From Selenomonas sp. TAMA-11512 (GTDB taxonomy: Bacteria > Bacillota > Negativicutes > Selenomonadales > Selenomonadaceae), in assembly GCF_037076525.1 (NCBI RefSeq), contig NZ_AP029018.1, forward strand, positions 1,885,001 through 1,949,000: DNA of 64,000 nucleotides, given 5' to 3'. The position numbers and the translations under genes are program-made. Numbering within the stretch: the stretch's first letter is position 1; every line of letters begins with the position of its first letter. Below are positions 1 to 64,000 of this stretch, in pieces. Under the pieces are notes generated by a model, which worked only from the letters and a program-made list of their open reading frames with translations, had not been told where the DNA came from and did no database searches.

Positions 1-870
1 AAGCGCTGCCGCCATAGCATGCGGTACCTCTGCCTGCGCCTCGACGACCCTCGCTTCCATCTCCTGCGTGTAGGCTTTCATCTCCTGCTCCTTGGCGACA
101 GCCATTGCCCGGCGCTCCTCCGCCTTTGCCTGCGCGATACGCTTATCCGCCTCCGCCTGGTCTGTCTGGAGCTCCGCACCGATGTTGCGTCCGACATCGA
201 CATCGGCGATATCGATGGAGAGAATTTCAAACGCCGTACCGGCATCAAGCCCCTTGCCCAGAACGGTCTTGGAAATATCATCCGGGTTCGCAAGTACTTC
301 GCTGTGGCTCTCTGCGGAACCGACGGTCGTGACAATGCCTTCGCCGACGCGAGCAATGATGGTAGGCTCGCCGGCGCCGCCGACCAGGCGGTCGATGTTC
401 GCACGGACGGTGACACGAGCCTTGATTTTGAGTTCGATGCCGTTGCCGGCAACCGCGGAGACGATCGGCGTCTCAATGACTTTCGGATTGACGCTCATCT
501 GGACGGCGTCAAGCACATTGCGTCCCGCAAGATCGATCGCCGCACATCTCTCGAAGGGAAGTGTGATCTGCGCACGGTGCGCCGCAATCAGAGCATCAAC
601 GACGCGATCCACGTTGCCGCCCGCGAGATAATGCGCTTCCAACTGGTTGACATTGACGCTGAGCCCCGCCTTGTTCGCCTTGATGAGCGGCATAACGATT
701 CTGGACGGCGGCACGCGGCGCATGCGCATACCGATGAGCGTCACAATCCCGACGGGAACGTTCGCCGCGATTGCCGAAATCCACAGTCCGACGGGGACAA
801 AATGGAGAAAGAGCATGACGAGAACAATGATGACGACAAAAATGACACCGGAACTTATCAGTCCTACCAT
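1..870 (-). CDS. floA: Flotillin-like protein FloA, C-terminus beyond window
   Basis: This is a bacterial flotillin, an integral inner-membrane scaffold of functional membrane microdomains. The start ATG at 868-870 follows an AAGGAGG site. The frame stays open to the window edge, giving 290 codons of a family usually near 330 residues. The N-terminus reads [20 protein letters not shown], a single hydrophobic hairpin or helix. An SPFH domain follows, with the typical [20 protein letters not shown] segment. The visible C-terminal part (about residues 240-290) is rich in Ala, Glu and Gln and predicts coiled coil ([20 protein letters not shown]). It lies directly downstream of nfeD on the same strand, the usual flotillin-NfeD partnership. 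The real 3' end cannot be seen. Confidence 0.95.
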
Positions 871-946
871 GAATTTACCTCCTTCTTGGAGCGGCTTGAC
901 CTTTTTGCCGCTCACTGCTGCCTAACAAATCCTATTTTCCTGACAA

Positions 947-1579
947 TTATACTTTCCTGACGACGACTCTGCTGCCTTCCGCGGAAATGATCTTGACCCG
1001 CTCTCCCTTGACGATATAATCGCCCTCGGAGACAACATCCACGCGTTTGCCGTCAATCTCGACAGAGCCCGCGGGGCGTACATCCGAGAGGACGACTGTC
1101 TCGCGTCCGACAAGTGTCGTATCCGTCACGCTGCTGACATAGCCGTCCTCGTTTTTCGTCTCATTGGAGAGAACAATTTTCTTCCAGAGTTTGCTGTTGG
1201 GAAGCCGCTTTGCAATGATAAGAAAGATGACAATCGACAGCACGGCAGCCGCCAGCATCGCATAGACAGCCTGCACATCGCCTCCCAGGGAGAGAACGAA
1301 GCTGTAGAAGAGAGCCGCCACCCCGACGGCTCCGAGGAGACCTACCGTCGGAAGCAGTACTTCCACGGCAATGCAGATCAGTCCGACCATGAAGATTCCG
1401 ATGTGAAAGAAGCTGACAAGCCCCTTGACGTATTGGCTGCCGAAGAACACGGCCGCAGCCACAAGTCCCAGCAGAGCCCCCAACCCCATGCCGCCTGTCT
1501 TGATTTCCATCAGCACGGCAAGAAATACAACGGCTAAAAGCAATATTTCTACAATCTGTGCTCCAAAAGCGAAGTCCAT
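947..1579 (-). CDS. nfeD: NfeD family membrane protein
   Basis: A 210-residue NfeD-type protein. About four hydrophobic segments occupy residues 8-130, and the last 70 residues form a soluble OB-fold domain (GRETVVLSDVRPAGSVEIDG). It is the short form without the ClpP-class serine-protease domain found in long NfeD proteins. NfeD proteins are partners of flotillins and help organise membrane domains. The start has a GAGGGGGG Shine-Dalgarno site. The gene ends about 76 bases upstream of floA and is probably co-transcribed with it. It is separated from yqeY by a strong hairpin. Confidence 0.93.
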   Translation of the reverse strand: MDFAFGAQIVEILLLAVVFLAVLMEIKTGGMGLGALLGLVAAAVFFGSQYVKGLVSFFHIGIFMVGLICIAVEVLLPTVGLLGAVGVAALFYSFVLSLGGDVQAVYAMLAAAVLSIVIFLIIAKRLPNSKLWKKIVLSNETKNEDGYVSSVTDTTLVGRETVVLSDVRPAGSVEIDGKRVDVVSEGDYIVKGERVKIISAEGSRVVVRKV

Positions 1580-1602
1580 AAAGATCCCCCCTCTACGAAA
1601 AA

Positions 1603-1631
1603 CGGCCGCACAGCACTACGCTGTGCGGCCG
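1603..1631 (-). terminator. Intrinsic terminator after rpsU-yqeY
   Basis: A perfect 12-bp stem (CGGCCGCACAGC pairing with its complement, 5-base loop) is followed on the minus strand by TTTTT at 1598-1602. It lies just after the yqeY stop and before nfeD, so it should end the rpsU-yqeY transcript. Confidence 0.88.
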
Positions 1632-1636
1632 ACCGC

Positions 1637-2089
1637 TTAATTCGGAAGCATTTCACGCACGATGGTATTTACGAGCTTGCCATCGGCACGCCCCTTGACT
1701 TTCGGCATCAAGACGCCCATGACCTTGCCCATATCCTTTGGCGACGCCGCGCCGGAGGCTGTGATTGCCTCTTGGACGAGCGCTCGGATGGCCGCTTCAT
1801 CGAGCTGCTCAGGCAAATAGGGCAGCAGCACAGCGATTTCCGCCTCGGTCTGTGCCACCAAATCATCACGACCGCCCTTTTGAAATTCCTCCAGGGAGTC
1901 CTTACGAGTCTTGAGCTCCTTAGCGATGATGGACTGCACACCGTCATCATCGAGCTCCTTCTGACCGTCGATCTCCGCCTGACGCAGAGCGGCGCGTACC
2001 ATACGGATGACGGCAAGGCGCACCTTGCCGTCCGCTTTATCCTTCATGGCCGCCTTCATGTCGTCCATCAGCCGATCTTTGAGTGACAT
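1637..2089 (-). CDS. yqeY: GatB/YqeY domain-containing protein
   Basis: A 150-residue YqeY-family protein, helical throughout. It starts MSLKDRLMDDMKAAMKDKAD, has the conserved LRQAEIDGQKELDDDGVQSI region, and ends in the tail domain shared with the GatB/GatE amidotransferase subunits (SPKDMGKVMGVLMPKVKGRADG). The family is thought to touch tRNA or aminoacyl-tRNA, but no firm role is known. The ATG has a GGAGGCGAAATC site. It sits 18 bases behind rpsU, a pairing common in Firmicutes, and is followed by a terminator. Confidence 0.93.
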   Translation of the reverse strand: MSLKDRLMDDMKAAMKDKADGKVRLAVIRMVRAALRQAEIDGQKELDDDGVQSIIAKELKTRKDSLEEFQKGGRDDLVAQTEAEIAVLLPYLPEQLDEAAIRALVQEAITASGAASPKDMGKVMGVLMPKVKGRADGKLVNTIVREMLPN

Positions 2090-2107
2090 GATTTCGCCTC
2101 CACGTGT

Positions 2108-2290
2108 TTATGCGCGATACTTGCGCTTTCTAGCCGCCTCGGACTTCTTCTTACGCTTCACACTGGGTTTCTCATAGTGTTCGCGTTTTCTGACTTCGGC
2201 TAACGTACCCGCCTTCTGACTAGCACGCTTAAATCTGCGTAGAGCGCTGTCGATCGTTTCGTTTTTTCCGACTTTGATTTCTGTTGCCAT
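2108..2290 (-). CDS. rpsU: 30S ribosomal protein S21
   Basis: A 60-residue basic protein of the 30S platform near the anti-Shine-Dalgarno region of 16S rRNA. It has the S21 pattern [16 protein letters not shown] near the N-terminus and the Lys/Arg tail [16 protein letters not shown]. Length is normal for the family. A GGAGGGAGGG site lies 8 bases before the ATG, and a good promoter lies about 60 bases upstream (2348-2377). It is followed by yqeY. Confidence 0.97.
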
Positions 2291-2347
2291 TCTTTTTCCC
2301 TCCCTCCACCAGACATGGAGCGAGTGCTTTTTGCACTACACCATGAC

Positions 2348-2377
2348 AGTATACATGAACGGAGGTGTGTGTGTCAA
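2348..2377 (-). promoter_or_regulatory. Promoter of rpsU-yqeY
   Basis: On the minus strand, TTGACA (2377-2372) is separated by 18 bases from TATACT (2353-2348). This is a near-consensus housekeeping promoter about 58 bases before the rpsU start. It lies inside a CA-rich stretch. Confidence 0.8.
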
Positions 2378-2384
2378 GATTTTT

Positions 2385-2732
2385 TTAGCCCGGAGGCCAT
2401 GCCATGGAGCGTCCTCCGAGGAGGTGGAAATGCAGGTGCCCGACGGTCTGTCCGCCTTCAGCACCCGTGTTCGTCACGACGCGAAATCCCTTTTCGGCAA
2501 GTCCCAGATCCTTAGCGATTGCCGGAATCACATCGACATAAATGTGCGCGGCGAGGTTCCGATCCTCCGCACGGAGGTCCAACAGGCTTTTCCTGTGCAC
2601 CTTGGGAATGATGAGGATATGCTCGGGCGCCTGCGGTTCGAGATCTCGGAAAGCAAGGACGAGATCGTCCTCATAGACCTTCGTCGAGGGTATTTCACCC
2701 GAGGCAATTTTACAAAAGATACAATCCGTCAT
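2385..2732 (-). CDS. HIT family (histidine triad) nucleotide hydrolase
   Basis: A 115-residue HIT protein, a small homodimeric nucleotide-phosphoramidate hydrolase of the HinT type. It begins MTDCIFCKIASGEIPS, including the family's CxxC, and ends with the triad GHLHFHLLGGR (consensus H-x-H-x-H). I place the start at the ATG at 2732, which has AAAGGTGG upstream and matches the family N-terminus. A TTG nine codons earlier is less likely. It follows the YgjP-like peptidase at 28 bases and is the last gene of the LCP operon. Confidence 0.93.
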   Translation of the reverse strand: MTDCIFCKIASGEIPSTKVYEDDLVLAFRDLEPQAPEHILIIPKVHRKSLLDLRAEDRNLAAHIYVDVIPAIAKDLGLAEKGFRVVTNTGAEGGQTVGHLHFHLLGGRSMAWPPG

Positions 2733-2759
2733 AATTTCACCACCTTTCACAACAGACAA

Positions 2760-3494
2760 TCACAGGCTCTCCCATTCCCGATTCAGCCGTTCCTTCCTCT
2801 GTCGCCAGTCGGGACAGAACGCATCCATCAGCGCGTGGAAATACACGTTGTGCAGCCGTTCATGAAGATGCGTGAGCTCATGAAAAAGGACGTATTCGAG
2901 ACAGTCGACGGATCGTTTGGCGAGCTCGGAATTCAGCCATATCCGCTTCTTCGTGATATTGCAGACACCCCACTTCGTCTTCATCCTCCTCGTGCGGTAC
3001 TCATCTGCCCGCTTTCCCACGATTTCTTCGCAGCGCGGTCTGAGCTCCTCGGCGCGGCGCATGAGATCGGCACGGTAAAAATCATACAGGACGGCCTCTC
3101 GTTCCTCTTTCGTGCTCTCCGCCTCCGTATGCTTTACATGGAGCATGATTCTCTTTCCGTCCCGCATCGCAAGATATCGTCCGCGTCCATATTTCACGAC
3201 AAGCTCCAGCGGTTCTCCCCAGAGATAGCAGGTCTCCCCCGTCGTATACCGCTGTTCGATGCGCTCCGGACGCGCAGCCATTTCCGCTCGCCTTTTCTCG
3301 ATCCAGTCCCTATGCGAAAGGAGGAAGCACCTTGCCTCCTCCTCGCTCGTCCGCCTCGGCAGGGAGAGCTCTACAGTACCGCCGCTCCGGATGCGGATGT
3401 ACATATTCTTGATCGGCTTCCTCTTGACGTCGGCTGCGATCCCGTCCCACAGGGCAATGGCGCACTCCTGCGGTCCCGCCCCGGAGCATCTCAC
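2760..3494 (-). CDS. YgjP-like (DUF45) metallopeptidase domain protein
   Basis: A 244-residue protein of the YgjP/DUF45 family, predicted zinc metallopeptidases. The zinc signature is visible as FHELTHLHERLHN near residue 210 (HExxH plus a downstream His). It is preceded by the family motif MKTKWGVCN and a segment rich in basic residues. The start is GTG, whose last bases overlap the TGA of the LCP gene as GTGA, so translation is probably coupled. Substrate unknown. Its place in an LCP operon hints at an envelope link, but that is only context. Confidence 0.85.
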   Translation of the reverse strand: MRCSGAGPQECAIALWDGIAADVKRKPIKNMYIRIRSGGTVELSLPRRTSEEEARCFLLSHRDWIEKRRAEMAARPERIEQRYTTGETCYLWGEPLELVVKYGRGRYLAMRDGKRIMLHVKHTEAESTKEEREAVLYDFYRADLMRRAEELRPRCEEIVGKRADEYRTRRMKTKWGVCNITKKRIWLNSELAKRSVDCLEYVLFHELTHLHERLHNVYFHALMDAFCPDWRQRKERLNREWESL

Positions 3495-4813
3495 TGTGTC
3501 TTACCCGCAGGAGACGCTCCGGGAACCGGCGTCGGTGCGACCGGCGGTTTTGACTCGCCGGATGGAGTCACCGGCTCCGCGCCTTCGCGCCGCGATGAGG
3601 ATTCCCTCTCGCCTGCGCCGGCATTTTCCGTCGACCGACGCTCCTCAGCGCTGTCGCCGTTACCGTTTACGGCAGGTTTCTCTTCACCCGCTTTGCGCTT
3701 GCGTGCCGTACGGCTTTCCCTTGTATCTCCGGATTTGCGCTCATCCTCGTCTCGTATCTTTGCCTTCACTTCGCGGCCGATGGACGTATCTCCCGCCGGC
3801 ACTTCAGAGGCATCCGCAGGGATGGAGTTCTCATACTCTATGCTCGTTCTCTCCATCGCCGCCTTCATCGAGGCGTTGATGACGACGTCCAGCGTATTGG
3901 CAAGCGCGCGGCGAAGACCGAGTATATCCGGAATCCAATAGCTGATTTCATCAATATAAAGCGGCCGCCCCGGAACCATTTCCGTGTGAAGTCCATGCTT
4001 CTGCGCGTTTTTCAAAGAGCCGGCAAACTCGACCATCTGACGAACGGTGAGATCGGTTTCGACCGAATCTACAATCTCAGCGATGACAGAGGGAATCTTC
4101 GGCAGAATGGACGGCGATGTCACCTGATCCATGACTGCGCGCATGAACTTCTGCTGCCTTGCGATGCGTCCGATATCGCCTTCCTCATCACGATAGCGCA
4201 CATAGGTTACAGCGGTCTTGCCGTCCATGTGCTGCATACCTGGATAGAGATCGATGACAAGCCCTCCGTCATCGTCCCAAGGATCTTCATAGTACATTCG
4301 ATTCTCGACATCGATATCGACGCCGCCGATGGCATCAATGATCTTTTGGAATGCCTGGGTGTTGATGAGAATATAGTGATCCATTCGAACACCGAGGAAA
4401 TCCTCCACCGTATTTTGTGTGAGTCGCCGGCCGCCGTAAGCGTAGGCGGCGTTGATCTTATCGTAGCCGTAGCCCTTGATCTTTACGCGCGTGTCACGCG
4501 GAATGGAGAGAAGCGACGCCTGATCCTTCTTCGGATCAATCGCGGCAACCATGAGCGTATCGGAGCGCCCGATGTCATCCTCCCGCTGATCGACGCCCAT
4601 GATCATGATGATCGCCTTATCCTTTGCGACAAGCATCTCTTCTTCTTTCTTCTGCGGATCCTCTTTCTTATCCAACAGTCCGCTCTGTGCAAAAAAGACA
4701 CCGGCCGCAAGAGCTGCGAAAAACACAATCACCAGAACGAGAACTATTTTCCACCGCCCTCCGCTCTTTTTCGATCGTGCATTCCCGCGGTTTCCTTTTA
4801 TATCCACAGCCAT
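3491..4813 (-). CDS. LCP family protein (LytR-CpsA-Psr), cell-wall glycopolymer ligase
   Basis: A 440-residue membrane-anchored LCP protein. These transfer undecaprenyl-phosphate-linked glycopolymers onto peptidoglycan outside the cytoplasmic membrane. Residues 21-45 form one transmembrane helix. The LCP domain spans about 75-300, with GRSDTLMVAAIDPKK, SIPRDTRV and the Arg-rich TAVTYVRYRDEEGDIGRIAR segment carrying catalytic Arg and Asp residues. The last 120 residues are Pro/Ser/Glu/Lys-rich and look disordered. In a diderm with DAP peptidoglycan the transferred polymer is not obvious from the window. It heads a three-gene operon (LCP, YgjP-like, HIT) with a promoter at 4854-4882. Confidence 0.92.
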   Translation of the reverse strand: MAVDIKGNRGNARSKKSGGRWKIVLVLVIVFFAALAAGVFFAQSGLLDKKEDPQKKEEEMLVAKDKAIIMIMGVDQREDDIGRSDTLMVAAIDPKKDQASLLSIPRDTRVKIKGYGYDKINAAYAYGGRRLTQNTVEDFLGVRMDHYILINTQAFQKIIDAIGGVDIDVENRMYYEDPWDDDGGLVIDLYPGMQHMDGKTAVTYVRYRDEEGDIGRIARQQKFMRAVMDQVTSPSILPKIPSVIAEIVDSVETDLTVRQMVEFAGSLKNAQKHGLHTEMVPGRPLYIDEISYWIPDILGLRRALANTLDVVINASMKAAMERTSIEYENSIPADASEVPAGDTSIGREVKAKIRDEDERKSGDTRESRTARKRKAGEEKPAVNGNGDSAEERRSTENAGAGERESSSRREGAEPVTPSGESKPPVAPTPVPGASPAGKTQ

Positions 4814-4853
4814 TCAGCCTTTCTATAACAAAAATACGTCATCTTTTTTCTCT

Positions 4854-4882
4854 ATTATAAGAGGCAGGTTCATTTTAGGCAA
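4854..4882 (-). promoter_or_regulatory. Promoter of the LCP operon
   Basis: On the minus strand, TTGCCT (4882-4877), a 17-base spacer, then a perfect TATAAT (4859-4854). It lies 41 bases before the LCP start in the divergent region 4814-5107, which holds nothing else but the opposing promoter. Confidence 0.75.
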
Positions 4883-4983
4883 ATATTATTTTTCCCGTTA
4901 GAAAAACTTAAGCCGATGGGAAAGGCTTGCTTTCCATCGTAATTCATACAAATCTGGATAAATATCAAATTTTCTAAAAAGTC

Positions 4984-5012
4984 TTGAAAATCTCGCCTTT
5001 TTATTATATTAT
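4984..5012 (+). promoter_or_regulatory. Promoter of the DASS symporter gene
   Basis: TTGAAA (4984-4989), 17 bases, then TATTAT (5007-5012). About 95 bases of leader follow before the ATG at 5108. No known riboswitch fold was recognised in the leader. Confidence 0.7.
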
Positions 5013-5107
5013 TATAGAGTATATCATGTTGGGAGATATTGGATGCGGTTTTTCTACGCATCCGGCCGAGCTTTTATTTCTTTTATGTATGATCAGGAGG
5101 TGTTGTC

Positions 5108-6667
5108 ATGAGTACACAGGAACCCCGCGAGAAGACGCAAGAGGAGAAAATCCGCGAAGCCGAACTCGCCTTTGACCGGAAGCGCCGTACAGTCGGTATG
5201 ATTTGCGGACCGCTTTGTGCACTTTTAGTTCTCATTACTCCCATCGAGGCTCTCCCTTGGGAAGCGCATAAGTTGCTTGCTATCATGGCGCTTGTCGCGC
5301 TTTGGTGGATCACGGAGCCGGTTCCCATCCCCGTCACTTCGCTCATAGGTCCTACGCTTGCCGTTATCACAGGCGTTGTTCCCGCCTCAAAGGCGTACGC
5401 CGCCTTTTCCAGCCCCATGATCTTCCTCTTCATGGGCGGCTTCATCATCGCCAAAGGCATGATGATGCACGGTCTCGACCGGAAGTTCGCCTTTGCGCTG
5501 CTCTCCATGAAGTGGGTCGGGTCAAATCCGAGGCGCATCTTCCTCGCCGTCGGTCTAGCCTGCGCTCTCTGTTCTGGCTGGGTCTCCAACACGGCGACGG
5601 CTGCCATGATGTTCCCGATCGCCCTCGGTCTTCTTGAGGCGATCAAGGAGATGTTCGCCGCAAACGGCAAGGTCATCGAGCTCCACGAATACAAATACGC
5701 TACGGGCCTCATGCTCATGACGGCGTATTCCTGCTCCATCGGCGGTGTCTTGACGCCGATCGGCACGCCGCCGAACATCATCATGCTGGGATTCCTCGAT
5801 CAGATGGCCGGCATCCATGTCTCCTTCTTCGAATGGATGATTTGGGGCTTTGTCGCCATGGTTATCTACTTCGTTATTGCCTATATCGTCCTGATTCGGA
5901 TGTTCCCGCCCGATGTCGAAAAAATCGACGGCGCCGAGCAGTTCATCGCTGAGCGCCGCGCGCAGCTCGGCGGCTGGACACGCGCACAAAAGAATACGCT
6001 CATCGCGTTCTTTGTCGCCGTCTTCCTCTGGGTCACGCCGGGCGTCCTCCAGATCATCCTGGGCGGCGGCGCACCTGAGCTCAAGATGTATAACCGTCTC
6101 TTCCCGGAGGCGATTGCCGCTATGTCCGGCGCGCTTCTCCTCTTCCTCCTTCCGGTCAACTGGAAAGAGCGTGAGTTCACGCTCACCTGGAAGGATGCCG
6201 CGGCAGGCATCGAATGGGGCACACTGCTCCTCTTCGGCGGCGGTCTCGCAATGGGCGGCATGATGTACTCTACGGGCCTCTCCTCCTGGGTCGGCGACAT
6301 CATTGTCGGCTGGATGGGCGGCAATCCTTCGCTCATCGTGATGACGGGCATCTTCTGCGTCATGGCGCTGCTCCTTGCCGAACTGTCTTCGCACACGGCG
6401 GCCGTCAACATGATCGGTCCCCTCGGTGTCACGGCGGCTATTGCCGCCGGCTTCTCGCCCGTACCTGTCGCTGTGGGCATCGCGCTCGCCGCATCCCTCG
6501 GCTTCATGCTGCCGGTCTCGACGCCACCGAATGCCATCATCTATGCGTCCGGCTATGTGCCTATCACAAAGATGATCAAGACGGGCTTCCTCATTGACGT
6601 CATCGGTATGTTCGCCGTCACGATCCCCCTTGTCGTGTATTTTGTAACATGGGTACTCGGCATGTAA
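5108..6667 (+). CDS. DASS (SLC13) family sodium/anion symporter
   Basis: A 519-residue polytopic inner-membrane carrier of the divalent anion:sodium symporter family, which takes up sulfate or C4/C6 dicarboxylates with Na+. The two pseudo-repeats are visible. VSNTATAAMMFPI with TPIGTPPN belongs to the first, and LSSHTAAVNMIGP with VSTPPNAI to the second. The first repeat carries the canonical SNT, while the second has SHT. A 40-residue charged segment precedes the first helix. The start has AGGAGGTGTTGTC upstream. Substrate cannot be decided from sequence; dicarboxylate uptake is plausible for a Selenomonad. A single-gene unit with its own promoter and terminator. Confidence 0.9.
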   Translation: MSTQEPREKTQEEKIREAELAFDRKRRTVGMICGPLCALLVLITPIEALPWEAHKLLAIMALVALWWITEPVPIPVTSLIGPTLAVITGVVPASKAYAAFSSPMIFLFMGGFIIAKGMMMHGLDRKFAFALLSMKWVGSNPRRIFLAVGLACALCSGWVSNTATAAMMFPIALGLLEAIKEMFAANGKVIELHEYKYATGLMLMTAYSCSIGGVLTPIGTPPNIIMLGFLDQMAGIHVSFFEWMIWGFVAMVIYFVIAYIVLIRMFPPDVEKIDGAEQFIAERRAQLGGWTRAQKNTLIAFFVAVFLWVTPGVLQIILGGGAPELKMYNRLFPEAIAAMSGALLLFLLPVNWKEREFTLTWKDAAAGIEWGTLLLFGGGLAMGGMMYSTGLSSWVGDIIVGWMGGNPSLIVMTGIFCVMALLLAELSSHTAAVNMIGPLGVTAAIAAGFSPVPVAVGIALAASLGFMLPVSTPPNAIIYASGYVPITKMIKTGFLIDVIGMFAVTIPLVVYFVTWVLGM

Positions 6668-6694
6668 AAAGCTTCTTTATCATCAGTGATTCCC

Positions 6695-6735
6695 AAAGAA
6701 GCCTCCCGTCTATAAAGCGGAGGCTTCTTTTTTTC
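6695..6735 (+). terminator. Terminator after the DASS symporter gene
   Basis: A 12-bp stem AAAGAAGCCTCC / GGAGGCTTCTTT with a 12-base loop, ending in a run of Ts. Confidence 0.92.
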
Positions 6736-6824
6736 CATAGAAATAAAACGGCGGACAAGAGACGTCTCTCTCAAAGAATTCGGCCGCGTCCTCCGTACGG
6801 CAATTCTTTTATTGCCTTTTTCCC

Positions 6825-6854
6825 TTGATTTCGATAAAATATGTGACGTATTAT
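6825..6854 (+). promoter_or_regulatory. Promoter of the purine permease gene
   Basis: TTGATT (6825-6830), 18 bases, TATTAT (6849-6854), overlapping a TATAAT at 6852-6857. Transcription would start about 20 bases before the ATG, leaving no room for a purine riboswitch. Confidence 0.6.
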
Positions 6855-6882
6855 AATCACATTAAGGAGAGACACCAACGAC

Positions 6883-8241
6883 ATGGAAAATTTCTTTAAG
6901 CTCAAAGAGCACGGCACGACTGTCCGCACGGAAGTACTTGCAGGGCTCACCACCTTTATGACGATGGCGTACATTCTCGCCGTGAATCCGCACATCTTAA
7001 GCGCATCCGGCATGGATGCGGGCGCGGTCTTTACAGCGACGGCTGTCGCCTCCGCCATCGCGGGTGTGCTGATGGCAGTCTTTGCCAATCTCCCGATTGC
7101 CCTCTCGGCGGCCATGGGTCTGAACGCCTTCTTTGCCTACACGGTCTGCGGGCAGATGGGCTATCCCTGGCAGCTTGCTCTGACCGCGGTCTTCTGTGAG
7201 GGCGTCCTCTTCATCCTTATGTCGCTGACCAACATCCGTGAAGCACTCTTTAACGCCATTCCGATGTCGCTGAAGAGCGCCGTCTCCGTCGGCATCGGTC
7301 TCTTCATCGCTTTCATCGGCTTCCAAAACGCGCACATCGTCGTCGCGGGACCGAAGCTCGTCTCGATGTTTTCCTTCACAAGCTCCTTCACTGCGGGCAC
7401 ATTCCATTCGGAGGGTGTTGCTGTCATTCTCGCCCTTATCGGCATCCTGGTCACCGCCGTCCTCATCGTTAAGAACATCCGCGGCAACATCCTTCTCGGC
7501 ATACTCGCCACATGGATACTCGGCATCTTCTGTGAGCTTGCCGGCGTCTATGTCCCCGACCCCGCCAACGGTTTTTTCAGTGTGATTCCAAACGGCATCG
7601 TCGCTCTCCCGGTCTCCTTGGCGCCGACCTTTATGCAGCTTGATTTTTCCTTTGTCCGTTCACTTGATTTCGTTGTCGTCATGCTCGCCTTTCTCTTTGT
7701 CGATCTCTTTGATACGCTTGGCACGCTGACCGGTTGCGCCGCGCGAGGCAACATGCTCGATCGAAACGGCCGCCTCCCGCGCATCCGGGGTGCTCTGATG
7801 GCGGACGCCTGCGGCACGACGATCGGCGCCTGCCTCGGTACGTCAACCGTCTCCTCCTACGTCGAGTCCTCCGCGGGCATCGTTGCGGGCGGACGCACGG
7901 GCCTGACAACCATGGTCGTCTCAGGTCTCTTCCTTCTGGCGCTCTTCTTCTCTCCGCTTTTTCTCTCGATTCCCGCCTTTGCGACAGCCCCCGCGCTGAT
8001 CATCGTCGGATTCCTCATGATGCAGCAGGTCGTCAAGATTCCCTGGGCAAACCTCATCGAGGCAATCCCCGCGTTCATCTGCATCACGGTTATGCCGTTC
8101 ATGTATTCCATCTCGGAGGGCATCGCCTACGGCATCATCAGCTACACCGTTCTCCACCTCTGCGCGGGCAGAACAAAAGACATCACTTGGCTGATGTATC
8201 TGCTGACCGCCATCTTTATCTCGAAATACGCCTGGATGTAA
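6883..8241 (+). CDS. NCS2/AzgA-type purine (guanine/hypoxanthine/adenine) permease
   Basis: A 452-residue polytopic permease of the AzgA/PbuG branch of the nucleobase-cation symporters. It has the branch N-terminus FKLKEHGTTVRTEVLAGLTT, MTMAYILAVNP, and AMGLNAFFAYTVC. The second half carries FLFVDLFDTLGTLTG and GTSTVSSYVESSAGI, which hold substrate-binding acidic residues. It imports adenine, guanine or hypoxanthine by proton symport. SD is AAGGAGAGACACC. Alone in its transcript; the leader is too short for a riboswitch. Confidence 0.93.
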   Translation: MENFFKLKEHGTTVRTEVLAGLTTFMTMAYILAVNPHILSASGMDAGAVFTATAVASAIAGVLMAVFANLPIALSAAMGLNAFFAYTVCGQMGYPWQLALTAVFCEGVLFILMSLTNIREALFNAIPMSLKSAVSVGIGLFIAFIGFQNAHIVVAGPKLVSMFSFTSSFTAGTFHSEGVAVILALIGILVTAVLIVKNIRGNILLGILATWILGIFCELAGVYVPDPANGFFSVIPNGIVALPVSLAPTFMQLDFSFVRSLDFVVVMLAFLFVDLFDTLGTLTGCAARGNMLDRNGRLPRIRGALMADACGTTIGACLGTSTVSSYVESSAGIVAGGRTGLTTMVVSGLFLLALFFSPLFLSIPAFATAPALIIVGFLMMQQVVKIPWANLIEAIPAFICITVMPFMYSISEGIAYGIISYTVLHLCAGRTKDITWLMYLLTAIFISKYAWM

Positions 8242-8251
8242 CGCATGAAAA

Positions 8252-8284
8252 AAAAGCGTCGGCCTACGATAAGCCGGCGCTTTT
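8252..8284. terminator. Bidirectional terminator between the purine permease and dapF
   Basis: Stem AAAAGCGTCGGC pairing with GCCGGCGCTTTT around a CTACGATAA loop, with A-run upstream and T-run downstream. It serves the convergent genes on both sides. Confidence 0.88.
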
Positions 8285-8304
8285 CATTTTCGTACATCTG
8301 TCTC

Positions 8305-9156
8305 TTATGCGAATACACCCGTAAACACACATTCAGCGGGCCCCGTCATATAGACGTGATTGTCGTCCGCATCCCACTTGACGCGGATGGTGCCGCCATC
8401 GACCTCGACATCCGTCTCCCTCTCCGTACGTCCTGTAAGCACGCCGGCGACAACGGCCGCGCACGTCCCCGTTCCGCAGGCAAGTGTGATGCCCGCACCG
8501 CGCTCCCAGACGCGCATGCGTATCCTCTCCCGGTCGATGACCTTAACGAACTCGACGTTCGTCTTTCTCGGGAATGTCTCATGCCTTTCAACGGCAGGTC
8601 CCCAAAGTGCAAGCGGCAGTGTCTCTGCGTCTTCCCGGAAGATGACGGCATGCGGGTTGCCCATGGAGACGCCCGTCATCCGAAATACTTCACTGGCGAC
8701 TCGCAGCTCACGCTCGACGACCCGTTCATCACCGTAGCCCATGATGGGAATTTCCGGGGCGTCGAGGATCGGCTCGCCCATATCGACGCAGGCGACAATC
8801 CGATTCTCATCCGTCTCGACGAGTTTCAGGACAAGGATCCCCGCTCCCGTTTCCACGGTAAACCCTTGTGCCTCGGTCAGTCTGTCCCGATGAACGACAC
8901 CGCCCAGGCAGCGGATGCCGTTTCCGCACATCTCCGCTTCCGTACCGTCCGCGTTGAAGTAATGCATGCGAAAATCGGCCGTCTCCGACGGACGGACGAG
9001 GATCAATCCGTCGCCGCCGATGCCGAAATGACGGTCACACGCGCGGCGTACGAGTGCAGGCAAGTCCTTTTCATACGCCGACATGTCCTCTTGAAACGCA
9101 TTGACCATGACAAAATCATTGCCGCAGCCGTGCCACTTTGTAAACTGAAAAGCCAT
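8305..9156 (-). CDS. dapF: Diaminopimelate epimerase
   Basis: A 283-residue pyridoxal-independent epimerase that converts LL- to meso-diaminopimelate in lysine and peptidoglycan synthesis. Both active-site cysteines are visible: EAEMCGNGIRCLG near residue 75 and TLACGTGTCAAVV near residue 220. The N-terminus FTKWHGCGNDFVMVN is typical. SD GGGAGGATTTCAG. The gene starts 28 bases after the P-type ATPase stop and may be read from the same transcript, an odd pairing. DAP is also the product of ddh at 24003, so the organism may have two routes. Confidence 0.97.
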   Translation of the reverse strand: MAFQFTKWHGCGNDFVMVNAFQEDMSAYEKDLPALVRRACDRHFGIGGDGLILVRPSETADFRMHYFNADGTEAEMCGNGIRCLGGVVHRDRLTEAQGFTVETGAGILVLKLVETDENRIVACVDMGEPILDAPEIPIMGYGDERVVERELRVASEVFRMTGVSMGNPHAVIFREDAETLPLALWGPAVERHETFPRKTNVEFVKVIDRERIRMRVWERGAGITLACGTGTCAAVVAGVLTGRTERETDVEVDGGTIRVKWDADDNHVYMTGPAECVFTGVFA

Positions 9157-9184
9157 CTGAAATCCTCCCGATATGCAAAGCGTT

Positions 9185-11137
9185 CTATGTCACCATTGTA
9201 CTCGCCTGTCTCCGATTTTGCAATAGAATAGGCTTTTCTGCTTCTTTTGTATGGAGCCGCCAACGTAAAAGGAGTGCAGAACGAATGATTACAACGACGG
9301 ATCCGGCATTGTGGATAAGCTCACCGGCGACAGGCCCCATCTCTCCCGCAGCAGCGAGGATAATCGCCACGAAGTTCAAAGTAAAGGCGAAGATGAGATT
9401 CCATCGGATCGTCGTCATCAGCTTCCTTGAGAGATCAAAGAGATGCGGCAGTTCGGCAAGGCTATCCCTTGTAATCGCAATATCCGCCGCGCCGATGGCG
9501 ATATCCGATCCATGCCCGCCCATCGCGATCGAGATATGCGCCCGCTTTAAGGCAGGTGCGTCATTGATGCCGTCCCCCAGCATGACAATTCGATGCCCTG
9601 TTTCCTCAACCGCTCGAATCCTCTCCAACTTGTTCTCGGGGAGGCATTCCGCGGCGATCTCATCGAAGTGCAGTGCCTGACCGATATGCATCGCGGCAGC
9701 GGACTGATCCCCCGTGAGCATTACTGTCCGAAGATGTCTTTCTTGAAGCTCTCGAACCGCCTCCGGCGCTTCCTCGCGCAGTTGATCGGAAAGCGACAGA
9801 ATCCCCAGAAGATCTCCATTTTCCGCGAGATAGACAAGCGTCTCGCCGCGCGCCAGCACCGCTTCTCTCCACGCCTTCGCCTCTGCCGATACGCCTGTGC
9901 CGTATCGCTCGATGAGCCGAAGATTCCCCGCCATCATCGTGCGCTCATCTCCCTCACTGACAATGCCCTCGCCGGCGATAACCCTGCATTTCGTCGATAC
10001 GGTCTCCTGCTGTAAGAGACCTCGCTCCTTTGCCGCCGCAGCGATCGCCTTGCCCAGCGGATGCTCCGACGCGGCTTCAAGCGCCCCTGCCGTACGAAGA
10101 AGATCCTCTTCGGAAAACCCTGACTTCGCCGCAAAGCTGCCGCATACCGCCGGGCGGCCGACCGTAAGAGTCCGCGTCTTATCAAAGGCAATTGCATCGA
10201 CTTCTGCAAGGCGCTCCAGCGCATCACCTTCCTTGACGAGGAAGCCGTGCTTCGCGGCATTGCCGATGGCTGCCATGACCGCCGTCGGCGTTGCAAGCAC
10301 AAGAGCGCAGGGGCAGAACACGACGAGAATCGTGACCGCGCGCAGCACTTCACCTGTTGCAAAATATGTTCCCGTAGCCGTCAACAGAGCAAGCACAACG
10401 ATAACCGTCGCCCACTTGTCTGCCATCCGAACAATGCGCGTCTTTCCCGCATCCGCGGCTTCGACAAGACGGACGAGCCGCGCAATCGAGGATTCCTCTG
10501 CCGCGGATGATGCGCGCATTGTAAAGGAGCCGTATTGATTGAGCGTGCCGCTCTTAACTTCCGCGCCCGCAGCGATATCGACGGGAATCGATTCACCCGT
10601 CAGAACCGATGTATCGATGGACGAGTGACCCGAGATGACAGCGCCGTCTGTCGGTACCTTTTCCCCCGGAAGGACGTGAATCATATCTCCGACCTGTATT
10701 TCACAAGCCTCGATATCCTCACGCTCTCCATTTTCCAAAATGCGATGCGCCTTCTCGGGTGTCAATGCGACAAGCTCCGCAATTCCCGCCTGCGCTCCGG
10801 CAACCGTCCTTTCCTCGAGGAACGCACCGATCTGCATGATGACGGCAATCTCCCCCGCGGCAAAGTATTCGCCGACAATGACCGCCGCAATCAACGCGAG
10901 CGAGACGAGCAGATCCGCCTTGATGTCTCCCTCTGCTGCGACGGCGATTGCCGCTCCTCTGACGATTGGCACGCCCGCCAAAACGATGGCGGCCCACGCC
11001 GCATCTATGCCGCAGAACGGGATATCAAAGAAACTCAACAGCAAGGACAGACCGGCAACAACAAGGACGCTGATCTTTCCCTGCGGGCCGGCCAGCCAAT
11101 TCGCCGCCTTTTCATAGAGATTTGACTTGAACATCAT
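9185..11137 (-). CDS. Heavy-metal translocating P1B-type ATPase with an altered DKTGT motif
   Basis: A 650-residue P1B ATPase without an N-terminal HMA domain. Motifs: TGES (about 180-183, actuator), CPCAL (metal-binding Cys pair about 275-277), HPLGKA (P1B nucleotide domain), MLGDGINDAPALKRAHISIA, and a final helix with HNAGSVVVI. The phosphorylation site reads D319-K-T-R-T instead of near-invariant DKTGT; the codon is CGG at about 10175. I start at the second-line ATG (11137) because GGAGG lies 8 bases upstream; an ATG five codons earlier would overlap that site. Two CsoR-like operators control the promoter. Substrate is probably Cu, Zn, Cd or a similar ion; specificity is not clear. dapF follows. 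Confidence 0.9.
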   Translation of the reverse strand: MMFKSNLYEKAANWLAGPQGKISVLVVAGLSLLLSFFDIPFCGIDAAWAAIVLAGVPIVRGAAIAVAAEGDIKADLLVSLALIAAVIVGEYFAAGEIAVIMQIGAFLEERTVAGAQAGIAELVALTPEKAHRILENGEREDIEACEIQVGDMIHVLPGEKVPTDGAVISGHSSIDTSVLTGESIPVDIAAGAEVKSGTLNQYGSFTMRASSAAEESSIARLVRLVEAADAGKTRIVRMADKWATVIVVLALLTATGTYFATGEVLRAVTILVVFCPCALVLATPTAVMAAIGNAAKHGFLVKEGDALERLAEVDAIAFDKTRTLTVGRPAVCGSFAAKSGFSEEDLLRTAGALEAASEHPLGKAIAAAAKERGLLQQETVSTKCRVIAGEGIVSEGDERTMMAGNLRLIERYGTGVSAEAKAWREAVLARGETLVYLAENGDLLGILSLSDQLREEAPEAVRELQERHLRTVMLTGDQSAAAMHIGQALHFDEIAAECLPENKLERIRAVEETGHRIVMLGDGINDAPALKRAHISIAMGGHGSDIAIGAADIAITRDSLAELPHLFDLSRKLMTTIRWNLIFAFTLNFVAIILAAAGEMGPVAGELIHNAGSVVVIIRSALLLRWRLHTKEAEKPILLQNRRQASTMVT

Positions 11138-11154
11138 TTTCTTTTCCTCCATCT

Positions 11155-11170
11155 ATACCCCTATAGGTAT
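11155..11170. promoter_or_regulatory. CsoR/CstR-like operator, proximal copy
   Basis: ATACCCCTATAGGTAT, 16 bases, just before the ATPase Shine-Dalgarno. It is the exact reverse complement of the copy at 11187-11202. The sequence resembles the ATACCC-N4-GGGTAT pseudo-palindromes bound by CsoR, CstR and RcnR-type repressors. Confidence 0.7.
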
Positions 11171-11183
11171 CATCCTCTTTATC

Positions 11184-11213
11184 AAGATACCTATAGGGGT
11201 ATGTATTTGTCAA
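11184..11213 (-). promoter_or_regulatory. Promoter of the metal ATPase gene
   Basis: On the minus strand TTGACA (11213-11208) and TATCTT (11189-11184) with an 18-base spacer that is almost wholly filled by the distal operator. Repressor binding there would block RNA polymerase. Confidence 0.7.
11187..11202. promoter_or_regulatory. CsoR/CstR-like operator, distal copy
   Basis: ATACCTATAGGGGTAT lies between the -35 and -10 elements. Its start is 32 bases from the start of the proximal copy, close to three helical turns, so two repressor oligomers could sit on one DNA face. No CsoR-family gene lies in the window. Confidence 0.72.
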
Positions 11214-11325
11214 GGAAAAATTGTATTTTAATTGAAATCTGTAATGATTTTCAATGCTTTTGCTTGCCTCGATGCACTCTATGGTGTAGGATAATAGGGT
11301 ATTACGACCCGAAAAGGAGAAACGC

Positions 11326-12039
11326 ATGCAAGATCTGCTCGATATACACACACATACGCTGGCCAGCGGACACGCTTATTCCAGCCCTCGCGAGATGGTC
11401 GCCGCCGCGCGGAGGAAAAAGCTCGCGCTCTATGGCATGAGCGAGCACACGACGCTGATGCCCGGCACCTGCCACGATTTTTACTTCGCCAATCTCAAGG
11501 TCATCCGTCCCGAAGATGACGGCATTGAGCTCTTAATGGGCGCGGAGCTCAACATCATTGACTACGGCGGCTCGACCGATCTCATGCAGTTCTATTTGAA
11601 AAACCTCGACTATGCCATTGCCAGCCTGCACAATCCCTGCATCCCTCCGGGGACTGCGGAGGAAAACACGACCGCGCTCATCGGCGCCATGCGGAACCCC
11701 AAGGTCTGCATCCTCGGCCACCCGGATAACCCCGCCTACCCCGTCGACCTGGAACGCCTTGTAAGAGCGGCGAAGGAGAACCGCATTCTCCTCGAGTGCA
11801 ACAACAGCTCCTACAGCCTCAACTCCAGCCGCAGCGGCTCTCGGGAGATCGGTGTTCAAATGCTCGATCTCTGCAGGAAGCACGGCGTTCCCGTCATTCT
11901 CGGAAGTGACGCGCACATTGACCTCGACGTGGGCAATCACGACAACTGCATGGAAGTCCTCGCCGCCGCCGACTTCCCGGACAGCCTCGTCGTCAATTAC
12001 GACATAGACTTCTTTAAGTCGTTCCTGCCGAAGAAATAA
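11326..12039 (+). CDS. PHP-domain phosphatase (YcdX-like)
   Basis: A 237-residue PHP (polymerase and histidinol phosphatase) metal-dependent phosphoesterase. It shows LLDIHTHTLASGHAYS, with the HxH metal ligands and the YcdX-type HAYS, then MSEHT, MGAELNI, SLHNP, LGHPDN and LGSDAHI, which supply the trinuclear metal site. Length and order match YcdX-like phosphatases rather than histidinol phosphatase. Natural substrate unknown. SD AAGGAG. A monocistronic unit whose terminator is shared with the convergent Cof gene. Confidence 0.88.
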   Translation: MQDLLDIHTHTLASGHAYSSPREMVAAARRKKLALYGMSEHTTLMPGTCHDFYFANLKVIRPEDDGIELLMGAELNIIDYGGSTDLMQFYLKNLDYAIASLHNPCIPPGTAEENTTALIGAMRNPKVCILGHPDNPAYPVDLERLVRAAKENRILLECNNSSYSLNSSRSGSREIGVQMLDLCRKHGVPVILGSDAHIDLDVGNHDNCMEVLAAADFPDSLVVNYDIDFFKSFLPKK

Positions 12040-12088
12040 TAAACGAACCCCGCTCTCTGCCACAACCGCAGAGAGCGGGGTTCGTTTA
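12040..12088. terminator. Bidirectional terminator between PHP and Cof genes
   Basis: A perfect 21-bp stem (TAAACGAACCCCGCTCTCTG... and complement) with a 7-base loop. It is the longest perfect terminator stem noticed in the window. Confidence 0.92.
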
Positions 12089-12120
12089 TGTCACCGCTTT
12101 TCCCTATACTCGAATCGACG

Positions 12121-12894
12121 CTATATCAGTCCCAAATGCCTGCACGCGTGAAGGATGCCGCCCTTATCCACGTCGGTCGTGACGAAGTCCGCCTTTGCCT
12201 TGAGCTCGGGAATGGCGTTGCCCATGGCGACGCATGTCCACTCATCTGAAAACATGGACATATCATTCCAGTGATCTCCGAAGACGACGACATCGCTGTA
12301 GCTTCCGCCGAAGTGGTCGACAATGCGTCGGATGCCGACCGACTTATCCATTGGCTCGACAAAGATGTACTCCTCCTGAAACCGCATCCACGGAAGACGG
12401 GACAGCGACTTCAGCCGCTTTTCATCCCCCCTCCTGCAGGCGATGTTGATCTTGTAAAAGGTATCGTAATCGGCAGGATCAAGCCCCTCGATCACGCGAT
12501 TTTCCATGTAGATGTCGTGTGTCGCCTCGTAAAACCGATCATCGGGCACAAGGCGAAGCACCATATTCTCCGGGCAAAAGCCCCATGGAAAGCCGATCTC
12601 TTCCGCCTCCTGCAGTAGGGCGATGCACGCCTCGGCATCCATCGGCTCAATGCCTAAGAGCTCCCCGTCAATGGTGACGCCGTTGCCGCCGTCGCTGACC
12701 ATATTGGAGAATCCCATATCGCGCATCATGTCGACGGCCATGGCCTGGCTGCGCCCCGTGGCGATGGCAAGGAAATGCCCGTTTTCACGCAGCTGGAGGA
12801 GCGCCTGCTTCGTCTCTTCCGGGGTGTAGGTATTGCCATAGCCGCCGGCGACGAGTGTCCCGTCGATATCGAAAAAAAGATACTTCTTTTTCAT
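12121..12894 (-). CDS. Cof-type HAD-IIB family sugar/nucleotide phosphatase
   Basis: A 257-residue HAD hydrolase. Motif I is FFDIDGTLV (nucleophile Asp and acid/base Asp), motif II ATGRS, and motif IV VVFGDHWNDMSMF. The C2B cap between motifs II and III is typical of the Cof/YidA group. Substrate cannot be assigned. I chose the ATG at 12894, which has GAGGGAG four bases ahead, over an earlier TTG. It follows the CocE-type gene by 14 bases. Confidence 0.9.
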   Translation of the reverse strand: MKKKYLFFDIDGTLVAGGYGNTYTPEETKQALLQLRENGHFLAIATGRSQAMAVDMMRDMGFSNMVSDGGNGVTIDGELLGIEPMDAEACIALLQEAEEIGFPWGFCPENMVLRLVPDDRFYEATHDIYMENRVIEGLDPADYDTFYKINIACRRGDEKRLKSLSRLPWMRFQEEYIFVEPMDKSVGIRRIVDHFGGSYSDVVVFGDHWNDMSMFSDEWTCVAMGNAIPELKAKADFVTTDVDKGGILHACRHLGLI

Positions 12895-12908
12895 GCATGC
12901 TCCCTCTA

Positions 12909-14999
12909 TCAATCCGCCGACAAGTCAGATTCCGCCTTCTCCGGTACGACGGGTACGACGAGATAGCTCGCATGCTCGCCGCCGAGGCGGAAGACGTGCT
13001 TTCCTCTATTGCGGCTCGGCGGCGGAGTCACGCGGCCGTTGACAGGACTCTCATCCTCGAGCCCGCCGAAGACCGCCATCGGCACGTCGGTACCGGGCAT
13101 GTAGGTATAGCCCTCTTTCGGGACGACGATGAGCGCCTTGCCGAAGGGCGGCACAATATCCGCCGATGGAGGCACATACGGCTCAATCGTAAGGCGCAGG
13201 CCTTCTCCTCTATGGTACTTCATCCCCATCGGCGAGACGGCGATGTCCGCCTGAACAATCTCGCCCGCTCGGAGACGGTCTTCAGCATCTCCCTTGAGCA
13301 CAGGTTCATAGAAGGTGCTCTCGGGCGCGAGCGCACGCTGCGACAGGCGCAGATATCCCTCCGCGGCGATCGGCTGTCCCGCCTTATCGCGGAAGGGCTT
13401 GCCGCTGACATCGAGCTTTTCGGCCGTCACGTGGATATCCATGTCGTCCGATCCGTCCGCCTCGGCAAAGAGGCGCAGCTTCATGTATCCCGTGAGCTCG
13501 ATATCCTCATCAAAAATGTAGGTGAAGACCGCCTTGGCATCCGGCGCTTCACTATCATAGCCGACACGGCCTTCATCCTCTGCCGACACAGGGCTCAATG
13601 TGCGGTCCGCATGCAGAAAGAGCTTATAGTACTCCGTCCGAGCGAGCGGGAACGCATTCTCCGCGCGATTCACGACATCTTCATATCCCGGATCAAGGAC
13701 GGAAAGCCGTACGCGAGGCGTCATCTCCCAATCGTTTTGCTCGCCTTTCAGATAGCGGTCAAAGAACTTTCGCAGATCCTCCACATTCGACGGCGTATAG
13801 TAGTCCGCCCACTCGTTCGTATTGTGCACGCGAAGCCACTTGTCCTTCGCGGCAAGCTTCCGGAATCCGGCGAACGTGCCGGACGTATGGACAGGGTTCG
13901 TATAGCTCGCAACGACGTAGGCCGGGATGCGGATGCGGTCCAAGCGCGCAATTTTGTCCTGCCAGTAAGCATCCAGAAGCGGATGCTCGACGATCATGCG
14001 CGGCTGATCCTCTATGTAATTTTGGCTTGCAAATGTCTCAAAAATCGCCTCGGGAAAGACGGGATTCGGTATTCCGCCGCGATGCGCCGTCTCGCGGAAG
14101 TGATCGGAAAATCCCTCCCACGGAGCAATCGCCGCCAGATGCGGCGGCTCGGCGCCGGCGATGAACCACTGCGAGACCGCGAGCCAGGAGTTGCCCGACA
14201 TGCCGATCCTGCCGTTTGACCACGGCTCGGCTGCCGCCCACTCAATCACATCATAGCCGTCGCGCGCCATCTCGGATCCCCAATAGTTCAAATTGCCCTC
14301 CGAATAGTAGGCGCCTCGCGTATCCGGCTGAATGACGGCATAGCCATGCGCCGCCCAATAGGCGGGATCCGGTCCCTCGAACTTCTCGAGCCCCGAGGTC
14401 GCCGAGAGCGGCACACCTGCGCGGTGCGGCACATCGTCGAGCATCTGCCCGCCGATCTCCTTGCCATACGGACTCCACGCGAGGAGCGCCGGATATTTCC
14501 CATCCTCTGCAGGGCGGAAGATATCCGTGTAGATGACCGTGCCGTCACGCAGTGTCACGGGAACGTCCTTCTCAAAGAGAATATCCGTCGAAAGGGGCCG
14601 CGCCCCCGCACGGCGCACCGTACCCGCCCGAAGCACCATCGTCTCACGCTTGTGCTCCGCCGCCCGCACGCGCGGGGAGGTCAGCGGCTGTCCTTTGCGG
14701 TACCGGACGGGAACCGTCTCGCCGTTTGCCATGACCTTCGGGATGAGGATCGAGCCGTTTTCGTCGACCTCGATGGGCTCCGCGAGCAAGCTTGCCGTTG
14801 TCTCCGCCTGTGCCGGTTCCCCTTGACGCCCCGACTTTACGGAGTCATCCGTGCGCCGCGGCTGAAACGAGCCGTGAACAGACCGCTCCAAGCCCGCGAA
14901 TACGGCATCTTCCGCCGCCGCTGTGCCGACGCTCATCATGCTGAGCCACAGGCCCGCGAGCACCGCCGCTGTGCGTCTCTTTCTGTGCGGCTTTCGCAT
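12909..14999 (-). CDS. Exported CocE/NonD family serine hydrolase
   Basis: A 696-residue alpha/beta hydrolase of the X-Pro dipeptidyl-peptidase S15/CocE group. A Sec signal covers residues 1-29 (basic start, hydrophobic core, cleavage near TAAAED). A linker of about 100 residues precedes the catalytic domain, which has the oxyanion/nucleophile region GMSGNSWLAVSQW, YAVIQPDTRGAYYSEG, and DSHTSGTF-like elements. The C-terminal 220 residues match the beta-rich XPP domain. It probably hydrolyses esters or acyl-peptides in the periplasm. Downstream of gmhB by 28 bases, so possibly an end gene of the LPS operon. Confidence 0.87.
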   Translation of the reverse strand: MRKPHRKRRTAAVLAGLWLSMMSVGTAAAEDAVFAGLERSVHGSFQPRRTDDSVKSGRQGEPAQAETTASLLAEPIEVDENGSILIPKVMANGETVPVRYRKGQPLTSPRVRAAEHKRETMVLRAGTVRRAGARPLSTDILFEKDVPVTLRDGTVIYTDIFRPAEDGKYPALLAWSPYGKEIGGQMLDDVPHRAGVPLSATSGLEKFEGPDPAYWAAHGYAVIQPDTRGAYYSEGNLNYWGSEMARDGYDVIEWAAAEPWSNGRIGMSGNSWLAVSQWFIAGAEPPHLAAIAPWEGFSDHFRETAHRGGIPNPVFPEAIFETFASQNYIEDQPRMIVEHPLLDAYWQDKIARLDRIRIPAYVVASYTNPVHTSGTFAGFRKLAAKDKWLRVHNTNEWADYYTPSNVEDLRKFFDRYLKGEQNDWEMTPRVRLSVLDPGYEDVVNRAENAFPLARTEYYKLFLHADRTLSPVSAEDEGRVGYDSEAPDAKAVFTYIFDEDIELTGYMKLRLFAEADGSDDMDIHVTAEKLDVSGKPFRDKAGQPIAAEGYLRLSQRALAPESTFYEPVLKGDAEDRLRAGEIVQADIAVSPMGMKYHRGEGLRLTIEPYVPPSADIVPPFGKALIVVPKEGYTYMPGTDVPMAVFGGLEDESPVNGRVTPPPSRNRGKHVFRLGGEHASYLVVPVVPEKAESDLSAD

Positions 15000-15027
15000 T
15001 CTATCCTTCTCCTATCCCTCTCATATC

Positions 15028-15543
15028 CTATATCCCGCAGGAGTCAAGAGCCTCCAATGTCACGGGCAGGAGACTCCCGCCCGCGTAGAGCGTTCCGCGG
15101 ATGCCCGCACGTTCGGCACACTCCACATCGCGCGCCGCGTCGCCGATCATGACCGCCCGTGCCGGATCAATATCGTGCTCCTTCATCGCGCGGAGGAGCA
15201 TTCCCGGCTTCGGCTTGCGGCAGTCGCAATCTTCCCGGTACGCTTCGACAGCGCCATCGGTCAAATGCGGACAATAGTAAAAAGCGTCGATGTGCGCGCC
15301 GTGCTTTTGGAGCTCCTCGTTCATCCACTCGTGCAGCCGGTACATCTCCTCTTCCGTGTAGTAGCCACGGGCGATGCCGGACTGATTCGTGATCACGATG
15401 GCAAGCGCGCCGCGCGCATTGACCGCGCGTACGGCGTCGACAGCGCCTTCTACCCATCGGAACTTCTCTATCTCATGGAGAAAATGCACATCGACGTTTA
15501 ACGTTCCGTCACGATCGAAGAATACGGCGCTCTTACTTGCCAT
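15028..15543 (-). CDS. gmhB: D-glycero-beta-D-manno-heptose-1,7-bisphosphate 7-phosphatase
   Basis: A 171-residue HAD phosphatase that removes the 7-phosphate in ADP-heptose synthesis. Motifs: AVFFDRDGTLNVD (nucleophile), VITNQSGIARGYY, the zinc-binding cluster CPH...EDCDCRKPKPGM, and MIGDAARDVECAERAG. The start ATG overlaps the hldD stop by 11 bases, so the two are coupled. Length matches GmhB rather than histidinol phosphatase. Confidence 0.95.
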   Translation of the reverse strand: MASKSAVFFDRDGTLNVDVHFLHEIEKFRWVEGAVDAVRAVNARGALAIVITNQSGIARGYYTEEEMYRLHEWMNEELQKHGAHIDAFYYCPHLTDGAVEAYREDCDCRKPKPGMLLRAMKEHDIDPARAVMIGDAARDVECAERAGIRGTLYAGGSLLPVTLEALDSCGI

Positions 15544-16504
15544 ACGTGAAGTATCCGCCGCTGTTCAGGAATTCGACGTATTCCCTGACCGCCGTCTTAA
15601 ATTCCGTGAATCCCTCATCGTAGCCGGCCTCCAGAAGGTGCGTCGGATCCGCCTCGGTGAAGCTCTGGTACTTGCCCTTCAGGACCTCGGGGAAGTCACG
15701 ATACTCGATCTCTCCCTTGCCGAGCGCCTCAATGACCGCTTCCGCCGCTTCGTTATAGGTATGCGCCTGTCCCGTGCCGCAGTTGTAAATCCCCGACGGT
15801 CCCTTTTTCCGCCAGAACCACAGATTGACGTTGACGACATCCTTGACATACACGAAGTCACGGCGCTGCTCGCCGTCTCCATAGCCGTCATAGCCCTTGA
15901 AAAGTCTTGCTTTTCCCGTTTCGTTGACCTGGTTGTAGAGCTGGTAGAAGATGGACGCCATCTTCCCCTTGTGGTGCTCCTGCGGACCGTAGACATTGAA
16001 GTACTTCAGTCCGATGATCTGGCTGTGCGCCTCGGGAATGACCTGCCGCACATAGCGATCGAAGAGGAGCTTGGAATACGCGTAGGGGTTCAGCGCGTCT
16101 TCGCAAACGTCGCCCTCGGTAAACCCGTGTTCTCCCCCTCCATACGTCGAAGCGGAGCTCGCGTAGAGGAACGGGATGCGGTGCTTCATCGCAAAGTGCA
16201 GAACAGACTTCGAATACTCATAGTTTTGACGCATCATGAAGTTGACATCGTACTCCATCGTATCGGAGCAGGCGCCTTCATGGAAGATGACATCGACATC
16301 GGTACCGTCGAAATCGTCATTGACAATGCTGTCCAGGAAGTCATCCTTGTGCTGATAGTCGATGAAGGAGAGCCCCTTGAGGTTCTTGTAGTTCGCTCCG
16401 TCCTTCAAATCATCGACGATCAAGATATCCGTAACACCGCGGTTGTTCAGTTCTTTTACGAGATTGGAGCCGATGAAGCCGGCTCCGCCGGTTACGATGA
16501 TCAT
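15533..16504 (-). CDS. hldD: ADP-L-glycero-D-manno-heptose-6-epimerase
   Basis: A 323-residue extended SDR enzyme, the last step to ADP-L,D-heptose. It has the Rossmann GGAGFIGSNLVKELN at residues 6-20, catalytic YASSASTYGGGEHGF and YAYSKLLFD (Tyr-x3-Lys), and GLKYFNVYGPQEHHKGKMAS typical of HldD. SD GTAGGAGGTATACAGCA. Its ATG overlaps the kinase stop as ATGA, so hldA-like kinase, hldD and gmhB form a tightly coupled trio. Confidence 0.97.
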   Translation of the reverse strand: MIIVTGGAGFIGSNLVKELNNRGVTDILIVDDLKDGANYKNLKGLSFIDYQHKDDFLDSIVNDDFDGTDVDVIFHEGACSDTMEYDVNFMMRQNYEYSKSVLHFAMKHRIPFLYASSASTYGGGEHGFTEGDVCEDALNPYAYSKLLFDRYVRQVIPEAHSQIIGLKYFNVYGPQEHHKGKMASIFYQLYNQVNETGKARLFKGYDGYGDGEQRRDFVYVKDVVNVNLWFWRKKGPSGIYNCGTGQAHTYNEAAEAVIEALGKGEIEYRDFPEVLKGKYQSFTEADPTHLLEAGYDEGFTEFKTAVREYVEFLNSGGYFTYGK

Positions 16505-17499
16505 TGCTGTATACCTCCTACTTTATGCAGCGCGTCTGAGAGCTCCTCTCTCGCCACCGCGTATGTTCCCAGCTTCGCGACGACGACACTGGCGGCGAGA
16601 TTCGCCAGGTACGCCGCCTCTTCGCCTCGAAGTCCGCCGGAAAGCCCCGCCGCCAGCACGGCGATGACCGTATCGCCGGCGCCCGAGACGTCAAAGACTT
16701 CCTGCGAGCGCGTGGGGATGTGCACCTCCTGCCCCTCCCGCACGAGACTGACGCCCTTCTCGGAGCGCGTTGCCAGCACATTCTTGATGTCGTACTTGCG
16801 GCTGATATAGTGACACGCTTTGACGATTTCCGCATCGGTATTCGAGATGGGATCGATGAGGATCTCATTGATCTCCTTGAGATTCGGCGTAATGTAATCG
16901 CACTTCTTATACTTCGTCCAGTTCGTCCCCTTCGGGTCGACGATTACGGGAACGCCGTGTGCATGCGCCTCGGCGATCAGCGCTCTCGCGCTCCGGTCGC
17001 TCAGCGTCCCCTTCGCGTAGTCGGAGAGAATCATCGCATCCATGCCCTCATCCAGGCGCTTTTTGACCTTTTCAAGGAATTGGTCCGTCCAGCGCTCTTC
17101 CAGCGGACGCGCGTCCTCAAAGTCCAGGCGAATCATCTGCTGATGTCCGCCGATGACGCGTATCTTCGTCGTCGTCGGACGATCCGTCATGACGAGGCTG
17201 TCGGAGAGAATCCCGCGGTCCGAGAGCTTCTCCGCAAGGGATCTGTAGTGGAAATCATCGCCGACAAATCCGGCGAGCATCGTCTTGCACCCCAGCAGTG
17301 CCAAGTTGTGGGCGACGTTCGCCGCGCCGCCCAGCGTCTCCTTTTCCCGAGATACGTGGTTGATGGGCACAGGCGCTTCCGGTGAGATCCGCGTAACCTT
17401 GCCGTAGTAGTACTTATCCAGCATCACGTCGCCGGCAACCAAAATCTTGCAGCGTTCGACCTTTTGACTGACAAACGCTTCCAAACGCTCCATATCCAT
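16501..17499 (-). CDS. rfaE1: D-glycero-beta-D-manno-heptose-7-phosphate kinase (RfaE1), copy 1
   Basis: A 332-residue PfkB-family kinase that phosphorylates heptose-7-phosphate at C1. It shows GDVMLDKYYYGKVTRISPEA, GGAANVAHNLALLG, VDPKGTNWTKYK, and the catalytic DVSGAGDTVIA. It is the stand-alone kinase half of HldE. I start at the ATG at 17499, which has GGAGGG five bases upstream. It begins one base after the heptosyltransferase stop. A second kinase of the same type is at 20231-21220. Confidence 0.93.
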   Translation of the reverse strand: MDMERLEAFVSQKVERCKILVAGDVMLDKYYYGKVTRISPEAPVPINHVSREKETLGGAANVAHNLALLGCKTMLAGFVGDDFHYRSLAEKLSDRGILSDSLVMTDRPTTTKIRVIGGHQQMIRLDFEDARPLEERWTDQFLEKVKKRLDEGMDAMILSDYAKGTLSDRSARALIAEAHAHGVPVIVDPKGTNWTKYKKCDYITPNLKEINEILIDPISNTDAEIVKACHYISRKYDIKNVLATRSEKGVSLVREGQEVHIPTRSQEVFDVSGAGDTVIAVLAAGLSGGLRGEEAAYLANLAASVVVAKLGTYAVAREELSDALHKVGGIQQ

Positions 17500-17500
17500 C

Positions 17501-18625
17501 CTATCCCTCCTCTTTCTGCAGATCAATCACACGACAGACGTACGATTCCGCGCGCGGCAGATGTCCCGCCTCTGTCTCGTACTTTGCAAGCAGCTCCTCG
17601 GCGTACTTGATGATGACCTCCGGCGGCATCGTCTTCATGCACTTCATATTCTCCTCCCCCGGCAGGGGACAGTCATGCTTCCCGCACGGATGACAGCCGA
17701 CGGGCGTCTTGATGAGCACGTCCCGTTCATCATAGGGATAAAAACCGGGCACGGGACTTGCGCCGAACATCGTGACAATCGGGACACGCATGGCGACACC
17801 GACATGCATGGGACCGGAATCCGTCGTAATGAACAGAACACACTGCTTGAGCATTCCGGCGAGCTCGCCGAGGGAAAGCTTGCCCGTAAAGACGTGCAGG
17901 TGAGGGCTTGCCTTCTCCTCCATCTTCTCGATGCACGCCTCGACGAGCGCCGTATCCATCGGACCGCCGAAAAAAGCGATGCCGTAGTCCCTGCGCAGAA
18001 AGTGATCGGCGACCTCGGCAAAGTAGCCGTCGAGCCACCGCTTCGTGCGCCAGCTCGCTCCGATGTTCAGGGCAATGACCTTTTTGCCCGCGGGGAAGTG
18101 CTCAGCAAATATGCGCTTCGCACGCTCCATCGCTCCCGGCGGCAGCTCCATCTCGAGTCCGCCGTCGTCGATGTGATCGATGAGCCCCGTTTTCTCAAGC
18201 ACCTCAAAGTGCGAGTGTATCTGATGCATGACCGCCTTTTTATTGGGCAGGACCCGGTCGAAGAAAAACGAAAAGAGCGGCTTGCTGTATCCGACGATTT
18301 TCGATGCCCCCGAAAAGGCCGCCAATGCAGACGCGCGCTCATTTCTATGAAGATTTACCGCCAGGTCGAAGTGATGCTTTCGCACCTTTTGCACGAAGTG
18401 CAAAAAGGACAGCGGATGATTATCCTCCCCCTTTTTATCGAGGAGGATGCAGTCGTCTATATGCGGATTGTATGCGACAAGATCGCCCAGCTTCCTGTCC
18501 GCCAGAAGTGTGAGCCGTGCCTTCGGATAGTTGGATCGCAGCGTCCGCAGCACAGGCGTCACGAGCATGAGGTCGCCGATGTGCATGAGATTGATGACGA
18601 GTATGTTCTTGTAGGCCGCTTTCAC
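17501..18625 (-). CDS. Glycosyltransferase family 9, LPS heptosyltransferase-like
   Basis: A 374-residue GT9 enzyme that should transfer ADP-heptose to the LPS core on the inner face of the membrane. It has the N-terminal INLMHIGDLMLVTPVLRTLR, AVNLHRNERASALA, LNIGASWRTKRW, and the ADP-heptose-binding FITTDSGPMHVGVAMRVP with GASPVPGFYPYDERD. Cys residues near the C-terminus (VGCHPCGKHDCP) recall the heptosyltransferase III/WaaQ group, but the acceptor cannot be fixed. GTG start. Confidence 0.9.
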   Translation of the reverse strand: MKAAYKNILVINLMHIGDLMLVTPVLRTLRSNYPKARLTLLADRKLGDLVAYNPHIDDCILLDKKGEDNHPLSFLHFVQKVRKHHFDLAVNLHRNERASALAAFSGASKIVGYSKPLFSFFFDRVLPNKKAVMHQIHSHFEVLEKTGLIDHIDDGGLEMELPPGAMERAKRIFAEHFPAGKKVIALNIGASWRTKRWLDGYFAEVADHFLRRDYGIAFFGGPMDTALVEACIEKMEEKASPHLHVFTGKLSLGELAGMLKQCVLFITTDSGPMHVGVAMRVPIVTMFGASPVPGFYPYDERDVLIKTPVGCHPCGKHDCPLPGEENMKCMKTMPPEVIIKYAEELLAKYETEAGHLPRAESYVCRVIDLQKEEG

Positions 18626-18669
18626 AAATTCACCTTCTTAAGGAAGAAACACCTCTTGCTGCACTGTCT

Positions 18670-19716
18670 TCACGGACACTCCCCTCTTCGGAGGGGTCTG
18701 TTCAGCACGCGTCTGATCTTCGCCTGCACTTCGGCGACCGTAATCTTCGCCAGACAATCCATGCCCCGCGCGCAGCTGCGCTTCCAGCAGTAACGGCAGT
18801 CGCGGTCGATCTCTATGGCGTTCTCAAGCTGCCCGTAGGGACCGTTGCGATTCGCGTCGGTCGGGCCCAGCAGCATAATGGTCTTTCGGCGCAGGCCCGC
18901 CGCCATGTGCACGGGTCCCGTATCCCCGCCGATGACGAGAGCCGCCCGATCGATGAGCGCCGCCAGCTCGATGAGCGACGTGCGCCCGACAAGGCTCACG
19001 GGAGGTATCTGCGCCGTCGCCGCAATCGATGCGGCAAGGTTGTCATCGAGCGCTCCGCCGCCCGCCAAGATGGGAATAATGCCCTCTCCGAAGAGCCAGT
19101 CCGAGAGCGCGCTGTAGTAATTCGTCGGCCAGCGCTTGTTCGGCCAGTTCGCGCCGATGGCAAGCACGGCATAGGGACGGCTCTCGGGGACGGCCTGCGC
19201 GCGCAGAAGCGTCTCTACACGCGCTCTCGCCTCATCGGGTATCGTGATGGGGAAGCTCACCTCCTCGACTTGGCAGCCGATGGCGCGCGCCACATCGAGA
19301 TAGCGTTCCACGATATGCCCCCCGGCATGTGCGCCGCGGACAGGCCTGCTCAGCAGATTGCTCCCCTCGCGCATATTGCTCGTACCGTATTTCTCCCTGG
19401 CACCCGCCTGTGCAATGATGGAGGCGGACTTGAAAAGTCCCTGCAAGTCAAGTGAAGCATCGTATCGGCGCTGGCGGATGCGGCGGCGAAACGGCAGATA
19501 ATTTGTCATAAAGCCCTGAAAGGATTTAAAGTCTTTCTTCGGGAATACGATCAAGTCATCGATGTAGGGATTTTCCTCCAGCAGAGGATATGCCGGCGGC
19601 TCGACGACCCAAGTCAAATGAGATGTCGGAAACGTCTCCTTTATCGCATACGAAACAGGCAACGCATGAATCACATCACCGATTGCCGAAAGCTTCACTA
19701 CGATAAAGTTCTGCAT
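18670..19716 (-). CDS. Glycosyltransferase family 9, LPS heptosyltransferase I/II-like
   Basis: A 348-residue GT9 protein. It starts MQNFIVVKLSAIGDVIHALP, typical of heptosyltransferase I, with ASLDLQGLFKSA, LAIGANWPNKRW and LVIGGDTGPVHMAAGLRRK, followed by GPTDANRNGPYG. It should add an inner-core heptose, probably the first. The C-terminus has the CRYCWKRSCARGMDC cysteine pattern also seen in the neighbour. It lies 6 bases after rfaE2 and is followed at 44 bases by the other GT9 gene. Confidence 0.9.
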   Translation of the reverse strand: MQNFIVVKLSAIGDVIHALPVSYAIKETFPTSHLTWVVEPPAYPLLEENPYIDDLIVFPKKDFKSFQGFMTNYLPFRRRIRQRRYDASLDLQGLFKSASIIAQAGAREKYGTSNMREGSNLLSRPVRGAHAGGHIVERYLDVARAIGCQVEEVSFPITIPDEARARVETLLRAQAVPESRPYAVLAIGANWPNKRWPTNYYSALSDWLFGEGIIPILAGGGALDDNLAASIAATAQIPPVSLVGRTSLIELAALIDRAALVIGGDTGPVHMAAGLRRKTIMLLGPTDANRNGPYGQLENAIEIDRDCRYCWKRSCARGMDCLAKITVAEVQAKIRRVLNRPLRRGECP

Positions 19717-19722
19717 TCCGCT

Positions 19723-20193
19723 TTAGCCCCCACATCTTTCTATCGCGGAAATAATCGATGTCGTCGACTTGCCCGGCACGAGATCGATAAAGGCGACCTC
19801 GCCGCCGTAGCTTTCAACGATTTTTGCCTCCGGCAGCGTCTCCCGCGTGTAGTCGCCGCCCTTGGCGTAGATGTTCGGACGCACTTTGGAAATGAGTGTT
19901 TCCGCCGTATCCTCCTCAAAGAGGACGACATAGTCCACCGACTTCAGCGCGCCGACGACCTCCGCGCGGTCAAGCTCCGTATTGACGGGACGGCTCTCGC
20001 CCTTCAGACGCTTGACAGAGGCGTCGCTGTTGAGTCCGAGAATAAGACAATCGCCCAGCGCGCGGGCTGCGGCCAGATAGCGCACATGCCCCGCGTGAAC
20101 GATGTCAAAGCAGCCGTTCGTGAATACGACTTTTGCGCCGGCCTCCTTGAGCGTCGCCGCAAAGGCTTCAATTTTATCCGCTGGAATTCGCAT
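19723..20193 (-). CDS. rfaE2: D-glycero-beta-D-manno-heptose 1-phosphate adenylyltransferase
   Basis: A 156-residue nucleotidyltransferase equal to the C-terminal half of HldE; it forms ADP-D,D-heptose. VVFTNGCFDIVHAGHVRYLA holds the HxGH motif, and INTELDRAEVVGALKSVDYV and GGDYTRETLPEA are typical. SD GGAGACGGATAC. It is placed right after the second kinase copy (20231-21220), the same order as in fused HldE but split by 37 bases. Confidence 0.95.
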   Translation of the reverse strand: MRIPADKIEAFAATLKEAGAKVVFTNGCFDIVHAGHVRYLAAARALGDCLILGLNSDASVKRLKGESRPVNTELDRAEVVGALKSVDYVVLFEEDTAETLISKVRPNIYAKGGDYTRETLPEAKIVESYGGEVAFIDLVPGKSTTSIISAIERCGG

Positions 20194-20230
20194 GTATCCG
20201 TCTCCATTGTGCTGTAAAGCTCCGATTCCC

Positions 20231-21220
20231 TTACTGTTTCAAAATCTCCCGCAATTCGTCCGCCGATACGGTAGCCGTCCCCATCTTGCGGACAGCTACG
20301 CCCGAAGCGATGTTCGCGAGTTCCGCAGCAGCCGGAGGAGCCGCTCCGGCGGCAATTGCCAGCATAAACATCGCCACGCACGTATCGCCTGCGCCGGAGA
20401 CATCGAAGACCTCGCTCTTGTCCGAGACGGGGATATCGTGTATCGATCCGTCCGCCTCAAAGAGCACCATGCCCTTTTCTCCGCGCGTGACGAGAACGCC
20501 TGCCGCATCGAGGCTGTGCAGGAGCTCCTGCCCCGCCTCAAACAGCTCTTCCTCCGTCTTCAGCGTGCGTCCGACAGCGGCTGCGAGCTCTCCGTCATTC
20601 TGCTTGACATAATCGATGCCGTGAAACGACTTCACATCGTAGCGCGAATCCACCATCGTGGGAATGCCCTTCTTACGGCAGGCCGCAATGATACTCCTTC
20701 GAATCTCCTGCGTCACCGTCCCCGATCCGTAATCGGACAGGACAACCCCCTCCACCTTGGGAAGGAGGCGCAAACAGCCCGCGAGCAGTTCCTTTTCCGC
20801 CGTCTCCGACAGAGGCTCCTTGGACTCCCTGTCGATGCGGACAATCTGCTGGCTGACCGTCGCCCTGCCGCCCGCAATGATGCGCGTCTTTGAAATGGTC
20901 GGGCGTCCCTCAAGAGCGACCATGGTATTTGTATCCACGCCGTTCCTGCCGAGCACTTCCCTGAGCCTCTCTCCGACGCCGTCCGTACCAACGACGCCGG
21001 CCGCGAAGATGCGTCCGCCGAGCGTCGCGCCGTTGTTGGCAACGTTGGCAGAGCCGCCGGCGACGATCTTTTCGCCGACCTCCTCCAGCACGAGCACGGG
21101 CGCTTCCCTCGAAATCCTCGATATGCGTCCGTCGATGTAGCGGTCCGCTACGACATCGCCGATGACAAGGAGCGCCTTGCCCGCCATCTCATCCATCCAA
21201 ACAGAAAGCTCCGCCTTCAT
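20231..21220 (-). CDS. PfkB-family RfaE1-type heptose-7-phosphate kinase, copy 2
   Basis: A 329-residue PfkB kinase related to copy 1 (16501-17499) but clearly diverged. It reads GDVVADRYIDGRISRISREA, GGSANVANNGATLGG, VLSDYGSGTVTQEIRRSI, and DVSGAGDTCVAMFMLA. It is directly upstream of rfaE2 and may be the functional HldE kinase partner, with copy 1 carrying another substrate or anomer, or the reverse. I start at the ATG at 21220 with GGGAGGG upstream; a start nine codons earlier lacks a site. Transcribed after the LptD-like gene. Confidence 0.85.
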   Translation of the reverse strand: MKAELSVWMDEMAGKALLVIGDVVADRYIDGRISRISREAPVLVLEEVGEKIVAGGSANVANNGATLGGRIFAAGVVGTDGVGERLREVLGRNGVDTNTMVALEGRPTISKTRIIAGGRATVSQQIVRIDRESKEPLSETAEKELLAGCLRLLPKVEGVVLSDYGSGTVTQEIRRSIIAACRKKGIPTMVDSRYDVKSFHGIDYVKQNDGELAAAVGRTLKTEEELFEAGQELLHSLDAAGVLVTRGEKGMVLFEADGSIHDIPVSDKSEVFDVSGAGDTCVAMFMLAIAAGAAPPAAAELANIASGVAVRKMGTATVSADELREILKQ

Positions 21221-21280
21221 ATAAGCCCTCCCTGTCTTATAGCGCATGTGTACATCGTGGCGCCCCGTACAAGAGGCGTA

Positions 21281-22822
21281 TCACCACGGCGTGAAATCAA
21301 GGTGCACGCTGAACTTATCACGCTTCGCGCGATATCGGGTGATGAGCTGCACGCAGTGCAGGTCATGGAACCAGTAGTAATCGATATCCTTGAGACTCTT
21401 CGCCTCGAGATCATACGCCGTCGAATAGACGAGGCGGTCGAACGGCGACAGCTGATAGCTGAAGCCCCAATAAACGGCGCGCGCGTAGTCATCCGTCTCA
21501 TAGTCGAAGAGCGTATCTTGATTCTGCGCCGAGGTCTTTGAATAGCTGTACCTCGTAAACATGTAGAAGTCGTCGCTGAAGCGCTTCAGGAGCGTCCCCG
21601 TCCAGCTGAGACCGCGAACGATCGAATCATTGTAGCTCTCCTTCGTCACGGAATAGTCGGTCGACAGATTGAGCCACATGCTGTCGGAGAAGTAGATCGG
21701 CGCGTGCGAGAGTCCGACCTTCCACTTCGTATGCATGCTTCGATAGTGCGAATTCTGCCACTTGCCCCGTTCCGCCTCGACGGAGAAGGAAAGCGGCGAG
21801 TGTCCGATCCGATGCCCGTAGTTATATCGAATGGCGGGATAACGCTTGAGCCAGCGCTCATCGCCGTCCTGGTAGTGCCCGTACTGCAGGCGGAACGTAC
21901 CGAATTTGCCCGCATCCCAGCGGAGCTCCGCGTTGCTCTTGTCGCCTTCGTTCGTCGTAATGCGGAACATCGGAATGAACGCAAGACTGTCCGTGATCCG
22001 ATATTCTCTCTTCTGCGAGACGACGAGGCCGTCGTCATTGTTGTAGCGCACGCGCGGGAACTCCGACGAGGAACTTTCCGCGCCCGGACTGATATCCGCC
22101 ACATAGCGGTCCCGATGCGAGACGAGCACTTTCCCGATCCAGAAGTCGCAGTCATACATGTACATCTTGTCGTTCGGATAGATTTCGATGAGCTGCGCGC
22201 TCGTGTGATAGTCCGGCTTCTCCGAGGAGCACTTCGTAATCGTACCTTCGCGAATGATGATCTTATCCGGGTAAATCTCAAACTTCTTGCCCGTTATGTA
22301 GTTGTGGCCGACCTTGCCCTTTGCCGACTCCATCGTCCCGATATGCGTACCGTAATTGTAGTGAATCTGCCACCCGTGGAGATTCACGCGCGGCGTCGCC
22401 GGATCGAGCTGTATCATGACGCCCTCGTCATCGACATAGACATCCTGGCTGATCGTATTGCCGCGAATCTCCTGCGACGCGAATTGACGATTGTCCAGCT
22501 GCGTCACCTTGACATTGCCGCGGGCGAGAAACTCGCCCGTCTCCTGATCGTAGGTGACGTCATCCCCCTCAAAGGCGGTCGGCAATCGGGCGCCCTCTGC
22601 CAGCGGATACTTCACGCGCTTCTGCATCTCCGCCGTCTTGTCGAGCACCGCCTGCTGATTCTCATCGAGGATATTCTCCCGACGCCGTCTGCGGTCATTT
22701 TCAATGAAATCGAGAACGTTTGCCGACGTATCCGTACTCGAACTGTACGTATCAGCCAGAGCGTATGATGGCGTCATCACGAGACACAACAGTGCAAGCG
22801 CCGCCGTCTTCTTATTGAACAT
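21281..22822 (-). CDS. LptD/OstA-like outer-membrane protein
   Basis: A 513-residue exported protein. The signal peptide is residues 1-23 (ends YALA-DT). After a charged region rich in Arg, residues 85-230 form an OstA-type jellyroll (VTYDQETGEFLARGNVKVTQ). The rest is rich in alternating aromatic residues and Tyr pairs and should be a beta-barrel, ending in an aromatic residue (FTPW). It is much shorter than the LptD of E. coli (near 780) but follows its domain order. Its place at the head of the heptose cluster supports a role in placing LPS in the outer membrane. Confidence 0.82.
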   Translation of the reverse strand: MFNKKTAALALLCLVMTPSYALADTYSSSTDTSANVLDFIENDRRRRRENILDENQQAVLDKTAEMQKRVKYPLAEGARLPTAFEGDDVTYDQETGEFLARGNVKVTQLDNRQFASQEIRGNTISQDVYVDDEGVMIQLDPATPRVNLHGWQIHYNYGTHIGTMESAKGKVGHNYITGKKFEIYPDKIIIREGTITKCSSEKPDYHTSAQLIEIYPNDKMYMYDCDFWIGKVLVSHRDRYVADISPGAESSSSEFPRVRYNNDDGLVVSQKREYRITDSLAFIPMFRITTNEGDKSNAELRWDAGKFGTFRLQYGHYQDGDERWLKRYPAIRYNYGHRIGHSPLSFSVEAERGKWQNSHYRSMHTKWKVGLSHAPIYFSDSMWLNLSTDYSVTKESYNDSIVRGLSWTGTLLKRFSDDFYMFTRYSYSKTSAQNQDTLFDYETDDYARAVYWGFSYQLSPFDRLVYSTAYDLEAKSLKDIDYYWFHDLHCVQLITRYRAKRDKFSVHLDFTPW

Positions 22823-22840
22823 TACGATATCTCATCCCCA

Positions 22841-23764
22841 TTACTCCGCACTCGTCGGCACACCGTAGAGCACTGTATCTTCCTTCGTCTGAATGTAGAG
22901 CTCCGTCCCCTCCGGGTACTTGATGTTCTTCCCCTTGATAAAGGCACCGCCGATGATGCCCACCGGGCCGAGGATCACCATGCCCGCGATGCTGGCACCG
23001 GCCGCCATTGCATAGCTCTCCATCGTCTCCTTGGATTTCTCGCCGACATGCGTTGTGACATCCGTGCCGTCCATCGCCTTCGTCGTGTGGAAGTCCACCT
23101 CGAGCTCCGCGTTGCGGCCGAAGTTTTGCGCCTGCTTGACCTTCATAACCGTCCCCGTTCCGGGCTGTCCTTTTGCGAAGACAAGCATGCCGTCCAGGAC
23201 AACATCCTCCGCGACACGATACCTGACTATATCTTTGACCTTGACATTCTTGACGTTGACCTCTTCCGCCAAGGCGATCTTGATCAGCGTATCCGCCGGT
23301 ACCGTCACCTCTTCCAGCGGCACTTCATAGGAGCCGAAAGCGTGCTCTCCGAGTGTGGATATGCGCTTTTGGTACGTCCCCTCCGAAGGTGTTCCCGCGA
23401 TCTGCATCTCCATATCCGTGATGCGCGTATCGACCGGCTTGGAGCTGACCTCATGCGTGATGCCCCACTCGACCGCGTTGAGCTGCGTCAAAAGGCCGGG
23501 AGACATGCTGTTGTCATAGATATCCCCATAGACGAGGTTAACGCGTTCAAGCATACTGCCTGCGTTGTGCTTCCCGAGATAATCCTTCTCTATCCTGTTG
23601 ATGCGATTGAGGAACGCCCCTGTCTGCGCTGCGCCGTACGTCTCCACCTCGACCGTTTCCAGCTTCGACTGCACCGTGTTTTCCGCGGCCGCAAAGCTCG
23701 TCCCCACGCTTGAGATAAAAAGCGCGCCCGACAGCACGGCACTCATCCATTTCTTGTATCGCAT
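22841..23764 (-). CDS. Exported protein of unknown function
   Basis: A 307-residue protein with a signal peptide (MRYKKWMSAVLSGALFISSV, cleavage near SFAAAE). I recognise no family. The first half has repeated helical units spaced around LNRINRIEKDYLG, LERVNLVYGDIYD and MEMQIAGTPSEGTYQKRIST. The middle part, from about 165 to 245, is Val- and Lys-rich beta (VPADTLIKIALAEEVNVKNV). A Gly/Ala/Met hydrophobic stretch near 265-285 is followed by PEGTELYIQTKEDT. It resembles a periplasmic or envelope-anchoring protein. It stands 18 bases before the LptD-like gene and is probably co-transcribed. The ATG at 23764 follows GAGGAGG. Confidence 0.75.
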   Translation of the reverse strand: MRYKKWMSAVLSGALFISSVGTSFAAAENTVQSKLETVEVETYGAAQTGAFLNRINRIEKDYLGKHNAGSMLERVNLVYGDIYDNSMSPGLLTQLNAVEWGITHEVSSKPVDTRITDMEMQIAGTPSEGTYQKRISTLGEHAFGSYEVPLEEVTVPADTLIKIALAEEVNVKNVKVKDIVRYRVAEDVVLDGMLVFAKGQPGTGTVMKVKQAQNFGRNAELEVDFHTTKAMDGTDVTTHVGEKSKETMESYAMAAGASIAGMVILGPVGIIGGAFIKGKNIKYPEGTELYIQTKEDTVLYGVPTSAE

Positions 23765-23954
23765 AAATATATGCCTCCTCTTTATACATCCGGTCACCGC
23801 AAAACAGCAATATTACTCAACTTGCATATTTCTATATAAGCCTTGAAAATCCTTTATTTCATCCTTGAAAGGCATATTTTCTAAGAGAAATTTTATAAAA
23901 TGGGCAAATAGTTTTACATGCCTGTCTCCCCGCAAAACAGTTTGCATACAAACA

Positions 23955-23985
23955 GAGGAGCCCCGACATCTTGTCGAGGCTCCTC
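23955..23985 (-). terminator. Hairpin after ddh, likely terminator
   Basis: A 14-bp stem GAGGAGCCCCGACA / TGTCGAGGCTCCTC (one G-T type mismatch) with a 3-base loop 17 bases downstream of the ddh stop. The T-run after it is weak. The rest of 23765-24002 is AT-rich and holds nothing else I can name. Confidence 0.7.
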
Positions 23986-24002
23986 CAATACGTTATATGC
24001 AA

Positions 24003-24983
24003 TTACAGCAGATGCGCTCTGAGCTCTTCGCCCGACTGTCTGCAGAGGTATGCGGGCGGGATGTCGAAGACCGTCTTCGCTCCCTTCGCCCCCTCGGCGG
24101 CAAGGCGATGCGCCGCGCGCGCGTAGGCAATGAGGACACTCGTCGTGAACTCGGGATTCGAGTCAAGCTTGAGGCTGTATTCGATGACGTGATGATACTC
24201 CTTATCGAATCCCGTCACACCCGTGCGGAAGACGACACCCGCATGCGGAAGACCCGCGTGCTTTGCCTCGAGCTCCTCCTCACTGATGAAGTGCACCGTC
24301 GTGTCATACGGCTCGAAATAATCCGGCATCGTCTTGATTGCCTTCTCGACAGCCGCCGCATCCGCGCCTTCCTCGAGGACGACATAGCACTCGCGCGTGT
24401 GCTTCTCTCGCGTCGTCAGCTCCGGATTCTGTCCGCTTCGCACGGCGTCCAGCGCAGCCGGTACCGGCACGGTATACTGCTTCGCGTTCCTGACGCCCGG
24501 CACGCGGCGGATGGCATCCGAATGCCCCTGGCTGACGCCGCGCCCCCAGAACGTGTAGTCCCTGCCCTCCGGCAGCACGGCATTCGCGTAGACGCGAGCC
24601 AGCGAGAAGAGACCCGGATCCCAGCCGACCGAGATGACGGCGACATGATTCGAGCTCTGCGCTGCCTGATGGACAGCCGCAAAGTGCTCAGGAATATGCG
24701 CGTGGTTATCAAAGCTGTCGACGACGTGAAAATGCTTCGCATACTCCGGTGTCTGCTTCGGCAGATCCGTTGCGCTGCCTCCGCAGAGAATGAGGACATC
24801 CACCTTATCCTTCCAAGCCTCGGCCTCCGAGACCGGAACCACCGGCACACCGGCTGTCCGGATCTTGACGGACGCGGGGTCGCGGCGCGTAAAGACCGCA
24901 GCAAGCTCCATATCATCATTCTGACGCACGGCAGCCTCGACGCCGCGGCCAAGATTACCGTATCCCGAAATTGCAATTCTCAT
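24003..24983 (-). CDS. ddh: meso-Diaminopimelate dehydrogenase
   Basis: A 326-residue NADP-dependent enzyme that makes meso-DAP directly from tetrahydrodipicolinate and ammonia. The N-terminus MRIAISGYGNLGRGVEAAVR is the nucleotide-binding fold. VLILCGGSATDLPKQTPEYA, VSVGWDPGLFSLARVY and YTFWGRGVSQGHSDAIRRV match Ddh. I choose the ATG at 24983 with AAAGGTTGG upstream; a longer open frame upstream has no conserved sequence. Monocistronic. The upstream region 24984-25168 has only a TATACT-type -10 candidate. Confidence 0.95.
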   Translation of the reverse strand: MRIAISGYGNLGRGVEAAVRQNDDMELAAVFTRRDPASVKIRTAGVPVVPVSEAEAWKDKVDVLILCGGSATDLPKQTPEYAKHFHVVDSFDNHAHIPEHFAAVHQAAQSSNHVAVISVGWDPGLFSLARVYANAVLPEGRDYTFWGRGVSQGHSDAIRRVPGVRNAKQYTVPVPAALDAVRSGQNPELTTREKHTRECYVVLEEGADAAAVEKAIKTMPDYFEPYDTTVHFISEEELEAKHAGLPHAGVVFRTGVTGFDKEYHHVIEYSLKLDSNPEFTTSVLIAYARAAHRLAAEGAKGAKTVFDIPPAYLCRQSGEELRAHLL

Positions 24984-25168
24984 ATTGTACCAACCTTTCT
25001 TGAGAAACCGCGGACAAGGCAATCCTGCCGCATACATCCGTGCTTTCTTATAAAACATGTATCGAAAAAATAGTATACAACCATCCGCCGCAAAAATAAA
25101 GACCATATATGGAAAAACATTGTATACATAAAGAAAAATCGAATTTCTGTCTGCAGCCGCAGCAAATA

Positions 25169-25200
25169 AGAGACCTGCGCTCTGATGAACGCAGGTCTCT
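25169..25200 (-). terminator. Terminator at the end of the feo operon
   Basis: An 11-bp perfect stem AGAGACCTGCG / CGCAGGTCTCT just after the small Cys-rich gene. The minus-strand continuation is TTATTTGC, a weak T-run. Confidence 0.75.
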
Positions 25201-25203
25201 AAG

Positions 25204-25380
25204 CTATACAGCTCCGTCTTTTTTCCCCGCATGCCGGCTTGCGCAGCCTCCCTGACAAGAGGAGCAGGATGTGCTGCCGGCATAGCAGTCGCTCTTCCCC
25301 TCGCGGAAGTTGCGCCAGATATGACGGAATGCGAAGAACAACGCGATGGCGACCAAAGCGCCGACAATCCATGTACTCAT
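25204..25380 (-). CDS. FeoB-associated Cys-rich membrane protein
   Basis: A 58-residue protein. One N-terminal transmembrane helix (WIVGALVAIALFFAFRHIW) is followed by a cytoplasmic Cys-rich tail (CYAGSTSCSSCQGGC, five cysteines) and a Lys-rich end. This is the layout of the small FeoB-associated proteins seen after feoB in Firmicutes. They may act as the third Feo component in place of FeoC. The start at 25380 has GGAAGGGG upstream. It lies 81 bases after feoB, with a hairpin between. Confidence 0.88.
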   Translation of the reverse strand: MSTWIVGALVAIALFFAFRHIWRNFREGKSDCYAGSTSCSSCQGGCASRHAGKKDGAV

Positions 25381-25402
25381 AAGCAGACCCCTTCCGTCAT
25401 TT

Positions 25403-25439
25403 GGCCTGACAGCACTCCTCTATGGAGACAGGTCAGGCC
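25403..25439. other. Hairpin between feoB and the Cys-rich gene
   Basis: Stem GGCCTGAC / GTCAGGCC enclosing 21 bases. No T-run follows on the minus strand, so it could be a processing or attenuation site rather than a full terminator. Confidence 0.5.
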
Positions 25440-25461
25440 GGCCACCGCACGTGCCTGTCTG

Positions 25462-27357
25462 TCACGCAAGCCCCATCGCCTGCCCGATGAGATAGACGAT
25501 GAGCGATATGACCCATGCGGTCGCGAACGTATAGAGCGCAGCGAAGCCGAACCACTTCCAGCGTCCAGACTCTTTCTTGATCGTACCGAGCGCGGTGACG
25601 CACGGCGTATAGAGCTGGAAGAACACCATGAAGACGATTGCCGTCAGCGGCGTGAATGCCCCGCCGAGCCCCGCGACAATCTCATCGGCATAATCAACAG
25701 CCGTATCCTCATCCGCCATCTCATCGATGCCGTAGATGACAGCCATCGTCGAGAGCACGGATTCCTTCGCCAGGATACCCGTCGTGAGAGCAGCGCCGGC
25801 CTGCCAGTTGTCAAAGCCGTGGAAGCGGAAGATCGTGCCCATCCCCTCGCCGATGGCGGCGAGATAGCTGTCCTCCATATCCTCCGTCTGCCCGCCGGAA
25901 TTGAAGTTCGACAGGAACCAGATGGCGACGGACATCGCGAAGATGATCGTACCGGCTTTGACAAGGTAGCCCTTGCCCTTATCCCATGTCTCAAGGAGCA
26001 CCGTCTTCATATCGGGAATGCGATACGGCGGAAGCTCCAGGAGAAACGTCGAGCTCTCGCCTTTGAAGACGGAGAGGGAAAGCGCCTTTGCCATCAGGAT
26101 GGCGACGACGACGCCGGCCAGATACATGACGAAGACGACGTTCGCCGCCTCATCCGCGAAGAACATCGCCGCAAAGAGCGCAAGCACCGGCAGCTTCGCG
26201 CTGCAGGTCAGGAACGGCGTGATGAGAATTGCCGTCAGGCGGTCCTTTTCCGAATCGAGCGCGCGAGCGCCCATGATGGCGGGGACTCCGCAGCCGAAGC
26301 CCATGATGAGAGGCATGACGCCTTTGCCCGTAAGGCCGATGCGTCGCATGATCGGATCCATGATGAAGGCGACGCGAGCCATGTAGCCCGTACCGTCAAG
26401 AATCGAAAGGATGAAGAACAGCGTAAAGATGAGCGGCACAAAGGAGACAACCGCTCCGACGCCGCCGATGATGCCGTCGAGGATCAGCGACTGCATCCAG
26501 TCCGCTACATCGGCCGAGGCGAGCGCTCCGGCGACGACCTCCGTAAACGGCCCCGTAATGAGCTCTTCCAACGCATCCTGCGCCACCTGTCCGACCCATG
26601 TAAACGTGATCTGGAATGTCAGATAGACCATCAGAAGCAGGATCGGCAATGCAAGGAAGCCGTTGGCAAGAACGCTGTCAATTTTTTCCGAGACGGATGA
26701 TCCGACATTTTCAACGACAACGGCCGACTGCATGATCTCGTCAATGAGGTCATAGCGAAGCGCGATGAGCTTTTCCTGCAGCTCCTCATCGGAGAGACCC
26801 TGTCGGCGCAGCTCGGCGACCTGCAGCTTATGCTGCTCGATGCGCTCCGACGGGGCATAGTTTCGCATCACCGTCGTGGTGAATACATCGAGAAGCTTCT
26901 TGACGCTCTTGCTGCTGCGGCCGACGGTCTCGACCGCAGGATAGCCGATGAAGGACTCGAGCTTCCGCATATTGACACGGATGCCTTTACGACTTGCCTC
27001 ATCCGCCATATTAAGACACAGCAGAAGCGGCGCACCCTCCTCCAACAGCTGGAGCGTGAGGAACAGATTGCGCTCGATATTCGACGAGTCAATGACATTA
27101 ACAACGAAGTCCGGCATCGACTCACGGAAATAATCGATGACGACTTTCTCCTCCGCCGACCGCGCATTGATGGAGTATGTACCGGGGAGATCCACGACGG
27201 AGATGACGCGTTCCTTGTGATTGATGACGCCCATCTTCTTGTCGACCGTGACGCCCGGCCAATTGCCGATTTTCTGACGGAGACCCGTGAGCTCATTGAA
27301 AATCGTCGATTTTCCCGTATTCGGGTTGCCTGCTAAGGCAATGCTCATCGTAGACAC
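25462..27357 (-). CDS. feoB: Ferrous iron transporter FeoB
   Basis: A 631-residue inner-membrane Fe2+ transporter with an N-terminal G domain. Motifs: GNPNTGKST (G1, residues 10-18), DLPGTYSINA (G3), CLNMADEA (G4). A helical GDI region follows, then two Gate motifs within the polytopic C-terminal half (MGFGCGVPAIMGARAL, FLTCSAKLPVLALF). It is somewhat shorter than enterobacterial FeoB. I start at the GTG at 27357 because AAGGAGG lies 7 bases before it; an internal ATG at 27348 is too far from that site. It starts 2 bases after feoA. A Fur box precedes the operon. Confidence 0.96.
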   Translation of the reverse strand: MSTMSIALAGNPNTGKSTIFNELTGLRQKIGNWPGVTVDKKMGVINHKERVISVVDLPGTYSINARSAEEKVVIDYFRESMPDFVVNVIDSSNIERNLFLTLQLLEEGAPLLLCLNMADEASRKGIRVNMRKLESFIGYPAVETVGRSSKSVKKLLDVFTTTVMRNYAPSERIEQHKLQVAELRRQGLSDEELQEKLIALRYDLIDEIMQSAVVVENVGSSVSEKIDSVLANGFLALPILLLMVYLTFQITFTWVGQVAQDALEELITGPFTEVVAGALASADVADWMQSLILDGIIGGVGAVVSFVPLIFTLFFILSILDGTGYMARVAFIMDPIMRRIGLTGKGVMPLIMGFGCGVPAIMGARALDSEKDRLTAILITPFLTCSAKLPVLALFAAMFFADEAANVVFVMYLAGVVVAILMAKALSLSVFKGESSTFLLELPPYRIPDMKTVLLETWDKGKGYLVKAGTIIFAMSVAIWFLSNFNSGGQTEDMEDSYLAAIGEGMGTIFRFHGFDNWQAGAALTTGILAKESVLSTMAVIYGIDEMADEDTAVDYADEIVAGLGGAFTPLTAIVFMVFFQLYTPCVTALGTIKKESGRWKWFGFAALYTFATAWVISLIVYLIGQAMGLA

Positions 27358-27359
27358 GC

Positions 27360-27596
27360 TCAAGCCTCCTTTTCCTCTACCAGTGTAACGTCGATCAGCG
27401 CGGCATCGTCTCTGCGCATGGACAGGCTGTATGAACGGATGCCGATCGCAATCGGATCGCCTAGGGGCGCCGACCGCAATATCTTTATACGCGTGCCCGG
27501 GATGAGCCCCATCGTCATGAGACGCTGCTTCAGCGGCGATTCTCCGAGCTTCTCGATGCGCAAAACCTGACCGGTTTTGCCCTCCTTGAGTGTCAT
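27360..27596 (-). CDS. feoA: Ferrous iron transport protein FeoA
   Basis: A 78-residue cytoplasmic SH3-like protein that regulates FeoB. It reads MTLKEGKTGQVLRIEKLGES and LMTMGLIPGTRIKILRSAPL, the typical FeoA core. SD TAGGAGGAAAACC. First gene of feoA-feoB-Cys-rich protein. Confidence 0.95.
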   Translation of the reverse strand: MTLKEGKTGQVLRIEKLGESPLKQRLMTMGLIPGTRIKILRSAPLGDPIAIGIRSYSLSMRRDDAALIDVTLVEEKEA

Positions 27597-27650
27597 TGGT
27601 TTTCCTCCTAAGATAAATATAAAATAAAATGATCTCGGATGGTTTCGCAA

Positions 27651-27675
27651 TTATTATCATTGCGAATGATAATAA
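27651..27675. promoter_or_regulatory. Fur box of the feo operon
   Basis: A perfect inverted repeat, TTATTATCATT-GCG-AATGATAATAA (11-bp arms, 3-base centre), 55 bases before feoA. It matches the GATAAT/ATTATC Fur consensus, so the operon should be repressed by iron-loaded Fur. Confidence 0.88.
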
Positions 27676-27729
27676 TCAGAAAACTCATTTTCATTGATAG
27701 AATAACTTACTTTTGTATCATTGTCAAAT

Positions 27730-27758
27730 AAAAAAAAGAGCCGCCGCGTAACGGCGGC
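27730..27758 (-). terminator. Terminator downstream of cheB and repeat copy A
   Basis: GCCGCCG / CGGCGGC stem with a 5-base loop, followed on the minus strand by CTCTTTTTTTT. It would end a cheB transcript that runs through repeat copy A. Confidence 0.8.
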
Positions 27759-27799
27759 AGCCCCCATAGATTATATATGCATGCATATCGCGTCTATTT

Positions 27800-28067
27800 A
27801 GGAAGCACTGATAAATGCAGCACAACCATCTTGGCGCATCTTTTCCGCTCTCTCTGCGCCCTCTATCCTCCACAGAGCACCACTCTGCGTCCGGTTTTCC
27901 ATGAAACCCCAAGAGGTCAAACCGAAGGCGCAGACCGATTGGTCAGGTTTCTGTAAGGGCGGAGCGAACAATGTCCGCAAAGCGGACGTTTGTACGTGTA
28001 GCTTGCCTCCTTGATAGAACGAAAAATCTACACCAATCTGACAGACTTCATTTTATCAGCGCTTCCT
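27800..28067. repeat. MITE-like dispersed element, copy A (full length)
   Basis: 268 bases bounded by inverted ends: AGGAAGCACTGATAAATG at the left, and at the right the complement of AGGAAGCGCTGATAAAATGA. The right 33 bases (28035-28067) are identical to copy D. The left 50 bases match copy B at about 41 of 50 positions. The interior has no convincing gene. The right end lies inside the 3' end of cheB. No certain target duplication was seen. Confidence 0.75.
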
Positions 28068-28671
28068 TTATTTTCGCGCATCGAGCCGCGTAGGCATTGA
28101 TGCGGTCCGCAATCTTCGGCAGCGGCAGCTGTTCCCCGACAGCGCCGATCTCAAAAGCGGCTTTCGGCATACCGTAGACAACGCTTGTCGCCTCATCCTG
28201 TCCTACCGTCTCCGCACCTCGGCGACGCATGGCAAGAAGCCCGCGCGAACCGTCCGAGCCCATTCCCGTCAGCAGAATCCCCAGCGCGTTCGCGCCGAAG
28301 TAATCCGCCACGGTATAGAACAGCGGATCCGCCGAGGGCCGCACCCAATTGATATGCTCCTCCATGGTCAGCGTCAAATACAATCGCGGACTGCGCTCCT
28401 CACGGGCAATCTTCATGTGCATGCCGCCCTTGGCAATGTAAACCGTCGACGGCGTAAGGTGATCCCCTTCTTCGGCTTCCTTGACCTGCAGGTCACAGAT
28501 CGAATCCAGGCGCGTCGCAAAAAGCTTGGAAAACACGGGAGGCATATGCTGAACGACGACGATGGGAGGTGTCGGTATCCTGACATTCGGCAATATTTCC
28601 GACAATGCCTCGGTGCCGCCCGTCGAGGATCCGATGGCGATGATGTATCGGCTCAGCCCTTCCATATACAT
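28048..28671 (-). CDS. Stand-alone CheB-type methylesterase
   Basis: A 207-residue CheB catalytic domain without a receiver domain. The triad is visible: IAIGSSTGGTEALSEIL (Ser), VVVQHMPPVFSKLFA (His), and LLTGMGSDGSRGL (Asp). It would remove methyl esters from chemoreceptor glutamates or a similar target. No other chemotaxis gene is in the window. The last codons (KEALIK and TGA) are read from the inverted end of repeat copy A, so the C-terminus was probably changed by an insertion. I start at the ATG at 28671 with GGGGAGG 5 bases upstream. Confidence 0.88.
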   Translation of the reverse strand: MYMEGLSRYIIAIGSSTGGTEALSEILPNVRIPTPPIVVVQHMPPVFSKLFATRLDSICDLQVKEAEEGDHLTPSTVYIAKGGMHMKIAREERSPRLYLTLTMEEHINWVRPSADPLFYTVADYFGANALGILLTGMGSDGSRGLLAMRRRGAETVGQDEATSVVYGMPKAAFEIGAVGEQLPLPKIADRINAYAARCAKIKEALIK

Positions 28672-28724
28672 CGCATCCTCCCCTTTCTTGACCGGTCGTC
28701 TTCCCATTGATCGAATATCGGCAG

Positions 28725-28916
28725 TCAGTCGCCGACCCGCGCTTTCATCTGCCGTTGAAATTGACGGCGAGAAAGGAGGACATATCGTCCGCAGCCCTCA
28801 CATTTGATTCCGACATCCATGCCGATGCGGATGACCTTCCACGTATCGGCTCCGCAGGCATGCGGCTTGCGCATCTGTACGGTATCGCCGACTTCACAGC
28901 GGATATCTGCCGTCAT
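28725..28916 (-). CDS. DUF951 family protein
   Basis: A 63-residue conserved Firmicute protein. It has the family pattern VGDTVQMRKPHACGADTWKV and IKCEGCGRYVLLSRRQF, with Cys residues (HACG, CEGC) that could bind a metal. Function unknown. It is commonly next to ychF, as here, where it starts 65 bases downstream of it. SD GGAGGGAGT. Confidence 0.92.
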   Translation of the reverse strand: MTADIRCEVGDTVQMRKPHACGADTWKVIRIGMDVGIKCEGCGRYVLLSRRQFQRQMKARVGD

Positions 28917-28981
28917 ACTCCCTCCGTCAATTCCATACCGTCATCTCCCGATAGAGAGAGGCGACGGCCTTCCTGCAATCG

Positions 28982-30088
28982 CTATACGTTAAATCGGAAA
29001 TACGTGACGTCACCGTCCTGCATGACGTACTCCTTGCCCTCAAGGCGTACCTGTCCCTTTTCCCGCGCCGCCGCGACCGAGCCGGCGGCGATGAGGTCGT
29101 CATAGTTGACAATCTCCGCGCGAATGAAGCCGCGCTCGATATCCGAGTGTATCTTGCCCGCCGCTTTCGGCGCGACGGTTCCCTTTGTAATCGTCCATGC
29201 GCGGCATTCATCTTCTCCCGCCGTCATAAAGGTCAGGAGTCCGAGAAGCTCAAACGCCGCCTTGATGAGGCGGTCGAGGCCGGACTCCTGCAGTCCCATC
29301 TCCTCTAAAAACGCCTTTGCGTCCTCACCCGAAAGCTCCGCTATCTCGGACTCCACACGAGCCGAGATGACGACGACCTCCGCGCCCTCCTCCTCGGCGC
29401 GCTCCCGCACGCGGAGAACGGCGGGATTTCCTTCGCCGTCCTTTGCGGCCTCATCCTCACTGACGTTCGCGACGTACAGCATCGGCTTCATGGTGAGGAG
29501 GTTCAGATCGCCGAGAAGCGCGCGCTCATCCTCTGTGAGCTCGACGCTCTTCGCGGCTTTCGCGTCCTCAAGAGCCGCTTTGAGCTTGTCGAGGACAGCT
29601 TCCTCCGCCTTCGCCTCCTTGCTGCCGCTCTTGGCAAGCTTGACAAGCTTCTGCAGACGCCGCTCGATCACCTCGAGATCCGCGAGACAGAGCTCTGTCA
29701 TGATCGTCTCGATATCGCGAATCGGATCGATGGAGCCCGCCACATGGGTGATATTCCCGTCCTCAAAGCAGCGAACGACGTGCGCGATCGCGTCGACCTG
29801 CCGAATGTGCTCGAGAAATTTATTGCCGAGTCCCTCTCCTTTGGACGCGCCCGCGACAAGCCCGGCGATATCGACGAAACGAACCGACGCGGGCGTCACC
29901 TTCTTGGAATTATAGAGCTTGTGCAGTACCTCAAGCCTCGCGTCGGGGACATCCACGACCCCGACATTGGGTTCTATCGTGCAGAACGGGTAGTTCGCCG
30001 CCTCCGCCCCCGCCTTTGTAATGGCGTTAAAGAGCGTGCTCTTGCCGACGTTTGGTAAGCCGACGATTCCCACATCTAAATTGCTCAA
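28982..30088 (-). CDS. ychF: Ribosome-binding ATPase YchF
   Basis: A 368-residue Obg-family protein that prefers ATP. It has GIVGLPNVGKSTLFNAITKA (P-loop), DIAGLVAGASKGEGLGNKFL, a coiled-coil insertion about residues 130-190, and a C-terminal TGS domain (FMTAGEDECRAWTITKGTVA). The start is TTG, with AAAGGGGC 8 bases upstream. DUF951 and cheB lie downstream; the pRiA4b-like gene is 15 bases upstream. Confidence 0.97.
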   Translation of the reverse strand: MSNLDVGIVGLPNVGKSTLFNAITKAGAEAANYPFCTIEPNVGVVDVPDARLEVLHKLYNSKKVTPASVRFVDIAGLVAGASKGEGLGNKFLEHIRQVDAIAHVVRCFEDGNITHVAGSIDPIRDIETIMTELCLADLEVIERRLQKLVKLAKSGSKEAKAEEAVLDKLKAALEDAKAAKSVELTEDERALLGDLNLLTMKPMLYVANVSEDEAAKDGEGNPAVLRVRERAEEEGAEVVVISARVESEIAELSGEDAKAFLEEMGLQESGLDRLIKAAFELLGLLTFMTAGEDECRAWTITKGTVAPKAAGKIHSDIERGFIRAEIVNYDDLIAAGSVAAAREKGQVRLEGKEYVMQDGDVTYFRFNV

Positions 30089-30103
30089 TTTATAAAGCCC
30101 CTT

Positions 30104-31825
30104 TTACTTCTTTCGATCTTTCAAAAAAACGACCTTCGACGACTTCGTCTTCTGCCGTGCCGTCCGCTTCGCTTCCGCGGCGTGCTGCAGCTCAAGCGGC
30201 GTATTGCCGCGGTTGGCAATCGACCGCGTCGTCTCGTAGAGACGCGTCAGCATGTGTTCCAGCGTGCGCTTTTCCGCCTTCCCCATGGCGTCCGTATAGC
30301 CCTCCGCCTTCAGGGAATCAAGGACAAAGCTGACCGGCGCACCCGAGAGAAAATTCCAGCACGTGCGCTCCATGACATCATACACCTCATCCGGCTCGTA
30401 GCCGAAGGCTGCGAAGCACTTCTCCACATTGGCTGTCTCCTCTTCTCCCTGCAGACCTTCTCCTATGGAGAATTCCATGATTTCCTCCTTGGATGCCGGC
30501 ACATAAAAGGGCTTGCCCTCCTGCATTTCGATGATGATCTGTGCCTCTTCGCCGGCAATGCTGTCCGAGATGAACCGGTCATGATCGATTTCGCCCGTTG
30601 TATACTCGGTGGGGATTTCCTGGATATAGCGGATGAGCTCCCGCTTCGTAATACTGCCGTGGCCGCCCATCTCGTAGAGTTCGACAAGAAGAGACAGCGG
30701 CGTCACGCCGTAGAGGAAATCCGCCGCGGCGAGACAGGTGAGAAGCCAGCTGCGGCGCTGTCTCTCCTCCTGCATGGCCGGCGTGTCCAGCTCTTTCAGC
30801 GCCGCCGCCACATCCTGCGCCACCGCGGGCGCCCCCGTCGGCGTCGAGGCAATGTAGCAGGCTGTGAAGAGAATCGTAAAGTCGTCCTTATCCTCTCTGT
30901 ACTTAAAGCCGTTCGGGTTCTTGAGATAGCGGCGCAGCGTTTTGACCTCGTGATCCGAGAGAAGCAGATAGTACCGGCGAAGCACGCCCGGCGCCAGCAT
31001 CTCCCGGGTCAGGAGCTCCGCGAGCTTTATCCGCGGCATGCCGCGCTTGACATCCACTTCTTTGTTGTCCAGGACGGTCAGCAGCTCTTCCTTCGTAAAG
31101 CCGCTGAGGATATCGAGGAGCCTCGGCGGATTCGCCGTAGGGAGCTGATCCACGGCGTCCTTCAGAATCTGTCTGAGCAAAAGCTCCTCCTCGCGTACGG
31201 AAAACGTACGATGGATCTCCTCGATGACACTCTCCGGGAGAGATGTTTTCGGATTGATGTCAAAGGGTTCACGATACCGGGCCCCGACCCCGTAGTGCCC
31301 GTCCTCCATACGCACCCATATGGAAGGGAACCGCTCCCTGCCATACGCGCGATAGTTGAGCCTGCACCGCTCTTCCAGTACGCGGTTAATCTCGGCCGTA
31401 TCCATCCCTCCGGACGCTTTCGTCACCTTGACGGCGTATCGCTTTTCCGCCTTGTAGGATTTAACCTTGATTGTGTATTCTCTGCTCTTCTCCGGCGCCT
31501 CGCCCTCTTGATACCGGAAGTGCATCGTCCGTACATGGGCAAAAAAATCGCAGATGTATTCCATATCCATTCCGTACGGCGTCCCCTCATACAAAGGCGG
31601 CTCATCATCGTCCAAATCCTCATAATCATATATCACGAATTTCGGCCGTTTCGAATAATACAGCACCTCGCCGCATGTCTTGTATCCCAAGACCACATGA
31701 AGGACATACGCCAACTGCGCGAACGTCAAGCGATCGGGGACTTCGATCTCCCGATGCATGTCCTCTGCCCCGGCATTCCCCTTCACATCCAGCACGTAAT
31801 ATCCGATGACCTTTTTCTCTTTCAT
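30104..31825 (-). CDS. Large protein with N-terminal pRiA4b ORF-3-like domain
   Basis: A 573-residue soluble protein. Residues 1-140 resemble the plasmid pRiA4b ORF-3 / IS1096 passenger fold, with VPDRLTFAQLAYVLHVVLGY, a DDEPPLYEGTPYGMDMEY acidic loop and FAHVRTMHFRYQEGEAP. The remaining 430 residues are helical, with LSGFTKEELLTVLDNKEVDV that looks like a short SAP-like or Rho-N-like helix pair. The end is Lys-rich. Function unknown; there is no SEC-C zinc motif. I start at MKEKKVIGYYVLDVKG (31825). An AT-rich TATAAT (31901-31896) next to repeat copy B may be its -10. Confidence 0.75.
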   Translation of the reverse strand: MKEKKVIGYYVLDVKGNAGAEDMHREIEVPDRLTFAQLAYVLHVVLGYKTCGEVLYYSKRPKFVIYDYEDLDDDEPPLYEGTPYGMDMEYICDFFAHVRTMHFRYQEGEAPEKSREYTIKVKSYKAEKRYAVKVTKASGGMDTAEINRVLEERCRLNYRAYGRERFPSIWVRMEDGHYGVGARYREPFDINPKTSLPESVIEEIHRTFSVREEELLLRQILKDAVDQLPTANPPRLLDILSGFTKEELLTVLDNKEVDVKRGMPRIKLAELLTREMLAPGVLRRYYLLLSDHEVKTLRRYLKNPNGFKYREDKDDFTILFTACYIASTPTGAPAVAQDVAAALKELDTPAMQEERQRRSWLLTCLAAADFLYGVTPLSLLVELYEMGGHGSITKRELIRYIQEIPTEYTTGEIDHDRFISDSIAGEEAQIIIEMQEGKPFYVPASKEEIMEFSIGEGLQGEEETANVEKCFAAFGYEPDEVYDVMERTCWNFLSGAPVSFVLDSLKAEGYTDAMGKAEKRTLEHMLTRLYETTRSIANRGNTPLELQHAAEAKRTARQKTKSSKVVFLKDRKK

Positions 31826-31919
31826 ACATCCGTTCCTCTCACACACCGACGAAATCCAACTCACATTTCAGCCCGAAATTCACATTGATTTCTATATTAT
31901 ATACGATTTCCTTCTTTAA

Positions 31920-31970
31920 AGGAAGCACTGATAAATGCAGGCCGGTCATTTTGGGGTATCTTTTCCGCCC
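31920..31970. repeat. MITE-like dispersed element, copy B (left end only)
   Basis: AGGAAGCACTGATAAATGCAG is identical to the left end of copy A for 21 bases, and similarity continues to about 31970 (ending in TTTTCCGC). No right end follows. It fills much of the 318-base gap 31826-32143, whose remainder is AT-rich promoter DNA. Confidence 0.7.
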
Positions 31971-32143
31971 GCACTTCCCTGTCCGAAGTGGAAGAAAATA
32001 ACAATTTGTCTCTTGAAAAAAAAAATCAAATAAAGGATAATGGATAAGCAAGTAAATTGCAAGTGCAAATTTGAACAATTTCACTGTTTTCTCGAATGCA
32101 TAAGCCGATACTTTTTGTCAAAGAAAGGATTTTTTCGTATATC

Positions 32144-33430
32144 ATGAACGACAATCAGCACCAATGCAGCTTCTGCCGGCGTATCATCACCGTGCGCGAC
32201 CAATACGACATGCCCATCTACGATCCCAAGACCGGCTTCGCCATCTGCCGCAGCTGCGTCGAAGATATCTACCACTTTCTCGAAGACCACGAGGACGCCA
32301 AGGAGGTCGAGGTCAAACGAGACTTCGCCGACCGGCTCGACGAGATTCTCGCCAAAAACAAGCCGCACATCATCAAGCAGTATCTGGATGAATACATCAT
32401 CGACCAGGACCGCGCGAAGAAGATTCTTTCCGTTGCCGTCTACAACCACTACAAGCGGATGAAATACGGCTACGACCACACGGACGGCTCCGAGATCGAG
32501 AAATCCAACGTGATCATGCTCGGCCCTTCGGGCTGCGGCAAGACGGCGCTCCTCTCCCATCTCTCGCAGCTCATGGATGTCCCCTTCGCCGTCACCGACG
32601 CCTCTTCGCTGACCGAAGCGGGCTTCGTCGGAGCCGACGTCGAAGTCGCCGTCCGCAACCTGTACTATGCTGCGGATAAGAATATCGAAAAGGCCGAGCA
32701 CGGTATCATCTACCTCGACGAGTTTGACAAGATTGCCCGTAAATCCGGCGCCAACAACTCCATTACCGCCGACCCCGGGCATGAGGGCGTCCAGCAGGCG
32801 CTCCTCAAGATGCTGGAAGGCTCCGTCGTGGAGTTTACGGCACGCGGTCAGCGCAAGCATCCGGAGGCGCCGACGATCAAAGTCGATACGAAGAACATCC
32901 TCTTCATTGTCGGCGGAGCCTTTGTCGGCATCGAGGAGACCATTGCCAAACGGCTCAAGAAGGATGCTTCCGCCATCGGCTTCGGCGCTGCCGTCGAGAG
33001 CACGAAGAAGGGCGACGATCCGAAGCGGTTTGATGAACTGCTCGAGCAGGTGCGCCCGGAGGATCTCATGCAGTACGGCATCATTCCCGAGGTCATCGGC
33101 CGTCTCCCCATCATCTGCACGCTCGGCACACTCGACGAAGACGCGCTCCTGCGCATCCTGACCGAGCCGAAGAACGCGCCTGTCAAGCAGTACCAAAAGC
33201 TTCTCTCCATGGACAATGCGGAGCTCACCTTTGAAGAAGACGCTCTTCGCGCCGTTGCGCAGAAGGCCATTGAGCGCAAGACGGGCGCCCGCAGCCTCAA
33301 GGGGATCATTGAAGACACGATGCTCGACATCATGTTTGACATTCCGAAGTCCGGCGAAAAGCGGCGCATCATCATCACGAAGGAATGCATTGAGGACGGC
33401 ACCGCGCCAAGGGTCGAGCCCGTTTCATAA
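32144..33430 (+). CDS. ClpX-like AAA+ ATPase paralogue
   Basis: A 428-residue ClpX-type unfoldase. The N-terminal zinc finger has Cys 8, 11, 35 and 38. Walker A is GPSGCGKT (127-134), Walker B IIYLDEFDKIA. The pore-1 loop is GFVG where canonical ClpX has GYVG. The RKH loop (GQRKHP), the IGF loop that docks on ClpP (AIGFGA), the arginine-finger region EVIGRLP and sensor-2 TGARSL are all present. It stands alone, without clpP or tig beside it. The ATG at 32144 is preceded by AAGAAAGGA at long range (14 bases). An ATG at 32096 would add 16 unlike residues. Confidence 0.88.
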   Translation: MNDNQHQCSFCRRIITVRDQYDMPIYDPKTGFAICRSCVEDIYHFLEDHEDAKEVEVKRDFADRLDEILAKNKPHIIKQYLDEYIIDQDRAKKILSVAVYNHYKRMKYGYDHTDGSEIEKSNVIMLGPSGCGKTALLSHLSQLMDVPFAVTDASSLTEAGFVGADVEVAVRNLYYAADKNIEKAEHGIIYLDEFDKIARKSGANNSITADPGHEGVQQALLKMLEGSVVEFTARGQRKHPEAPTIKVDTKNILFIVGGAFVGIEETIAKRLKKDASAIGFGAAVESTKKGDDPKRFDELLEQVRPEDLMQYGIIPEVIGRLPIICTLGTLDEDALLRILTEPKNAPVKQYQKLLSMDNAELTFEEDALRAVAQKAIERKTGARSLKGIIEDTMLDIMFDIPKSGEKRRIIITKECIEDGTAPRVEPVS

Positions 33431-33445
33431 AACCATACCGCGCAG

Positions 33446-33482
33446 CAAAGGCGAGCCCTGTAAAACACAGCGCTCGCCTTTG
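33446..33482. terminator. Hairpin between the ClpX-like gene and the phosphohexomutase
   Basis: CAAAGGCGAGC pairs with GCTCGCCTTTG around a 15-base loop, in the convergent gap. T-runs are short on both sides. Confidence 0.7.
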
Positions 33483-33510
33483 TTATGCTCTATATAGCTT
33501 TGCTTCGCGC

Positions 33511-35019
33511 TCATGCGAGAGCGCTCCGATCCAGTCCGTCCGCATCGGTAAGGAGCTCTTTGACCTGTGCCGCGATCTTCGCCGCGCCGCCCGCCTCCCG
33601 GCTCTCGATGTTGAGCGGCATATTGGGATCGTGGAGCGACAGCCGCAGAAGCGCCCAGCCCTCGGGGAACACGAGGCGCACGCCTTCAAAGGACGGCGTC
33701 TTGACGTCATAGCCCTTTGCCTTCGCCTTTGCCTCGAAGTCTTTGAGGACGCCGTTTCCGTAAGCGCGGAAGTCTTCCCTGCCGACAATCTTGAGACGAT
33801 ATTCCTTCGCCTCTGCCGGATGTCCGAGCTTCTCGATGAGCGTGCTGAGCGATCGGCCTTCCCTGTGTGCCTTTGCCGCTGCGATGAGCAGCTTGACGGC
33901 GAGGTACGCGCCGTCATCGAGGTAGTAGTTCTCCGAGAGCGCGCCGTGCCCCGACGTCTCAATCGCAAGCGGAGAGACCGTACCCGCCGCATTGAGCCGC
34001 ATGCACTCGTTGATGACGTTCTTGTAGCCGCGCATATAGCGGTGGTGGACGAGGTGCAGCTCTTCCGTGAGGAATTTCTCCAGCTCGTCGGATGTGACGG
34101 AGTCGGTGACGATCGCGCCGCCCGGATAGTCCGGTGCGAGAATCGCCGCCATCATGGCGATGAGCGCGTTGCGGCTGATCTCTTCCCCATCGGGAAGGAC
34201 GGCGCTCATGCGGTCCACATCGGTGTCAAAGATCAGTCCGAGGTCCGCCTTGTGATCGAGGACCGCCTTTCGGATGGCCTGCATGGCTTCCTTGTTTTCC
34301 GGATTGGGGATATGGTTCGGGAACATGCCGTCCGGCTCGAGGAACTGGCTCCCCGAGGTATCGGCGCCGAGGACATCGAGCACCTTGCCCGCAAAGAAGC
34401 CGCCGCCGCCGTTGCCGGCATCGACGACGATGTGCATGCCGGCAAGCGGCTTCGACCCGGCCGCCGCGCCGAGCCCCTCCTCGATCTTCCGAACGAGATG
34501 CCCGGCGTAAAGGTCGATGAGATCATACGCCGCAGCGGCGCTCGTATCCGCCGACTGCTCGTGATTCTTCGACGCGAGCGTCAGCACCTCCTCGATATCC
34601 TCGTGCTCGAGACCGCCGTCCCTTGTGAAGAACTTCATGCCGTTGCGATTGTAGGGCAGATGGCTCGCCGTGATCATGATCGCCCCGGTCGCCTTTGTCT
34701 CCTCGAAGACGGTCGACATGAACATCGCCGGCGTGGAGGCAAGACCGCAGTCGACCGCCTTTGCCCCCTTGGCGATAATGGCCCCCAGAATGTGCTTCTT
34801 CAGCTCTTTCGCCGAGACGCGCGAATCGTGCCCGACGGTGATAATGAGCTCACGTGCCGCTTTCCCTGTCTTATTTGAGAGAAAGTCAACAAAGCCTGCG
34901 GCGATTCGATTGACCGCCTCCGGGAAAAGCGTCACCGGCTCATCTGCGACGCCGGCTACGGCGACGCCGCGGACGTCACTGCCGTTTTGCAAACGCAGGA
35001 TTTCCTTTTCCGACAACAT
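33511..35019 (-). CDS. Phosphomannomutase/phosphoglucomutase family protein
   Basis: A 502-residue alpha-D-phosphohexomutase that moves phosphate between C1 and C6 of a hexose. The phosphoserine loop reads ITASHLPYNRNGMKF, with Leu where most members have Asn (TASHNP). The metal loop is FDTDVDRMSAV and the sugar loop ETSGHGALSENY. Four-domain length is normal. It could supply mannose-1-P or glucose-1-P for LPS. I start at the ATG at 35019 with AAGGAG 8 bases upstream. Confidence 0.88.
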   Translation of the reverse strand: MLSEKEILRLQNGSDVRGVAVAGVADEPVTLFPEAVNRIAAGFVDFLSNKTGKAARELIITVGHDSRVSAKELKKHILGAIIAKGAKAVDCGLASTPAMFMSTVFEETKATGAIMITASHLPYNRNGMKFFTRDGGLEHEDIEEVLTLASKNHEQSADTSAAAAYDLIDLYAGHLVRKIEEGLGAAAGSKPLAGMHIVVDAGNGGGGFFAGKVLDVLGADTSGSQFLEPDGMFPNHIPNPENKEAMQAIRKAVLDHKADLGLIFDTDVDRMSAVLPDGEEISRNALIAMMAAILAPDYPGGAIVTDSVTSDELEKFLTEELHLVHHRYMRGYKNVINECMRLNAAGTVSPLAIETSGHGALSENYYLDDGAYLAVKLLIAAAKAHREGRSLSTLIEKLGHPAEAKEYRLKIVGREDFRAYGNGVLKDFEAKAKAKGYDVKTPSFEGVRLVFPEGWALLRLSLHDPNMPLNIESREAGGAAKIAAQVKELLTDADGLDRSALA

Positions 35020-35061
35020 ACGCTTCACTCCTTGTACTCTCTGCGCAGCACCCGCTGCCAA

Positions 35062-35086
35062 CGCATCATCTGTTCCGATAGCGGTC
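35062..35086. repeat. 25-bp direct repeat, copy outside the gene
   Basis: Identical to 35123-35147, which holds the last codons of the Tim44-like gene (DRYRNR and stop). The two copies start 61 bases apart. Confidence 0.85.
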
Positions 35087-35122
35087 TAATTTCTCGCTCA
35101 TCTTTGGCATTTAGCTCACCGG

Positions 35123-35147
35123 CGCATCATCTGTTCCGATAGCGGTC
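35123..35147. repeat. 25-bp direct repeat, copy at gene 3' end
   Basis: Partner of 35062-35086. It includes the TGA of the gene at 35127-35819, so the gene's tail has been duplicated downstream. Confidence 0.85.
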
Positions 35148-35819
35148 CGCCATGGATTTCGCATCGTAATCCGAACCCGCCGTTCCCCCGATATTCGGAA
35201 TCACGAGGCGCTCTTCCGCCTCTCTCCCGCTCGCTGCGGACGGTGTGATGTTCATCTCGTTCGAGCGCGACGCGGAAGACGCATAGACATTCTCCTCTTT
35301 ACGGCCGCGGAGCTTCGACCAGACAAAGCGGATCGCCATGAACGCGAGCGCGAAGATGGCAACATTCGCCAGGAGCCCCAAGACGTCCGCCATGAACTCC
35401 GACCCGCCCAGGAGGGAGGTCAGCAGCCCGCCGAGCATCATGCCGCCCGCGAGAAGTCCGATGCTGCGCATCATGCCGCCCCAAGGCGAAGCGGAAGCTT
35501 TCGGCGCGGCCGCGCTGGCACTTGCCGGTGCAGCCGTATTCGAAGCGGGCGCGTCTTTCTTTATCTGATCCGCCTTCTGCGAAGGCTTGTATCCCTCTTG
35601 GTTCGGTCCCGTTTTTTGCTGCGACGGAGCCGCATTCGACTTCGGCGCCGACGGAGCGGGCTTCGGCGTCATACGAGGCGCAGACATGCGCGCGCCGCCG
35701 CGCGCCGCTTCAGCGACGGCCGTATCCGAAAGACCCGTGACGACAGGTGTGCCTGCAAAGGCAAAAGCTCCCAGCATGAGAGCCGCGATTCGTTTTTTGT
35801 TCTTCTTTGTCAGCAGCAT
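35127..35819 (-). CDS. Membrane protein like the N-terminal part of Tim44-domain proteins
   Basis: A 230-residue exported or membrane protein. The signal-like N-terminus ends near TAVAEAARGGARM. A Pro/Ala/Ser/Lys linker spans about 45-110. Two hydrophobic segments follow (Gly/Met/Leu-rich 113-133, then ANVAIFALAFMAIRFVWSKL). This layout is typical of bacterial Tim44-like lipid-binding proteins, but the soluble Tim44 domain that should follow is missing. The tail of about 55 residues is polar. Function unknown. It is upstream of the phosphohexomutase on the same strand. Confidence 0.75.
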   Translation of the reverse strand: MLLTKKNKKRIAALMLGAFAFAGTPVVTGLSDTAVAEAARGGARMSAPRMTPKPAPSAPKSNAAPSQQKTGPNQEGYKPSQKADQIKKDAPASNTAAPASASAAAPKASASPWGGMMRSIGLLAGGMMLGGLLTSLLGGSEFMADVLGLLANVAIFALAFMAIRFVWSKLRGRKEENVYASSASRSNEMNITPSAASGREAEERLVIPNIGGTAGSDYDAKSMADRYRNR

Positions 35820-35822
35820 ACA

Positions 35823-36101
35823 TTATCCTTCCTGAAATTCCTTGATATCATCCGGGAATGCGTAAATCTCTCCAACCGTATCGAGTTCTCCCGACAGGTA
35901 TCGATCGATATCGTGCACATCAATGTAGAGCTTGCAGTCAATATCGAGATATCCCTGCGCCCGCCCGCCTGAAAGGTCACGAATCGCCACGAGCTTCTCA
36001 CGAAGCTGCAGCAGCTCCGTGCGGGTTGCATGTATGTCGAGTTTGATTTGCGGGACGCCATACTCCCTGACGACGTCTTGCATGGTCATGCGATCGGACA
36101 A
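35823..36101 (-). CDS. Small protein of unknown function
   Basis: A 92-residue soluble protein that I do not recognise. The first half is helical (IHATRTELLQLREKLVAIRDL), the second beta-rich and acidic (GYLDIDCKLYIDVHDIDRYL, IYAFPDDIKEF). The TTG at 36101 has AAAGGAG 8 bases upstream. It begins 78 bases downstream of the helical small gene at 36180 and ends 3 bases before the Tim44-like gene, so four genes may share a transcript. Confidence 0.7.
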   Translation of the reverse strand: MSDRMTMQDVVREYGVPQIKLDIHATRTELLQLREKLVAIRDLSGGRAQGYLDIDCKLYIDVHDIDRYLSGELDTVGEIYAFPDDIKEFQEG

Positions 36102-36179
36102 GTTATTCTCTCCTTTTCTGCAGGCGATGACTTTTCTGCGGATGATCCACCGGACATTCCCGCGCGGACAGCGGACTTT

Positions 36180-36368
36180 TCACACCGTACTGCCCATAGG
36201 AGCCGCCTGTTTCTCCCCGCTCTCCAGTCGATCAATGACTCTTTGCAGTGTGCGGACGCGCTCTAAGTGCGTCTCAAAATCGAGATCGCTGGCCTCTTCC
36301 TGCATGCGTCTTTGCAGGAGATCTCTTTGAGCCTTGAGCTTCCGCAGGCTTTCTCGGCTTGACTTCAC
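36180..36368 (-). CDS. Small coiled-coil protein of unknown function
   Basis: About 62 residues, almost all charged helix (SSRESLRKLKAQRDLLQRRM, then FETHLERVRTLQRVIDRLE). I start at the GTG at 36366-36368, which overlaps the upstream TGA as GTGA; a GTG at 36380 is the alternative. It is coupled to the 48-residue gene upstream. Confidence 0.6.
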   Translation of the reverse strand: MKSSRESLRKLKAQRDLLQRRMQEEASDLDFETHLERVRTLQRVIDRLESGEKQAAPMGSTV

Positions 36369-36511
36369 GACATGAACCACCCGATTTCTATCGCACTCTG
36401 CTGCAGACGGCTGTCCCGTTCCTGCTCCTGCGCTGTCCCCTTTGCGGAAGCAATGCGCTCCAAGATGGTTTGCGTATCCTCGTCGAGTTCCTCAAAATCC
36501 TCTTTTTCCAT
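36365..36511 (-). CDS. Very small acidic helical protein, unknown
   Basis: A 48-residue open frame (MEKEDFEELDEDTQTILERI start), acidic and helical. The upstream sequence is AT-rich, with TTAGTAAGGTGGC as a possible ribosome site 12 bases away. Its stop overlaps the start of the next small gene. This overlap and the coding-like composition support it, but no family is known to me. Confidence 0.5.
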   Translation of the reverse strand: MEKEDFEELDEDTQTILERIASAKGTAQEQERDSRLQQSAIEIGWFMS

Positions 36512-36695
36512 ATGAATCAGCCACCTTACTAACGATTCACCCATTTCATATTCTAGCGAAGATTTATATTTTTTGCAAGATATTGCGCATTGGAATTCGG
36601 TATTTTCACTGCCATCGCCTCTTCTTTTCCTTGACGCATCGCCTCCCGCCGTCTAAAATAAAAGGGAATTGTTCTGTCACAAGGAGGTCTTTCGG

Positions 36696-37787
36696 TTGGA
36701 AGCAGATCGAATCTATAATTTTAATCCGGGGCCGGGTACACTGCCGCTTGAGGTCTTAAAGGAAGCGCAGGCGGAGTTTTTAAACTTCGATCATACGGGG
36801 ATGTCCATCGTTGAAATCAGTCATCGCGCGTCCGCCTACGACGCCGTGCACAGCCGGGCAAAGGCGGACATCAAGGAGCTCATGGGGCTCGGCGACGATT
36901 ACGAGGTGCTCTTCTGTCAGGGCGGCGCCAGCCAGCAGTTCGCCATGATCCCGATGAATTTTGCCTCTCCCGAGCACAAGGGCAGTTACATCCTCTCCGG
37001 TCAGTTTTCGCAAAAGGCATATGAGGAAGCGGCATTCTTAAACGTCGGCGAGATTGCGGCGAGCTCCAAGGACGGGAACTACGTCCACGTCCCTCAGCAG
37101 AGCGAATTCGACCTTGATCCGGAAGCGGCGTACCTGCACGTCTGCTATAACAACACGATTTACGGCACGGAATTCCACTACATCCCGCTGACAGGTAAGG
37201 TTCCCCTGATCGCGGATATGTCCTCCGATATGCTCTCCCGCCCTGTCGATTTCAAGAAATTCGATTTCATCTATGCCGGCGTCCAAAAAAATCTGGGCCC
37301 TGCAGGTCTCGTCGTCGTTGTCGCCAAAAAATCTTTCCTCGAAACGGCATCCGATGATCTGCCGACGATGTTCCGCTACTCCACGTTCTGCAAGAAGGAT
37401 TCCCTCTACAATACACCGCCCGTCTTCTCCATCTACATGGTCTCCAAGGTCGTTGCCTGGATCAAAGCGCAGGGCGGACTCAAGGAGATGGAAAAGCGCA
37501 ACCGGAAAAAAGCGAATCTGCTGTATGATGTCATTGATCGTTCCGGCGGCTTCTATCGGGGCCATGCCGATGAAGTGAGTCGTTCCCTGATGAACGTCAC
37601 ATTCCGCCTCCCGTCCGAGGAGCTCGAGAAGAAATTCGCCGCGGAGGCACTCGAGCACAAGCTCGGCGGCATCAAGGGCCATCGCTCGGTCGGCGGCATG
37701 CGCGCTTCCATCTACAACGCGATGCCCTATGAAGGCGTGCAGACACTCGCCGATTTCATGGAGAAATTCCAAAAGACGAACGGCTGA
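36696..37787 (+). CDS. serC: Phosphoserine aminotransferase
   Basis: A 363-residue PLP enzyme of serine and pyridoxal-phosphate synthesis (3-phosphohydroxypyruvate plus glutamate to phosphoserine). It has IYNFNPGPGTLPLEVLKEAQ, GMSIVEISHRA, the PLP lysine in FIYAGVQKNLGPAGLVVVV, and the C-terminal GGMRASIYNAMPYEGVQTL. I start at the TTG at 36696, because AAGGAGG lies 8 bases before it and the family N-terminus begins there. Monocistronic. Confidence 0.95.
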   Translation: MEADRIYNFNPGPGTLPLEVLKEAQAEFLNFDHTGMSIVEISHRASAYDAVHSRAKADIKELMGLGDDYEVLFCQGGASQQFAMIPMNFASPEHKGSYILSGQFSQKAYEEAAFLNVGEIAASSKDGNYVHVPQQSEFDLDPEAAYLHVCYNNTIYGTEFHYIPLTGKVPLIADMSSDMLSRPVDFKKFDFIYAGVQKNLGPAGLVVVVAKKSFLETASDDLPTMFRYSTFCKKDSLYNTPPVFSIYMVSKVVAWIKAQGGLKEMEKRNRKKANLLYDVIDRSGGFYRGHADEVSRSLMNVTFRLPSEELEKKFAAEALEHKLGGIKGHRSVGGMRASIYNAMPYEGVQTLADFMEKFQKTNG

Positions 37788-37846
37788 GGAAGCGCGGCGA
37801 CATCCCGAGATGTCATCCCGGTATCGCCCTCAAAGCCATGGACGCA

Positions 37847-37885
37847 AAAATCCCTCTGTGCACGGCAAGCGCACAGAGGGATTTT
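37847..37885. terminator. Bidirectional terminator between serC and the HMA gene
   Basis: A 15-bp perfect stem AAAATCCCTCTGTGC / GCACAGAGGGATTTT with a 9-base loop, in the convergent gap. Confidence 0.92.
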
Positions 37886-37886
37886 C

Positions 37887-38258
37887 TTATGCGGTATGAA
37901 CTTCTATGCCCGTGATCCTGTACTCTGTCCTGTCAAGTATCGAGTGAATCTCCTCATCCGGCACCTCACGCACCATTCGTAGCACCGCCCGCTTCTTCGA
38001 CAGACTGACCTCGGCGGATGCCCCCTCGATCGAGGACAGCAGCCGTGTCACCGCATGCTCACAGTTGGCGCAGTGCATCCCCTCAATGGAGATGATCTTC
38101 TCACCGATGACCTTGCCTTCCAGCTTCTTCGCCGGCCCCTTGGCAATCGTACCGCCGCCGGCGCAGCAGGCTCCTTCGCCTTTGAAGTGTCCCATCATGG
38201 ATCGAAGCGCGAAACAGACGGCAACGACGATGACAGCGAGCAATATATACGTAGCCAT
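37887..38258 (-). CDS. Membrane-anchored heavy-metal-associated (HMA) domain protein
   Basis: A 123-residue protein. Residues 1-20 form a transmembrane helix (MATYILLAVIVVAVCFALRS), followed by a Cys pair (GEGACCAGGG), then a ferredoxin-like HMA domain about 53-120 with the metal site GMHCANCEHAVTRLL. It may buffer or deliver Cu, Zn or a similar ion. I start at the ATG at 38258 with AAGGAGG upstream. It follows the eno terminator, so it may have its own weak promoter. Confidence 0.85.
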   Translation of the reverse strand: MATYILLAVIVVAVCFALRSMMGHFKGEGACCAGGGTIAKGPAKKLEGKVIGEKIISIEGMHCANCEHAVTRLLSSIEGASAEVSLSKKRAVLRMVREVPDEEIHSILDRTEYRITGIEVHTA

Positions 38259-38339
38259 TCGATATAAGCCTCCTTCCCCTTGCGTCGCCAAAGGCGGCAG
38301 CATCTCCGCGCGGAAATTTCCGTTCGGACTAAAAAAATC

Positions 38340-38367
38340 AAAAAGCCGGGCTACCGCCCGGCTTTTT
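38340..38367 (-). terminator. Terminator of eno
   Basis: GCCGGGC / GCCCGGC stem, 4-base loop, flanked by A and T runs, 11 bases after the eno stop. Confidence 0.9.
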
Positions 38368-38378
38368 CCTAATTTCAA

Positions 38379-39737
<1,359 letters not shown>

Positions 39738-39802
39738 TCATTTTCATGACTTTTGTCAAGGTGACGAAAGGATCTGCAGATGAAAACATGCGCGCACAGC
39801 CC

Positions 39803-40303
39803 TCATGTATGCTTCCTTAATCGCCTCTCGACGAGGCTCGCGATGCAGCCCGTCACGCTGCCTGTCACGAAGGACGCGCCGAGCAGAAACGGATAGTAGT
39901 ACAGCACATCGGTCGTCGTGAGCAAAAGCACGGCGACGGCAATCTGCCCCGTATGGTGGAGGATCGCTCCGAGAATGCCGATCATCAGCATGGACGCATC
40001 GGGATAAAGACGGTGGAGGCAGGCGCTTCCGCAGACTGCGAGAAGCCCTCCCGCAAGGCTGAAGGCGAGGGTCGATACGCCCCCCGCAAAAAAGCTCGCA
40101 AGCAGTACGCGTGCAGCGAGTACGAGCACGACTTCCCGAAACGGAAAGTACCACAGGAGGAAGAGTGTCACGACGTTGGCAAGGCCGAGCTTCAGTCCCG
40201 GGACAGCGGGAAGAAACGGAATCTGCAGCTCCACGATGAAGAGCACGAGAGAGAGCGCCAGCAGCATTGCGAGACGTGTAATTTTTTCAGTGCGCAACTG
40301 CAT
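39803..40303 (-). CDS. Gx transporter family membrane protein (EetB-like)
   Basis: A 166-residue protein with about five transmembrane helices, family Gx transporter / heptaprenyl diphosphate synthase component I. It reads AMLLALSLVLFIVELQIPFL, PGLKLGLANVVTLFLLWYF and MLMIGILGAILHHTGQIAVA, as in ECF-type S components. The start overlaps the NusG-domain gene by 17 bases, so the pair is coupled. From memory, eetA/eetB in flavin-based electron transfer loci of Gram-positives are of these same two families; that is the reason for the suggested link. The transported substrate is unknown. Confidence 0.85.
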   Translation of the reverse strand: MQLRTEKITRLAMLLALSLVLFIVELQIPFLPAVPGLKLGLANVVTLFLLWYFPFREVVLVLAARVLLASFFAGGVSTLAFSLAGGLLAVCGSACLHRLYPDASMLMIGILGAILHHTGQIAVAVLLLTTTDVLYYYPFLLGASFVTGSVTGCIASLVERRLRKHT

Positions 40304-40679
40304 CCACCTCGTCCGCCTCCCGATAGCGTATCTCGAGACGGTGAGGCAGGCAGATAATGGGCCCGTGATGCCGGTGAAGAGCGCCCGTCCTGACGCAGAT
40401 CTGATCCGGACAATCCGCTTCTATGACGCGCACCTCTCCGCCGCCTGTCTCGATTTTGTTATAATGCCCTTGATATTTGACAGTGAACGTCCTCTCGGCA
40501 TGCAAGTCCTGTTCCGTCAGGACATACAGCACCTTGCCGTCTTGGCGAATCTCCACGGCCGCATCTCTGTCCGGCTGCGTGAAATTCGCATAGACCGCCG
40601 CTAAAAGCCCATATAGTCCCGCCAGCCCCAACACGACGAAGATGACTTTTACGATGATGTCCTTTCCCTTGTGTTTCAC
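40287..40679 (-). CDS. NusG domain II-containing membrane-anchored protein (EetA-like)
   Basis: A 130-residue protein with one N-terminal transmembrane helix (VKVIFVVLGLAGLYGLLAAV) and an extracytoplasmic NusG-II-like beta domain ending CPDQICVRTGALHRHHGPII and CLPHRLEI. The Cys pair CPDQIC and a third Cys are conserved in the family. The start is GTG. It lies 58 bases beyond the terminator at 40734, with TATAAT at 40730-40725 as a possible -10, so it may be expressed apart from the FMN-binding gene. Confidence 0.85.
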   Translation of the reverse strand: MKHKGKDIIVKVIFVVLGLAGLYGLLAAVYANFTQPDRDAAVEIRQDGKVLYVLTEQDLHAERTFTVKYQGHYNKIETGGGEVRVIEADCPDQICVRTGALHRHHGPIICLPHRLEIRYREADEVDAVAH

Positions 40680-40733
40680 AATGCCGGATTCGCCCCTCCT
40701 TCTATCCTTGCTGCCTCACCCGCCATTATACAC

Positions 40734-40769
40734 AAAAAAAGGTGCGAACGGCAAGCGTTCACACCTTTT
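40734..40769 (-). terminator. Terminator of the iron/flavin operon
   Basis: AAGGTGTGAACG pairs with CGTTCGCACCTT (one mismatch) on the minus strand, then TTTTTTT. It is 24 bases after the FMN-binding lipoprotein stop. Confidence 0.85.
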
Positions 40770-40792
40770 CCATCACGCGCGGATCCGCTGCG

Positions 40793-41272
40793 TCATTTCT
40801 TGGCTTCGGAAAGAGCGGCCTGTGCGGCTTCGACAAACTGCTCATAGGAGACAGTCGCGCCCGAAATCGCGTCGACCTTGTTGAGCTGCTGCGTCTTGAC
40901 AAGCTCTTTCCCGTAGGTGTTATACCCTTGGAAAGCCACCTGCGCTTTTTTCCGGTTGGAATCGCTGGCGCCTGCCCCGTAGCTCTCATCCTTCAGCTTG
41001 CCGTCTTTGTCAAATCCGACAAACGTGACGCTTTCAATCTTGTGATCCTTAATGGCAATCGTTATCTTGCTGTTGCCGTACAGCTCATGGGGGGTGCTCT
41101 CCGCCGAATACGTACCGTCCTTCGCATCGGACAGATCGATGTCCGCAATCTTCTTTTCAGCGGCAGGCTTGGCCGCACCTTTATCCTTTGCGGGCTCATC
41201 CTGTCCGCAGCCCGCAAAGAGCGAGGCGGCGGCAAGGAGGCTCAGCATTGCCGATATTGCTTTCTTCTTCAT
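40793..41272 (-). CDS. FMN-binding domain lipoprotein
   Basis: A 159-residue lipoprotein. The signal ends at the lipobox SLFAGC (Cys 22), then comes a Lys/Ala/Glu linker, then an FMN-binding domain about 50-155. The flavinylation motif is D134-A-I-S-G-A-T140, where ApbE-type transferases attach FMN to the Thr. This predicts a covalent flavin electron carrier on a membrane surface. The start overlaps the ATPase stop as ATGA, so it is the last gene of the ABC unit. No apbE is in the window. Confidence 0.92.
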   Translation of the reverse strand: MKKKAISAMLSLLAAASLFAGCGQDEPAKDKGAAKPAAEKKIADIDLSDAKDGTYSAESTPHELYGNSKITIAIKDHKIESVTFVGFDKDGKLKDESYGAGASDSNRKKAQVAFQGYNTYGKELVKTQQLNKVDAISGATVSYEQFVEAAQAALSEAKK

Positions 41273-41925
41273 AATTTCTTCTCCGTCAGACGACCGTGCT
41301 CAATGATGACGCAGCGCTGCGCTTCCTCTCCGACCTCCGCCGAGTGGGTGACCGTGATGATCGTATGCCCTTCCGAGTGAAGCTCGTGAAAGATCTTCAT
41401 GACGAGCTTCTGATTCTTCTCATCCAGGTTTCCCGTCGGCTCATCGGCGAGGATGAGCACCGGATAGTTGATGAGGGCGCGGGCGATGCAGACGCGCTGC
41501 TGCTCACCGCCCGAGAGCTGGTTCGGCAGATGCTCCGCGCGATCCTTCAGGCCGACGCGGTCAAGCGCGGCAAGCGCCTCCGCTTTATCCGGCATCGAAT
41601 GATAGTACTGCGCCGCCATGACATTTTCCACGGCCGTCAGGTACGGGATCATATGGAACTGCTGAAAAACCATGCCGATCTTATCGCGTCTGACCTGTGT
41701 GAGGTCATTGGACGCATCCGTAAGCTCAATCCCGTCGAGCACGACCTTGCCGCTGGTCGCCTGATCCATGCATCCGATGATGTTCATCAGCGTCGTCTTG
41801 CCGGAGCCGGACGGTCCCATGATGGCAAGCCAATCGCCCTTTTCCACCTCGAGATTTATGTTCTCCAGCGCCTTGACCTTGCCGCCGTAGACCTTCGACA
41901 CATCCTTTAAAGACAGTAAACTCAT
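41269..41925 (-). CDS. ABC transporter ATP-binding protein (MacB/LolD type)
   Basis: A 218-residue ATPase: [12 protein letters not shown] (Walker A), [15 protein letters not shown] (signature), [15 protein letters not shown] (Walker B). It pairs with FtsX-type permeases. SD AGGAGGTAAGT. The ATPase follows both permeases and precedes the FMN lipoprotein. The same set of two permeases and an ATPase stands beside p19 and FTR1 genes in Campylobacter (cj1658-1665) and other bacteria. Confidence 0.94.
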
Positions 41926-41934
41926 ACTTACCTC

Positions 41935-43083
41935 CTACTCTCCCCGCAAGACGATCGCAGGATCCACGCCGGTTGCAATGCGCACGGGCAAGAGACTTGC
42001 CGCGCCTGTCACGAAGATGGACAGGAGAACCGAGAAAACCGCAATCGACGGCGAGAAATCAATGCCGCGCGCAAAGACACTCATACTGACACTGTCGGCA
42101 AAGAGATAGCCCAGTCCGCTGCCGAGGATACCGCCCGCGAACCCGAGCACGCATCCCTCGCCGAGGAACTCGACGGCGACATTCTTATTGGACGCGCCGA
42201 GCGCTTTTTTCAGACCGATTTCTTTGCGGCGCTCCGTGACGACCGCCATCATCGTCGTCGTGACGCAGATGAGCGTCAGCAGGAGTACGATGATCGTGAC
42301 AAGGAAGATGAGCACCTGCAGCTTCGACAGAACGGTGAACTCCGAGCGGGCAATTTGCTTGACCTCCTCAACGCCGATGGAGGGCGCGGCTGTCCGGACA
42401 GCCGTTTCCACCGCCTGGAGGCTGTCTCCCTCCGCGACGATGGAAAGCTGTGCAAGCGAAATCTCATGTTCCTTCTCCAGCTGTTCCTGCAGCACGGCGA
42501 GATCCATGTAGGCGAACTGCTCTTCTTTGCCGCCCGTCGAAACGATGCCCGTCACGGTAAACGATCGAATCGGCTTGCCCTCGCCGGCGCTGACGGAAAC
42601 GGTCTGCCCGATGAGATCTTCCGTATTGTACGGCGCAATCTTTGCGGCGACTTCCGCCCCCAGCAGGATTTCCCGCTCGCCGGCGGCCGGATAGGCGCCC
42701 CGCACCTGCCACCAGGGGCTGACCTTCTGCAGCTCGGCAAAGTCCGTACCGCCCATCATCGTCGGCTGTTTATTGACTTCCATGCGCCCGTAGAGAAAGG
42801 GTGCCAGCCCCACAAGATCATAGTTTGCCAGGGACTGCTTCGCCAAGGCGAACGCCCCGTCGTCAAATATCGTCTCCCCATCGGCCGGCAAAAGAATGAC
42901 GTTCGCTCCGTAAGCGCGAAACTCACGGCCGAGCTGTGCCGGCACTTCCTCATAGACCGTCACCATGCCCGAGATGATCGCACCGCCGACAGCGACCGCA
43001 AGAAGCGCGATGAACATACGCGACTTCTGACGAAAGAGCGCCCGCGACACCATCAGGAAAAACATTTTATATTTTTTGTACAT
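41935..43083 (-). CDS. FtsX-like ABC permease 2
   Basis: A 382-residue permease. One N-terminal helix is followed by a periplasmic domain about 50-260 (MacB-PCD-like, with YGANVILLPADGE). Three C-terminal helices complete the FtsX fold (TERRKEIGLKKALGASNKNV is the coupling segment). I start at the ATG at 43083, 5 bases after the upstream stop, with CAGGTG upstream. It forms a heterodimer with the preceding permease, by context. Confidence 0.9.
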   Translation of the reverse strand: MYKKYKMFFLMVSRALFRQKSRMFIALLAVAVGGAIISGMVTVYEEVPAQLGREFRAYGANVILLPADGETIFDDGAFALAKQSLANYDLVGLAPFLYGRMEVNKQPTMMGGTDFAELQKVSPWWQVRGAYPAAGEREILLGAEVAAKIAPYNTEDLIGQTVSVSAGEGKPIRSFTVTGIVSTGGKEEQFAYMDLAVLQEQLEKEHEISLAQLSIVAEGDSLQAVETAVRTAAPSIGVEEVKQIARSEFTVLSKLQVLIFLVTIIVLLLTLICVTTTMMAVVTERRKEIGLKKALGASNKNVAVEFLGEGCVLGFAGGILGSGLGYLFADSVSMSVFARGIDFSPSIAVFSVLLSIFVTGAASLLPVRIATGVDPAIVLRGE

Positions 43084-43088
43084 TGAAA

Positions 43089-44357
43089 TCACCTGCCATG
43101 GAGTACACTTGCGGGCTGCAGCGAAAGCAGCATGCGGATGGCGGGGAGACTGCCGACCAGCAGAACGATGATCATCAATCCCCCGACGATGGGAAGTACG
43201 AGTACATTCGTCGCGATGTTCGAGCCGAAGACCGTCTCACCGATCACCTGCGCAAGGCCCAAGCCGACGATGCAGCCGGCAATGCCGCCGATGATGCCAG
43301 TGACGAAAATCTCCGCCAGGACCATCAGAATAACGGAGAGATTCGAGGCTCCGAGAGCCTTCATGAGACCGAGTTCACGGCTGCGCTCCATGATGTTCGC
43401 ACTGACGAGATTCGAAACGCCCAGTGCGGCCGACAGAAGCGACAGCACGGTAATGAGGAGCATCAGCAGCTCCGTCTTATCGAGGATCTTCCCTTCCGAT
43501 TCGGCAATCTGACGCACAGGCTGTGCCGAAGCCCCTTCGATCGCCTCTTCCAGCTGGAAGGCAATCGAGCTGACATACGCCGTGCAGTACCAGATTTCAC
43601 GCTCCTTTTGGCTGAGACGATCCGGATTTGCCGCAGCCTTGCGGGCAAGATCATTCTCAGGCGTCGTGATGGCGCTGACCGATACGCGGTCAATCTTGCC
43701 CTGCAGCGAAAGGATCGACTGCAGTACCGACAGCTCCATGCTGACCGCCTCGTCCTCCGCACCGCCGCCGGAGACGATGCCGACGACCTTCAATGTACCC
43801 TCGCTTCCGTTCGGCTCCCGATAGCGCAGTGTATCACCCAAGGCGATTCCCTTTTCCTGCGCGAGCTTCGTCCCCACGAGCACCTCATCGGCAGCTTTTG
43901 GCCACGCGCCGTCAATCTGCCACCAGGACTTGATCTCCTGGTCGCCGGTCGTAAAAGGCTCTCCTGTCGGAAGCGTCATCTCGTGCGCAAACCATGTACC
44001 GATTGCGGGCATCTCAGCTCCGTCGTCGAGCGTGATTTTCCCGTCCAGCTCCGGTGTAAAAGCGACGATGTTGTTCGCCCAGAAGATGGACTTGATCTTG
44101 CCGAGGTCTTCCTCTTTAAGATATTCCTTGCGTGCGCCCTCAACGCCGTAGACATCCTGCAGGACCGTCGAGCTCTGCGGTGTAATCGTGATATTGGCGC
44201 CATAAGCCTTGAGTTCCTGGTTGACCTTGTCGCCGATGTCAAACATGACATTGAGCATGGCGGCAGCGAGACTGGCGCCAAGAGCAACGGTAAGGGCAAT
44301 GAGCGCAAATCGATTGCGCTGGCGTATGAGCGCACCTTTTACCATTTGCCAGAACAT
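43089..44357 (-). CDS. FtsX-like ABC permease 1
   Basis: A 422-residue permease with the same design as its neighbour: helix at 12-40, a large periplasmic domain (QELKAYGANITITPQSSTVL), then three helices with MERSRELGLMKALGASN. In P19/FTR1-linked loci this ABC part is thought to move reducing power or iron-handling factors, though no substrate is known. SD GGGAGGG. 18 bases after the DUF2318 gene. Confidence 0.9.
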   Translation of the reverse strand: MFWQMVKGALIRQRNRFALIALTVALGASLAAAMLNVMFDIGDKVNQELKAYGANITITPQSSTVLQDVYGVEGARKEYLKEEDLGKIKSIFWANNIVAFTPELDGKITLDDGAEMPAIGTWFAHEMTLPTGEPFTTGDQEIKSWWQIDGAWPKAADEVLVGTKLAQEKGIALGDTLRYREPNGSEGTLKVVGIVSGGGAEDEAVSMELSVLQSILSLQGKIDRVSVSAITTPENDLARKAAANPDRLSQKEREIWYCTAYVSSIAFQLEEAIEGASAQPVRQIAESEGKILDKTELLMLLITVLSLLSAALGVSNLVSANIMERSRELGLMKALGASNLSVILMVLAEIFVTGIIGGIAGCIVGLGLAQVIGETVFGSNIATNVLVLPIVGGLMIIVLLVGSLPAIRMLLSLQPASVLHGR

Positions 44358-44375
44358 AGGGCTATGCCCTCCCTT

Positions 44376-45635
44376 CTACATAAAGTGCTTCTTTTTCTCT
44401 TCAAGCTCCATCTGGAAGACACGCAGCTTGCCATCGACAATCGTGTATTTAATGGGGATCGGATTGCACCCGCCGGGGATACCGATCGTCGCCTTGTTCA
44501 TCTGGACATCGCAGAGCTTGCATATGATATTGCTGTCCTTCTCATAGTATCCCGTGGCCCCGCAGATTTCGCAGGCATCCAGACCGACACCGTAAGCATT
44601 GCCGCCTTTCAGGACGACGATGTAGCGTACCATCTTCCCGTCCGAAGTCTGATAGACAAAGCGATGCAGATGCCCGTCCTTGACTTCATTGAGATCCACG
44701 TCGATATTCCCGTCGACGGCGGTGACGGGGACAGCCGGTACGATTTCTTCCTTCTTATTCGCGTAGCTCGATCCGAGACTGGAAAAGAGCACCATGATGA
44801 CAAGAGCCGCCATCGTTGCCGTCGCCCAGCGGCGCTTGTGAATCGCGCGGATAAGCTCCTTGCGGTACTCCGCCGGATTCCATTCGGGCAGCTTCGCCGG
44901 CAGCTTCTGTGAAAAGAGTGCCAGCGGCACGAAGAGCAGACCGAAGAAGATGATGAAGATGAGCCAGGAAGCATTGTCGATGAGAGGCGCCATGATGCTG
45001 AGGAGTGCGGAGCTGAACAGGATCTGCTTAGCCATCAGTATCTGCACGAGGAAAATTCCCTGCTGAATGACCATCGCGGCGGCCTGAATGATAAAAACGA
45101 AAAGCAGTCTTTTATAATAGAGCGCATCGGCCGCTTTATACGCCACATAGACGCCGATACAGCCAAGGATCGTCCCGCCGAAAAATCCGGCGATCTTCGT
45201 CGCCATCGTTGTCGTGTAGTAGTCGCCTGCCGACGCTATAATGGTGCTCACGGGAATCAGCCACAGCTCGATGCCGTGATAGATGCAAAGAAATATCGTC
45301 AAAAGCGTTATATTGTACGACAGTACCTTTGTCTTCATCTCTTTATGGATGGCGTCGCGCGTCAGCCAAAGGACGAGGACAATCTCAGATACGATGGAGA
45401 TCGCCATCGCCACCATCTCAATCGATTCACGCGAGACGGCATTTTTGGTGCCCAAGCGTGCGGCGATGATGGCAATCGAGAGCCAGAAGCCCCACTTGAG
45501 CGCACTCTTGAACGTCCCCTGATAATCCGTCACGGGAAGTCTGGAGAGCGTTGCAAAGAGTACACCCAGAGGGACGCCAAGTGTCAAGACCTGTTCCATC
45601 GAAGGAATACACGTCTGCAAAAACGTTTGGAGCAT
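44376..45635 (-). CDS. Membrane protein with C-terminal DUF2318 Fe-S-like domain
   Basis: A 419-residue protein. It has about nine transmembrane helices from 10 to 295, then an extracytoplasmic DUF2318 domain. Cysteines at 355, 358, 372, 375 and 390 (LDACEICGATGYYEKD, CKLCDVQMNKATIGIPGGC) are placed to hold a metal or Fe-S centre. The family (Cj1660-like) accompanies P19 and FTR1 and is a candidate membrane electron conduit. I start at the ATG at 45635 with GAGGGAG ahead. A strong hairpin separates it from p19. Confidence 0.88.
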   Translation of the reverse strand: MLQTFLQTCIPSMEQVLTLGVPLGVLFATLSRLPVTDYQGTFKSALKWGFWLSIAIIAARLGTKNAVSRESIEMVAMAISIVSEIVLVLWLTRDAIHKEMKTKVLSYNITLLTIFLCIYHGIELWLIPVSTIIASAGDYYTTTMATKIAGFFGGTILGCIGVYVAYKAADALYYKRLLFVFIIQAAAMVIQQGIFLVQILMAKQILFSSALLSIMAPLIDNASWLIFIIFFGLLFVPLALFSQKLPAKLPEWNPAEYRKELIRAIHKRRWATATMAALVIMVLFSSLGSSYANKKEEIVPAVPVTAVDGNIDVDLNEVKDGHLHRFVYQTSDGKMVRYIVVLKGGNAYGVGLDACEICGATGYYEKDSNIICKLCDVQMNKATIGIPGGCNPIPIKYTIVDGKLRVFQMELEEKKKHFM

Positions 45636-45680
45636 TTCTCTCTCCCTCACTTTCAAGAAAAAGGGGCTGTTATTGAATTA

Positions 45681-45710
45681 GGGGCTGTTGTACAAAAGTA
45701 CAACAGCCCC
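45681..45710. other. Perfect 13-bp hairpin between p19 and DUF2318 genes
   Basis: GGGGCTGTTGTAC-AAAA-GTACAACAGCCCC. On the minus strand TAATTCAATAACAGCCCCTTTTT follows, so termination would be partial. It could lower expression of the downstream membrane genes relative to p19. Confidence 0.8.
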
Positions 45711-45718
45711 CTGATTCA

Positions 45719-46297
45719 TTACCAGCGGCGTGGTACGAAGTCGAAGTCCCAAGTCATCTGAACCGGTTCATCCCAAAAGCGGCCCGGAACGCCCGTCTCA
45801 TCGTCGACATGGAGGAGGTAGTTCGAGCGGTATGGGCTCTCGATGGAGAACTGCATCTTGTACTTGCCTGCACCGAGCAGCTTTACGTTTGCACCGTAGT
45901 GAGGACCGTCATCCGCACTCATCGGCATGAACGTACCCTCAACGCTCTTGCCGGCATTTATGCCGTCCACCTTCGTGAACTTGTAGTGAACCGTGAGGTA
46001 CGGGATCCACTCACCGACGCCGAAGCCCGTCTCATTGCCTTCCGTTGCGTGGATATCCGTCTCGATGTGCATATCCGCCTGGTCTGCCGGGAGACTCTCT
46101 CCTGCCGGCACCATGTCAACAGGCTGGAAGTAAACGAGCGCAACCTTGAACTTGTTTACCGTGTCTTCCTGCTCATCGCCGATCGGATACTCTGTGAAGC
46201 CGGCTGCACTGACCGCACCGTTGCACGCGAAAAGCGATGCTGCAACTGCCGTAACGGCAAGCGCCTTCTTCAGGTGTTTGAGCTTGAAAAACTTCAT
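45719..46297 (-). CDS. P19/Tp34-type periplasmic iron-binding protein
   Basis: A 192-residue exported protein of the P19/Tp34/FetP family (high-affinity iron, also binds copper). Signal residues 1-31 (LAVTAVAASLFACNGAVSAA). The mature part has YPIGDEQEDTVNKFKVALVY, the ligand segment ADMHIETDIHATEG, and FMPMSADDGPHYGANV (Met, Asp and His near the metal site). It works with FTR1, which it precedes or follows in all known loci. I start at the ATG at 46297 with AAGGAGAGG upstream. It is 103 bases after the FTR1 gene. Confidence 0.93.
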   Translation of the reverse strand: MKFFKLKHLKKALAVTAVAASLFACNGAVSAAGFTEYPIGDEQEDTVNKFKVALVYFQPVDMVPAGESLPADQADMHIETDIHATEGNETGFGVGEWIPYLTVHYKFTKVDGINAGKSVEGTFMPMSADDGPHYGANVKLLGAGKYKMQFSIESPYRSNYLLHVDDETGVPGRFWDEPVQMTWDFDFVPRRW

Positions 46298-46342
46298 ATT
46301 ATCCTCTCCTTGTATAAATATAGAAGAATACATATATAGGAA

Positions 46343-46392
46343 CCCGCTAAGCGGGAAATCCACAAATCACATCCTCTGCCGAAGGCAAGAGG
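46343..46392. other. Two small hairpins between FTR1 and p19 genes
   Basis: CCCGC-TAA-GCGGG at 46343-46355 and CCTCTGCC-GAA-GGCAAGAGG at 46373-46392. They lie in the 103-base gap and may set mRNA stability or partial termination. Confidence 0.5.
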
Positions 46393-46400
46393 TACAAGCG

Positions 46401-47588
46401 CTATGCGTGCCTTGCTTTAGCCCGCGCCCGCAGCACCATCCCGACGCCGATGAGCAGAATAAACGCCTGCATCCCGAGCGTCTCCGCCGTCGGGTAGATG
46501 CCCAGGATATCCACCTGGACAGGGAAGCTGTCCAGCTGTGTCATCGGCAGAACGCTGCCCTCCTGCAGCTCCTTGACAGCGCTGCCCGAAAAGGTCACGG
46601 CGAGCAGGAACATAAGGGCACTCGTAAAGAGGAAGAAGGGACGAAGCGGGATGCGCACGATGCCCTTCGAGATACCGAAGTAAATCCCGGCAAGCGCCAC
46701 ACAGCCAGCGCCGAATCCTGCCCAAATCATCTGGACATCTGCTGCGGCATTGTTGAAGAGCGCCTGATAGAACAGAATGACCTCGGCTCCCTCGCGGTAC
46801 ACGGCGAGAAACGCCGCAAGACCGAGCGCCCTGGCCGTCCCCTGCGATACCGAATGCGCGACGAGGCCGTCGATGTACTGCTTCCACGACTTCGTGTCCG
46901 CCTTGCCGCCGAGCCATGCACTCGTAGCGAGAAGAACGACGACGGCAAAGAGAGCCGTGCCTCCCTCGATCACCTCACGGCTCATGCCTCCCACATTCGC
47001 ATCGAGGACGGTCACAAACACATAGGCGCTCGCAAAGCTTGCAATGATCGCGCCGATGGACCAGTTATAGACCGTTCCGAGATACTTCTCGTTGCCCGTT
47101 CTCTGCAGATAGGCGATAATCGCGACGAGGACGAGGATCGCCTCAAGCCCCTCGCGAATCAGAATCAGAAATGCCGGCAGGAAGGCAGCCCAGCCCGTGC
47201 CGCCATGTGCATTCTCAAGCGACCGGACGTTCTCGTTGACCATGCGCTTGAGCTCATCCGCTTCCTTCTGCACCGCTTCAATGGGTTCGCCGTTCTTCAT
47301 GGAGCGCTTGAGCTTGTAGAACTGAAACTCCGTGATGTTCGTTTCCTTTGAGGAGACCGTTGTGCGCAGGACGTTCTCAAGCCCTTCCGCCTCATAGAGA
47401 CCGTAGTAGGCATTGTTCACGAGATCACGTCCGCCTTCATAGTCGCCCGTCTTGTATACCTCGACCGCCTGATCGACGACTACGGCGATGCGGTCCGCCA
47501 CCTCCTGCCATTTCGGCGCGGCCTCGGCCGTCGCGAAACTAAAGCAAACGACCATCATTATTAATACATACGTATATATTCGTTTCAA
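46401..47588 (-). CDS. FTR1 family iron permease
   Basis: A 395-residue protein. A signal-type N-terminus (1-23) and a periplasmic helical region up to 130 precede a seven-helix FTR1 core with both iron motifs, REGLE at 145-149 and REGAE at 265-269. This is the large form in which an EfeO-like N-terminal domain is fused to the permease. FTR1 proteins import ferric iron after Fe2+ oxidation. The start is TTG with AAGGGTGAGATT upstream. It lies between tonB and p19. Confidence 0.93.
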   Translation of the reverse strand: MKRIYTYVLIMMVVCFSFATAEAAPKWQEVADRIAVVVDQAVEVYKTGDYEGGRDLVNNAYYGLYEAEGLENVLRTTVSSKETNITEFQFYKLKRSMKNGEPIEAVQKEADELKRMVNENVRSLENAHGGTGWAAFLPAFLILIREGLEAILVLVAIIAYLQRTGNEKYLGTVYNWSIGAIIASFASAYVFVTVLDANVGGMSREVIEGGTALFAVVVLLATSAWLGGKADTKSWKQYIDGLVAHSVSQGTARALGLAAFLAVYREGAEVILFYQALFNNAAADVQMIWAGFGAGCVALAGIYFGISKGIVRIPLRPFFLFTSALMFLLAVTFSGSAVKELQEGSVLPMTQLDSFPVQVDILGIYPTAETLGMQAFILLIGVGMVLRARAKARHA

Positions 47589-47637
47589 AATCTCACCCTT
47601 CTTCCCACTTGTGATTTTTAAATCTCGCTTTTATTCG

Positions 47638-47666
47638 TTTGTCAGAATCATCCCTTTTCTGACAAA
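47638..47666. other. Hairpin between tonB and FTR1 genes
   Basis: TTTGTCAGAA / TTCTGACAAA, 10-bp perfect arms, 9-base loop. No T-run; possible attenuator or processing site. Confidence 0.6.
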
Positions 47667-47690
47667 AACGACTATAGATGAGAATCGCTT

Positions 47691-48425
47691 TTACTCTTCC
47701 GGCTTTGCATCCTTCGCACCCTTTTCGGCGGCAGCCTTTTCTCTCATCCACAGCTCTTTATTCGTGCGTATCTTTATATTTTCCCTGTCATCGAAGATGT
47801 GCGGACCCGAGCCGTCAAACTCGAACATGATGAGACGCTTCGTCTTCATCGTCTTTCCTTCCATATCAACGGCAGGCTCAAATTTGAACCGACGAATCGC
47901 ATTCAAGCAAATTGTGTCAATGACGGTACGATTTGACGTCTTCGTTATTTTATACCCCGTCATCTTCCCGTTCTCGTCCAGATCGACAAGAAAACCGACA
48001 CGGCCGCGGAAATTCGTTCCGCTCGTATCCGGCGTATACCCTTCCACGATGAGCGCACCGAATTGCATATTCTGCTGCTTCGGCGGCTTATTCCCCTTCG
48101 ACTCCGGATTATCCTTGTTCTCCATTTGGTCGAGCTTCTCGATTGCTTCCTCCGTCGTCTCCGCCTCAATGGGCGTATACTCCTCAGGAGGTATATCGAC
48201 GACCGGCGGCTCAGGCGGCGGCGGTTCCTCTTCCTTCTTTTCCGGCTCGGCTTCCTCCTCGCCGTTCTCTTCACCATAGTCGTCAACCATCGTCATTTCA
48301 TCGATGGTGACGGGATTGCCCCGAAAATCGAGCAAGGGAAGCGCCAAGCCCGCACCCAGCCAGATAAAGAAGTGCAGGAAGATGGCTGCCAGAACCGTCA
48401 GGCGCCAATTCGGTGAATATCGCAT
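47691..48425 (-). CDS. tonB: TonB family protein
   Basis: A 244-residue protein that couples inner-membrane proton force to outer-membrane receptors. One N-terminal helix (VLAAIFLHFFIWLGAGLALP) is followed by a Glu/Lys/Pro linker about 55-120 (EPEKKEEEPPPPEPP) and a C-terminal TonB domain with GRVGFLVDLDENGKMTGYKI and NAIRRFKFEPA. The last 40 residues are charged and extend beyond the usual TonB end. SD GAGGTAGGG. It follows exbB-exbD. No TonB-dependent receptor gene is in the window. Confidence 0.93.
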   Translation of the reverse strand: MRYSPNWRLTVLAAIFLHFFIWLGAGLALPLLDFRGNPVTIDEMTMVDDYGEENGEEEAEPEKKEEEPPPPEPPVVDIPPEEYTPIEAETTEEAIEKLDQMENKDNPESKGNKPPKQQNMQFGALIVEGYTPDTSGTNFRGRVGFLVDLDENGKMTGYKITKTSNRTVIDTICLNAIRRFKFEPAVDMEGKTMKTKRLIMFEFDGSGPHIFDDRENIKIRTNKELWMREKAAAEKGAKDAKPEE

Positions 48426-48429
48426 AGCC

Positions 48430-48837
48430 CTACCTCTTTGTCTCGGTCGCTATCGACACATGGCGCGTACCGGCGCGCTTCAGAATATCCAGTACATGGA
48501 CGACGTCCTCGTAATCCGCCTGTGCGTCGCCGCGCAGAACAAAGACCGTATCGGCATCCGCCGCCAAAGCATCTCTGACCTTCTGCTCAATCTCCTGATT
48601 GGGCAGCTCATCCTTATCAAAGAGGACATCGCCGCGCTGCGTGACCGTAATCGGCACGATGTTCGGACGCGTCTCCATTTTCGCTGCAGCCGCCTGCGGC
48701 AGAGCGACCTGCACGGTATTCGTCTGCACCATGTAGATGGTCGATATCATAAAGAACACGAGAAGGAACAGCATGATATCTATCATCGGTATAATCATGA
48801 CAAGCGGCTCTTTTGTAATGCGCATATCACGACGCAT
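48430..48837 (-). CDS. exbD: Biopolymer transporter ExbD
   Basis: A 135-residue protein with one helix (LVMIIPMIDIMLFLLVFFMI) that carries the proton-path Asp, and a periplasmic domain ending in GDAQADYEDVVHVLDILKRA. The ATG at 48837 overlaps the exbB stop by 11 bases. It forms the TonB motor with ExbB. Confidence 0.94.
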   Translation of the reverse strand: MRRDMRITKEPLVMIIPMIDIMLFLLVFFMISTIYMVQTNTVQVALPQAAAAKMETRPNIVPITVTQRGDVLFDKDELPNQEIEQKVRDALAADADTVFVLRGDAQADYEDVVHVLDILKRAGTRHVSIATETKR

Positions 48838-49450
48838 GACTTGTGCCGCCTTTCCTGTGAAGAGCACTGATTACAGCCGTCGACGTCTTGTCGAGTGCCG
48901 CGAGCATCTCATCGAGCCGCTGTGCAAAGTACGTGTGGACAAGCAGCGCAAAGATGGCCACACAGAGCCCTGTCGCCGTCGCGATGAGCGCTTCGCCGAT
49001 ACCGCCCGTGATGGCAAGCGGTTCTCCCGCCCGCACGCTGAAGATCGAGAACGACTCTATCATGCCCGAGATCGTGCCCAAAAGGCCCAGGAGTGGTGCC
49101 AACGTGACAATCGTGGAAAGGTAATTCAGATGCGCGCGAAGCTCCATCGCCACCTCCGTATACGCCGTATCAAGCGCAAGCTGTACATCCTGCCCGTTGA
49201 GCTGCGCACGGAATCCGGCCTCCGCAACTGTTCCCGGAGCCGTATTCTCCGCTCCGCTCGTCTCCATGGCCTTATTCACATCGCCCTCTCCCAGAAGCGG
49301 AAGCTGCGCGATGAACGCCGCCGCGTTGCGTCCGGCTTGCCGATAGAAGCGAAATCTCTCAATACCTATCACAGCGACCGCGATTGAACAAAGCAAAAGA
49401 GCGTACATGACAGAGCCGCCCTTTTGGAATAACTCTAAGCTGTTTTCCAT
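48827..49450 (-). CDS. exbB: MotA/TolQ/ExbB proton channel family protein
   Basis: A 207-residue protein with three helices: MYALLLCSIAVAVIGIERFR, then APLLGLLGTISGMIESFSIF and GIGEALIATATGLCVAIFAL, the last two forming the proton path. It is the first gene of the iron cluster. The promoter is at 49499-49527 with a Fur-like box over the start site. Confidence 0.94.
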   Translation of the reverse strand: MENSLELFQKGGSVMYALLLCSIAVAVIGIERFRFYRQAGRNAAAFIAQLPLLGEGDVNKAMETSGAENTAPGTVAEAGFRAQLNGQDVQLALDTAYTEVAMELRAHLNYLSTIVTLAPLLGLLGTISGMIESFSIFSVRAGEPLAITGGIGEALIATATGLCVAIFALLVHTYFAQRLDEMLAALDKTSTAVISALHRKGGTSHAS

Positions 49451-49469
49451 ATGTACATCTCCAAATCAA

Positions 49470-49487
49470 TTGATAATGAATATGAGT
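49470..49487. promoter_or_regulatory. Fur-like box before exbB
   Basis: TTGATAATGAATATGAGT has a good left half (TGATAAT) and a degenerate right half. It covers the predicted transcription start. Weaker than the feo Fur box. Confidence 0.55.
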
Positions 49488-49498
49488 GACTATACCAA

Positions 49499-49527
49499 AG
49501 TATATGACTTTCATTCTAAAATGTCAA
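49499..49527 (-). promoter_or_regulatory. Promoter of the exbB iron operon
   Basis: Minus-strand TTGACA (49527-49522), 17 bases, TATACT (49504-49499). It is 49 bases before the exbB ATG. Confidence 0.8.
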
Positions 49528-49586
49528 GGTGGAAAATGAATAAACAGCATCTATGGCTGACTCTGTTCAAGGGGCACGCTCGACAG

Positions 49587-49634
49587 CACACACGAAAAAA
49601 GCCCTGCCTCGCGGCAGAGCTCCTTCCGTGTGTG
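49587..49634. other. Long hairpin in the 369-base gap before exbB
   Basis: Outer stem CACACACG / CGTGTGTG encloses AAAAAAGCC and an inner CTGCC-TCGC-GGCAG stem. It probably terminates the HMA2-like gene, or lies in a small RNA. The rest of 49451-49819 is AT-rich and holds only the exbB promoter. Confidence 0.5.
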
Positions 49635-49819
49635 TGTATTATATTTAAGAGAGTGACTAAGCACGTTTTTACTATAACACAACTGAAATAGATTTTCAAT
49701 AGCTTTTGAGAATTTTTCCCAATTATTTTTTTGACGCTTCCTGTCCCCCGCGCGCATTGTCCTCTCCGCCCCGTATTTGCCAAAGGATTCCTTTATTTGC
49801 CGTGAAAAAAAAGGACAAA

Positions 49820-50113
49820 TTATTGTTTCGCGTTTGCCTTGATGTATTCCTCCACTCGCGTGAGATCGGGATTCGTGTGGAGCAGCTGCGGCGTGTACTT
49901 GATGAGAATCGATCCCGTCACGGTATTCGTCTCGACCTCGGAGAGCTCTTTAAACGACCTGAGCTGCGCTTGAATCTCCTTGGCAAGCGCCTCATTTCCG
50001 ACAAGCTTTTTCGAGTACAGACGAATGCGTCCGGGAAGGAAGGATGAAATCTCCACCGACCGAATGAAAAGATCGAGTTTGTTCCTAGGTATCTGTATGC
50101 CGAATAAATCCAT
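49820..50113 (-). CDS. HMA2-like small domain protein
   Basis: A 97-residue protein with the layout of heavy-metal-associated domain 2: VEISSFLPGRIRLYSKKLVG, then an alpha-beta fold (LSEVETNTVTGSILIKYTP). It has no CxxC, so it is a non-canonical HMA fold and may sense lipid or protein rather than metal. I start at the ATG at 50113 with AAAAAGGAG upstream. An earlier start would read through repeat copy C. Confidence 0.75.
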   Translation of the reverse strand: MDLFGIQIPRNKLDLFIRSVEISSFLPGRIRLYSKKLVGNEALAKEIQAQLRSFKELSEVETNTVTGSILIKYTPQLLHTNPDLTRVEEYIKANAKQ

Positions 50114-50204
50114 GCCTATCTCCTTTTTGTTACACAGAGCCGCGCCCAAGCGCCCGTGAAATCTCTCGCGCCGCTCTTTGCAGGAAGCCGCGCCGAATGG
50201 CTTA

Positions 50205-50262
50205 AGGACGCACCGATAAATGCAGCGCCAATCTGACATACTTCATTTTATCAGCGTTTCCT
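50205..50262. repeat. MITE-like dispersed element, copy C (58-base compact form)
   Basis: Left AGGACGCACCGATAAATGCAG (two or so changes from copy A) is joined almost directly to the 33-base right arm (50230-50262; 31 of 33 identical to A). As RNA it would form a hairpin. Located between the one-helix gene and the HMA2-like gene. Confidence 0.75.
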
Positions 50263-50289
50263 CAGCTTCTTCCGCCTTCATAGACAAAA

Positions 50290-50317
50290 CTGCCATGAGA
50301 GCTTCCCCTCATGACAG
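50290..50317 (-). terminator. Terminator after the one-helix membrane gene
   Basis: CTGTCATGAG / CTCATGGCAG stem with an 8-base loop, then TTTTGTC on the minus strand. Confidence 0.75.
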
Positions 50318-50334
50318 CCCGTCACTTTATCCGT

Positions 50335-50526
50335 TTATGCGTCGGCGCCTTTACCCGACTCACTTTCAATGAGACCGGCAATCATCTCCGGCTCCTCTTC
50401 GAGAGCCGCCTTCTGCGCGCACTTCTTCTGCTCCATGTAGCGATACCCGAAAAAGCCGACGCCCACACCGATGACCAAGCCGAGCCAAAACGCCGGCTTG
50501 CCGTATCCAAAACCTGCATTGCCCAT
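50335..50526 (-). CDS. One-helix small membrane protein
   Basis: A 63-residue protein. A Gly-rich transmembrane helix (FWLGLVIGVGVGFFGYRYM) is followed by a basic then acidic tail (EQKKCAQKAALEEEPEM). No family recognised. The promoter at 50567-50596 and the terminator at 50290 suggest its own transcript. The HMA2-like gene follows after repeat copy C, and in other anaerobes such pairs occur, but I am not certain of that. Confidence 0.7.
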   Translation of the reverse strand: MGNAGFGYGKPAFWLGLVIGVGVGFFGYRYMEQKKCAQKAALEEEPEMIAGLIESESGKGADA

Positions 50527-50566
50527 CGCATATACCTCCGTAGTTACAAGAGAATTTGTTTCTATC

Positions 50567-50596
50567 AGAATAGCACGAAACGAGTGAAAAAGTCAA
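50567..50596 (-). promoter_or_regulatory. Promoter of the one-helix membrane gene
   Basis: Minus-strand TTGACT (50596-50591), 18 bases, TATTCT (50572-50567). Confidence 0.7.
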
Positions 50597-50706
50597 TAAA
50601 TAAGGGTTCTCAAGTGCATTCCGGAGAATCCTCCTGACGTCTTCGATCACCGTCTCTCTTATTAACGAAGATATCCTGTGATGAGCAGCTTCTCCTGCAC
50701 GTTTTT

Positions 50707-52338
50707 CTATTGCGCTTCAATGATATCCAGCAGTTCGCGGATGTTCTTCTTTCCGAAGCCCGGTTTGCCGCCGTTGACAACAAAGCACGGCACGCTCATT
50801 ACCTGCCACTTGTCCTTGCGCTCGGGGAAGTGCGCAAGATCATACGTATCCACGGTAACATGCGGTGACAGACTCGCAATGCGCTGTGCCGCCGTGACGA
50901 GATCCGGGCACATCGTGCACGACAGGCTGACCATGAGCTCTATGTGGATATCCCTGTCAATCTTCTCTATGCGCTCCTTCTCGGCATCGCCGATCGGCTG
51001 TCCCGGCCCTGCCATATTGTAAAGGCCAAGGACAAAGCTCTGAAATTCATGCCCTCCCGGTACGCCGTGGAAGGTCTGTCCCACTGCCGCGCCGTCTTCC
51101 GTAAGCACGCGGACATAGGGCAGCTCTTCTCCAGCCGCACCGTCGGCGACCTCCATCGTAAGCTTGTCCGTAAGCTTGACGAGCTCGGAGATATAGCCCT
51201 TGAGCTCCTCGGAGACCGGACGATCATCGAGATGCAGGGAAAGCTTCAGCGGCCTCGCCATCTTCGAAAACACCATCTCAAGCTGCGCGATCATCTCCGG
51301 TGTGAAGGGACCGTCCGCAGGCGCTGCTTCCGCTGCCGCAGGCGCGGCCGCATGCACCTTCTTGGGCGCGGCCGGCTTTTCCCTTTCGATGCCCAGCTTG
51401 CGCCGCATCTTCACCACATGACGCTCGAGCTCCGTCGCGGCGGTCGCACCATCGCCTGCCGCCGTGACGACCTGCCGCAGCACCTTGCCGCAGACATCGC
51501 CCGCCGCGTAGATACCCTCCGCGGACGTGGCCTGCCTGTTGTCGACAATGACATAGCCCTTTTCATCGAGATCAACGATTCCCTCGACCAGCTTTGTCTC
51601 CGGCTCATAGCCGGCGAAGACGAAGACGCCGAAATTCTCTCCATCCGCAGGCGTATAGACGACCTCTTCGCCCGTCCTCTTGTTCCGATATATGAGCTTT
51701 TCCGGAAGACCGGCACCGGTCAGGGACATGACCTCCGCCTCCGTGACGATGTCAATGTCCTTGTGATCTCTTGCCTCTTGTGCCGTCCCGGGCGCGCAGG
51801 AAAAATCCTTCCCCCGCATCAGAATCGTCACATGCTTTGCGTAGCGCGTCAGGAAGACGGCTTCTTCCGCCGCCGCGTATCCGCCGCCGATGACGAAAAT
51901 ATCCTTGCCTGTGAAAAATTCACCGTCGCACGTCGCGCAGTAGGCTACGCCGCGCCCCTGAAATTCCTTCTCGCCCGCAAAGCCGACCGTGCGGGGCTTT
52001 GCCCCCGTTGCCAGCAGAATGCCGAGCGCACGGAATACGCCTCTGTCTGTGACAACCTCATGGATGTCGCCGTCCTTGCGCAGCTCCGTGACATCCGCCA
52101 TTTGAAATTCGGCGCCGAAGGCCGCCGCCTGACGGCGCATCCGCCCTGCCAGCTCTTCACCGCTCACGGACTCGCAGCCCGGATAGTTTACGACCTCCGA
52201 CGTGATGCGGATCTGTCCGCCGAATGCGTCTTTCTCCAGAACGAGCACACGACAGTTCGCGCGCGCCAGATATATTCCCGCGGTGATTCCCGCAGGTCCG
52301 CCGCCGATAACGATGGCGTCAAATACTTCTTTTTCCAT
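50707..52338 (-). CDS. Thioredoxin-reductase-like flavoprotein with C-terminal AhpF-type thioredoxin fold (permuted AhpF)
   Basis: A 543-residue protein. Residues 1-310 form a TrxR-type FAD/NAD(P)H reductase: VIGGGPAGITAGIYLA (FAD), C134-A-T-C137 (redox pair), IGGGYAAAEEAVFLTRYA (pyridine nucleotide). An Ala/Pro linker (about 325-350) leads to a double-thioredoxin domain like the N-terminus of AhpF, with C474-T-M-C477 and cis-Pro SVPCFVVNGG. In AhpF the order is reversed. It should pass electrons from NAD(P)H through both Cys pairs to the AhpC beside it. SD GGAGAG. Confidence 0.9.
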   Translation of the reverse strand: MEKEVFDAIVIGGGPAGITAGIYLARANCRVLVLEKDAFGGQIRITSEVVNYPGCESVSGEELAGRMRRQAAAFGAEFQMADVTELRKDGDIHEVVTDRGVFRALGILLATGAKPRTVGFAGEKEFQGRGVAYCATCDGEFFTGKDIFVIGGGYAAAEEAVFLTRYAKHVTILMRGKDFSCAPGTAQEARDHKDIDIVTEAEVMSLTGAGLPEKLIYRNKRTGEEVVYTPADGENFGVFVFAGYEPETKLVEGIVDLDEKGYVIVDNRQATSAEGIYAAGDVCGKVLRQVVTAAGDGATAATELERHVVKMRRKLGIEREKPAAPKKVHAAAPAAAEAAPADGPFTPEMIAQLEMVFSKMARPLKLSLHLDDRPVSEELKGYISELVKLTDKLTMEVADGAAGEELPYVRVLTEDGAAVGQTFHGVPGGHEFQSFVLGLYNMAGPGQPIGDAEKERIEKIDRDIHIELMVSLSCTMCPDLVTAAQRIASLSPHVTVDTYDLAHFPERKDKWQVMSVPCFVVNGGKPGFGKKNIRELLDIIEAQ

Positions 52339-52384
52339 ACGAATCTCTCCAGCTGATAAATCAGCGAATCGCTCATTAGGAAAA

Positions 52385-52415
52385 GACTTCCCCCGCCTCT
52401 AAGGCGGTGGAAGTC
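52385..52415. terminator. Strong hairpin between ahpC and the reductase gene
   Basis: GACTTCC-x-CCGCCT / AGGCGG-x-GGAAGTC (13 of 14 pairs, short loop), with TTTTCC after it on the minus strand. It is likely an attenuator that makes ahpC the major product. It also resembles right-end hairpins of IS200/IS605-type elements, but no element body is seen. Confidence 0.6.
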
Positions 52416-52487
52416 AAATCCCTACCAGTGAATATCCTCTTTCTCGTGCGACACGAGCTGCCTACAAAAATTGGAAGAGCGGCTCTA

Positions 52488-53060
52488 TTACAGTGCGCCG
52501 ATTAGATCGAGAGACGGCTTCAATGTCTCAGCGCCCGGCTGCCACTTTGCAGGGCAAACCTGATCGCCATGTTCACGTACAAACTGGCAAGCCTCAAGCT
52601 TTCTGAGAAGCTCGTCCGCATTGCGGCCAACATTGCCCGCATTGACCTCATACGCCTGGATCCTGCCGTCCGGATCGACGATGAACGTGCCGCGCTCCGC
52701 GAGCCCTGCACCGTCGCCCTCTTCAATCAGGACATCAAAGGCGCGGGAGAGAACGTGGATGGGATCCGCAAGCATCGGATACGTAATGTTCTTGATGCGG
52801 TCCGAATGATCGTGCCAAGCCTTGTGTGTGAAGTGCGTGTCCGTGGAAACGGAGAACACCTCTGCGCCCGCCTTCTTAAACTTTTCATAGAGATTCTGAA
52901 GATCCTCCAGCTCCGTGGGGCAAACAAATGTGAAGTCCGCCGGATAGAAGAAGAAAATGCTCCACTTGCCGAGAATATCTTTCTTCGAAACGGTATGGAA
53001 AGCATTGTTCTGGAAAGCCTGGACGCTGAAATCTGCAACTTCCTTATTGATCATTGACAT
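52488..53060 (-). CDS. ahpC: Peroxiredoxin AhpC
   Basis: A 190-residue typical 2-Cys peroxiredoxin that reduces H2O2 and organic peroxides. The peroxidatic Cys is C47 in FTFVCPTELEDL and the resolving Cys is C169 in VCPAKW. GAGLAERGTFIVDPDG is also typical. SD AAGGAGG. Fur/PerR-like sites surround the promoter, and the reductase gene follows. Confidence 0.97.
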   Translation of the reverse strand: MSMINKEVADFSVQAFQNNAFHTVSKKDILGKWSIFFFYPADFTFVCPTELEDLQNLYEKFKKAGAEVFSVSTDTHFTHKAWHDHSDRIKNITYPMLADPIHVLSRAFDVLIEEGDGAGLAERGTFIVDPDGRIQAYEVNAGNVGRNADELLRKLEACQFVREHGDQVCPAKWQPGAETLKPSLDLIGAL

Positions 53061-53085
53061 AGTACATCCTCCTTGGTGAATTTGA

Positions 53086-53104
53086 TTATCATTTTATGAT
53101 ATAA
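53086..53104. promoter_or_regulatory. Fur/PerR-like box downstream of the ahpC -10
   Basis: TTATCATTTTATGATATAA contains TATCAT-TTT-ATGATA, a 6-3-6 palindrome, placed right at the transcription start. PerR or Fur would repress from here. Confidence 0.65.
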
Positions 53105-53132
53105 GAATACCATCTTAAAGAAATATTGTCAA
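53104..53132 (-). promoter_or_regulatory. Promoter of ahpC
   Basis: Minus-strand TTGACA (53132-53127), 17 bases, TATTCT (53109-53104). Confidence 0.82.
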
Positions 53133-53147
53133 GAATTTTTTCTAACA

Positions 53148-53160
53148 GATAATCATTATT
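53148..53160. promoter_or_regulatory. Second Fur/PerR-like site upstream of the ahpC -35
   Basis: GATAATCATTATT matches the GATAATnATTATC core except the last base. It lies 16 bases before the -35. Confidence 0.6.
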
Positions 53161-53190
53161 TTTTGTTTATAACTTTCCTATGGATAAGCA

Positions 53191-53226
53191 AAAAAAGAGA
53201 TTGCTTCCGAAGAGACAATCTCTTTT
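53191..53226. terminator. Terminator downstream of the RND pump genes
   Basis: AAAAGAGATTG / CAATCTCTTTT stem with a 12-base loop, A and T runs at both ends, 31 bases after the RND stop. Confidence 0.88.
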
Positions 53227-53257
53227 CATGCGGATTGTGCAAGCACACAGATCGTAT

Positions 53258-56200
53258 TTACATATAATCCGTGGAAGTCTTCTCTTTTCCGCGCTTCGTA
53301 CCGCCGCCGAGGAAGTGAGCCACCTTCTCGACAATGATGTAGAAGACCGGGATGAGGAAGATACCGACCATCGTCGCGAACGTCATGCCGCCGACGACGG
53401 CAACACCCATGCCGTTACGAGCCGCCGATCCCGCCCCCGAAGCGATGGCCAGAGGCACGCAGCCGAGAATAAAGGCAAAGCTCGTCATTAGGATCGGACG
53501 AAGTCGCAGCCCGGCGGCCTCGACGGCCGCCTTGAAGGGATCCATTCCGCGGTCGACGCGCACCTTGGCGAACTCGACGATGAGGATGGCATTCTTCGCG
53601 GCAAGTCCCATAATCATGATGATGCCGATCTGCATGTAAAGGGAATTTTGCAGGCCGCCGTTTTCCAGTCCCAGCACGCCGTATAGGAGTCCGATCAGCC
53701 ACTCGGAGAACAAAGCTCCGAAGATGCCTGTCGGCACGGTCATGAGGACGGCGAACGGCACCGACCAGCTCTCATAGAGCGCCGCGAGAGCAAGGAATAC
53801 GAAGACGAGTGCAAGGGCAATGACCCTGGCTGTCGAGCCCGACGCCTTCACTTCCTCGCGTGCCGTGCCCGACCACTCAATGCCGAATCCGGTCGGAGCG
53901 ACCTCGTGTACGACTTCCTGAATCGCGGCGATCGCCTGCCCGGAGCTGTATCCTTCCGCGGCATTTCCCTGAATCTGCACGGCACGCGCGTTGTTAAAGC
54001 GCGAGATGATCGTCGGGCCGGTCGAGTTGTGCGGGGTGAGAAGCGTATTGAGCGGCACCATCGTGCCGGCATTGTTCTTTACAAAGAAGAAGCGCGTCGT
54101 CTCGGAGGCGTTCCTGTAGTCCGTATCCGCCTGCAGCATGACCTTGTAGCTGCGGCCGAACTCATTGAAGTCGTTCACCTGATAGCCGCCGTAGTTGACC
54201 TGCATCGCTGTGAAGACATCGGAAAGCTGCACGCCGAGATTCTTGACCTTTTCGCGGTCAACATCAAACTCGACGGTCGGCGAGGCGATGGAATACGTCG
54301 TACGGACACCCTGCAGCTCCGGACGCGCATTCGCCGCCGCAACAATCTGCTTTGTAATCTGATCGAGCCCCTCCTCCGTATGCCCCTGCAGATCCTGCAG
54401 CTGCATTGTAAAGCCGCCGACCATACCGAGACCCGGAAGCGCCGGCGTATTGAACGCGAGCGTAAACGCCTCCGGCCGCGCCGCGTTCGCCATGCCGATG
54501 GACTTGCCGATCAGCGTATTGATATTGGTTTCCATGGTCGTGCGCTCTTCCCACGGCTTCAGCGCAACGAACATCGTCGACGCGTTCGGCTTGCTGCCGA
54601 ATGAGAGAATGTCAAAGCCCGTAATCGCCATGACGCGATCCACGCCGGGAAGTGTACCGAGCATGTCCGCAATCGGCTGTGCCGTCTCCATTGTACGATT
54701 GAGCGATGTACCTTCCGGCAGTGTCGTTGAAACGACGTAATAGCCCTGATCCTCATCGGGGACAAGGGTCGAGGGAAGGGCATTGAAGAGGACATAGATG
54801 CCGGCGATAATAACAGCCATGAAGACAATCGCCAGCTTCGCCTGCTTTAAGGACCACGCGACGATTCCCGTATATCGGTTCGTAAGGCGCTCAAACCACT
54901 GGTTGAACGCATCAAAGAACCGATCAAGCACGCTCTTCTTCGCCTCCGGATCATGCGGCTTCAGCATCATCGCACAGAGCGCCGGTGTGAGCGTAAGCGC
55001 GACGAACGCCGAAATGCCCATCGAGACGGCGATGGTCAGCGAGAACTGCTTGTAGAGAATACCCGTCATGCCGCCGAGGAACGCCATCGGGACGAAGACC
55101 GAGGCGAGCACGACGGCAATCGCGACGACCGGCCCCTGCACCTCATCCATGGCACGCTCGGTAGCGTCGATCGGAGAAAGCCCCTCCTGCGTCATGTGAT
55201 GCTCGACATTTTCGATGACGACAATGGCATCATCGACGACAAGACCGATGGCCAAGACCATCGCAAACAGGGTCAGCGTATTGATGGAGAAGTCCAGCAA
55301 GACGAAAGAGCCGAACGTACCGATCAGCGAGACCGGCACGGCGATGAGCGGAATGAGCGTCGCTCTCCAGCTCTGCAGGAAGATGAAGATGACAAGCACG
55401 ACGAGAACAAGCGCCTCGAAGAAGGTGTGCAGCACCTCTTCGATGGAGTTTCGGATAAACTTTGTCGAGTCGACAATCTCTGTGAGCTCAAGCCCCGGAG
55501 GCAGCTCCTGCTGTGTCTCCTCGACGATTTTCTTGACTCCGGAGACCGTTTCCATCGCATTTGCGTCATTCGTCATCATGACGCCGAAAGCGACGGACGT
55601 AGCGCCGCCATTCTGCCGGACTTCAATGTTGTTCGTCTTTGCGCCCGTTTCGATGCGCGCGACATCCTTAAGACGGATGAACGCACCGTTCGGCTCTGCC
55701 CGCAGGATGACATTGCCGAATTCCTCCGGTGTCGTCAGACGTCCCTGCACCTTGCCCGTATACTGCTTCTCCTGATCGCGCGGGGCCGGCATCTGGCCGA
55801 TCGTGCCCGCCGGCGCCTGCACGTTCTGCTCATTCAGCGCAGCCGTCACATTGGCGATGGTGAGGTTCAGCTCGGCGAGCTTATCCGGATTGAGCCAGAT
55901 GCGCATGGAGTAGTCGGAGCCGAAGACATTGACATCGCCGACGCCCGGGACGCGCTTGATCTTGTCCATCATGTAGACGGAAATATAATTCTTCATCCAA
56001 ACGGAATCATAGGAGCCGTCCGGCGATGACATCTGAACGATGAGAGACATATCATTCGATGCCTTGCGGGTCGTGATGCCCACCTGCTGGACATCACCGG
56101 GAAGGGATGCCGTCGCCGTAGCGGCGTTGTTCTGCACCTTGACGGAATCCATGTCGGCATCGGTATCGGTGTCAAACGTAACCGTCAGAGAATAACGGCC

Positions 56201-56455
56201 CGTATCATCCGAATTGGACGACATATAGTCCATGCCTTCCGTACCGTTGATCTGCTCTTCGATGATGGAAGCAACCGTATCGTTGACAACGGAGGCATTC
56301 GCCCCCGTATACATCGTGCCGACGGTAACGGATGGAGGCGAAATCTGCGGATACTGCGCCACAGCGAGCTGCAGCGCGGAGATGATGCCGACGATCGTGA
56401 TCACCAGCGCGATGACGATGGCGAAAATCGGTCGGTGTATAAAAAATCTTGCCAA
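53258..56455 (-). CDS. RND family HAE1 efflux transporter permease
   Basis: A 1065-residue inner-membrane proton/drug antiporter of the AcrB type. The N-terminus ARFFIHRPIFAIVIALVITI, 12 helices with two large periplasmic loops, and LAIGLVVDDAIVVIENVEHH (paired Asp of the proton relay) are all present. TTG start with AAGGAGGGG upstream. Paired with an adaptor gene 12 bases upstream. No outer-membrane channel gene in the window. Substrates unknown. Confidence 0.96.
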   Translation of the reverse strand: MARFFIHRPIFAIVIALVITIVGIISALQLAVAQYPQISPPSVTVGTMYTGANASVVNDTVASIIEEQINGTEGMDYMSSNSDDTGRYSLTVTFDTDTDADMDSVKVQNNAATATASLPGDVQQVGITTRKASNDMSLIVQMSSPDGSYDSVWMKNYISVYMMDKIKRVPGVGDVNVFGSDYSMRIWLNPDKLAELNLTIANVTAALNEQNVQAPAGTIGQMPAPRDQEKQYTGKVQGRLTTPEEFGNVILRAEPNGAFIRLKDVARIETGAKTNNIEVRQNGGATSVAFGVMMTNDANAMETVSGVKKIVEETQQELPPGLELTEIVDSTKFIRNSIEEVLHTFFEALVLVVLVIFIFLQSWRATLIPLIAVPVSLIGTFGSFVLLDFSINTLTLFAMVLAIGLVVDDAIVVIENVEHHMTQEGLSPIDATERAMDEVQGPVVAIAVVLASVFVPMAFLGGMTGILYKQFSLTIAVSMGISAFVALTLTPALCAMMLKPHDPEAKKSVLDRFFDAFNQWFERLTNRYTGIVAWSLKQAKLAIVFMAVIIAGIYVLFNALPSTLVPDEDQGYYVVSTTLPEGTSLNRTMETAQPIADMLGTLPGVDRVMAITGFDILSFGSKPNASTMFVALKPWEERTTMETNINTLIGKSIGMANAARPEAFTLAFNTPALPGLGMVGGFTMQLQDLQGHTEEGLDQITKQIVAAANARPELQGVRTTYSIASPTVEFDVDREKVKNLGVQLSDVFTAMQVNYGGYQVNDFNEFGRSYKVMLQADTDYRNASETTRFFFVKNNAGTMVPLNTLLTPHNSTGPTIISRFNNARAVQIQGNAAEGYSSGQAIAAIQEVVHEVAPTGFGIEWSGTAREEVKASGSTARVIALALVFVFLALAALYESWSVPFAVLMTVPTGIFGALFSEWLIGLLYGVLGLENGGLQNSLYMQIGIIMIMGLAAKNAILIVEFAKVRVDRGMDPFKAAVEAAGLRLRPILMTSFAFILGCVPLAIASGAGSAARNGMGVAVVGGMTFATMVGIFLIPVFYIIVEKVAHFLGGGTKRGKEKTSTDYM

Positions 56456-56467
56456 ATCGTCCCCTCC

Positions 56468-57664
56468 TTACTTGTTCGAGCCGGACGCGGTTACCTGCTC
56501 GCTCGAAGATTCAAGAGAGAATCCCATATCCTGCGCCGTCACCATCGTGACGGCAAGAGGCATGCCTTCCTGCAGATTTGTCAGACCTTCCACGACGACG
56601 ACGTCATCCGGCTCAAGGCCGCTTTCGATGAGGACATAGCTGCCGATCTGCGTACCGACCGTAACGATCTTCGTGACCGACTTGTTGTCCGGGCCGACGA
56701 CGATGACAAAGGATTTGCCCAGGAGCTGCTGCACCGCGCGCTGCGGAACGAGCATCGCATTCGGAATGATCTCTCCGGAGAGCTTGACACGCGCGAACAT
56801 GCCCGAAAGAAGAGCGCCGTTCGGATTATCCACGACGGCACGAACGGTGAGCGTACCCGTATTTTCGGCAAGCGAGCGGTCCGCCGCGACAAGACGTCCC
56901 TGCAGCGGATACTCGGTGCCGTCGGAAAGCTTGATGCCCACCGAGAGATTGGACGGATCATTGGAATCGCCATAGTTGCGCATCCCCATAAACTTCAAAT
57001 ATTCCGTCTCGGAGATGGCAAACTGGATGTAGACGGGGCTGTCGGAGCCGAGCGTGACGAGCGTCGTATTGCCCGCCGTCGCGTATGTGCCGACGGCGAC
57101 ATCATCGACGCCGAGCTTACCGCTCATCGGTGCGTAGACAATCGTATCGTCGAGATCCTGACGCGCACGGAGCAGCAGTGCCTCGTTCGCATCCACGGCA
57201 GCCTCATACGCGCTGACGTTTGCGCGCTGCGTCGCTACGGTCTGCTCGGCAATCGAGTCGGACTTCAGGAGCTCTTCATAGCGTGCGAGATCAACGCGGG
57301 CGTTATTCAATGTCGCCCGCACCTGTGCGAGGTTCGCCTGCGCCTGTAGGACAGCGGCTTCGTACTGACGGGAATCAATGCGGTAGAGCGGCTGCCCGGC
57401 GGACACATAGTCGCCGCCATGGAAATACTTCTCAATCACATTGCCGGAGACGCGCGCCTGCACATTGACCTGATCCATGCTGCGCACCTGACCGGCGTAT
57501 TCACTGGAAAGGGGCGTATCCTGACGGAGAACCTGCATGGCTTTGACCTGCTTGCCTGCACCCTGCGGCTGCGCCTCATTTCCCCCGCAGCCCGCCAAAA
57601 GCACCGATATAGCCAAGACCGCAGCCGCAGCCAGTTCACGTCTCTTCATCTTAAACGAAAACAA
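56468..57664 (-). CDS. RND efflux adaptor (membrane fusion protein), lipoprotein
   Basis: A 398-residue periplasmic adaptor. The lipobox is SVLLAGC (near residue 27). It has a lipoyl half (QVNVQARVSGNVIEKYFHGG), a coiled-coil hairpin about 100-170, and a barrel and MP domain. I start at the TTG at 57664 with AAGGGGG 9 bases upstream. An ATG at 57649 is possible and would keep the signal but is 24 bases from that site. It forms an operon with the RND pump. Confidence 0.93.
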   Translation of the reverse strand: MFSFKMKRRELAAAAVLAISVLLAGCGGNEAQPQGAGKQVKAMQVLRQDTPLSSEYAGQVRSMDQVNVQARVSGNVIEKYFHGGDYVSAGQPLYRIDSRQYEAAVLQAQANLAQVRATLNNARVDLARYEELLKSDSIAEQTVATQRANVSAYEAAVDANEALLLRARQDLDDTIVYAPMSGKLGVDDVAVGTYATAGNTTLVTLGSDSPVYIQFAISETEYLKFMGMRNYGDSNDPSNLSVGIKLSDGTEYPLQGRLVAADRSLAENTGTLTVRAVVDNPNGALLSGMFARVKLSGEIIPNAMLVPQRAVQQLLGKSFVIVVGPDNKSVTKIVTVGTQIGSYVLIESGLEPDDVVVVEGLTNLQEGMPLAVTMVTAQDMGFSLESSSEQVTASGSNK

Positions 57665-57713
57665 AATAGTGAGCCCCCTTACATACAATTCATCATATAC
57701 GGTTTATGGTAGC

Positions 57714-57756
57714 GAAAAAAAGGAAGAAAGTCAAGATATATCATCTTGACCTTCTT
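57714..57756 (-). terminator. Terminator of the fab-rnc operon
   Basis: AAGAAGGTCAAGAT / ATCTTGACTTTCTT stem (one mismatch) followed by a minus-strand T-run, 35 bases after the rnc stop. Confidence 0.9.
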
Positions 57757-57791
57757 CTTTGGCCTTCTTCTTTTATGTAATTTTCATGCCC

Positions 57792-58508
57792 CTATAATCT
57801 GCCTAATTTTTCAAGCGCCGCCTTTGCCGCTCGCTGCTCGGCGAGCTTCTTGTTCGGCCCTTCACCGCGGCCGCAGATTTTATCGTTGATTCGGACGACA
57901 AAGAAGAACGCTTTCTCATGATCGGGCCCCTGCTCGTCAACGAGCTCATAGCTGATGGTCTGCCCGCTCTTCTTCTGAATATGCTCCTGCAGGAGAGTCT
58001 TGTAATCCTGCAGGTTCTCGCCGCTGTCGATGGAGAGAAACTCGTCCTTCAGCTCGCGAAGCACGTAGTCGAAGGCGGTCTGCCACCCCTGATCGAGGTA
58101 GATCGCGCCGATGATCGCCTCGAACGCGTCACAGAGAATCGACGGGCGTGCCCTGCCTCCCGTGGAGCCCTCGCCGCGCCCGAGCAGGAGATGCTTGCCC
58201 AGCTCGAGCTCCTTTGCCCGCTTCGCAAGCGTCGGTTCACAGACGATGGAGGCGCGGGCCTTCGTCATCTCCCCTTCCGGGCGATCGGGAAAGTGCTCAA
58301 AGAGATAGGTGCTGCTTGCCAGCTCCAGCACCGCGTCGCCGAGAAACTCGAGCCGCTCGTTGTGCCGGATCTCCTTTCCCTTCGCCTCGTTGGCATAGGA
58401 GGTATGTATCAGCGCTTCATGCAGGAGCTCGATATTCGTAAAAGTGACGCCCAGCTTTAAAGCGAGCGTCACCAGTTCTTTGCGCCGTGCATCTGTAATC
58501 TTCTGCAC
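57792..58508 (-). CDS. rnc: Ribonuclease III
   Basis: A 238-residue dsRNA endonuclease for rRNA and mRNA processing. It has the RNase III signature ERLEFLGDAVLELASSTYLF and catalytic DAFEAIIGAIYLDQGW, followed by a C-terminal dsRBD (DYKTLLQEHIQKKSGQTISY...AAKAALEKL). GTG start 2 bases after fabF stops. Last gene of the fatty-acid operon. Confidence 0.97.
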   Translation of the reverse strand: MQKITDARRKELVTLALKLGVTFTNIELLHEALIHTSYANEAKGKEIRHNERLEFLGDAVLELASSTYLFEHFPDRPEGEMTKARASIVCEPTLAKRAKELELGKHLLLGRGEGSTGGRARPSILCDAFEAIIGAIYLDQGWQTAFDYVLRELKDEFLSIDSGENLQDYKTLLQEHIQKKSGQTISYELVDEQGPDHEKAFFFVVRINDKICGRGEGPNKKLAEQRAAKAALEKLGRL

Positions 58509-58510
58509 AA

Positions 58511-59755
58511 TTACGCCTCGTATTTCTTAAAGATGAGTGCGGCATTGTGCCCGCCGAACCCGAAGGAGTTCGTGAGTGCGGCACGCACCTTCCTCTTTTT
58601 CGATTTATTCGGTACATAGTCAAGATCCATGTCTTCGTCGGGGGTCTCGTAGTTGATCGTCGGCGGCACCGCGTCGTTCTCGACGGCCAGCACCGTCGCA
58701 ATCGCCTCAACGCCGCCGGCGGCACCGAGGAGGTGCCCCGTCATCGACTTGATGGAGCTGACGGAAATATCCTTCGCGGCATCGCCGAAGACGGTCTTGA
58801 TCGCCTCCGTCTCGCCCTTGTCGTTCATGTGTGTCGACGTGCCGTGCGCATTGACATAGTCAACATCCGCCGCCTGCAGGCCGGCATCATCCAGCGCAAG
58901 CTGCATGCACTTCGCCTGGAACTCGCCATGCGGCGCAGGGCTAGTGATGTGATACGCATCGGCGTTGCAGCCGTAGCCGACGAGTTCAGCATAGATATGC
59001 GCGCCGCGCGCCTTGGCATGCTCCAAGGTCTCGAGGACGACAATGCCCGCGCCCTCGCCCATGACAAAGCCGCTGCGGTTTGCGTCAAACGGACGCGAAG
59101 CATGCGCCGGATCATCGTTGTGATCCGTGCAGAGCGCCTTCATCGCGCAGAATCCGGCAACAGCAGCTTCGGAGATGCTCGCCTCCGTACCGCCGGCCAC
59201 AATGACATCGGCATCGCCGCGAGCAATCGCCCGATACGCGTGACCGATGCAGTCGGAGCCCGTCGCACACGCCGTTACGATACAGGAAGACGGACCGTGG
59301 AAGCCGAATGTGATGGCAACCTGACCGCAGGCCATATTGGCGATCATCATCGGAATGAAGAAGGGGCTGATACGGGAAGGACCCTTATCAAAGAGCTTCT
59401 CATACTGCGCATGCATCGTCTCAATGCCGCCGATTCCGGCGCCGATGAACGTACCGATGCGCTCCTTGTTCTCCGCTTCCAAATCCAGCTTGGCATCTTC
59501 AACGGCAAGCTTCGTCGCGGCAATGGCAAACTGCGTATAGCGATCCATACGCTTGGCTTCTTTTTTATCAATATAATCGCCCGGCTCAAAATCAGTGACT
59601 TCACCTGCGATCTGTGACGCACAGTTGGAAGCGTCAAAACGCGTCATCTTACCGATGCCGTTTTTCCCGTCCAACAGCGCCTGCCAAAAAGCATCCTTAC
59701 CAATGCCGATCGGGCTAATCGCACCAAGCCCCGTCACTACCACTCGATTGCTCAA
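58511..59755 (-). CDS. fabF: 3-oxoacyl-ACP synthase II
   Basis: A 414-residue elongating condensing enzyme. Cys-His-His triad: TACATGSDCIGHAYRA, NAHGTSTHMND, and MTGHLLGAAGGVEAIA. The start is the TTG at 59755 (GAGGTG upstream), giving the family N-terminus SNRVVVTGLGAISPIG; the longer frame is not conserved. It follows the extra FabK-like gene by 10 bases. Confidence 0.96.
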   Translation of the reverse strand: MSNRVVVTGLGAISPIGIGKDAFWQALLDGKNGIGKMTRFDASNCASQIAGEVTDFEPGDYIDKKEAKRMDRYTQFAIAATKLAVEDAKLDLEAENKERIGTFIGAGIGGIETMHAQYEKLFDKGPSRISPFFIPMMIANMACGQVAITFGFHGPSSCIVTACATGSDCIGHAYRAIARGDADVIVAGGTEASISEAAVAGFCAMKALCTDHNDDPAHASRPFDANRSGFVMGEGAGIVVLETLEHAKARGAHIYAELVGYGCNADAYHITSPAPHGEFQAKCMQLALDDAGLQAADVDYVNAHGTSTHMNDKGETEAIKTVFGDAAKDISVSSIKSMTGHLLGAAGGVEAIATVLAVENDAVPPTINYETPDEDMDLDYVPNKSKKRKVRAALTNSFGFGGHNAALIFKKYEA

Positions 59756-59765
59756 GCAAGACACC

Positions 59766-60716
59766 TCATTTCTGGTCGATTGCTGCCACCTCATCGGTCA
59801 GCCGCTTAAAAATTTCCGCTACGGGCAAAATTTCCTTGATTCTCGTCATGCGTTCGCCGCTGAAACACAGTCCCGTTTCAATATCTCCCTGTTCCGCGCG
59901 AATGAGCGACTTGATGATACAGAAACGATGCGAACACACCTTGAGACAGGACTCACAGGATTTCGGCGGCACATTGCCGACTAAAATCTTCTCCGAAAAC
60001 GGATTTCGAAGCGCCTGTCCCGGCAGACCGACCGGACTGTGAATGATCCTCACGTCATCCGGCTCCGCCTTGAGATACAGCTCCTTTAGGGCCGGAGCCG
60101 CGTTCGACTCCTCACTTGCCGCGAAGCGGGATCCCATTTGGACGCCATTGGCGCCCATGTTTATCAAATCAACAATGTCCTGACCGGAAAATATACCGCC
60201 TGCTGCAATCACAGGTATGTCGACGGCGGCACGAATACCGGGGATCAGATCACGCACCGACTGGTCGGTGCCGAGATGACCTCCCGCCTCCTTGCCTTCA
60301 ACGACAATCGCCGCTGCGCCAAGACGTTGCGAAATCTTTGCTAATTTAACAGAGGATACAATCGGCACGATTGGCGTTCCGGACTCTTTTCCGAGCGGAA
60401 ACATATCGCGGGAAAATCCTGCACCGGCAACGACGAGATCAATTCCCTCGTCAATAGCCGTCTTAATCATCTGACTGAAGCCGCTGGCCGCAAACATGAT
60501 GTTGATGCCGATGATGCCCTTCGTCATGGAGCGAGCCATGCGGATCTCATAGCGCAGCTCCTCCGGTGTGATGCCGGATGCCGCGATGAGCCCTATGCCG
60601 CCCTCGTTTGCGACAGCTGCAGCCAGTCTGGCCATAGACAATCGTACAGCCATGCCGCCCTGGATGATCGGAACACGTGCAATCTTATTGCCGATTCTGA
60701 GCTCTGGAAGTTTCAA
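59766..60716 (-). CDS. FabK-like NAD(P)H flavin oxidoreductase (nitronate monooxygenase family) with Cys cluster
   Basis: A 316-residue FMN TIM-barrel. It reads LRIGNKIARVPIIQGGMAVR, IGINIMFAASGFSQMI, VVEGKEAGGHLGTDQSV, and VIAAGGIFSGQDIVDLINMG. The C-terminal part has cysteines at 254, 257, 261, 266 and 284 (SCESCLKVCSHRFC), as in anaerobe members that may hold an Fe-S cluster. It differs clearly from the FabK at 62969. Role unknown: a second enoyl-ACP reductase, or one for unsaturated or odd substrates. Start TTG at 60716 with GGGAGGAG 5 bases upstream. Confidence 0.85.
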   Translation of the reverse strand: MKLPELRIGNKIARVPIIQGGMAVRLSMARLAAAVANEGGIGLIAASGITPEELRYEIRMARSMTKGIIGINIMFAASGFSQMIKTAIDEGIDLVVAGAGFSRDMFPLGKESGTPIVPIVSSVKLAKISQRLGAAAIVVEGKEAGGHLGTDQSVRDLIPGIRAAVDIPVIAAGGIFSGQDIVDLINMGANGVQMGSRFAASEESNAAPALKELYLKAEPDDVRIIHSPVGLPGQALRNPFSEKILVGNVPPKSCESCLKVCSHRFCIIKSLIRAEQGDIETGLCFSGERMTRIKEILPVAEIFKRLTDEVAAIDQK

Positions 60717-60790
60717 CTTAACTCCTCCCACCGCAAGCGGAGCACTTTCCGCCGTCCCTTCGGGATCGCGGATGTCCACCTTTAGAAAAT

Positions 60791-60810
60791 CCCGTGAACG
60801 GATTCACGGG
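60791..60810 (-). terminator. Hairpin 1 after acpP (attenuator)
   Basis: CCCGTGAA / TTCACGGG with a 4-base loop, then ATTTTCT on the minus strand. Together with the next hairpin it separates acpP from the flavoprotein gene, so part of the transcripts may stop after acpP. Confidence 0.65.
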
Positions 60811-60824
60811 ACGCTTCTAAAGGC

Positions 60825-60852
60825 GATGAAGCATCAACGTACATGCTTCATC
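60825..60852. other. Hairpin 2 after acpP
   Basis: GATGAAGCAT / ATGCTTCATC, 10-bp perfect arms, 15 bases after the acpP stop. It probably protects the acpP 3' end. Confidence 0.6.
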
Positions 60853-60866
60853 TGTGGATGCTCAAC

Positions 60867-61097
60867 TTACTTGTTCTGGTCAATGTAGGTTACAACATCC
60901 TGAACCGTCTTGATCTTCTCAGCGGACTCATCCGGAATTTCAACTCCGAACTCCTCCTCAAATGCCATGATCAGCTCGACAATGTCCAAGGAATCAGCAC
61001 CCAGATCGTCAATGAACGTGGACTCGAGCGAAACCTCATCAGCCTCAACACCGAGCTGCTCAACAACAATACTCCTCACCTTTTCAAATGTTGCCAT
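60867..61097 (-). CDS. acpP: Acyl carrier protein
   Basis: A 76-residue acidic four-helix protein that carries acyl chains on a phosphopantetheine at Ser in [20 protein letters not shown]. The ATG at 61097 has GAGGAGGTGACGCAC upstream. It lies between fabG and the FabK-like gene, the normal place for acpP. Confidence 0.98.
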
Positions 61098-61143
61098 GTG
61101 CGTCACCTCCTCTCATTCGGATTTCAATAATATTTCTGATTTA

Positions 61144-61887
61144 TTACATCACCATGCCGCCATCCACATGGATAACCTGGCCCGTGATATAAGCTGCTTG
61201 ATCGGATGCGAGAAAGAGAACAGCCTCTGCCACATCCTCCGGCGCTCCCATGCGCCCCAATGGAATTTCCGTCGACAGCTTCTCCTTGACATCGTCCGGA
61301 AGAACAGCTGTCATGTCGGTTTGAATGAAGCCGGGGGCGACCATGTTCACCGTGATTCCGCGTGACGCAAACTCCTTTGCCGCGGACTTGGAGAAGCCCA
61401 GGATCCCCGCCTTGGCAGCCGCGTAGTTCGTCTGCCCGACGTTCCCCATGAGACCGACAACCGACGTCATGTTGATGATCCGCCCATAGCGCTTCTTCAT
61501 CATGCGCTTGCCGGCAGCCTTTGTCAGATGGAAGACGCTCTTCAAATTCGTCGAGAGCACGGCATCGTAGTCCTCTTCCTTCATCCGGATGAGTAGCCCG
61601 TCGCGGGTGATGCCCGCGTTGTTGACGAGAATATCGATCTGACCGAACGCCTTGACGACCTCTTCCACCATGGCCTCGCAGGCTGCGCCGTCGGCGACAT
61701 TCGCTTTGATGAGGATGACTTCGCCGCCGAGCTTTTCAATCTCCGCCTTGACCTCGTTTGCCGCGGTCTCATTGCCGGCATAGTTGACGGCGACCTTTGC
61801 CCCCTCTTTCGCGAGGCGAAGGGCAATCGCGCGTCCGATGCCGCGGGAAGCGCCCGTGACAAGCGCAGACTTTCCATCTAAAAGCAT
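61144..61887 (-). CDS. fabG: 3-oxoacyl-ACP reductase
   Basis: A 247-residue SDR enzyme with [33 protein letters not shown], and the catalytic Ser-Tyr-Lys ([22 protein letters not shown]). The ATG at 61887 has AAGGAGG upstream. It starts one base after fabD ends. Confidence 0.97.
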
Positions 61888-61888
61888 A

Positions 61889-62830
61889 TTAACGAACCTC
61901 CTTGAAATAGTCAAGGGTTTTTTGCAGACTTTCCCGATCCTCGACGTTGAGGTTTTCAAGCGCCTTATCGATGCGCTTGTTAAATCCGCCCAGCGTTTTG
62001 CCGGGGCCGGCCTCAACGAAGACGTCGGCGCCAAATGCTTTCATCGTCTCTACGCAGTCGATCCAGAGCACCGGATGATCCGCCTGCAGGATGAGATTCT
62101 GCTTGATGTCCGCGGCCGACTGCTCGAGCTTTCCGGTGTAGTTCGAGACGACGGGCACGCTCGCGTCGCGAATCGTGACGTTGTCGAGCTCAGCGGCAAG
62201 CTTCTCCGCCGCCGGCTTCATGAGCGTCGAGTGGAACGGCGCCGACACCGGAAGGACGACCGCTTTGCGCGCGCCGGCTTCCTTCGCGAGCTCAACCGCC
62301 GCCTCGACCCCCGTCACCGTACCGGCGATGACGGTCTGTCCGGGGCAGTTGAAGTTCACCGCCTGCACGGCGCCCTTCTCCGACGCCTTCGCGCAGAGAT
62401 CGATGATGACCGGATCCTCCAGCCCGAGAATCGCCGCCATCGCGCCCTCACCGACGGGAACGGCCTCCTGCATATACATGCCGCGCTTGTGGACGAGGCG
62501 AACGGCATCGGCGAAATCGATGCTGCCCGCAAGGACAAGCGCCGAGTATTCGCCGAGGCTGTGCCCCGCGACAATGTCCGGCGAGATTCCCTGCTCTTCC
62601 AGGAGCTTCCCCGCGATGACGCTCATCGTAAGGATTGCCGGCTGCGTATTCTTCGTCAGGCGGAGGTCTTCCTCCGAGCCTTCAAAGCACATATTCTTGA
62701 TGGAATAGCCGAGTGCCTCGTCCGCTTCTTCAAAGAGACGCTTCGCCGTCGCATCGGACTCGTAGAAGTCCTTGCCCATGCCGACTTTCTGTGCTCCCTG
62801 TCCGGGGAATACAAACGCCAATTTATTCAT
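61889..62830 (-). CDS. fabD: Malonyl-CoA:ACP transacylase
   Basis: A 313-residue transacylase that loads malonate on ACP. It has [17 protein letters not shown], the nucleophile elbow [16 protein letters not shown], and the His in [20 protein letters not shown] is weak. Repeat copy D lies 88 bases upstream of its start, between fabK and fabD. Confidence 0.97.
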
Positions 62831-62917
62831 ACAATCAACCTTTCTATGCCTTTGGGGTTTTTGCATCTCTGCCCGCCCCGCGCTCCGTCATTTTCGGACG
62901 GCTCTCCAATCGGATCA

Positions 62918-62960
62918 AGGAAACACTAATCTGACAGACTTCATTTTATCAGCGCTTCCT
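62918..62960. repeat. MITE-like dispersed element, copy D (43-base form)
   Basis: A shortened left end, AGGAAACACT, is joined to the full 33-base right arm (62928-62960), identical to copy A. It sits inside the fab operon, 8 bases after the fabK stop. Confidence 0.75.
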
Positions 62961-62968
62961 TAGGAGGG

Positions 62969-63919
62969 TTATCTCAGACGACTCTGCATGGAATCGACGA
63001 CGGCGGGAATCCCGCCGACGAGATCCTCAATGATCCTGGCGACCGGTTTGATGTCATGCAGCATGCCTGAAATCTGACCGATCATGACCGATCCGTTTTC
63101 GACATCACCCTTATGCGTCGCGAGATTGAGCTTGCCCGCCCCGAGCTTTTCAATCTCCTCGACAGGCGCATTCTTCCTCTCGAGCTCTTCAAACTCACGC
63201 GTGAGCTTATTCTTGATGACGCGCACCGGATGTCCCGTCGAACGCCCCGTGACGACCGTTGAACGATCCGATGCCTTCAGGACAAAATTCTTGTAGTTTG
63301 GATGCGCAATACACTCTTCGGAAAGAACGAAGCGTGTACCGATCTGAACGCCGGATGCGCCCAATGCGAAAACGGCCGTCATACCGCGGGAGTCACCGAC
63401 GCCGCCCGCCGCGATAACGGGCACGTCAACGGCATCCGCAATCTGCGGAACAAGCGCCATCGTCGTGATGTCGCCGACATGACCGCCCGACTCCGTGCCC
63501 TCCGCGATAACGGCATCCACGCCGGTGCGCACGAGGCGCTTCGCAAGTGCAACCGAAGCGACGACAGGAATGACCTTGCTGCCGATTCCCTTGAGTGCAG
63601 GGATGTATTCACCGGGATTGCCCGCGCCTGTCGTGACGACGGGAATGCGCTCATCGACGACGACCTTCATGACTTCCTTGACAAAAGGGGACATCAGCAT
63701 GATATTCACACCGAACGGCTTATCCGTCCACCCCTTACACTTTTGGATTTCCTTCTGCAGCAGATCCGGAGGCATGTGTCCAGCACCAATGATGCCGAGA
63801 CCGCCCGCATTCGAGACGGCAGAAGCAAGCTCAGCAGTACCAATCCAAGCCATACCACCCTGAAAGATTGGATACTTAATCCCCAAGAGTTTGCAGATCT
63901 GATTTTGTTCAAACATCAT
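62969..63919 (-). CDS. fabK: Enoyl-ACP reductase II (FabK)
   Basis: A 316-residue FMN enzyme for the last step of each elongation cycle. It has ICKLLGIKYPIFQGGMAWIG, NIMLMSPFVKEVMKVVVDE, AEGTESGGHVGDITTMALVP and VIAAGGVGDSRGMTAVFALG. Two adjoining ATGs fit: 63919 (overlaps the fabH TGA as ATGA) or 63916 (better spaced from GGAGG). Presence of FabK explains why no fabI is seen. Confidence 0.95.
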   Translation of the reverse strand: MMFEQNQICKLLGIKYPIFQGGMAWIGTAELASAVSNAGGLGIIGAGHMPPDLLQKEIQKCKGWTDKPFGVNIMLMSPFVKEVMKVVVDERIPVVTTGAGNPGEYIPALKGIGSKVIPVVASVALAKRLVRTGVDAVIAEGTESGGHVGDITTMALVPQIADAVDVPVIAAGGVGDSRGMTAVFALGASGVQIGTRFVLSEECIAHPNYKNFVLKASDRSTVVTGRSTGHPVRVIKNKLTREFEELERKNAPVEEIEKLGAGKLNLATHKGDVENGSVMIGQISGMLHDIKPVARIIEDLVGGIPAVVDSMQSRLR

Positions 63920-64000
63920 TTGTCCTCCTTCGTCCAGCGCAGGATGCAGGATGCCCATGTCAGCCCCGCGCCGAAGCCTGCCAACGCAATGACATCGCCC
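63916..64000 (-). CDS. fabH: 3-oxoacyl-ACP synthase III (FabH), C-terminal fragment at window edge
   Basis: The last 27 codons are visible: GDVIALAGFGAGLTWASCIL and a basic end (RWTKEDK, then TGA). GFGAGLTW is the typical FabH C-terminus. The gene continues beyond 64000 and opens the fab operon visible here. Its stop overlaps fabK. Confidence 0.9.
   Translation of the reverse strand, partial: GDVIALAGFGAGLTWASCILRWTKEDK

Follow-up and report, generated by a model that had tools for sequence, protein, structure and literature searches.

Control of ClpXP target choice by the pore loops of the motor is known largely from mutants of Escherichia coli (PMC7652416, PMC10638403). There, the residues that read the ssrA tag are Y153, V154, T199, V202, R228 and H230, and in constrained fits the V202A substitution alone brings the KM for GFP-ssrA up to 140-240 uM, from 1.3 uM (PMC7652416). 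The pore-2 loop of E. coli ClpX also closes the channel and matters for ClpP binding, and deletion of N195-P196-S197 slows the degradation of GFP-ssrA and speeds that of poorly folded, degron-less proteins (PMC10638403). Y153F data occurred in none of the papers searched on ClpX. Multiple ClpX proteins are called rare in a study of Myxococcus xanthus, which has three with separate roles (PMC11423568), and jumbo phages are known to carry ClpP or ClpX (PMC7824862, PMC11242549). For Selenomonadaceae, a search of the open-licence literature by title and start of abstract found no second ClpX among the matches listed.

The gene described here, X2, lies in a 64,000-nucleotide stretch of the genome of Selenomonas sp. 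TAMA-11512 (contig NZ_AP029018.1, positions 1,885,001 to 1,949,000), the whole of which is called the window. An earlier note, made from the sequence of the window, had seen in it a solitary ClpX paralogue with an altered pore loop; it missed that X2 is family-wide and old, that its pore-2 loop is the telling change and its zinc finger of another make, and that two large phage contigs encode the nearest ClpX relatives found. The presence, age, constraint and sequence changes of X2, and its common ancestry with those two proteins, are directly supported by the results below. The reading we prefer, at a probability of about 0.6, is that X2 is a second active ClpX of phage-related ancestry, fixed in the ancestor of the Selenomonadaceae, that feeds ClpP differently chosen substrates.

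A second ClpX gene and its motifs

The features of the gene, in window positions, are as follows.

32013-32018, plus strand: -35 hexamer TTGAAA of a promoter-like pair (34 of 43 orthologues)
32036-32041, plus strand: -10 hexamer GATAAT of the same promoter-like pair, 17 nt after the -35 hexamer
32144-33430, plus strand: X2, second ClpX, a single gene (translation of 428 residues; NCBIfam models; complete orthologues in 43 of the 45 genomes from the family)
32165-32257, plus strand: core of the zinc-binding domain, CxxC-x23-CxxC (spacing 23 in 43/43 X2, 18 in 41/41 canonical ClpX)
32522-32545, plus strand: Walker A, GPSGCGKT (40/43 X2)
32621-32632, plus strand: pore-1 loop, GFVG (42/43 X2)
32705-32731, plus strand: Walker B, IIYLDEFDK (43/43 X2)
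32759-32788, plus strand: pore-2 loop, SITADPGHEG, with a one-residue insertion before it (alignment of X2 and canonical ClpX)
32852-32860, plus strand: RKH motif (R228, K229 and H230 of E. coli, kept in 43/43 X2)
32975-32983, plus strand: predicted IGF loop for ClpP docking ([IML]GF in 43/43 X2)

The open frame runs for 428 residues without an inner stop; a further in-frame ATG lies upstream at 32096, 48 bases before 32144, and most X2 orthologues begin near 32144. Both NCBIfam equivalog models for ClpX are passed, NF003745 with 508.8 bits against a cut-off of 359 and TIGR00382 with 490.4 bits against 370.75, and X2 keeps Walker B, the sensors, the Arg finger box PE[IV][IV]GRLP and the sensor-2 GAR. 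An AlphaFold2 model of X2 from 39 sequences has a mean pLDDT of 78.7, low at both pore loops and in the IGF region, and the 50 Foldseek matches listed for it are all ClpX structures; what the model adds is only that the predicted fold is that of ClpX.

The genome, one contig of 2,593,422 bases, also has a normal clpX in a tig-clpP-clpX-lon cluster about 730 kb from X2, the tig and lon of which we take to be such from their sequences. The two ClpX proteins are 48-51% identical. The only clpP found in the genome lies inside that cluster, and the ORFs of the window place neither clpP nor tig beside X2. Thus the paralogue is solitary, apart from clpP and tig, with a clpP-clpX pair elsewhere, as had been proposed, and the count of two ClpX genes and one clpP rules out that it is the only ClpX of the genome. 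ClpB is the sole Clp_N protein found in the genome (L241:670-3318, one frame with a pair of Clp_N matches), so that, with a search by X2 itself included, no ClpP motor other than ClpX and X2 was found. As a general substitute for ClpC, X2 was rejected, because 36 of the 45 family genomes have four Clp_N matches, which probably stand for two proteins, and X2 is kept in every family genome that can be read at the site. The ssrA tag predicted for this genome is ANEDYAFAA.

Comparison of 43 X2 proteins with 41 canonical ClpX proteins of the class gave 194 columns that are at least 90% conserved in both sets, 49 of which are fixed differences. The axial loops (E. coli 150-156, 191-205 and 220-238, limits that we chose and one of several partitions) hold 15 fixed differences in 34 columns against 30 in 148 for the rest of the AAA+ part (Fisher p 0.007, uncorrected). 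Other partitions, likewise uncorrected, gave p values of 0.019 for the helix after pore-1, 0.11 for the small domain, 0.57 for the IGF region and 0.50 for the zinc-binding domain.

On the alignment, the pore-2 loop is the telling change of X2 and GFVG a lesser one. Pore-2 reads [ST]ITADPGHEG in all 43 X2 versus SITRDVSGEG in all 41 canonical proteins, and one extra residue precedes it (a stretch of 17 residues in the 42 X2 readable by pattern and of 16 in 41/41 canonical ClpX); in E. coli numbering the changes are P196N, R200A, V202P, S203G and G204H besides the extra residue. The GFVG loop on which the earlier note had laid weight is indeed present, at residues 160-163, but it is a smaller change than that in pore-2. 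Likewise GPSGCGKT is found at residues 127-134, but as a mark of X2 it is a minor point, GPTGCGKT occurring in 2 of 20 canonical ClpX proteins of other families; one X2 of the 43 reads GPTGCGKN, with an odd last residue. Four of the six residues that read ssrA in E. coli (V154, T199, R228 and H230) are kept in 43/43 X2, Y153 has become Phe in 42/43, and V202 and R200 have become Pro and Ala in 43/43. The rebuilt pore-2 loop, with V202P, R200A and the other changes, suggests that X2 reads ssrA-type ends poorly and selects other clients; such reading may be weakened rather than lost, since T199, V154 and RKH are kept.

The zinc-binding domain of ClpX is where adaptors are taken. All four zinc-finger Cys are kept in 43/43 X2, and to that extent the zinc finger that had been described is there, but not in the standard form: 23 rather than 18 residues separate the two pairs, and PF06689 (zf-C4_ClpX) at E 0.001 has no match in the three X2 tested nor at the X2 locus. 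From the last of these Cys to NHYKR there are 62-64 residues in X2 versus 52-55 in canonical ClpX.

The loop predicted to dock on ClpP was correctly recognised as IGF, at residues 278-280, and the region around it (E. coli 263-283) has zero fixed differences, with only 4 columns scorable. A remodelling chaperone working independently of ClpP would suit a gene that does not adjoin clpP, and pore-2, rebuilt in X2, also has its share in ClpP binding in E. coli (PMC10638403); yet the docking motif has been retained in every X2, the region just named shows no fixed difference in its 4 scorable columns, and the phage relatives do adjoin clpP, which leaves this explanation with very little probability.

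Occurrence, constraint and surroundings

The Selenomonadaceae are a family of bacteria of the gut and mouth. A protein search covered 200 genomes of the class, 45 of them Selenomonadaceae (this one included) and 155 from 34 other families. Full X2 was found in 43 of the 45 sampled Selenomonadaceae, namely this genome and 42 others at 69-84% identity, and in 0 of the 155 sampled genomes of the other families. The best E-value in the 155 was 3.7e-123 versus 4.6e-188 for the weakest X2, and the matches listed outside the family have identities of at most 54% and are normal ClpX; four of the 155 are without a full ClpX match (best E 6.6e-18 or weaker, or none), three being less than 90% complete and one 87%. 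Loss of X2 from the two remaining family genomes was considered and rejected: one (G155) has a run of N at the expected X2 region, and in the other (G188) the C-terminal half of X2 is readable (77%) and adjoins a run of N, so that no absence is confirmed. A gene fusion in G188, where this half lies in an open frame of 1903 residues, was also rejected, most of that frame being the run of N.

Codon scans extend this picture to further genomes. TEAGFVG[ADE][DE]V, sought in species genomes, gave at least 119 stretches. Of these, at least 114 belong to X2, with identities of 69% or more; every one of them bears a Negativicutes label, and they are spread over Selenomonas, Anaerovibrio, Centipeda, Mitsuokella, Pectinatus, Quinella, Megamonas, Schwartzia and other genera, with orthologues in Selenomonas ruminantium ATCC 12561, Mitsuokella jalaludinii DSM 13811 and Pectinatus species. 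Among the 119 stretches listed, the record labels are Selenomonadaceae for 90 and Veillonellaceae for 9, with 16 lacking a family. At least five of the stretches fall outside X2 (four with ClpX matches of 40-47%, the fifth with none), and GFVG was given up as a unique mark of X2. ClpX-like sequences with GFVG that are not X2 come from MAGs labelled Allomuricauda, Burkholderiales, Xanthobacteraceae and Lachnospiraceae (L152, L168, L206, L212). Exact matches to the X2 pore-2 codons occurred in 10 of 11 family genomes, and none of the other 387 genomes sampled from the phylum had one.

X2 is old, vertically inherited and about as constrained as normal ClpX. In 20 genomes the distances of the two proteins run parallel (Mantel r 0.93, with 0 of 5000 permutations as high), the mean distance being 0.182 among X2 and 0.163 among normal ClpX, and dN/dS is 0.006-0.117 in 12 pairs.

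Within 320 nt upstream of X2, a promoter-like pair, mostly TTGAAA-17-GATAAT, is present in 34 of 43 orthologues; in a control of 100 single-base shuffles the mean was 4.2 and the maximum 9 of 43. The 43 upstream regions hold 0 CIRCE sites, 0 full CtsR sites and one CtsR half-site. A promoter of this sigma-A-like type, with so little sign of CIRCE or CtsR, speaks against X2 as a spare ClpX, redundant or kept for stress, that shares the substrates of the normal one, as do the fixed changes at ssrA-reading residues; the M. xanthus study does report some functional compensation between extra ClpX copies (PMC11423568), but we regard this alternative as highly doubtful. The own promoter-like pair, in a single gene away from clpX, also bears on the idea that X2 subunits share a ring with normal ClpX and tune its substrate choice. 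Such mixing would be in keeping with the same domain order, an identity of about 48% and the kept Arg finger box and sensor-2 GAR, but given the separate gene we judge it improbable.

Twelve neighbours from the window were sought at 42 X2 loci (flanks of 0.2-5 kb), and only ychF was matched, at one locus. A DUF1385-like gene adjoins X2 at 18 loci, 8 of which also have prfA- and prmC-like genes, all three names being presumed by us from the sequences; several neighbour groups in the flanks are antisense frames. X2 stands alone and has moved, and no conserved neighbour or adaptor that would point to its substrate was found at the 42 loci. In the window, 30104-31864 on the minus strand encodes a 586-residue protein, transcribed away from X2, that no Pfam or NCBIfam model matches at E 0.001.

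Phage-contig relatives and the origin of X2

Two large IMG/VR contigs, IMGVR_UViG_3300023714_000002 and IMGVR_UViG_3300021255_004427, have an X2-like ClpX; one of them, of 206,782 bases, was hit when viral contigs were scanned for the pore-2 codons, and the other, of 224,101 bases, came from an alignment search. In both, ClpX has 463-464 residues, comes straight after a clpP and carries the motifs SADPG[HQ]EG, FLDEFDKIARKSG, PDAPT and GIIPEMLGRLPIMC. Each shares 24 of the 49 diagnostic residues with X2, and none of 45 other rows (E. coli counted twice) shares more than 10, the 49 columns having been picked from X2 versus canonical ClpX without the phages. Matches to X2 above 50% identity in phage or plasmid records were absent among the matches listed, at most 25 and 20 rows, all of them in bands under 60%.

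The viral label of both contigs rests on IMG/VR and on the genes found in the stretches read. These stretches hold genes for thymidylate synthase, single-strand binding protein and parts of topoisomerase II, and that of the 207-kb contig also endonucleases and an anti-repressor. The topoisomerase II gene of the 207-kb contig is interrupted by endonuclease genes, and the 224-kb contig has an ORF at the place matching this split gene (loci L247:11655-16249 and L246:8111-13828). As to the host of the contigs, a 3D-domain protein singled out no family, and between a low-complexity protein and one encoded in the window the similarity reached no better than E 0.002. Some other phage ClpX proteins (L283, L284, L285, L286, L288, L248) have DEFDK[LI]ARK and an insertion together with an RD[VI]TGEG pore-2. 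In Prevotella phage Lak-A1 (L256) the ClpX match is in two pieces, the C-terminal part coming about 310 residues late, which could be an intein, and a Ruminococcus albus 7 plasmid, typed conjugative, carries tig-clpP-clpX (L220:1031-4266).

Early trees, of cellular rows or of these with a few viral rows, left the place of X2 unsure, on a stem 1.8-2.5 changes per column in length. The first of them, cellular with a few viral rows, held 16 of 43 X2 and 9 of 21 own-family canonical ClpX proteins, and the second 10 X2 and 7 own-family canonical proteins without the outer rows L217, L225, L152, L168 and L220. Viral row L217, which grouped with X2 (95/79), was rejected as a relative: its pore-2 is of the canonical type, the grouping was taken as long-branch attraction, and the row was for that reason left out of later trees. 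Of the two phage trees, the larger has 9 X2 and 15 of 37 phage rows and the smaller 7 X2 and 6 phage rows; these trees and the diagnostic count omit L168 (a fragment), L217, L278 (short) and Lak-A1 (in pieces). X2 and the phage rows lie on long branches.

In both phage trees, with and without the longest phage rows, X2 and the two phage-contig proteins form one clade (100/99), and their common ancestry is well supported. Within the clade, X2 and the phage pair are sister groups, and the direction of transfer therefore rests on the wider group. That group otherwise consists of phage ClpX, with support of 96/89 in the larger tree and 97/91 in the smaller, and transfer from phage to cell would be the favoured direction. 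In the smaller tree the phage-rich group in turn joins two cellular class rows (94/89, 88/75).

The opposite history would make X2 a duplicated cellular ClpX, for instance the family's own, that changed fast and was later copied by large phages from a Selenomonadaceae host. The sister-group relation and the two cellular class rows beside the X2-phage group agree with it, and AU tests do not reject a cellular placement, with p 0.074 for X2 and the phages in one clade with rows of cellular Bacillota, Tsukamurella and Fusobacterium (named post hoc) and p 0.086 for X2 with all class rows in a tree without phages. The rows nearest to the clade, however, are phage ClpX in both phage trees, and clades with the family's own ClpX, all named after the tree was seen, fare worse: p 0.028 for X2 and the phages together, 0.021 for X2 alone in a tree without phages, and 7e-5 when the phages are present in the tree and X2 joins the family's own ClpX without them. 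We rate the host-to-phage history as rather unlikely, and simple duplication of the ClpX that the family already had as disfavoured on these trees. A bolder proposal, held tentatively and at less than even odds, is that the family's ancestor captured and kept a large-phage ClpX and that one ClpP is now fed by two degron codes, an ssrA-type code via normal ClpX and a phage-derived code via X2. The cellular rows beside the phage group and the p of 0.086 lower the odds of phage capture and raise those of its host-to-phage rival.

Client choice and comparison with known systems

On the preferred reading, that of a second active ClpX with clients of its own, X2 would have been fixed in the ancestor of the Selenomonadaceae and then passed down with the genome. 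It would form an AAA+ ring of its own, dock by the IGF loop on the one ClpP of the cell, unfold proteins and feed them into ClpP. Its choice of clients would be altered via the rebuilt pore-2 loop, the Phe in pore-1 and the geometry of the zinc-binding domain; normal ClpX would retain the ssrA degron, with X2 serving other clients. The rebuilt pore-2 and RKH regions, together with the kept ClpP loop, are in keeping with the earlier suggestion of a second unfoldase that has a special set of substrates, a set whose distinctness we infer from sequence. One protease chamber probably serves two target sets.

X2 is a natural rebuild of pore loops, conserved through a family and present in the same cell as normal ClpX and one ClpP, so that the clients of the two motors can be compared directly. 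Should the phage origin be true, a viral protease motor has been turned into a conserved cellular one. Curated models name both proteins ClpX, and in these genomes that name hides two different enzymes.

Among described systems, canonical ClpX (E. coli, PDB 6WRF and 8E91; NF003745) resembles X2 in its zinc-binding domain and AAA+ module, Walker A and B, sensors, RKH and IGF, and X2 departs from it in [ST]ITADPGHEG with the extra residue, in GFVG and in a zinc-finger spacing of 23 rather than 18; X2 and E. coli ClpX are 45.5% identical. The ClpX2 and ClpX3 genes of M. xanthus (PMC11423568) are, like X2, extra clpX genes apart from clpP, existing beside a tig-clpP-clpX operon; they can be deleted and have special roles. 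By the published description, identity to E. coli ClpX is 64.8% for ClpX2 and 43.5% for ClpX3, which is without the N-terminal domain (PMC11423568); X2 is at 45.5% and has a zinc finger of other spacing. Bacillus phage G gp258, which adjoins the ClpP-like gp257, and the ClpX of phage Lak-B2 are likewise phage-encoded, but have the canonical SITRDVSGEG pore-2, unlike X2. Closest are the two phage-contig proteins, which are 48-51% identical to the X2 of the window and have the ADPG[HQ]EG pore-2, DEFDKIARKSG, the same insertion and a zinc-finger spacing of 24 (23 in X2). They differ from X2 in a GYVG pore-1, in an insertion after NHYKR, in adjoining clpP and in a docking loop that reads NGF in both, versus [IML]GF in X2.
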